A DNA stretch of 21,597 nt from the IMG/VR virus record IMGVR_UViG_3300025000_000461, positions 1 to 21,597 of that record; one strand, 5' to 3'. Both the position numbers and the translations under genes were made by a program. The stretch is from a virus. Below the pieces are notes generated by a model, which was not told the DNA's origin, did no database searches, and saw only the letters and a list, made by a program, of their open reading frames with translations. Positions 1-21,597 of this stretch are shown piece after piece (within the stretch, counting starts at the first letter, position 1; each line of letters begins with the position of its first letter).

Positions 1-1
1 C

Positions 2-151
2 ATCGCAGGGGATTACGCACAGACCGCCGCATCGCTGACCGCCAACAATCAGTTTACCTGGTCCGATGCCGTTGCCTATGTGCGGCTCAAATGGACCGCC
101 GCAACTTCTGGCCAAAAGATCAAGGCTTGGTTCAACTGGACCGAAAACTAA
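2..151 (+). CDS. C-terminal end of an unidentified, probably virion, protein (5' partial)
   Basis: An open frame enters from the left edge and stops with TAA at 149-151, giving the last 49 residues of a protein. The visible part is rich in Ala, Thr and Trp and ends with alternating hydrophobic and polar residues (AYVRLKWTAATSGQKIKAWF), which suggests beta strands. Its place directly upstream of the head-tail joining genes suggests a capsid or capsid-decorating protein. That is inferred from position only, since no family signature is visible in the fragment. Its start lies outside the window. Confidence 0.65.
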   Translation: MAGDYAQTAASLTANNQFTWSDAVAYVRLKWTAATSGQKIKAWFNWTEN

Positions 152-157
152 CGCATT

Positions 158-175
158 GGGGGCCTAACGGCCCCC
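158..175 (+). terminator. GC-rich hairpin after the first gene
   Basis: A perfect 7-bp stem (GGGGGCC / GGCCCCC) with a TAAC loop lies just after the stop at 151. The downstream tract is only TCTGTTC, so it is not a strong intrinsic terminator. It may be a weak terminator or an mRNA-stabilising hairpin between a highly expressed gene and the joining genes. Confidence 0.4.
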
Positions 176-195
176 TCTGTTCATGAGGTGAACGG

Positions 196-507
196 TTGAG
201 CGATTTAGTTTTGACAGACGTGCGGAACGTGGACGAAAAGCTGATTATCCAGCACACGCAGGACATATCCGCCGTGCTGGAAGCCAACCACGAGACGCGG
301 AAGTACACAGACGAAATATGGGGCGGGCGGCAGACAATCAAACCCGCTGCCACAATAGACCTTGCCACATACCTGAACCTCCAGCGCTCCGGCATCATGG
401 ACGATCCGCAGTTGTTTTTCCAATGGTTGGAGCGCAACCCACAGTACAAAGTGGTAAACAAAACCTTTGCTCGCAATGTCCAATCCTTTGGAGGAAAACA
501 CAAATGA
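196..507 (+). CDS. small phage protein of unknown function (103 aa)
   Basis: The gene starts with TTG at 196, preceded at 5 nt by GAGGTG, the only good ribosome-binding site available. The 103-residue product is soluble, mixed alpha-helical in character, and has no transmembrane segment or recognisable motif. It ends in the ATGA overlap with the next gene, so the two are translationally coupled. Its position between a likely capsid gene and the gp4-like adaptor suggests a role in head completion or head structure, but this is inferred from context. Confidence 0.8.
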   Translation: MSDLVLTDVRNVDEKLIIQHTQDISAVLEANHETRKYTDEIWGGRQTIKPAATIDLATYLNLQRSGIMDDPQLFFQWLERNPQYKVVNKTFARNVQSFGGKHK

Positions 508-758
508 GTTTACAAGAACAGATCAACGCCATTTCCAACAAGACCAAGGTCAAGTTTTACAAGCCGCTGGATAACCAAGATGACAGAGTGTCCCTTGCCG
601 GTGAACCTGTGCAACGCGACGAAGACGGGCGGCAGTTCTTTGCTATCCCCGCGCACCAGGCTGAATACCAGACCAAACTGCACCCGCACTATGAGGCGGG
701 CGAGGTTTTCGTGGAGGAACCCAAAAGGGGGCCGGGGCGTCCGGCTAAAAGCGAATGA
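504..758 (+). CDS. small phage protein with AT-hook-like C-terminus (84 aa)
   Basis: ATG at 504 overlaps the previous stop and has a strong GGAGGAAAA site upstream. The 84-residue product is charged. Residues about 20-65 look like a small beta-rich fold, and the tail KRGPGRPAKSE contains the GRP core seen in AT-hook DNA minor-groove binders. Similar basic GRP tails occur on small phage structural and DNA-binding proteins, so a role near packaged DNA is possible but not shown. The gene overlaps the adaptor gene by ATGA, which ties it to the head-tail joining operon. Confidence 0.8.
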   Translation: MSLQEQINAISNKTKVKFYKPLDNQDDRVSLAGEPVQRDEDGRQFFAIPAHQAEYQTKLHPHYEAGEVFVEEPKRGPGRPAKSE

Positions 759-1417
759 CCACCAGTGGAACCACGGCATACGCGCCCAACCGGGCGCAGG
801 TTATCCAAGACGCGCTGGAGATGTGCGGCTCGGACGTGTACGGCGAGAACGACCCCGCTGTGTTTGCATCGGCGGGGCGCAGTCTCAACACGCTCATCAA
901 GGCGCTTAACGCCAACAAGACCGATGTTAACGTCATAGTGCGGACCACCTTTGACACCGCCGCAGGCACCGGCAGCTATGCCACGGACGCGCTAGGGGTT
1001 GACGGCATGACGGTCAACACGGCGGGTGGTGATTCTGTGGTGTCGCCTATCACCAAGCAGCAATACGATGCCAAGGTGGACAAGGCCGCGCAGGGCAGGC
1101 CGTCGCACTTCTACCACGATAAACAGGCGGGAGTACTTTACCTGCACCCTGTGCCGGATGCTGTTTATGAGGTGGTTTACGGCAAGGTGCGGCAGTACCA
1201 GGACATTGACGAACCGGAACAGACCTTTGATTTCCCTTCTTCGGCAATCGAGATGCTAACATTCGGTCTTGCTCACCGCTACGGGTTCAAGTCGGGCATG
1301 GATGCCAGGACACGGCAGGATCTGGAGCGGCAGTTTATCATCGCAGAAAAGAAATACCTCGTTGCCAACTCAGCTTACACCAAGGGGCAGCGCGCGACCT
1401 CTTGCATGGTGGTGTGA
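755..1417 (+). CDS. P22 gp4-like head-to-tail adaptor (tail accessory factor)
   Basis: This 220-residue protein begins with a helical region (NRAQVIQDALEMCG, then AGRSLNTLIKALNANKTDVN). A central beta-rich insertion contains the pattern SPITKQQYDAKVDKAAQGRP followed by HFYHDKQAGVLYLHPVPD, and a helical end contains GLAHRYG. I recognise this layout as the phage P22 tail accessory factor gp4 family, which forms a dodecameric ring below the portal and receives the tail hub. Length and the neighbouring gp10-like gene agree. The start overlaps the upstream stop by ATGA. A catalytic role is not indicated. Confidence 0.85.
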   Translation: MTTSGTTAYAPNRAQVIQDALEMCGSDVYGENDPAVFASAGRSLNTLIKALNANKTDVNVIVRTTFDTAAGTGSYATDALGVDGMTVNTAGGDSVVSPITKQQYDAKVDKAAQGRPSHFYHDKQAGVLYLHPVPDAVYEVVYGKVRQYQDIDEPEQTFDFPSSAIEMLTFGLAHRYGFKSGMDARTRQDLERQFIIAEKKYLVANSAYTKGQRATSCMVV

Positions 1418-1419
1418 AT

Positions 1420-2877
1420 ATGACCATCCGCCCCCTTCCCATAGGCAAGGGCGTCACGCTTGACGTTGACGATACCACGGCCAAAGACGGCAGCGCCATA
1501 TCCTTCATCAACGGCTATCTTGATCGCGGCGGGGCTTTCCGCACTGTGCCGGGGCATGAACTGTACGCAGATACCGGTGAAGGTGGGGCGAAGACGTGGG
1601 CTTTTTTCTGCACGAATCACACTCGGCTGTTCGTGGTAGCCGCTGGCAGGATCTGGCAGCAGACTGCACCCGATGCCGCACTGGAGGAGATAACTGGCGC
1701 TACGTTTGACGCTGATGCGATACCAACTTTTGCGGAGAATGGCGATAACGTGTTCTTTGCCGCTAACTCTAAGATACACAAGATTACCGGCCTCACGGCA
1801 GCAGATTTAGGTGCGACTTCCCCTGTGAACGTGACAAGCCTAGCGTATATCGGCGGGTATCTCATGGCAAAGGGTGACGATGCTTTGGGCGCGGTTGCCG
1901 GTGACACGCACTACAGCGATGACAAAGACAACAGCTACGCTACGTGGGAGGTCTACAACAACGAGTCCCGGCCCGACGCCTTGCAAGCCTTGATCGTCGC
2001 GTATGAGCAGATTTACAACATCGGCGCTCAGACGGTAGAGGTGTCATACATCGATGGCACTGTCCCGTTTTCAGTCAACAAGAATGCAAGCCAGCAGTTT
2101 GGTACTCCCGCCGCTGGTTCATGTGCGTTTGACGGTGAAAACATCTATTACATTTCGGTTGTGGCCGGTGCGCGTAAGGTTGTGCAGCTCAAGGGTGGCG
2201 GATCTCCCCAAATTGTTTCCTTCCCGGTGGACATCCCGATAGAGGCGTTTGAGCGGGTAGACGATGCTTTCGGCTTCATCATGGCCTTTCGGGGGCAGAA
2301 CGGCTATGCAATCACTTTCCCGACCACTAACGCCGTGGTGGATGAACAGTTTTACGAGACGATCACCCTTTTCTACCATCTGCAAACCAAAGCCTGGATC
2401 ATCCTTGGCAAATGGGATGCAACCAATGGCGTTTATGGCGCATACCGTGGCAATTCCTTTACCTACGCTGAGCCGTGGGGTTTGCGGCTGATTGGTGGGC
2501 GTGACGGCAAGATTTACAAACTGGTAGAGCCGAGCGAGACGGCAGAAGAGCCCGTATTCGTCCACAGGTGGCGCGACAACGGCAAGAAGGAGTGGAAGCC
2601 GGGGCGCACTATCAACTTAGGGCTAACAGGGCAGTACGGTACGTTTCCGGTCACTAGGCAGAACGGTCTATACCGCAGCCGCCAAAGCGAGTTCATTTAC
2701 TCCGACCTTTCCGACGCTGGCGAGATATTCCGCGCAGCAGTGAGGACAGGACATATCACATGGGGCGCTGTCCACCGGCAGAAGCGGTGCAACTGCTACC
2801 GCTATGACGTGCGGAGAGGTAAGGCGGGATTCGTGCTAAACGGCGTGACTGAAGAATTTGAGGGGCAGAGCAACTAG
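1420..2877 (+). CDS. P22 gp10-like packaged DNA stabilisation / tail hub protein
   Basis: This 485-residue product has repeated beta-blade-like segments with aromatic endings and an early segment on an output-like pattern (FINGYLDRGGAFRTVPGHELY), as in P22 gp10 relatives. Gp10 plugs the portal vertex together with gp4 and the tail needle and retains packaged DNA. I chose ATG 1420, which follows GGTGGTG by 5 nt. An in-frame TTG at 1402 would add six residues but overlaps the upstream gene and has no site of its own. The order gp4-like then gp10-like is the main support, with sequence character second. Confidence 0.8.
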   Translation: MTIRPLPIGKGVTLDVDDTTAKDGSAISFINGYLDRGGAFRTVPGHELYADTGEGGAKTWAFFCTNHTRLFVVAAGRIWQQTAPDAALEEITGATFDADAIPTFAENGDNVFFAANSKIHKITGLTAADLGATSPVNVTSLAYIGGYLMAKGDDALGAVAGDTHYSDDKDNSYATWEVYNNESRPDALQALIVAYEQIYNIGAQTVEVSYIDGTVPFSVNKNASQQFGTPAAGSCAFDGENIYYISVVAGARKVVQLKGGGSPQIVSFPVDIPIEAFERVDDAFGFIMAFRGQNGYAITFPTTNAVVDEQFYETITLFYHLQTKAWIILGKWDATNGVYGAYRGNSFTYAEPWGLRLIGGRDGKIYKLVEPSETAEEPVFVHRWRDNGKKEWKPGRTINLGLTGQYGTFPVTRQNGLYRSRQSEFIYSDLSDAGEIFRAAVRTGHITWGAVHRQKRCNCYRYDVRRGKAGFVLNGVTEEFEGQSN

Positions 2878-2887
2878 GGAGGCAGTC

Positions 2888-3055
2888 ATGGGACAGGAAG
2901 TAATTGCAGACAAGATAATTGACATGCTTATTGGAGAAGGGATGACCATTGACGGTGCAGCGGCGTTTTTGCGGGAATTGGCTGGCAAGATAATAGCCCC
3001 CGTCCACGCGGAGATGGATGCAATGGTTGCAAAGCCCTTGACCAAAGAGGCGTAA
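2888..3055 (+). CDS. small helical protein of unknown function (55 aa)
   Basis: ATG 2888 follows GGGAGGCAGTC, a good ribosome-binding site, and the stop at 3053-3055 abuts the next ATG. The 55 residues are predicted to be mostly amphipathic helix (VIADKIIDMLIGEGM, then AAAFLRELAGKIIAPVHAEMDAM), with no obvious membrane segment or cysteine. It sits between the tail hub and the fibre-like gene, so a small tail or head-plug component or an assembly helper is possible. I do not recognise a family. Confidence 0.75.
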   Translation: MGQEVIADKIIDMLIGEGMTIDGAAAFLRELAGKIIAPVHAEMDAMVAKPLTKEA

Positions 3056-4054
3056 ATGGCTGGAGAGAACCCCCAAACTACGCTGCCGCCCGTACCCAGA
3101 GAGCCGTTAATCGACTCACGCGGCGGCATGTCTTCTCAGTGGGAACGGTGGCTGCAACAGGTGCAGAGGGTGCTGTCTTTTTCAGGTGGCATAGCATGGG
3201 GGATCATCAACAAAGGCAGTTCAAAACTGTCGGACATAGAAAACCGCACCCATGCCATGTTGCAAAGTATCCTCGGATGGAGTTCCGGCACCGATACCAC
3301 TCAGAACAAGCACATTTCCAACGCCGATGGAAAGGTTTGGCAGGATCACGTCGAAATTACCAATGGCAACCCACACGGCACCGACCATGCCATGTTGGAC
3401 GGTCTTGAGGATGACGACCACACTCAATATCTGTTATTGGCCGGGAGGGCAGGTCAGAGGGCTGTAACACCACTGATTCTTGGCACGGAAACTGACAACA
3501 CAACTTTTGAAGCAGACGGGACTGCTGTTTTCAACGGTGCGGCTACGGTCTGGAAAGACGTGATGTTTCCGATGGCCCCGCCAAAAACCACCGGAGCGGG
3601 GAATCCCACGCTTGTCACATACAACGGCAACCTTCGGGGCTACGCCTTTGCTGTTAACGATGTCCACGATTTCGACCCTCAAGAGCAGGAGCACGATTCG
3701 AAGGTAGGGTCTACAGCGACATTCCACATCCACTGGCTAAGTAGAAGCAATGACGCTTCAGATAGAACGGTTGGATGGGAATTGGAATACGATGTCGAGC
3801 CTGGAAGCGGGGCGCTTCCTGCAACCGTCACAGCAAGCATTGAGGCGGTCATTCCGGCAAACAGCGATGTTAACACGGTTCAGCGGACGGACATAACCAC
3901 ATTTACCGTTGTAGCCATTGCGCGGCTTGTAGGGGCAAGGATCAAGCGCGTAGCAAGCACCGGCACGGCCCCCTCCGTTGACCCCGTTTTAAGGGCTTTG
4001 CACTTTCACTATGAGCTGGATACTGTGGGCAGCAGACAGATATTGACCAAATAG
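3056..4054 (+). CDS. fibre-like virion protein in the tail-needle position (332 aa)
   Basis: Residues 1-45 are Pro-rich then helical (GGMSSQWERWLQQVQRVL), a pattern seen at the virion-binding ends of short tail proteins. Residues about 100-145 contain GNPHGTDHAMLD and DDDHTQYLLLAGRAG, the histidine-rich DHTQYL motif common in tail fibres and appendages. The C-terminal half is beta-rich and includes TFHIHWLSR, VGWELEYDVEP and LHFHYELD, resembling a beta-sandwich domain seen in phage appendages. It occupies the place of the P22 tail needle gp26 but is not an obvious homologue of it. Function as needle, plug or head fibre is inferred from context. Confidence 0.75.
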   Translation: MAGENPQTTLPPVPREPLIDSRGGMSSQWERWLQQVQRVLSFSGGIAWGIINKGSSKLSDIENRTHAMLQSILGWSSGTDTTQNKHISNADGKVWQDHVEITNGNPHGTDHAMLDGLEDDDHTQYLLLAGRAGQRAVTPLILGTETDNTTFEADGTAVFNGAATVWKDVMFPMAPPKTTGAGNPTLVTYNGNLRGYAFAVNDVHDFDPQEQEHDSKVGSTATFHIHWLSRSNDASDRTVGWELEYDVEPGSGALPATVTASIEAVIPANSDVNTVQRTDITTFTVVAIARLVGARIKRVASTGTAPSVDPVLRALHFHYELDTVGSRQILTK

Positions 4055-4063
4055 AGGTGACAC

Positions 4064-4867
4064 ATGGGGCTTTTTGACGCGATTGACAGTTTTCTAGGGC
4101 TGTCCGGTAAAGACGATGCGCTGGAGCAAAACCAGAACGCAATTGATGCTCAAAAGGAAATGGCCGGTGCGTCTAACCAGACCATCCGGGACATGTACAG
4201 CACAGGTCGGCAAGACCAGATGCCGTTCATTACCCCCTCGCTCTCGGCTCTGCCTATGTACCAGTCTGCTATCCTGGGCGGGCCGGTCGAGTATTCCGAC
4301 CCTCGCTATCAGCGAATTACATCTTTTGATCCCGACTACGCCGCCGCTATGTCGAGCGTGTACGGTGACAGGCCAGCCCAAAGCGGGAGCGTGTTTGCCA
4401 ATCTGCGGAACCCTTCTGCACAAGGGACGCGGCCAACGCTACAACTGTACCGCGCCCCTGATGGATCGTACACTGACAAGCCGCCGCAGATGACCGCGCA
4501 ATTCAACCTGCAAGAAGATCCCGGTTTTCAGTGGCGGAACAAGCAGCTTGATAGGTCGTTGCGTTCTCTCGGCAGAAACAACAGCACCTACGGGATGCAG
4601 GCAAAAGCCGACTTCGCCGGGAACGAGTATGACAGAGGCGTCAATCGCCTCGCCACTCTCGCAGGCTTTGGCAGCGGTACTAACAGCAACGTTGCGGCAT
4701 CCGGTAATAACGCGGCGGGCCAGATTGCAGGGGTCAACACCAACGCAGCAAACTCCCTTGGCAACCTGTACACGGCAAGGGGCGGTCTGTATACCGACTA
4801 TTCGCCACTGGCAATAGGGCTGGGCGCGGCATCGGCTGGCGCAGCTTATGGGGGGACGCCTAGATGA
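4064..4867 (+). CDS. putative DNA ejection protein (P22 gp7 position, 267 aa)
   Basis: ATG 4064 follows AGAGGTGACAC. The product starts with a short hydrophobic helix (MGLFDAIDSFLGL) and a Gln/Asn/Ala-rich helical segment. The middle is Pro/Tyr-rich, and the C-terminus is Gly/Ala/Asn-rich and weakly hydrophobic (AIGLGAASAGAAYGG). Small internal virion proteins released with DNA have this composition, and the gene is first of three coupled genes where P22 carries gp7, gp20 and gp16. No enzymatic motif is visible. The assignment rests mainly on gene order. Confidence 0.65.
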   Translation: MGLFDAIDSFLGLSGKDDALEQNQNAIDAQKEMAGASNQTIRDMYSTGRQDQMPFITPSLSALPMYQSAILGGPVEYSDPRYQRITSFDPDYAAAMSSVYGDRPAQSGSVFANLRNPSAQGTRPTLQLYRAPDGSYTDKPPQMTAQFNLQEDPGFQWRNKQLDRSLRSLGRNNSTYGMQAKADFAGNEYDRGVNRLATLAGFGSGTNSNVAASGNNAAGQIAGVNTNAANSLGNLYTARGGLYTDYSPLAIGLGAASAGAAYGGTPR

Positions 4868-6309
4868 CAGCACTAGACAGAGGATTTGACCGTCTTGCTA
4901 ACATTCTTATGCAAAATCGGCAAATGCAAGCGCAAGCGCAGCAGCAGGAGCGGGGCAACCGCCTTGCCGATCTGCAATACAAGCAGCTTCAGCGCGAGGA
5001 CGACTACCAGACCGGTTTGCAGGGGGCAATGTCTAACCCCAAGGGGCCGGTGTCCACCACAAGCGTGATTCCTGAAAGCCCGCGTCTCGGTCTGTCCATG
5101 TTGGCGGGACAAGCGCAGCCCCAGCAGTTTCAATTGGCGCAGGTTCAATCTTCCCCCATAGTGGCCGCTTACCGTGACGGCAGGGTGCAGACCACGACCA
5201 CACCGGGACAGACCCGAGCGCAGGCGGGGGCGGAATATGCGCTATCGCAGGGCAGGATTGATGATGCTGTCAAAATGTTCAGCGTCGATGATGCTGTAGC
5301 ACAGCTCCAGGCCAAGGGAGATTTGCAAGGGTATTACAAGGCAAAGCAGGAACTCGACCAAGGGAAGCAGTTTTTTGAAACCGTCAAGCCCTACACAAAA
5401 AACCCCGCCGCCATGAAGCAGCTTTGGCCGCAGATACAGCGCATGTTCCCCAACCAGACGGCGGGGATCAATCCAGAGGACATTCAAGACCGTGAAGGGG
5501 CGACCTTCATGCCGCTTGAGGTTAACGGGCAGATCATCCCCAACCGCGCCGTATACCACGACGCAGACGGCAGCATTAAGATTGTGGACACCACGCCAAA
5601 GGAACAGCCCGAAACGTGGGGCACGCCAGAACTCATGACCGTGGGCGGGAAAAAGGCGATGGTGCAGAAAAGCAGCCGGGGGCAGGTTAGGCCGGTGTTG
5701 CAGGATAACAGCACGACCGTCAAAGTGACCACAGGGGAGAAGAAGGAGCGGGACTTGCCAACCGGCATACAGGACAAGCTTTCGCAAAAACTGGAAATCT
5801 ACAATGATTGGTCAACCCTCAAAACCGGCTTCAAGCCTGAGTATATGCCAAAGACGGCGTTTAAGAATATCGGGGAGTTTCAGATCAACCTCAACAAGAT
5901 TTTTGGCAACAATCAGGCGGCTGTTGATTGGTGGACACAGTACTTTGACGCCCGCAACATCATCCTCAAAGAGCGGTCTGGCGCGGCAGTTATGGAGCCA
6001 GAGTTCAAGCGGTTTGAGCAGGGGACTATTGCGGCCAACACCAACCCGCAATCCGTCATCAACTACCTTGACCGCAGCGAGAAAAAGTACAAGCAGCATG
6101 TGGACTCTTACCTTGAAGCCAATAGAAAGAACCACCCCGAAGCTGTGAGCGCGTTTGAAACCGCATACGGTTATACACCAACAAAGGCTAAGGCGTCTCC
6201 CCCTCCTGCCTCACCATCTGGCCCTAAACCCGGCTCAGTGGTTGATGGTTACAGGTTTAAAGGTGGCAACCCAGCCGATAAAGCCAACTGGATGAAGGTG
6301 AAACGCTAA
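4864..6309 (+). CDS. putative DNA ejection / internal virion protein (P22 gp20 position, 481 aa)
   Basis: The start overlaps the previous stop by ATGA. Residues about 5-50 form a Gln- and Arg-rich coiled-coil candidate (ILMQNRQMQAQAQQQERG). The central region is helical and charged, with no enzymatic motif. The C-terminus has a Pro/Ser/Lys linker then a compact end motif (VVDGYRFKGGNPADKANW). I have seen this kind of Gly-Gly-Asp/Asn-Pro plus Trp terminal motif at the ends of other large phage virion proteins, where it may be a capture or packing signal. Its place between two other coupled genes supports an internal protein ejected into the host. Confidence 0.65.
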   Translation: MTALDRGFDRLANILMQNRQMQAQAQQQERGNRLADLQYKQLQREDDYQTGLQGAMSNPKGPVSTTSVIPESPRLGLSMLAGQAQPQQFQLAQVQSSPIVAAYRDGRVQTTTTPGQTRAQAGAEYALSQGRIDDAVKMFSVDDAVAQLQAKGDLQGYYKAKQELDQGKQFFETVKPYTKNPAAMKQLWPQIQRMFPNQTAGINPEDIQDREGATFMPLEVNGQIIPNRAVYHDADGSIKIVDTTPKEQPETWGTPELMTVGGKKAMVQKSSRGQVRPVLQDNSTTVKVTTGEKKERDLPTGIQDKLSQKLEIYNDWSTLKTGFKPEYMPKTAFKNIGEFQINLNKIFGNNQAAVDWWTQYFDARNIILKERSGAAVMEPEFKRFEQGTIAANTNPQSVINYLDRSEKKYKQHVDSYLEANRKNHPEAVSAFETAYGYTPTKAKASPPPASPSGPKPGSVVDGYRFKGGNPADKANWMKVKR

Positions 6310-8165
6310 TGGGCGGGCCTTGGGAAAAATACGCTGACACAGCCCCCAAAAAGCCGTGGGAGGCATACGCGGCAACCGGCACCCCCTCCTACGACAACCG
6401 CGTGACCGACAGATCGGAGATAGAGCGCAAGCGGCGGGAGTTTGTGCAAGGGACAGGGGAACTAGAGACGCGGGTGAAGGATGTAGCCAACCAAGCGTTT
6501 AACCCCAACGTGCAGATTCCCGCAGCGGACGGAGTGGGCGACTTCATGGGCCGCGTTCTGCCGCAGTCGATAACCCAGCTCGGCCCGAAGATGGTTAAGG
6601 GCGTCTATGAGGGCATCAAGGGGCAGACAGACCCGCTTGTAAGGTCGCTGTCCTCTTTGCAGCCGCAGGGCTTGCCGGGGCCACAGATGGAGCGCAACGC
6701 GGGGCAGACGGTGCGGGGACTTGCAGAGGCAATGACGGCCCCCACCGGCTTGATGGGCGCAGACCGTGCTAAGGAGGCGTGGCTCACCGACCCTGCGGGG
6801 AGTGCGCTTGCTGTTGCGCCTACTCTCAAGGCGCTGGGGAGTGGTGTTAAGGCGCTTCCAAAACCCAAAGGGTCAACTTTGGAAGGTGTTATAGACACCG
6901 GCATAAACAAAGGCATACGCCCCGGCATCGAGGGCAACCGCACGTTTGCGCAGTCCACGCAGTACCACAAGAGAGCACAGCAAGCGGTTAAAACTATCAT
7001 AGATAACCACGCTCAAGGCGCGTTGAAGTTGACCGATGAATTTGGGGAAGTACAGCCGGGGTTACCCAAGAACTTGAGGCAGTTTAGCCAAGCCATTGAC
7101 CAATCTAAGCGCAACGTCTACGAGCAATATAACCAAATGGCGGTGCAATCCGGCGAAGCTGGGGCAGTTGTGGATCTTTCCCCCATACCGGCAGAATTGA
7201 TGACGGTAGCCAACAACCGCGCCTTGCAAAAAGCTGCTCCAGACGTTGCGGCATATGCCAGAAAACGAGCAGAGGCGTTTAGCGGCGGCAATGCTGTAAC
7301 GGATGGTGTCACCTCGCGCAGGGCTAACACGTTCACGGCTCAGGAGGCCCAAGAAGCGATAGCGATGTACAACCAGAGTTTGGAAGCGTTCAACAAAAAC
7401 CCCTCTTATGACACAGCTTCTCGCGCTTACATTGATTCTTTGGTGGTCAACAACCTACGGAAAGGGCTTGACGCTTCCATAGAGAAAGCCACGGGGCCGG
7501 GATACCAAGCGTTGAAAAATCAATACGGCGCACTCAAGACTATAGAGAAAGATGTTTCTCGCCGCGCCATTGTTGACGCTAGGAAAAACCCAAAGGGGCT
7601 GCTTGACTTTTCGGATGTGTTCAGCGGTGGGCAGGTTGTTAGCGGCCTTATCAGCATGAACCCTGCGACTGTTGGAACCGGCATTGCATCAAAGGTCATT
7701 GCCAACTTTTACAAGCGGCTGAACGATCCTAACAAGATTGTTGGCAAGATGTTCGACCGCGCTGGGAAGATGTACACGCCAAAGCAAAGGGCCGAGATGC
7801 AAGCACCTACACCGCAAGCGCCGCAAAGCGTGGTCAATCCTATGGCCGGTAAGGTTAACACGGGTGGCATCACTCAGCCGGGGCCAGTGGTCAGACGCTC
7901 AGACATGGGTGTCAATCAAGGTGGCATTGTACAGCCGGGGCCAGTGGTTCAGCGCATGGCGGGGATTAACAGTGGGAACCTAGACGCGCCAGCCCGCAAC
8001 CAGTCTAGCTTTAACTTGCTTAAATCGGCATCGGTTACTGCTAAACAGCCAGTGTCCACTTGGCGGGAGTTTGTAGGCTCAAAAATGAGCCAATATATGA
8101 AAGAAGAAGGGTCACACGGCGCGGCAATGAAACGTCTTGGTAAAGAATGGAAAGAGCGTAACTGA
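6309..8165 (+). CDS. putative DNA ejection / internal virion protein (P22 gp16 position, 618 aa)
   Basis: The TAATG junction couples this gene to the previous one. The N-terminus has a doubled short motif (GGPWEKYAD, then KKPWEAYAA) typical of large phage internal proteins. Residues about 60-190 include hydrophobic Ala/Gly-rich stretches (GSALAVAPTLKALGSGVKAL). Residues 210-450 are predicted long helices. A weakly hydrophobic segment near 455-480 (VVSGLISMNPATVGTGIAS) could contact membrane during ejection. Residues about 517-548 carry a 19-residue tandem duplication. No lysozyme or transglycosylase active site is evident. It is the last and longest of the ejection set. Confidence 0.65.
   Translation: MGGPWEKYADTAPKKPWEAYAATGTPSYDNRVTDRSEIERKRREFVQGTGELETRVKDVANQAFNPNVQIPAADGVGDFMGRVLPQSITQLGPKMVKGVYEGIKGQTDPLVRSLSSLQPQGLPGPQMERNAGQTVRGLAEAMTAPTGLMGADRAKEAWLTDPAGSALAVAPTLKALGSGVKALPKPKGSTLEGVIDTGINKGIRPGIEGNRTFAQSTQYHKRAQQAVKTIIDNHAQGALKLTDEFGEVQPGLPKNLRQFSQAIDQSKRNVYEQYNQMAVQSGEAGAVVDLSPIPAELMTVANNRALQKAAPDVAAYARKRAEAFSGGNAVTDGVTSRRANTFTAQEAQEAIAMYNQSLEAFNKNPSYDTASRAYIDSLVVNNLRKGLDASIEKATGPGYQALKNQYGALKTIEKDVSRRAIVDARKNPKGLLDFSDVFSGGQVVSGLISMNPATVGTGIASKVIANFYKRLNDPNKIVGKMFDRAGKMYTPKQRAEMQAPTPQAPQSVVNPMAGKVNTGGITQPGPVVRRSDMGVNQGGIVQPGPVVQRMAGINSGNLDAPARNQSSFNLLKSASVTAKQPVSTWREFVGSKMSQYMKEEGSHGAAMKRLGKEWKERN
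7864..7951 (+). repeat. 57-bp-period duplication inside the 618-aa ejection protein gene
   Basis: Two copies begin at 7864 and 7921 with GTGGCATnnnnCAGCCGGGG and continue through CCAGTGGT. They encode GGITQPGPVVRR and GGIVQPGPVVQR, 19 residues apart. The Pro/Gly-rich units lie in a low-complexity linker before the C-terminal helical end. The copies differ at a few bases, so this is a diverged tandem duplication. Confidence 0.8.
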
Positions 8166-8183
8166 CATAGGGCAAGTCTGTCA

Positions 8184-8212
8184 TTGAATAACTGCGTATT
8201 TTAATGTATTTT
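8184..8212 (+). promoter_or_regulatory. candidate sigma70 promoter before the holin/tailspike block
   Basis: TTGAAT (8184-8189) and TATTTT (8207-8212) are separated by exactly 17 nt in an AT-rich gap between two gene blocks of higher GC. Transcription would begin near 8219, giving a short leader before the strong AAGGAGAC site and the ATG at 8241. A perfect spacer and the sharp local AT-rich patch are the support. No operator is evident. Confidence 0.55.
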
Positions 8213-8240
8213 GCACCCCAACCCAGAAAGGAGACATACC

Positions 8241-8318
8241 ATGATGAAGATGCCGAAGGGAAAGCCGATCAAAGGAAAGCCGCCTGTTAAAAAGGGTGAA
8301 AAGAAGGGCTGTAAGTAA
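8241..8318 (+). CDS. lysine-rich 25-residue peptide upstream of holin
   Basis: ATG 8241 follows AAAGGAGACATACC, one of the best ribosome-binding sites in the window, and TAA overlaps the next ATG by one base (TAATG). The peptide has about ten lysines plus Pro/Gly repeats (KGKPIKGKPPVKKGEKKG) and one cysteine, C-terminal -Gly-Cys-Lys. Comparable tiny basic Pro/Lys/Gly peptides occur in phage late regions, but I know of no function. It may bind nucleic acid or membrane, or act as a translational leader for the holin gene. Confidence 0.65.
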   Translation: MMKMPKGKPIKGKPPVKKGEKKGCK

Positions 8319-8578
8319 TGCCAGCGCCCGACTACAGTTGGGTAGCCAACCCCGATGTGATAACCTCGGCTATCCAACTGCTAGCCGCCGCTGTAGCGGG
8401 CGCGGCGGCTCTTTTGGGGGCAGTACTCACCTTACTCGGCGGTGTCTTGGCGTGGATATGGAACAAGACCGATAGCAAAATTGACCGGATAGCCACAAGT
8501 TTGGAGGCGTTGACGCTCACTACGTCAACTGAACTTGCTACCATAAAAGCCAAATGTGAAGCTAATCACCCCTCTTAA
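8318..8578 (+). CDS. holin candidate, single transmembrane segment (86 aa)
   Basis: This 86-residue protein has one strong Ala/Leu/Gly-rich membrane segment at residues about 18-48, ending in a Trp pair (WIWNK). A charged helical tail follows with heptad-like spacing (DSKIDRIATSLEALTL). One TM plus a coiled-coil tail is a common layout for small phage holins or holin-associated membrane proteins. It lies several genes upstream of the endolysin, which is unusual but compatible. The start overlaps the stop of the lysine-rich peptide. It could instead be an accessory membrane protein. Confidence 0.65.
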   Translation: MPAPDYSWVANPDVITSAIQLLAAAVAGAAALLGAVLTLLGGVLAWIWNKTDSKIDRIATSLEALTLTTSTELATIKAKCEANHPS

Positions 8579-8617
8579 CCACCCCTTTTGCCGGAGAACA
8601 CCGGCCAAGGAGACATA

Positions 8618-10543
8618 ATGAACCGCTTTCTCGCCTATGTCCTTATAGCCGCCTTTCTCACGGCTTGCGGATCTCCCCAACCGGCCAACGCTGCGACAAA
8701 CGCGCAGTCCATTCAGTTCCTTCTATCCCAAGTCCGGCAGGTATCCGGCCCCCTCTCTGGTGGCAAGGTTTACGCATACGCCGCTGGCACCACCACCCCA
8801 AAGACGATATGGACCGATAGGGGCAAAACCACCCCCGCCGCGAATCCCTACACGCTGGACAGCAACGGGACGGCCCAGCTTTACGGTGATGGACTCTACC
8901 GCTTTGTCATCAAGACTTCCACCGGCGTTACCGTCTACGACCGCGACAATATCAGCATCAGGGACGCTCTGACCTACGGCATCCCCGCCGAGGATTACGC
9001 GACTCTTGCCCTTGCCGACGCTGCCGCTGTCTCCGCTGGCGCGCAACTGGTGATTTCCACCGTCTACACCACCGTCCCGGCTACGCTGTCTGCCCCAGCT
9101 GTTAAGATCCTCCCCGGTGGCAAACTCAACGGCTCCGGCAGCGTGGCTATCACGGGACCGTTTGAGGGGGTAGATGGCTGTTTTGGGACAAACCAGACCG
9201 TTACAGGGCTGAAAGAGGCGCGCCCTGAGTGGTGGGGGTATGACGTTAAAAAGGCCGCTGATTCCACAGACACCTCCAATGATATCTATACTGGCGGGAA
9301 GGTTTCAATCGGGACTGGCAATCACGCGGTCAATAGCACGGTGCAAATAGACAACGACTCCATTTACAATATTTTGGGGGTGACTTTAGAAGGAACAGGG
9401 AAGCAAGCTGCAACACTTTCATTTGCCGGTCAACCCGCTGGGCAGAATGGGGTGGAGTATATCAGCCCGATCTTTGCAGGCATAAACGATTTAGGTGTAA
9501 GGGAATCCAAAGGTGCTGGGGTTCGACTCGTAGGCTATAACACCAACCCTTCTAATCCGAGTTGGAATCATTTCAACATGGATAGAGTTAGATCCAGTTT
9601 CAACACCGGAGCCGGTGTGGATGCGGATCGTGGCTTCATGGGCAGCTTTAACCAGGTTTTCACGTCACACAATGGGGGCGGAGGGTTTAAGTTCAACGGA
9701 TTTCATACCTCCCTGCACTTGAACAACAGCTATGCCGCCAGCAACACGGGTAACGGATACACTCTGCTTGACACGACCTATTCGGTTTTGAGCGCGTGTG
9801 CTGCCGACACAAACAGTCAACACGGTTACAAAATCTCAAAAAGCTCAACCATAGTCATGAATGGTAGCGGGGCAGAGAGCAATGGTCGTTCTGCTGTAGC
9901 GGTGGAGTCGAGCACAGCCCTTGGTCAAAACTACCCGGTTACAATCAACGGGTTACTGGCGTTCAATAATAACACTGCCAATGCGGGTTATCCCAATGCA
10001 ATATGGGTAAAGGCCTCCGATTCCGTACCTAGCGTGGTCCTAGCTAAAGGGTGTCGCTCACACAGTCCGGCAAACCCGACAGTAGACGCTTTGGTTGACG
10101 GGGTTGGAGCTTACTTGGTAGACGAGTACAACTCGTTTCCAAATGGCGTGACTTCGGCTAACGGCGGCTATATACACCACGTCCCGTTGACCAAGTACAT
10201 TCACGGCTTATCTGTCACGGGTGCAACAACGGTATGTACTCTGAAAAGCCCGCAAAACCAGACCGGAACTTTCGGCGGTGAAGTGCTGATCTTGGCTCGT
10301 AACAATGCCGCCAATAGTAACACGGGAAATACGGCATTATATAAATTGTTGGTCAATCGAGGGGCAGGCGGCGACCAAGTAGTTTTGATGGCGAGCACAG
10401 GACTGGTCAGCGGCGCAGGTGCATCATTTCCAAGTTTTACCTGGACACTATCGGCAAACGCCTTGGTTGCCACGCCGATAGGATCAACGTCTGGCACCTT
10501 TTACTTTGAGATTTTAACGCAAGGATTTGTGAAGACAGAGTAG
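8618..10543 (+). CDS. tailspike-family beta-helix protein with a lipoprotein signal peptide (641 aa)
   Basis: ATG 8618 is preceded by AAGGAGA, and no in-frame ATG, GTG or TTG lies near the domain start downstream, so the leader is part of the product. Residues 1-17 are a classic lipoprotein signal: Arg3, a hydrophobic core and lipobox LTAC with Cys17 followed by Gly. Residues about 28-110 form the virion-binding type module (GPLSGGKVYAYAAGTTTPKT), followed by a linker with PEWWGYD. The rest is a parallel beta-helix of pectate-lyase type (for example NNSYAASNTGNGY). The second tailspike at 10736 has the same module but no signal. Surface lipoprotein or processed virion protein are both possible. 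Confidence 0.85.
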   Translation: MNRFLAYVLIAAFLTACGSPQPANAATNAQSIQFLLSQVRQVSGPLSGGKVYAYAAGTTTPKTIWTDRGKTTPAANPYTLDSNGTAQLYGDGLYRFVIKTSTGVTVYDRDNISIRDALTYGIPAEDYATLALADAAAVSAGAQLVISTVYTTVPATLSAPAVKILPGGKLNGSGSVAITGPFEGVDGCFGTNQTVTGLKEARPEWWGYDVKKAADSTDTSNDIYTGGKVSIGTGNHAVNSTVQIDNDSIYNILGVTLEGTGKQAATLSFAGQPAGQNGVEYISPIFAGINDLGVRESKGAGVRLVGYNTNPSNPSWNHFNMDRVRSSFNTGAGVDADRGFMGSFNQVFTSHNGGGGFKFNGFHTSLHLNNSYAASNTGNGYTLLDTTYSVLSACAADTNSQHGYKISKSSTIVMNGSGAESNGRSAVAVESSTALGQNYPVTINGLLAFNNNTANAGYPNAIWVKASDSVPSVVLAKGCRSHSPANPTVDALVDGVGAYLVDEYNSFPNGVTSANGGYIHHVPLTKYIHGLSVTGATTVCTLKSPQNQTGTFGGEVLILARNNAANSNTGNTALYKLLVNRGAGGDQVVLMASTGLVSGAGASFPSFTWTLSANALVATPIGSTSGTFYFEILTQGFVKTE

Positions 10544-10588
10544 TTACTACAGAAGAAAATTCAGAAGTGAAGCTAAAGAGAAGCGACC

Positions 10589-10610
10589 GGGCCGTACTGG
10601 CATACGGCCC
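10589..10610 (+). other. perfect hairpin between the two tailspike genes
   Basis: GGGCCGTA and TACGGCCC form an 8-bp perfect stem around a CTGGCA loop, 46 nt after the first tailspike stop. No T-tract follows (AGCCATCC), so it is not a standard intrinsic terminator. It may protect the upstream mRNA end or be a partial terminator. The rest of the 192-nt gap has no gene that I can support. Confidence 0.55.
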
Positions 10611-10691
10611 AGCCATCCAACCCACAGAAGTAGCCTGTGAGCCAGACCAAGGCTTCTCACTCTGATCAGACGATTGACATAGACGTGCAGT

Positions 10692-10720
10692 TTGACGGTC
10701 AGATTTCGCTCAAATAAAAA
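10692..10720 (+). promoter_or_regulatory. possible promoter for the second tailspike
   Basis: TTGACG and TAAAAA are 17 nt apart just upstream of the ribosome-binding site ACGGAGCGT and ATG 10736. The minus-10 element is poor (4 of 6), and the leader would be under ten nucleotides, so this is a weak call. A separate TTGACA at 10674 has no minus-10 at proper spacing. Confidence 0.25.
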
Positions 10721-10735
10721 CTACGGAGCGTAAAC

Positions 10736-12775
10736 ATGGCAAGATACGCGCAGAGCATAGATTTCATACTGGCACAGGTTCGCACCCTATCCGGGCCGGT
10801 TGTGGGTGGTCAGGCGTTCTTTTACGCCGCTGGCACGACAACGCCAAAGACCATCTGGCTTGACCGTGGCAAGACCACTGAAGCCGCCAACCCTTACACG
10901 CTGGGGGCGAATGCCACGGCGCAGCTATTTGGTGACGGTCTTTACAGGGTGGTGCTGACCTATCCGCCAACTATCATACCTGGACAAGACCCGATACCGG
11001 GCGCGACAATCCCTGGTGGAGACATCGACAACATTGCGTTTAAGGACGCTTCCGGACTTGCCTATGACGTGGCAGATTACGCTTCCCTTGCGGCGGCATG
11101 TGCTGCGCTCAATGGCACCGGCGCGACGCTCCAATACAGCACTGACCAGACGCTAGCCGCAAACCTCACCACAGACGTTGAACTTGTGCCGGTTAACGGC
11201 GCGGTTATTAATCATGGCGCGTATACCATAACCTACTCCGGCACCCCGGCGCGGTGGCCGTTGGCTAAAATCTTCAACGGTACGGGGGCCATTTCAGGGC
11301 CGAAACATGTTTACCCTGAGTGGTTTGGTGCGGTGGCCGAGGACGCCTTGGTTAGTATAAGCAAAGCTATTGCAGTGGTGGCCAACGGCGGGGCCGTAGA
11401 GCTCACGGCTGGCAACTATCCGATTTCCGCAGTCATAGACTTCCCCGAAACCAGTACAAAGGTCAAATTGTTCTCTAAAACGGGTTCCGCAATAACCGTT
11501 GCAGGGACACACGATTGCATCGACCTAACGGCGCAAAATGAAAACTATGGTGGGCACACTCTTGAAGGGCTGACGCTTACCGGGCCTAACAACTACTACG
11601 CTGGACAGATGACTATAAGCCAAGGGTCCGGCGTAAGAATGCAGAGGGCAGCGGGTGACACTACCAACGTAAATACCGCGTACAACACGGTAATCCGAGA
11701 CTGTGTTATTCAAGGGTTTAAGCAAGGGCTTAGATTGCGCAGCGCAATAAAGGTCCACGTCGAAGGGAAAACGTTTCTTAGGTTTAACCGTTACGGGGTG
11801 CTTTTTGACGGCGGTGCAGCAAATGCAAACAACTTCAATGGTGTGACTATCAGCATGAATGACCTAGCTGGCGTTCAGTCTGCCGGGACCACCGGAGGAA
11901 CGCTTACAGACGCATCTAGTAACGTTTTTAGTGGTTGTCTGCTGGAAAGCAACCACGCTTACGGTGCAACAGGCGGGATAGCCATATACCTAAACCGCTC
12001 TTATGATTTTGTTTTTGATGGATGCTACACGGAGGACCATCAATACAGCGTCTATTTAACCAATGGGGCAAGCGGAAACAAATTTATAAATCAGCGCACA
12101 AATAAAGGCCCCGCAGGTCTTGATGGAATTCTAATTTCTGGTGCTCTTTGCTTTGGTAATATTTTCCAAGGATGTAAAGCTGCGGGCTCAACTATCACTG
12201 ATTCTAACGTAGAAATAGATTCTGCGGATTCGCTGTATAACCAGTTTCTTGACTGCGAAGGTTTCAACTTCAACCCCGCCGTTGTACTAAGAATGCCATA
12301 CATACGCAACATGAGACCCAATGCAGCATCACAAGGAGGTGTTGGAATAATTTCGATGCCTCCGCATGGGTTTGTTGACAACGTTATCGAAGGGGTGGGA
12401 GCAGCACAACTTGAGGGGATCGGAACGGCGACTGCGACTCTTCATTGTAGAGGAATGGGGGAACTTACCCTCGGCGCGGTGGTTGCTGCTGCCGGGTCTA
12501 ACACAACCATAACGACGCTTGAAGGTTTGACACCTCACTCCATCCTTGTTTTGTGGAATTATCAGACAACCCGCACGGTCACAATAAAACACACTTCAGG
12601 GACCGGCAATATTGTTCTCAAACCGACTCTATCTCCAACAATATCTGTAAACGACGTTACGCATACGGGAACGCTCGCATACACCGCAGATGCAGTAATG
12701 TCACAGTATGGGCAGATGATTGTTTTCTATGTGACCGCTTACGGTAGGGCGTATGAAATTGGCCGCAACTTTTAA
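10736..12775 (+). CDS. tailspike, beta-helix receptor-binding protein (679 aa)
   Basis: The N-terminal module (residues about 5-85) has AQSIDFILAQVRTLSGP and FYAAGTTTPKTIWLDRGKT, clearly homologous to the first tailspike and to head-binding modules of podovirus spikes. A linker with DVADYASLAAACAALN and YPEWFGA leads to a pectate-lyase-like parallel beta-helix (residues 190-560), and a C-terminal beta region ends in YEIGRNF. It starts directly with the virion module, without a signal peptide. Spikes of this type bind or cut surface polysaccharide, but catalytic residues cannot be assigned by eye. The region about 11700-12300 looks more AT-rich than the ends, which suggests receptor-domain exchange. 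Confidence 0.88.
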   Translation: MARYAQSIDFILAQVRTLSGPVVGGQAFFYAAGTTTPKTIWLDRGKTTEAANPYTLGANATAQLFGDGLYRVVLTYPPTIIPGQDPIPGATIPGGDIDNIAFKDASGLAYDVADYASLAAACAALNGTGATLQYSTDQTLAANLTTDVELVPVNGAVINHGAYTITYSGTPARWPLAKIFNGTGAISGPKHVYPEWFGAVAEDALVSISKAIAVVANGGAVELTAGNYPISAVIDFPETSTKVKLFSKTGSAITVAGTHDCIDLTAQNENYGGHTLEGLTLTGPNNYYAGQMTISQGSGVRMQRAAGDTTNVNTAYNTVIRDCVIQGFKQGLRLRSAIKVHVEGKTFLRFNRYGVLFDGGAANANNFNGVTISMNDLAGVQSAGTTGGTLTDASSNVFSGCLLESNHAYGATGGIAIYLNRSYDFVFDGCYTEDHQYSVYLTNGASGNKFINQRTNKGPAGLDGILISGALCFGNIFQGCKAAGSTITDSNVEIDSADSLYNQFLDCEGFNFNPAVVLRMPYIRNMRPNAASQGGVGIISMPPHGFVDNVIEGVGAAQLEGIGTATATLHCRGMGELTLGAVVAAAGSNTTITTLEGLTPHSILVLWNYQTTRTVTIKHTSGTGNIVLKPTLSPTISVNDVTHTGTLAYTADAVMSQYGQMIVFYVTAYGRAYEIGRNF

Positions 12776-12784
12776 GGAGGCCCC

Positions 12785-12841
12785 ATGAGCAAGTTAACCG
12801 GCATATTTGCCAACACTGACCAAAACGGGCGGGTGATATGA
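12785..12841 (+). CDS. 18-residue leader peptide coupled to the endolysin
   Basis: The strongest ribosome-binding site here, AAGGAGG at 12774-12780, serves ATG 12785 rather than the endolysin ATG at 12838. The peptide MSKLTGIFANTDQNGRVI ends in TGA overlapping the endolysin start by ATGA. The endolysin itself has only a weak GGGCGGGTG upstream. This arrangement suggests translational coupling, with the peptide as leader or as a small product. The reading frame is too short for compositional tests. Confidence 0.5.
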   Translation: MSKLTGIFANTDQNGRVI

Positions 12842-13263
12842 GCCGAATAGAAACGCTAGAGCCGGACTTTCGGCCCCAAGTTGAGGAGTTGATTAAGCGC
12901 ACCGAAGCCGCAACCAACCGGCGATGGGGCATTAGTGACGCAAAGCGCACAATGGCTCAACAGCGGGCGATATTTGCACAGGGCAGGACTACCCCCGGCA
13001 AGGTGGTCTCCAACGCCAAGCCGGGGCAATCTGCGCACAATTTTGGCTATGCGGTGGACCTGTGGCCGATGAAAGCAGACGGCAAGAATTTTGATTGGGG
13101 GGCTAGCCGTAAGTTGTTTGACCAGATGGGGGCCATTGCGGAGTCGTTGGGCTTGGAGTGGGGTGGGCATTTCAAAAGCATCTTAGATTTACCTCATGTG
13201 CAGGCTGGGAAGTGGCGGGAGCGGCAAGCAATGTGGAAAAGAGGGGAGATTAACATTGCGTAG
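12838..13263 (+). CDS. M15-family peptidase endolysin (L-alanyl-D-glutamate peptidase type)
   Basis: This 141-residue enzyme has the zinc peptidase signature SAHNFGYAVDLWP at residues 65-77, with His67 and Asp74 as ligands. A C-terminal LPH gives His120 as the likely third ligand. Upstream are GISDAKRTMAQQRAIFAQGR and TTPGKVVSNAKPG, as in phage M15 endolysins and CwlK-like peptidases. These cut the L-Ala/D-Glu bond of peptidoglycan stem peptides, in the periplasm, after holin action. No signal peptide or wall-binding domain is present, so export depends on the holin. The spanin-like gene follows with overlap. Confidence 0.88.
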   Translation: MSRIETLEPDFRPQVEELIKRTEAATNRRWGISDAKRTMAQQRAIFAQGRTTPGKVVSNAKPGQSAHNFGYAVDLWPMKADGKNFDWGASRKLFDQMGAIAESLGLEWGGHFKSILDLPHVQAGKWRERQAMWKRGEINIA

Positions 13264-13513
13264 GGCGCTCATTTCATTGGCCCTTTTTCTCCCCGGCTGC
13301 GTTGGCCTCGGCGCCCGTGAATCCTCCGTAATGGCCCCTAACGGCCAAATTTACCGCATCCGGTGTCAGAGCGACGGCGTGGTGGACTACAGGGACACGG
13401 CGGTGCAGATCAAGGTGGACAATCGGGGGCCGCTTGGCACAGTGTGGGCTGTCGGCGTGGCGAGTCTTGGGAAGGTTTACGACAAGGTAAAGGGCGAGGA
13501 GGTGGCAAAATGA
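13256..13513 (+). CDS. small lipoprotein, spanin candidate (85 aa)
   Basis: TTG 13256 is preceded by GGGGAG and opens a frame with Arg2-Arg3, a hydrophobic core and lipobox LPGC (Cys15). The mature part is 70 residues with Cys37 and a weakly hydrophobic stretch (PLGTVWAVGVASLG) near residues 59-72, then a charged end. A short outer-membrane lipoprotein directly after an endolysin is where phages place o-spanins or single u-spanins. If the C-terminal stretch spans the inner membrane, this would be a u-spanin. No inner-membrane partner gene is obvious. Overlap with the endolysin end is 8 nt. Starts upstream would bury the signal peptide. Confidence 0.7.
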   Translation: MRRALISLALFLPGCVGLGARESSVMAPNGQIYRIRCQSDGVVDYRDTAVQIKVDNRGPLGTVWAVGVASLGKVYDKVKGEEVAK

Positions 13514-13671
13514 GCCGCTACTGTTCCTACATCATGGGGCAATGCCCCACAAACACCGTGCAAGAGTGCGCCAAACGTAACCCTGTGGAGTGCCGGAACT
13601 GTCGGCAGAAGAATGAGGCCGCGCAAAGGGAGGTGGCGAGTGATATTGACATGCGCCAAGTTATGTCTTGA
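13510..13671 (+). CDS. small cysteine-rich protein (53 aa)
   Basis: ATG 13510 overlaps the lipoprotein stop by ATGA. The 53 residues contain Cys5, 12, 20, 28 and 31, including CRNC, in a charged context, so a small zinc or disulfide-bonded knot is possible. The end overlaps the lipase gene by 32 nt. The frame is short, but the start coupling and GAGG upstream (AGGAGGTGGCAAA) support translation. I do not recognise a family. Confidence 0.6.
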   Translation: MSRYCSYIMGQCPTNTVQECAKRNPVECRNCRQKNEAAQREVASDIDMRQVMS

Positions 13672-14215
13672 CAGTTACGACGACTCCGCACAGGGCTTTG
13701 TCACAGTTGGCGATCTTAGGTACGGAGTGTTCCCCACTGAGCATGGAACCATTGTTGCCATACGCGGTACGGCAAATCTTGATAACTGGCTGACTGACGC
13801 CCACGCTTTCCCGGCGAGGTCATGCGGTGGGTATTTGGCCCACAAAGGGTTTATCCGCGCATTCCGAGAACTTTGCACCGGTGGTATGCCAACCATCAGA
13901 GGCGGCAACGTGATAGCTACCGGCCACAGCCTTGGAGGCGCGGTGGCAACCCTGTTGGCAGAGCACACCGGTTGCAAACTTGTCACGTTTGGAAGCCCTA
14001 GAGTATATTGGCGGTTTGGCAGTACACCTGTATTAGACCATGTCAGGATAGTTCGCGACGACGACCCCGTGCCAATGGTGCCGAAGTTTTTGTATAGGCA
14101 CCATTGTAAACCTGTATCTATACACGACAACGACTGCCACCTGTTACAAGTGAGCGACCATTTTATGTCTGCCTATGTCAAGGCCGTGGCAAACAAAACG
14201 CTTGTAGATACATGA
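13640..14215 (+). CDS. class 3 lipase, alpha/beta hydrolase (191 aa)
   Basis: The product has the nucleophile elbow GHSLGGA with Ser97, Asp142 within RDDDPVPMVP and His174 in SDHFMSAYV, the catalytic order and spacing of class 3 (Rhizomucor-type) lipases. The segment VAIRGTANLDNWLTD matches the family RGT-type oxyanion region, and TFGSPR is also typical. I chose GTG 13640, six bases after GGGAGG. The upstream ATG 13613 would add nine residues and lies deeper in the preceding gene. No signal peptide is evident, so action on membrane lipid from the cytoplasm or after holin release is inferred. It sits between lysis genes and a HNH gene. Confidence 0.85.
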   Translation: MILTCAKLCLDSYDDSAQGFVTVGDLRYGVFPTEHGTIVAIRGTANLDNWLTDAHAFPARSCGGYLAHKGFIRAFRELCTGGMPTIRGGNVIATGHSLGGAVATLLAEHTGCKLVTFGSPRVYWRFGSTPVLDHVRIVRDDDPVPMVPKFLYRHHCKPVSIHDNDCHLLQVSDHFMSAYVKAVANKTLVDT

Positions 14216-14263
14216 CAAAAGTGGTAAGGTGTGGCTCATGCAATTCAAAAGGGGGCTGCACAA

Positions 14264-14911
14264 ATGGACAACACAGTTTTGACAGGTTATTGCCAGTGCG
14301 GATGCGGGCAACAAACAGGGGTGTGCACTCAGTCGTCTACAAAAGGCGGATTTAAGAGAGGCGACCACAGACGGTTTATCTCGGGGCACAATAACGGCAA
14401 AAAAGAAAAAGCCCTTGGATGGAAGGGCGGCAGGAATAAAACATCGCATGGCTACATTTGTTTGTTCATGCCTGACCACCCCCGCGCTCTTAAGTCGGGT
14501 TACGTTTATGAGCATATAGTTGTTGCGGAAAAGATTGTGGGCAGGGGGATAACACACAAAGAAGTCATACACCACATAAACGGTGTCAAGTCAGACAACC
14601 GTGTTGAAAATCTTGTGGTATGCCAGGATCAAAAAGAGCATTTTCTGATTCACCAGCGCCAACGTGCATTAGCCGAGTGCGGGGACCCTTATTTAAGGCA
14701 GTGCACGTACTGCAAAGCATGGGATAAGCCGGAAAACTTGAATAGATTGGGCGGGTCCCCTTATCACAAGGAGTGCGCACGCATAGAAAGCAAAAGGCGT
14801 TACGACGCCGGTCTTGCTGTCCGCGACCCTCAAAAGGTGCAAGCTGCGCGAATCAAGCATTACGCGGCCAACAAGGATATGATTTTGGCCAGAAAGCGCA
14901 AAAAAGCATAA
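14264..14911 (+). CDS. HNH endonuclease (homing-type, 215 aa)
   Basis: Residues about 92-128 carry the HNH core: YEHIVVAEKIVGRGI, EVIHHINGVKSDNRVENL and a further His. The N-terminus has a Cys motif (YCQCGCGQQ) and Gly/His-rich stretch ending in FISGHNNG, and the C-terminus has CTYCKAW plus a later HKEC, likely a zinc site. Such free-standing enzymes nick or cut specific DNA and often spread as homing elements among phages. ATG 14264 follows AAGGGGG at 8 nt. A GTG at 14231 would give eleven more residues. It ends at a double terminator, as the last gene of the late block. Confidence 0.85.
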   Translation: MDNTVLTGYCQCGCGQQTGVCTQSSTKGGFKRGDHRRFISGHNNGKKEKALGWKGGRNKTSHGYICLFMPDHPRALKSGYVYEHIVVAEKIVGRGITHKEVIHHINGVKSDNRVENLVVCQDQKEHFLIHQRQRALAECGDPYLRQCTYCKAWDKPENLNRLGGSPYHKECARIESKRRYDAGLAVRDPQKVQAARIKHYAANKDMILARKRKKA

Positions 14912-14930
14912 CCCCTCTAGCCACTTGGCA

Positions 14931-14966
14931 CCCCCGGCGCGTTCCTCCCGTGCCGGGGCTTTTTTC
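14931..14966 (+). terminator. intrinsic terminator after the late block (first of two)
   Basis: CCCCGGC (14932-14938) pairs with GCCGGGG (14952-14958) and is followed by CTTTTTTC. Strong GC stem plus T-tract is the classical intrinsic terminator. It lies 19 nt after the HNH stop. Confidence 0.9.
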
Positions 14967-14972
14967 TCTCTC

Positions 14973-15003
14973 AAGCCCGCTGTTTACTCAGTGGGCTTTT
15001 TTA
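14973..15003 (+). terminator. intrinsic terminator after the late block (second of two)
   Basis: AAGCCCGCTG and CAGTGGGCTT form a 10-bp stem with one G-U pair and a 6-nt loop, followed by TTTTTTA. It lies only seven nucleotides after the first terminator, so late readthrough into the early region is strongly blocked. Confidence 0.88.
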
Positions 15004-15027
15004 TTTTCACTCTCTGTAATTTTCCCG

Positions 15028-15056
15028 TTGACATGACTTTTAGCACCTGCTATCTT
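15028..15056 (+). promoter_or_regulatory. strong sigma70 promoter of the early/accessory operon
   Basis: TTGACA (15028-15033), a 17-nt spacer and TATCTT (15051-15056) form an almost consensus promoter right after the double terminator. The predicted start near 15063 gives a leader of about 28 nt before GTG 15091 with GGGAGGTGA. Because it precedes an HTH regulator, autoregulation is plausible. I see no clear palindrome over it. Confidence 0.85.
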
Positions 15057-15090
15057 TCACCTACGTTTGACAGAAAGGGAGGTGACATAA

Positions 15091-15276
15091 GTGGTTTTAG
15101 CGAATCTCAAGAGTATCCGAGAGCAACGTGGCATGACACAAAAGCAACTGGCGGATGCGCTGCTCTACCATGAGCGCACCATCATCCGTTGGGAGGGTGG
15201 GGAGCCGACAACCGCCAACAATGCCAAAAGGGTAGCAGTGACATTGCGGGTCAAGGTTAAAGACTTGGTATCATAA
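15091..15276 (+). CDS. XRE-type helix-turn-helix regulator (61 aa)
   Basis: GTG 15091 follows AAGGGAGGTGACATAA. Residues about 5-60 form a single HTH_3/XRE domain: IREQRGMTQKQLADAL, the recognition helix region LLYHERTIIRWEGGEP, then ANNAKRVAVTLRVKVKDL. Cro/CI-like repressors of this length consist of the DNA-binding domain only. It is the first gene after a strong promoter and probably controls that promoter or phage development. There is no divergent partner repressor here, so a lysogeny switch of the usual back-to-back form is not seen in this window. Confidence 0.88.
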   Translation: MVLANLKSIREQRGMTQKQLADALLYHERTIIRWEGGEPTTANNAKRVAVTLRVKVKDLVS

Positions 15277-15296
15277 TAAAATCCAAGGAGGGATAA

Positions 15297-15968
15297 GTGA
15301 AAACGTACACAGTGCAGGAAATAAAAGAAATTCTTGATGTGCATGATAAGTGGTTGCATGACGAAGATGGCGGCGAGCGCGCAGACCTTCGGGGCGCAGA
15401 CCTTCGGGGCGCAGACCTTCGGTGCGCATACCTTCGGGGCGCATACTTTCAGCGCGCATACCTTCAGGGCGCAGACCTTCGGGGCGCAGACCTTCGGGGC
15501 GCAGACCTTCGGTGCGCATACCTTCGGTGCGCAGACCTTCAGGGCGCAGACCTTCGGGGCGCAGACCTTCGGGGCGCAGACCTTCGGGGCGCATACCTTC
15601 AGGGCGCATACTTTCAGCGCGCATACCTTCAGGGCGCAGACCTTCGGGGCGCATACCTTCGGTGCGCATACCTTCGGGGCGCAGACCTTCGGGGCGCAGA
15701 CCTTCGGGGCGCAGACCTTCAGGGCGCAAAATACGCTGACGAAGAAATGTTGGTGAAATACTTTTGCATTGGTCCCATGGGAAGTCGTTCCGATTACCTG
15801 CAAGTGTTCATTACCGACAAGCGCGTTGAACTGAAAACCGGTTGTTTCTGTGGTAGTTTGGAACAGTTCACCGAACAGGCGAGTGAACACATCATTGCAG
15901 AGCACCGCCAGAGCTATCTTGCGGCTGTGGAGTTCATCAAGACCATGGTGGCACCCAAGGCGGCATAA
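15297..15968 (+). CDS. pentapeptide-repeat protein (223 aa)
   Basis: GTG 15297 follows CCAAGGAGGGATAA. After a 28-residue helical head come 23 perfect pentapeptides (ADLRG, ADLRC, AYLRG, AYFQR, AYLQG, ADLQG) at residues 29-143, then an 80-residue globular tail with IGPMGSRSDYLQVF and GCFCGSLEQF. Repeats of A-(D/Y)-(L/F)-X-X fold into a right-handed beta-helix. Qnr and MfpA use that shape to mimic DNA on gyrase, but this tail family has no known function to me and gyrase action is only a possibility. The repeat DNA is nearly identical between units, which implies recent expansion. Confidence 0.85.
   Translation: MKTYTVQEIKEILDVHDKWLHDEDGGERADLRGADLRGADLRCAYLRGAYFQRAYLQGADLRGADLRGADLRCAYLRCADLQGADLRGADLRGADLRGAYLQGAYFQRAYLQGADLRGAYLRCAYLRGADLRGADLRGADLQGAKYADEEMLVKYFCIGPMGSRSDYLQVFITDKRVELKTGCFCGSLEQFTEQASEHIIAEHRQSYLAAVEFIKTMVAPKAA
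15381..15725 (+). repeat. 23 tandem 15-bp units encoding the pentapeptides
   Basis: The tract is 345 nt, exactly 23 units of GCAGACCTTCGGGGC with changes at a few positions (GCATAC, GGTGC, AGGGC, AGCGC, CTTTC). The variants recur with a period near 11 units (AYFQR at units 5 and 16), pointing to duplication of a larger block. Because the unit is 15 bp with no stop in any frame, all six frames stay open across it. Replication slippage would change copy number in-frame. Confidence 0.95.
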
Positions 15969-15989
15969 TTCAATGACTTGGAGGGCAAC

Positions 15990-16091
15990 ATGAGCAACAA
16001 AATGCGCAAGTACCGCAGCACCGGGTTCATGGCATGGGCGACCATTCTTTTCATCATGGCGATTGCTGTCGCATACGGGGGGCTGAAATGA
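15990..16091 (+). CDS. 33-residue single-TM protein
   Basis: ATG 15990 follows GGAGGGCAAC and TGA overlaps the next ATG as ATGA. A basic N-terminus (KMRKYR) precedes one membrane segment at residues about 13-31 (MAWATILFIMAIAVAYGG), giving an N-in orientation by positive-inside. A small membrane peptide in an early phage operon may alter the host envelope or exclude other phages, but there is no direct evidence. Confidence 0.7.
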   Translation: MSNKMRKYRSTGFMAWATILFIMAIAVAYGGLK

Positions 16092-16255
16092 CCATCCGCG
16101 CCACGCTAGACGCCATAGTTGAGGAAAACTACCGCCGCATCACCGCCGAGAACGAGCGCCTACGCGCCGAGATTGCCAATTTGCACAACATCACACTTTC
16201 ACAGGCGCAGGTTGACGCCGCGCTATCACAGATGGGACAAGGGGGGAGGGTATGA
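16088..16255 (+). CDS. small coiled-coil protein (55 aa)
   Basis: ATG 16088 overlaps the TM peptide stop, and its TGA overlaps the next start. The 55 residues have a charged helical coil (EENYRRITAENERLRAEIANL) with heptad-like leucine/isoleucine spacing, then a polar end. It may form dimers or attach to the upstream membrane peptide. I recognise no family. Confidence 0.7.
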   Translation: MTIRATLDAIVEENYRRITAENERLRAEIANLHNITLSQAQVDAALSQMGQGGRV

Positions 16256-16704
16256 CGGAGTTGGAGAGGACAAAGAAGGCACTGGATGTAGCGGTAGATT
16301 CGCTAACGGTTTGCACACGGCATATGCCGGAAAACTACAGCAAAGCCGCGCAACGCGATCTTGACCGCATCAACGCCATCCTGCACCCCGAACCGCAGTA
16401 CGAGGAGGTGAAGGAAAAACGCTACATCGTCATTGACGCCCAAGGGACGGAGCGTTGGTACGGTGCAGGGTCTTCCCCCGGCATTGCCGAAGGTGAGCAC
16501 ATCGTTTGTCTTGTAGGCACCTACCGCCGCGCCATTCCGCAGCCGGTGGATAAGAGCGTGACGGTGGAGTGCGGCTGGCATGAGACGAAAGGCCCCGGCA
16601 GTTGCAGCATTATCTACCCGTATGACCCGACAGCGGCTTTAAATTTGAAACAGTTTCTGGACAAGCGCGGCACTCTCACCTTCACATGGACCGACCCGCA
16701 ATGA
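16252..16704 (+). CDS. unknown protein (150 aa)
   Basis: ATG overlaps the upstream stop by 4 nt. Residues 1-45 form a helix with KKALDVAVDSL and YSKAAQRDLDRIN. A beta-rich body follows (KEKRYIVIDAQGTERWYG, HIVCLVGTYRRAI, TVECGWHETKGPG), ending in KRGTLTFTWTDP. No catalytic signature is clear. Position in the coupled early cluster is the only functional hint. Confidence 0.75.
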   Translation: MTELERTKKALDVAVDSLTVCTRHMPENYSKAAQRDLDRINAILHPEPQYEEVKEKRYIVIDAQGTERWYGAGSSPGIAEGEHIVCLVGTYRRAIPQPVDKSVTVECGWHETKGPGSCSIIYPYDPTAALNLKQFLDKRGTLTFTWTDPQ

Positions 16705-16982
16705 GCGCCCACATATCCCGCGCAATGCTAGTGATCCGCCATGCTTGGCAGATGTACCGCAACCTCACCCTCCCGCGCAATGTTGCCAAAGGTGACTGGG
16801 GGGACCAAACTCCGCATGAACTATTGCGGTTGCTCATGATCGAGTACGAAGAACTCTTTGTGGCGCTGTGGGAGCTAAAAAGCGGCAAAGGAACAGCCCA
16901 AAGAGTGGCAGAAGAGGCCGCAGACCTCAGTGCATTTGCCGCCATGCTAGCCGACAACGCAAGGAGGGCCGATAATGCCTGA
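16701..16982 (+). CDS. MazG-like all-alpha nucleotide pyrophosphohydrolase candidate (93 aa)
   Basis: The start overlaps the previous stop by ATGA. The protein has E48-x-x-E51, 20 residues, then E72-x-x-D75 in helices (MIEYEELFVALWEL and RVAEEAADLSAFAAM), the metal-binding ExxE/ExxD pattern of MazG-type NTP pyrophosphatases. These hydrolyse nucleoside triphosphates to monophosphate and PPi; phage versions have been linked to (p)ppGpp or nucleotide pool control. The protein is short but complete for one four-helix subunit. Without a search the family is a fair, not certain, call. Confidence 0.6.
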   Translation: MSAHISRAMLVIRHAWQMYRNLTLPRNVAKGDWGDQTPHELLRLLMIEYEELFVALWELKSGKGTAQRVAEEAADLSAFAAMLADNARRADNA

Positions 16983-17208
16983 GAAAATGACCGTCACCGT
17001 GCGCGGCGTCCCGCTGGAGGTGGAGTTCGAAGGGACACGCGCAGAGAAGGGACACAGAAACAGCTTTGGAGCGCCCGAAGAGCCAGATTACCCCGAAGAG
17101 GTGGACATTGTGGAGGTTTACTGCGAAGGGTGGGAAATCCTGTGCTTCATGGACGATAGCACCATATCCGAGATACGCCGGTTGATACTGGCACAAAAGG
17201 GGGAGTAA
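16975..17208 (+). CDS. small acidic protein (77 aa)
   Basis: ATG 16975 has the excellent site AAGGAGG and overlaps the previous gene by 8 nt. The 77 residues include a beta-hairpin start (MTVTVRGVPLEVEFEGT), an acidic middle (PEEPDYPEEVDIVEV) and a helical end. Small acidic phage proteins often inhibit or bind host factors, but nothing here identifies a target. I recognise no family. Confidence 0.7.
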   Translation: MPEKMTVTVRGVPLEVEFEGTRAEKGHRNSFGAPEEPDYPEEVDIVEVYCEGWEILCFMDDSTISEIRRLILAQKGE

Positions 17209-17691
17209 ATGAGCAAGGGACTGACGCTGTATGCAATGAGCAAAGAAATGATGGAGCTGATCGAAACCGACGAGGTAAGCGATGAGCTGCTGTCTGCGGC
17301 AATCGGCGACATCGAAAAGAAGGGCGAGAACGTCTGCCACTTCATCAAAAATATGGAGAGCACGGTTGACGTGTTCAAGGCCGAAGAGAAGCGCATCGCA
17401 GCGCGGCGGAAAGCCTTTGAGAACACCATCACCCGCGTCAAGCAGTACGCCAAGGAATGCATGGATCTGATGGGCGCGGAGAAGATTACCGCCGGCACGT
17501 TCACGCTCGGCATCCAGAACAACCCGCCGTCTCTTGAAATCACCGACGAAGCGGCAATCCCGAACGCTTACAAGATCGTCATTCCGGCTACCACCACGCC
17601 CGACAAAGACCGCATCAAGGCTGACCTCAAGGCCGGGATTGAAATCCCCGGCGCGGTGCTCACTGTTGGCCGCTCACTGAGGATACGTTGA
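17209..17691 (+). CDS. Gp157-family (siphovirus Gp157) protein (160 aa)
   Basis: The layout matches the Gp157 family (PF05565 from memory). An N-terminal charged helix is followed by a helical pair (DIEKKGENVCHFIKNM, then VFKAEEKRIAARRKAFENT). Then come YAKECMDLMG, a beta strand with TFTLGIQNNPPS and the end IPGAVLTVGRSLRIR. The family is found in phage replication/recombination modules, and a streptococcal phage member was tied to host resistance, but its activity is not firmly known. It sits upstream of other coupled genes and in the same segment as ERF and VRR-NUC genes. ATG 17209 directly follows the upstream TAA. Confidence 0.85.
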   Translation: MSKGLTLYAMSKEMMELIETDEVSDELLSAAIGDIEKKGENVCHFIKNMESTVDVFKAEEKRIAARRKAFENTITRVKQYAKECMDLMGAEKITAGTFTLGIQNNPPSLEITDEAAIPNAYKIVIPATTTPDKDRIKADLKAGIEIPGAVLTVGRSLRIR

Positions 17692-17825
17692 TGGATGAAA
17701 TCTACAGCGGCATCATCACCGGCCACGAGCCTTACCTTCGCCATTGGGCGCGGATGAGGGCTATCGGGCCAGCAAGGGCGAGGGGGTTTAAGGCTATGTC
17801 GCTCGCGGGGTGGAGGAACCTATGA
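17691..17825 (+). CDS. small basic protein (44 aa)
   Basis: ATG 17691 overlaps the Gp157-family stop by one base (TGATG), and TGA overlaps the next start by ATGA. The peptide is basic with Trp and Arg-rich segment (LRHWARMRAIGPARARGFK), possibly nucleic acid binding. It is short and has no recognisable family. The coupling on both sides supports it. Confidence 0.55.
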   Translation: MDEIYSGIITGHEPYLRHWARMRAIGPARARGFKAMSLAGWRNL

Positions 17826-18109
17826 GCGATTACAAAAAAGTTGAAACAACTGGCGCGGTGTGGGATGCGATCATGGCGGCGCACCGCAGCCAGCTTACCG
17901 TGTTTAGCAGCTTCAGCGATCCGAGCGGGACCATGTTCGGCGGTGGGGGGCAGCGTGGCCGCATGGAAACCGCCTACGGATTCAACGATGCAGATTACCC
18001 GCTGATTGAGGCCAAAACCACATGGGATATTGACCGTATGAAGCCCTACGAGCGGGTGGACGAGCAGCACCAATACTGGCTGTGTCTGCCTCAGAAGGAT
18101 GAGGACTAA
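17822..18109 (+). CDS. unknown phage protein (95 aa)
   Basis: ATG 17822 has GGGGTGGAGGAACC upstream and overlaps the previous stop. The protein contains a Gly-rich turn (MFGGGGQRGRMETAYGF) between helical segments and a charged Trp/Tyr-rich end (WDIDRMKPYERVDEQHQYW). No catalytic motif is evident. It ends at a small hairpin. Confidence 0.7.
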   Translation: MSDYKKVETTGAVWDAIMAAHRSQLTVFSSFSDPSGTMFGGGGQRGRMETAYGFNDADYPLIEAKTTWDIDRMKPYERVDEQHQYWLCLPQKDED

Positions 18110-18110
18110 C

Positions 18111-18126
18111 CCGCCCTTGAGGGCGG
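18111..18126 (+). other. hairpin after the 95-aa gene
   Basis: CCGCCC and GGGCGG form a 6-bp stem with a TTGA loop, just after the stop at 18109. It has no T-tract and lies before the ribosome-binding site AAGGGGGAAGGGG, so it is more likely an mRNA stability or attenuating hairpin than a terminator. Confidence 0.45.
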
Positions 18127-18142
18127 CATAAGGGGGAAGGGG

Positions 18143-18301
18143 ATGGAAATCGGTACAGGTATTTTCGCAGCAGCGGTTATTTGGGCTACCCTGCGCGTGG
18201 TTGATATAGTGCTAGGTGCAAAGGCTGTGCGCCGAGTCATTGACATGGAAGACAGGGTGCAGGAGATAGAGCGGAAGTTAGAGAAAGGGGGGATTTACTA
18301 G
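18143..18301 (+). CDS. small membrane protein with coiled-coil tail (52 aa)
   Basis: ATG 18143 follows a purine-rich AAGGGGGAAGGGG site. Residues about 6-26 form a TM segment (GIFAAAVIWATLRVVDIVLG), then a basic turn (KAVRR) and a charged helical tail (DMEDRVQEIERKLEK). It is last in its transcription unit, before the terminator at 18364. This layout can belong to small phage exclusion or spanin-like proteins, but function is unknown. Confidence 0.65.
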   Translation: MEIGTGIFAAAVIWATLRVVDIVLGAKAVRRVIDMEDRVQEIERKLEKGGIY

Positions 18302-18363
18302 CACTTCCAGGCCGCTTTGACTGCCGGTGGATGAACGGCCAGGCATAGGCATAGGATAAAAAG

Positions 18364-18392
18364 AGAGGTGCCAGTATCGGGCCTCTTTTTTT
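18364..18392 (+). terminator. intrinsic terminator ending the first early unit
   Basis: AGAGG (18364-18368) pairs with CCTCT (18382-18386), with a 13-nt loop, then a run of seven T. The stem is short but is flanked by A-rich and T-rich arms, allowing extension with one mismatch. It lies just upstream of the next promoter, which supports a unit boundary. Confidence 0.6.
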
Positions 18393-18420
18393 GTGGCATA
18401 AAATAATTTCCACTTTCCTG

Positions 18421-18448
18421 TTGACTATGACTATGACTATGATATAAA
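18421..18448 (+). promoter_or_regulatory. extended -10 promoter of the second early unit
   Basis: TTGACT (18421-18426), a 16-nt spacer and TATAAA (18443-18448), with TG before it (TGATATAAA) as an extended -10 element. It is surrounded by AT-rich DNA just after a terminator. The start near 18456 precedes GAGGGAG and ATG 18477. The spacer consists of the tandem TGACTA repeat, which could be an operator or a variable element. Confidence 0.75.
18422..18439 (+). repeat. three tandem TGACTA hexamers in the promoter spacer
   Basis: TGACTA occurs three times in a row at 18422, 18428 and 18434, with a fourth partial unit TGATAT. The repeat covers most of the region between -35 and -10, so gain or loss of a unit would shift promoter spacing by six bases. 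Confidence 0.85.
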
Positions 18449-18476
18449 TACACCATCACTTATAGAGGGAGTCATT

Positions 18477-18728
18477 ATGTGCCACGCCGAGCCGTACCAC
18501 CTGTACAAAGACAGCATCATGACTTTGGTTAAAAAGTCTGTCCCGCAGGTTGACATGGCATGGCTTGGCAAACATGATAGCCGTATTTCCCTTTACTGGA
18601 ACTGTGGCGAACCTTCCGAAACGGCAGCGGCCACTATTTCCGCTTTTGCTAAGGCTGATTTCAATCAGACTTATGTTGGCAAGGAGAAAAGCCCTTTGCA
18701 GCTTGCTACAAGGGTAGTCAAATTCTAG
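18477..18728 (+). CDS. unknown protein (83 aa)
   Basis: ATG 18477 follows AGAGGGAGTCATT and is the first gene after the promoter at 18421. The protein contains Cys2 and Cys43 (NCGEPSETAAATISAF) and is basic toward both ends. I recognise no domain. Together with the next genes it appears more AT-rich than the surrounding phage DNA, which may mean a later-acquired block. Confidence 0.7.
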   Translation: MCHAEPYHLYKDSIMTLVKKSVPQVDMAWLGKHDSRISLYWNCGEPSETAAATISAFAKADFNQTYVGKEKSPLQLATRVVKF

Positions 18729-18737
18729 GGGGATTAC

Positions 18738-19076
18738 ATGAAACCACCATGCCACAACTGCAAACGATGGGAAGGCAAGTGCTGCGCTTCACAGAAAGTG
18801 TGGAACAAATGTGACAGAAGCGGGACGTACTCCCAGTTCCAACCCAAAGAGTTGTTTACCCGTGGCGAAATGGACACATGGGACGGCATCTTAGAAGGTT
18901 GGGGTAAGTGCAATTTTTCTGTTATCGGTACGTATGGCGACAACCGCGACCCCCGTATAGTAATCAACCGCGCCGAGAACTCTATCAACTGCGAGTATGC
19001 CGCTATTGACTGGCACACTGGCAAAGTAATAAAGTTTTTTGGCAACCCAAACATGGCAGTAGAATACATCGAATAG
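18738..19076 (+). CDS. cysteine-rich protein, probable zinc binding (112 aa)
   Basis: ATG 18738 has GGGGGATTAC upstream. Residues 1-30 carry Cys5, Cys8, Cys15, Cys16 and Cys25 (CHNCKRWEGKCCAS), typical of a small zinc or metal site. The remainder has a beta/alpha body with two further cysteines and TYGDNRDPRIVINR. I do not recognise a family, and the metal is an inference from spacing. Confidence 0.7.
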   Translation: MKPPCHNCKRWEGKCCASQKVWNKCDRSGTYSQFQPKELFTRGEMDTWDGILEGWGKCNFSVIGTYGDNRDPRIVINRAENSINCEYAAIDWHTGKVIKFFGNPNMAVEYIE

Positions 19077-19086
19077 GAGGTGTAAT

Positions 19087-19269
19087 TTGTATCTTATCAA
19101 CGGGGAACATCACTCTAACCATCTGCCTGATCTTGGACCTAAAGACACATGGGAGTATTTGTGTCAAAGGCCCACATGCGGGTATCACTGGACTCCTAAA
19201 AACAGTGGAAAAACTCCTGTTGAATGCCCTGAGTGCAAGAGCCGCAAGTGGAAGGAGGGGAAGAAATGA
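19087..19269 (+). CDS. zinc-ribbon protein (60 aa)
   Basis: TTG 19087 follows the strong site AGGAGGTG at 19076-19083. Two Cys pairs form a ribbon: Cys26-x4-Cys31 (CQRPTCGYHWTP) and Cys47-x2-Cys50 (ECPECKSRKW). The end is very basic. Such ribbons bind zinc and often nucleic acid or protein partners. It is coupled by ATGA to the membrane protein below. Confidence 0.7.
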   Translation: MYLINGEHHSNHLPDLGPKDTWEYLCQRPTCGYHWTPKNSGKTPVECPECKSRKWKEGKK

Positions 19270-19400
19270 GCATAGTGATACCAACGTGGGTACTGTGGGC
19301 AGTGGGCGGTACCATTGCAGGGGTGCTGATGCTGCTAGGGGTGGCATTCTTAGCGATATGCTGGGCAGGACGCAATATTGATTTTAGGATCAACTGGTAG
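19266..19400 (+). CDS. 44-residue single-TM protein
   Basis: ATG 19266 overlaps the zinc-ribbon stop by ATGA. Residues about 6-34 are a long hydrophobic helix with three Trp (WVLWAVGGTIAGVLMLLG, then VAFLAICWAG), then a short polar tail. It is a probable inner-membrane peptide. Like the 33-residue peptide at 15990, it may act on the envelope, but there is no direct evidence. Confidence 0.65.
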   Translation: MSIVIPTWVLWAVGGTIAGVLMLLGVAFLAICWAGRNIDFRINW

Positions 19401-19409
19401 GGAGGGATA

Positions 19410-20060
19410 ATGAACGTTTACCAGAAGCTGCAAAAGTGCCGCGTGGAACTTAAAACGCTGGAGATTAAGGAGAGCGGCAATAACAAGTTTGCAGGTTACC
19501 AGTACATGGAGCTTGGCGACTTCTTGCCGCACATCGTGGACCTTTGCGACAAGCACAATCTCTGCACTATGATTTCTTTCACCAAAGACGAGGCGACGTT
19601 GACCATCGTCAATGCGGAAAAGCAGGAAGAAGTCCTTGTTTTTGCCTCTCCGATGTCAACCGCAGATTTGAAAGGTTGCCATCCTGTTCAGAACTTGGGC
19701 GCAATTCAGACCTATTTGAGAAGATACCTCTACGTTGCCGCTTTTGACATAGTGGAGCATGACGCGCTGGACAGCACACAGGGCAAAGAAGAGAAGCCGA
19801 AGCAGCAAAGGCAGCAAGAATCCGCCAAATCTGCCGCACAGGGGCAAACAAGCACCACCGGCACACAGCCGCAAGGGGGAGAGAAGAAAGCCACGGAAGG
19901 GCAGGTTAAGCTACTTAATGGCAAGATCACCAAGTCCGGCATCCCCCGCGATGATTTCAAGGCGAAGTACGCCCTTGCCCATGTGGAGGATCTGCCCATG
20001 TCGAAGGTCAACGATGCTATCAAGTGGCTTGACGAGGCGATAACGGCGGCGGCATCATGA
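19410..20060 (+). CDS. erf: ERF-family single-strand DNA annealing protein (216 aa)
   Basis: ATG 19410 follows GGGAGGGATA. Residues about 20-125 match the ERF family: FAGYQYMELGDFLPHI near the start and the conserved GAIQTYLRRYLYVAAFDI, preceded by HPVQNL. After a Gln/Lys-rich linker comes a helical end domain (ATEGQVKLLNGKI, LPMSKVNDAIKWLDEAI). ERF proteins anneal complementary single strands in phage recombination, for example during genome circularisation. Nearby VRR-NUC and Gp157-family genes suggest a recombination module. Confidence 0.88.
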   Translation: MNVYQKLQKCRVELKTLEIKESGNNKFAGYQYMELGDFLPHIVDLCDKHNLCTMISFTKDEATLTIVNAEKQEEVLVFASPMSTADLKGCHPVQNLGAIQTYLRRYLYVAAFDIVEHDALDSTQGKEEKPKQQRQQESAKSAAQGQTSTTGTQPQGGEKKATEGQVKLLNGKITKSGIPRDDFKAKYALAHVEDLPMSKVNDAIKWLDEAITAAAS

Positions 20061-20221
20061 GAGCGCCCACAAAAGCCAAGCTCCCCCGCTTCATAGCCGG
20101 CAACTGCGCCTCCTGCGCCCTCTTCCGCACGCTGCGTCACCCCGACTGCAAGGAGTGCCTGCGGCTCGGATGCTCTGCTAACCCAAAACCGATGTGGCGC
20201 GAGGCTGCAGAAGGAGAGTAG
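20057..20221 (+). CDS. small cysteine-rich zinc-finger-like protein (54 aa)
   Basis: ATG 20057 overlaps the ERF stop by ATGA. Cys17-x2-Cys20 and Cys31-x2-Cys34, plus Cys39, form a probable zinc finger (NCASCALF, DCKECLRLGC) in a basic peptide. Comparable treble-clef-like small proteins are frequent in phage recombination regions. The end carries the AAGGAG site used by the next gene. Function is not identified. Confidence 0.7.
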   Translation: MRAPTKAKLPRFIAGNCASCALFRTLRHPDCKECLRLGCSANPKPMWREAAEGE

Positions 20222-20223
20222 AT

Positions 20224-20598
20224 ATGCAAAAGTTTGAGGATTTGAAAGGCAAGACGCTCGTTGAGATAGTTGGCGGGGTGGGCGACGGAACTATGGTTTT
20301 CGTCACTACTGATGGGCAAAAGGCGACGCTGTATTACGAACAGGATTGATGCGCCTCATGCGATGTCGTGGACATCGTGGGCGATCTGAACGATCTGATA
20401 GGCACCCCGCTTTTGATGGCTGAGGAAGTGACTAGCGACCACGACGTAACCCCCGAAGGCGTGACCGTGCCGGAATATCAAGACAGCTTTACATGGACCT
20501 TTTACAAACTGGCAACCGTCAAGGGCTACGTCACCATTAGCTGGTACGGGGAGAGCAACGGATATTATAACGAGTCTGTGAGCTTCCGATGCGAATGA
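20224..20598 (+). CDS. DUF7448-like protein with in-frame TGA: candidate selenoprotein
   Basis: ATG 20224 has AAGGAG at 7 nt. The frame is open except for one TGA at codon 42 (20347-20349), then continues to 20598, giving 124 residues if UGA is read. The family (DUF7448 from memory) has a Cys-Cys pair after a QD and then an IxxDIxGDLxDLIG stretch. Here QD-TGA-Cys leads to DIVGDLNDLIGTP at the same distance, and later segments (SFTWTFYKLATVKG, WYGESNGYY) also match. The part after TGA has no own ribosome-binding site. A hairpin suited to SECIS lies just downstream. A nonsense mutation, with this as a pseudogene, or a base error (TGC to TGA) are the alternatives. Confidence 0.6.
20353..20382 (+). 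promoter_or_regulatory. candidate bacterial SECIS element
   Basis: CGATGTC (20361-20367) and GACATCG (20371-20377) form a perfect 7-bp upper stem with a GTG apical loop. Two G-U pairs extend it, then a 3-nt bulge (TCA) and a GCC/GGC lower stem. The loop starts 18 nt after the TGA, the same gap as I remember for E. coli fdhF, and G is first in the loop, as bacterial SECIS rules require. The structure is mainly in coding sequence (GATGTCGTGGACATC), so chance is not excluded. Confidence 0.5.
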
Positions 20599-21131
20599 CC
20601 GAGGAAGAACTAGCCGACTACCAGGCCAAGCGCGGGAAGGACACCTTCCAGCAGCTCATAGAGAGCAAGGGCTTCAATCCGACTGAGGACGTGGAGCATC
20701 TGGCGGTGGCGCGATACCTCAACCTTCTAGGCGTCCTTTGGGTCCATTGCCCGAACGAAGGAAAGCGCAGTAAGGCGGCAGGGGGGCGGCTCAAGGCAAT
20801 GGGGATGAAAGCGGGTTTTCCCGACTTCCTCATACTGGACGCGCCGCCTTACAACCACACTTGCAAAGGCGTGGCAATCGAGCTAAAGCGGCAGAAGGGC
20901 GGAAAGGTTTCAGACGAGCAGCGCCAATGGCTTGACGATCTGCGGCATCGCGGTTGGATGGCTGAGGTGATGGAGGGGGCCAACGATGCTATCACGTGGC
21001 TCCGGTCACTAGGGTGGAGGATAGGGGGGCCGCTTCCCTGCGTTGCCAAGGATGATTGCCCCCGCGATGATTGTGCGGCAGGCCCGAATGTGGCTTGCCC
21101 TTACTATGAGCCAAACCAGGAGGGAGTATGA
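20595..21131 (+). CDS. VRR-NUC domain nuclease (178 aa)
   Basis: I chose ATG 20595, which overlaps the previous stop by ATGA as at many junctions here. ATG 20589 would add two residues. The segment from HCPNEGKRSKAAGGRLKAMG through GFPDFLILD to GVAIELKRQKGGKVSDEQRQW is a textbook VRR-NUC signature: catalytic PD, ExK and a downstream Gln. VRR-NUC enzymes are structure-specific or single-strand endonucleases often paired with phage recombination. The C-terminal tail has several Cys (CVAKDDCPRDDCAAGPNVAC), perhaps a zinc site. Confidence 0.88.
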   Translation: MTEEELADYQAKRGKDTFQQLIESKGFNPTEDVEHLAVARYLNLLGVLWVHCPNEGKRSKAAGGRLKAMGMKAGFPDFLILDAPPYNHTCKGVAIELKRQKGGKVSDEQRQWLDDLRHRGWMAEVMEGANDAITWLRSLGWRIGGPLPCVAKDDCPRDDCAAGPNVACPYYEPNQEGV

Positions 21132-21487
21132 CCGAGAAAGAACGCGCAGAGCAGTTAGCCGCCGCCCATTGGGGCTACGTCAAGGGGTTGTTGGCGGTCC
21201 ACTGCATAGAAGGTGATTTTGCCGATATTGTCGGATTTCACTACAGAACCGCCATGGCTCACGGTTACGGCCACGGAGTTGAGGACGAGCGCAACCGCAT
21301 GTTTGCTGAGATCCCCCTCCCCGGCAGCGCACGTTACGAAGAGATCCACGCGGAGCTCACGGAGGGGGAGGTGGCAAAGTTTGCAAGCTACCCCGAAGTT
21401 TGCCGGACTTGCAACCGCACCTTTTGCGGACTGTCCTATAAGCCGGACGCGGTTGATAAGTGCTCATACAGGGAGGCCTGCCCATGA
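21128..21487 (+). CDS. unknown protein with Cys-rich C-terminus (119 aa)
   Basis: The start overlaps the nuclease stop by ATGA. Residues 1-85 are mixed helical with His/Tyr-rich segment (GFHYRTAMAHGYGHGVED). The end carries CRTC, then C-x-L-S and CSYREAC, a possible zinc or disulfide module. The same cysteine theme recurs in neighbouring small proteins. No family recognised. Confidence 0.7.
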   Translation: MTEKERAEQLAAAHWGYVKGLLAVHCIEGDFADIVGFHYRTAMAHGYGHGVEDERNRMFAEIPLPGSARYEEIHAELTEGEVAKFASYPEVCRTCNRTFCGLSYKPDAVDKCSYREACP

Positions 21488-21597
21488 CCTGCCTAGACTG
21501 CGGCAAGCCCGCCCCCGCCAAGCGCAAACGTTGCGAACCCTGCCGCATTGCCGCCGAGAAAGCGTGCACCGACCGCGCAAATGCCCGACAGAGGGCC
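21484..21597 (+). CDS. zinc-finger-like protein, 3' partial
   Basis: ATG 21484 overlaps the previous stop by ATGA and the frame runs off the right edge. The visible 38 residues carry CLDC and CEPC pairs in a basic context (KRKRCEPCRIAAEKAC), a zinc-binding pattern. Length and function cannot be judged from this window. Confidence 0.65.
   Translation, partial: MTCLDCGKPAPAKRKRCEPCRIAAEKACTDRANARQRA

Follow-up and report, generated by a model that had tools for sequence, protein, structure and literature searches.

An export-type signal joined to the head-binding domain of a podophage tailspike, and its recurrence among related phages

Phages of one podophage group carry, on some of their tailspikes, a Sec-type signal fused exactly to the domain that attaches the spike to the virion. 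Here, we report this arrangement in TS1, one of two tailspikes encoded on a 21,597-nucleotide stretch of viral DNA (IMG/VR record IMGVR_UViG_3300025000_000461, positions 1 to 21,597; hereafter, the window). Leaders of this kind recur among related spikes and are constrained, and these phages bear signals on further adhesins as well. We tentatively read TS1 as a podophage tailspike of the virion type that is produced as a precursor for export and attached at lysis, a reading that sequence comparison favours but to which we give somewhat less than an even chance. The relevant features of the window, all on the plus strand, are as follows.

1420..8165, plus strand: Hc3-like connector, tail protein, and ejection-type proteins 5' of TS1 (phrog_578, E 1.2e-18)
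8318..8578, plus strand: small membrane protein, 86 aa, directly 5' of TS1
8607..8612, plus strand: TS1 ribosome binding site AAGGAG (read from the sequence; L009, a relative without a leader, has a nearly identical stretch)
8618..10543, plus strand: TS1, tailspike with leader, 641 aa (100% identical in two further contigs)
8618..8692, plus strand: 25-residue TS1 leader MNRFLAYVLIAAFLTACGSPQPANA (n-region with Arg3, hydrophobic core, lipobox, c-region)
8657..8668, plus strand: lipobox LTAC (L14-T15-A16-C17; Cys17 codon TGC at 8666-8668)
8684..8692, plus strand: signal peptidase I (SPI)-type A-N-A site, residues 23-25, abutting the module (similar site in 16/17 leaders)
8693..8968, plus strand: tailspike head-binding module, residues 26-117 (7eeq_A, 9vyg chains; phrog_26190)
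9572..10024, plus strand: beta-helix region, residues 319-469 (PF13229, E 8.9e-5)
10205..10534, plus strand: C-terminal tailspike-like domain, residues 530-639 (6e1r_A tailspike, E 3.2e-13)
10736..12775, plus strand: TS2, second tailspike, 679 aa, with the TS1 module but no leader (50% identity to TS1 in the module)

TS1 starts at the ATG at 8618, preceded by AAGGAG at 8607-8612, and its leader is joined without gap to the module (ATNAQSIQFLLSQVR...) at 8693. The leader carries the marks of a bacterial lipoprotein signal, namely a charged n-region (Arg3), a hydrophobic core (residues 4-16), and a lipobox with the invariant Cys, followed by Gly18 and with no Asp at +2. Judged by a crude rule, only 0.17% of random N-termini matched in base composition would show a signal plus lipobox. 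The sequence-only reading had reported this lipoprotein-type signal (LTAC, Cys17, Gly at +2, Arg3), and it proved real. That reading had also held that the leader could not be skipped by a later start, and in-frame ATG, GTG, and TTG codons are indeed absent from the first 120 codons after ATG 8618, including the leader-module interval; the first start-like in-frame codons past 8618 are ATA at 8645 and ATT at 8711. A TTG in frame farther upstream (8588) lacks a clear ribosome site and is shared with L009. Absent from the earlier reading is the SPI-type site ANA-A, which places an A-x-A motif at the leader end, exactly at the module boundary. The leader is probably a functional Sec signal; the choice between signal peptidase II (SPII) and SPI is nearly balanced, with a slight lean towards SPII, and lipidation of TS1 is plausible.

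The DNA around the leader holds a 9-base direct repeat, ACCGGCCAA (window 8600-8608 and 8680-8688), which flanks most of it and may be linked to the indel described below or may be due to chance. A palindrome, GCCGGAGAACACCGGC, at window 8590-8605, just 5' of the ribosome site and shared with L009, is a possible mRNA hairpin.

TS1 is identified as a tailspike by homology. A profile of its module (A3) matched the "Tailspike head-binding domain" of 7eeq_A (E 2.2e-5), as well as tail spike chains of 9vyg and 9vyh, which bears out the earlier placement of the signal before a virion-binding module. The mid-region matched PF13229 at 22.6 bits, slightly below the curated cut-off of 25.9, and the C-terminal domain also resembles Acinetobacter phage tailspikes; a single-sequence AlphaFold2 model of TS1 (pLDDT 35) was set aside. 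TS2, likewise as described before, shares the module but has no leader and begins directly at it (MARYAQSID). In its homologous head-binding module, its gene position 3' of ejection proteins, and its C-terminal domain like that of tailspike 6e1r, TS1 is like podophage tailspikes (PDB 7eeq, 9vyg/9vyh), and it may share their right-handed beta-helix body. It is unlike them in its predicted cleavable Sec/lipoprotein signal before the module; the public phage homologues checked (L012-L017) begin at the module, without a leader. Being made without an export signal is a usual trait of tailspikes that TS1 lacks, but it is not a defining one.

The connector-to-spike gene order of the window is kept in relatives. 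The small membrane protein directly upstream (8318) is not linked to the leader, because it is also found before the leaderless spikes of L009, L211, and L212. Elsewhere in the window, a small lipoprotein-like open reading frame (ORF; MRRALISLALFLPGCVGLGAR...) follows the endolysin at 13256-13513, has a homologue at L065:17165-17410, and is a possible lysis lipoprotein. A class 3 lipase (13613-14215; PF01764, phrog_21992 esterase/lipase) lies in the late genes, adjoining the lysis region. At 15297-15968, a near-perfect short tandem repeat gives rise to a pentapeptide-repeat-like protein, and ORFs cross the repeat on both strands.

Across all loci surveyed, 17 of 109 distinct module-bearing ORFs had a Sec-type leader exactly at the module joint. 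These leaders start at a usable start codon 17-30 residues 5' of the module, with a clear ribosome site in most; leaderless module ORFs begin, with few exceptions, at the module itself. The leadered set includes other phages of the window's group and one integrated Nitrospirota prophage. An SPI-type site stands at the module's first residue in 16 of the 17 (ANA, AQA, AEA, ATA, SFA, AWA, AYA, TEA, GHA, ALA, SHA, and similar), the exception being L042 (AYP). A canonical lipobox occurs in about five leaders only (window, L020, L021, L033, and L038), with weaker Cys variants in L041, L042, and L026 and no lipobox in the remainder. The lipoprotein leader proposed by the sequence-only reading is thus present in TS1, but a leader is not peculiar to TS1 and, across the family, mostly lacks the lipobox. 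That reading would have been contradicted by a majority of close homologues beginning at the module; instead, about half of the closest module relatives are leadered. No leaderless spike with the same module was found in several leadered phages. A leaderless receptor-binding protein is possible in one of the leadered phages, G003, because another of its genes matches short tail fibre families. At L107:2926-3474, a leadered head-binding module of 182 aa stands without a spike body, and two more signal-bearing genes follow.

L009 is the closest relative by the Hc3 (head-tail connector) gene, with a protein 85% identical to that of the window; its spike has nearly the same ribosome site and upstream DNA, and begins MATNAQSIQFLLSQVRR directly at the module. 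The window spike therefore differs by one clean in-frame 72-nt block, which lies between the start codon and the module. The leader occupies exactly the spot of the initiator Met in leaderless relatives. The Hc3 proteins of L020, L021, and L033 are only about 39-40% identical to that of the window, yet their leaders (MKRFIAYLLITLALVGCGCPEPAQA, MKRFLASLLIAAFLAACGSPHPAEA, and MKRFLSLILIAFALTACGCPEPAQA, respectively) are homologous to the TS1 leader. Mapping the leader state onto a 27-module tree requires 7-8 changes, of which well-supported branches force at least 4; as read from this tree, the leader has been gained or lost repeatedly.

Comparison of the four homologous leaders (window, L020, L021, and L033) gave a dN/dS of about 0.14-0.33 where computable, indicating purifying selection. 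Cys17, Gly18, Pro20, Pro22, Ala23, and Ala25 are invariant, while the codons of Gly18 and Ala25 vary synonymously. The earlier suggestion that the leader is a tolerated oddity is weakened by a dN/dS below 1 and by recurrence. In the close group, leadered spikes have a mean of 4.8 cysteines per 1000 residues versus 11.6 in leaderless ones (p 0.0066, for related sequences, uncorrected for kinship, in a comparison made after the fact); over the whole survey, the difference is absent (p 0.71). Fewer cysteines in leadered spikes would be expected for folding outside the cytoplasm, and the close-group depletion is a hint of it.

Adhesins other than these spikes bear signals too. Collagen-like tail fibres with leaders were found in G003, G004, and G009, for example with MKRFCIYAALVLFVAFLTAQMIYGA fused before ATPIVPIATATRAGIVK; the leadered fibres tested (G003, G009) matched phrog_5073 with E values of 1e-33 to 1e-36. 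The following collagen-like tail fibres, from phages that also have leadered spikes, carry an SPI-type signal directly before the fibre N-terminus.

L065:11912-15571
L066:1-2475, minus strand
L067:3264-8732

Collagen-like proteins with signals are also encoded by G014 and G015. In the L107 phage, a tailspike of an unrelated family (phrog_7173, E 1e-14) bears a signal, as does a phrog_5939 tail protein of the L039 phage, whose spike is leaderless. Among proteins of at least 400 aa, spikes excluded, signals were carried by 4-6 of 56 in leadered phages versus 1 of 115 in control contigs; the lower figure follows from the signal rule, a crude one, and the upper includes two tail fibres that it missed and that were added by eye. 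Public phage relatives were not found by tblastn with a leadered tail-fibre N-terminus or with the small post-capsid protein, and a plasmid search gave no match.

Many relatives, and the window's own phage, encode small proteins of 100-140 aa with signals, either in or near the head gene cluster or ahead of the spike; six were scanned and had no family match. Examples are as follows.

L193:1544-1966, minus strand: the window's phage
L195:15379-15756
L068:1424-1816
L066:13603-13929, minus strand
L072:1015-1350
L199:1930-2265, minus strand
L203:13130-13483
L079:512-889

A genome was chosen from the phylum of G001, a Nitrospiraceae metagenome-assembled genome (MAG), and its 4.16-Mb contig carries an integrated prophage with a leadered spike bearing a Phage_depo_C domain. 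The prophage also encodes an integrase (PF00589), Hc3 (phrog_578), and a DNA ejection protein (phrog_598), and ties leadered spikes to at least one bacterial host group. A scan of genome contigs yielded one relative, and a Nitrospirota search yielded six genomes, mostly distant. In several phages and in the Nitrospirota prophage, the leadered spike lies 3' of the ejection-protein genes. No tyrosine integrase was found in the 42-kb sister contig of the window phage or in most relatives, which leaves a lysogenic role for TS1 unsupported.

We infer a route in which the leader would send TS1 out of the cytoplasm by Sec, late in infection. Signal peptidase I could then cut at ANA-A, giving the N-terminus ATNAQS..., or signal peptidase II could cut at Cys17, giving a lipid-tethered spike; mature TS1 would wait in the envelope and join virions when lysis mixes the compartments. 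We favour a virion spike, exported and then attached, because the head-binding module is retained and another module-bearing spike is missing from several leadered phages. An SPI cut would yield exactly the N-terminus of leaderless spikes (after Met loss), which is why lipidation is treated here as a possibility. Against the favoured reading, the lipobox in the TS1 leader would imply a membrane tether, awkward for virion attachment, and the leaderless TS2 could be the only virion spike of the window phage. In the main rival, which we consider rather unlikely, TS1 is cut by SPII at Cys17 and sits on the outer membrane as a lipidated exclusion or decoy spike, the role suggested by the sequence-only reading, with TS2 as the virion spike; its receptor-binding or polysaccharide-cutting domain would hide or destroy the receptor, so that superinfection is prevented and no progeny are lost to debris. 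The canonical lipobox with Gly at +2, the constancy of Cys17-Gly18 in four homologous leaders, and the leaderless paralogue in the same genome agree with such a role, for which the T5 outer-membrane lipoprotein Llp, whose gene adjoins that of the receptor-binding protein (PMC9586334), is a precedent. A spike outside the virion would have no need of the head-binding module, however, which is kept and conserved; most family leaders are without a canonical lipobox and finish at an SPI-type site, several leadered phages yielded no leaderless same-module spike, and Llp is small, whereas TS1 has 641 aa.

TS1 might instead not be exported in practice, its folding and assembly being cytoplasmic and its uncleaved hydrophobic N-terminus being tolerated or seating the spike in the tail. 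Known tailed phages assemble their spikes in the cytoplasm, and nothing else is seen to change where the leader comes and goes at its one joint. The explanation is made quite unlikely by the purifying selection acting on the leader, by the signal peptidase site that 16 of 17 leaders keep where they meet the module, by close-group cysteine depletion, and by signals on unrelated adhesin families of the same phages. It is very improbable that prophages express the leadered proteins for lysogenic conversion, as adhesins or capsule-modifying enzymes of the cell surface and not as phage spikes: one leadered spike does sit in an integrated Nitrospirota prophage, but the genes lie within the late structural cluster, 3' of ejection proteins, and the sister contig and most relatives lack a tyrosine integrase. 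The window phage is carried by metagenomic contigs only, as an assembly or gene-start artefact might be, yet an artefact is scarcely credible, since TS1 is 100% identical in two further contigs and its leader has homologues in independent phages and genomes.

Among known systems, T5 Llp is like TS1 in its phage-encoded lipoprotein-type signal and in its gene position beside a receptor-binding protein gene (PMC9586334). Llp is small, however, and acts on FhuA by jamming it from the periplasm, whereas TS1 comprises 641 aa and includes a domain for virion attachment. Rz1-type o-spanins resemble TS1 in that a short stretch containing Pro comes after a phage lipoprotein signal, but TS1 has a whole spike after the leader and no spanin ectodomain. 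The leader as an o-spanin remnant was accordingly dropped, since the spanin body is absent and the endolysin is followed by a small lipoprotein gene of its own. In being ligand-binding proteins with a signal peptide, the adhesins are like surface-displayed bacterial targets of diversity-generating retroelements (DGRs). Signal peptides are reported to be missing from phage DGR target proteins, although their bacterial counterparts have them (PMC6199706); the phage adhesins described here do carry such signals. The literature searched contained no report of signal peptides on tailspikes, an absence that is weak evidence.

In the usual view, tailed-phage virions are completed in the cytoplasm, ahead of lysis. 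This view is hard to square with an export-type signal that recurs, is under selection, and is joined exactly to the domain for virion attachment, and similar tags on several host-binding proteins suggest that in related phages the spikes are finished or put to use beyond the cytoplasm. It is possible, though doubtful, that Sec routinely secretes spikes and collagen-like fibres throughout this podophage group, which includes at least one Nitrospirota prophage, and that virions receive them extracytoplasmically, at or after lysis. Either spikes would be added to virions outside the cytoplasm, or these phages may reuse spikes as envelope proteins that control receptors.
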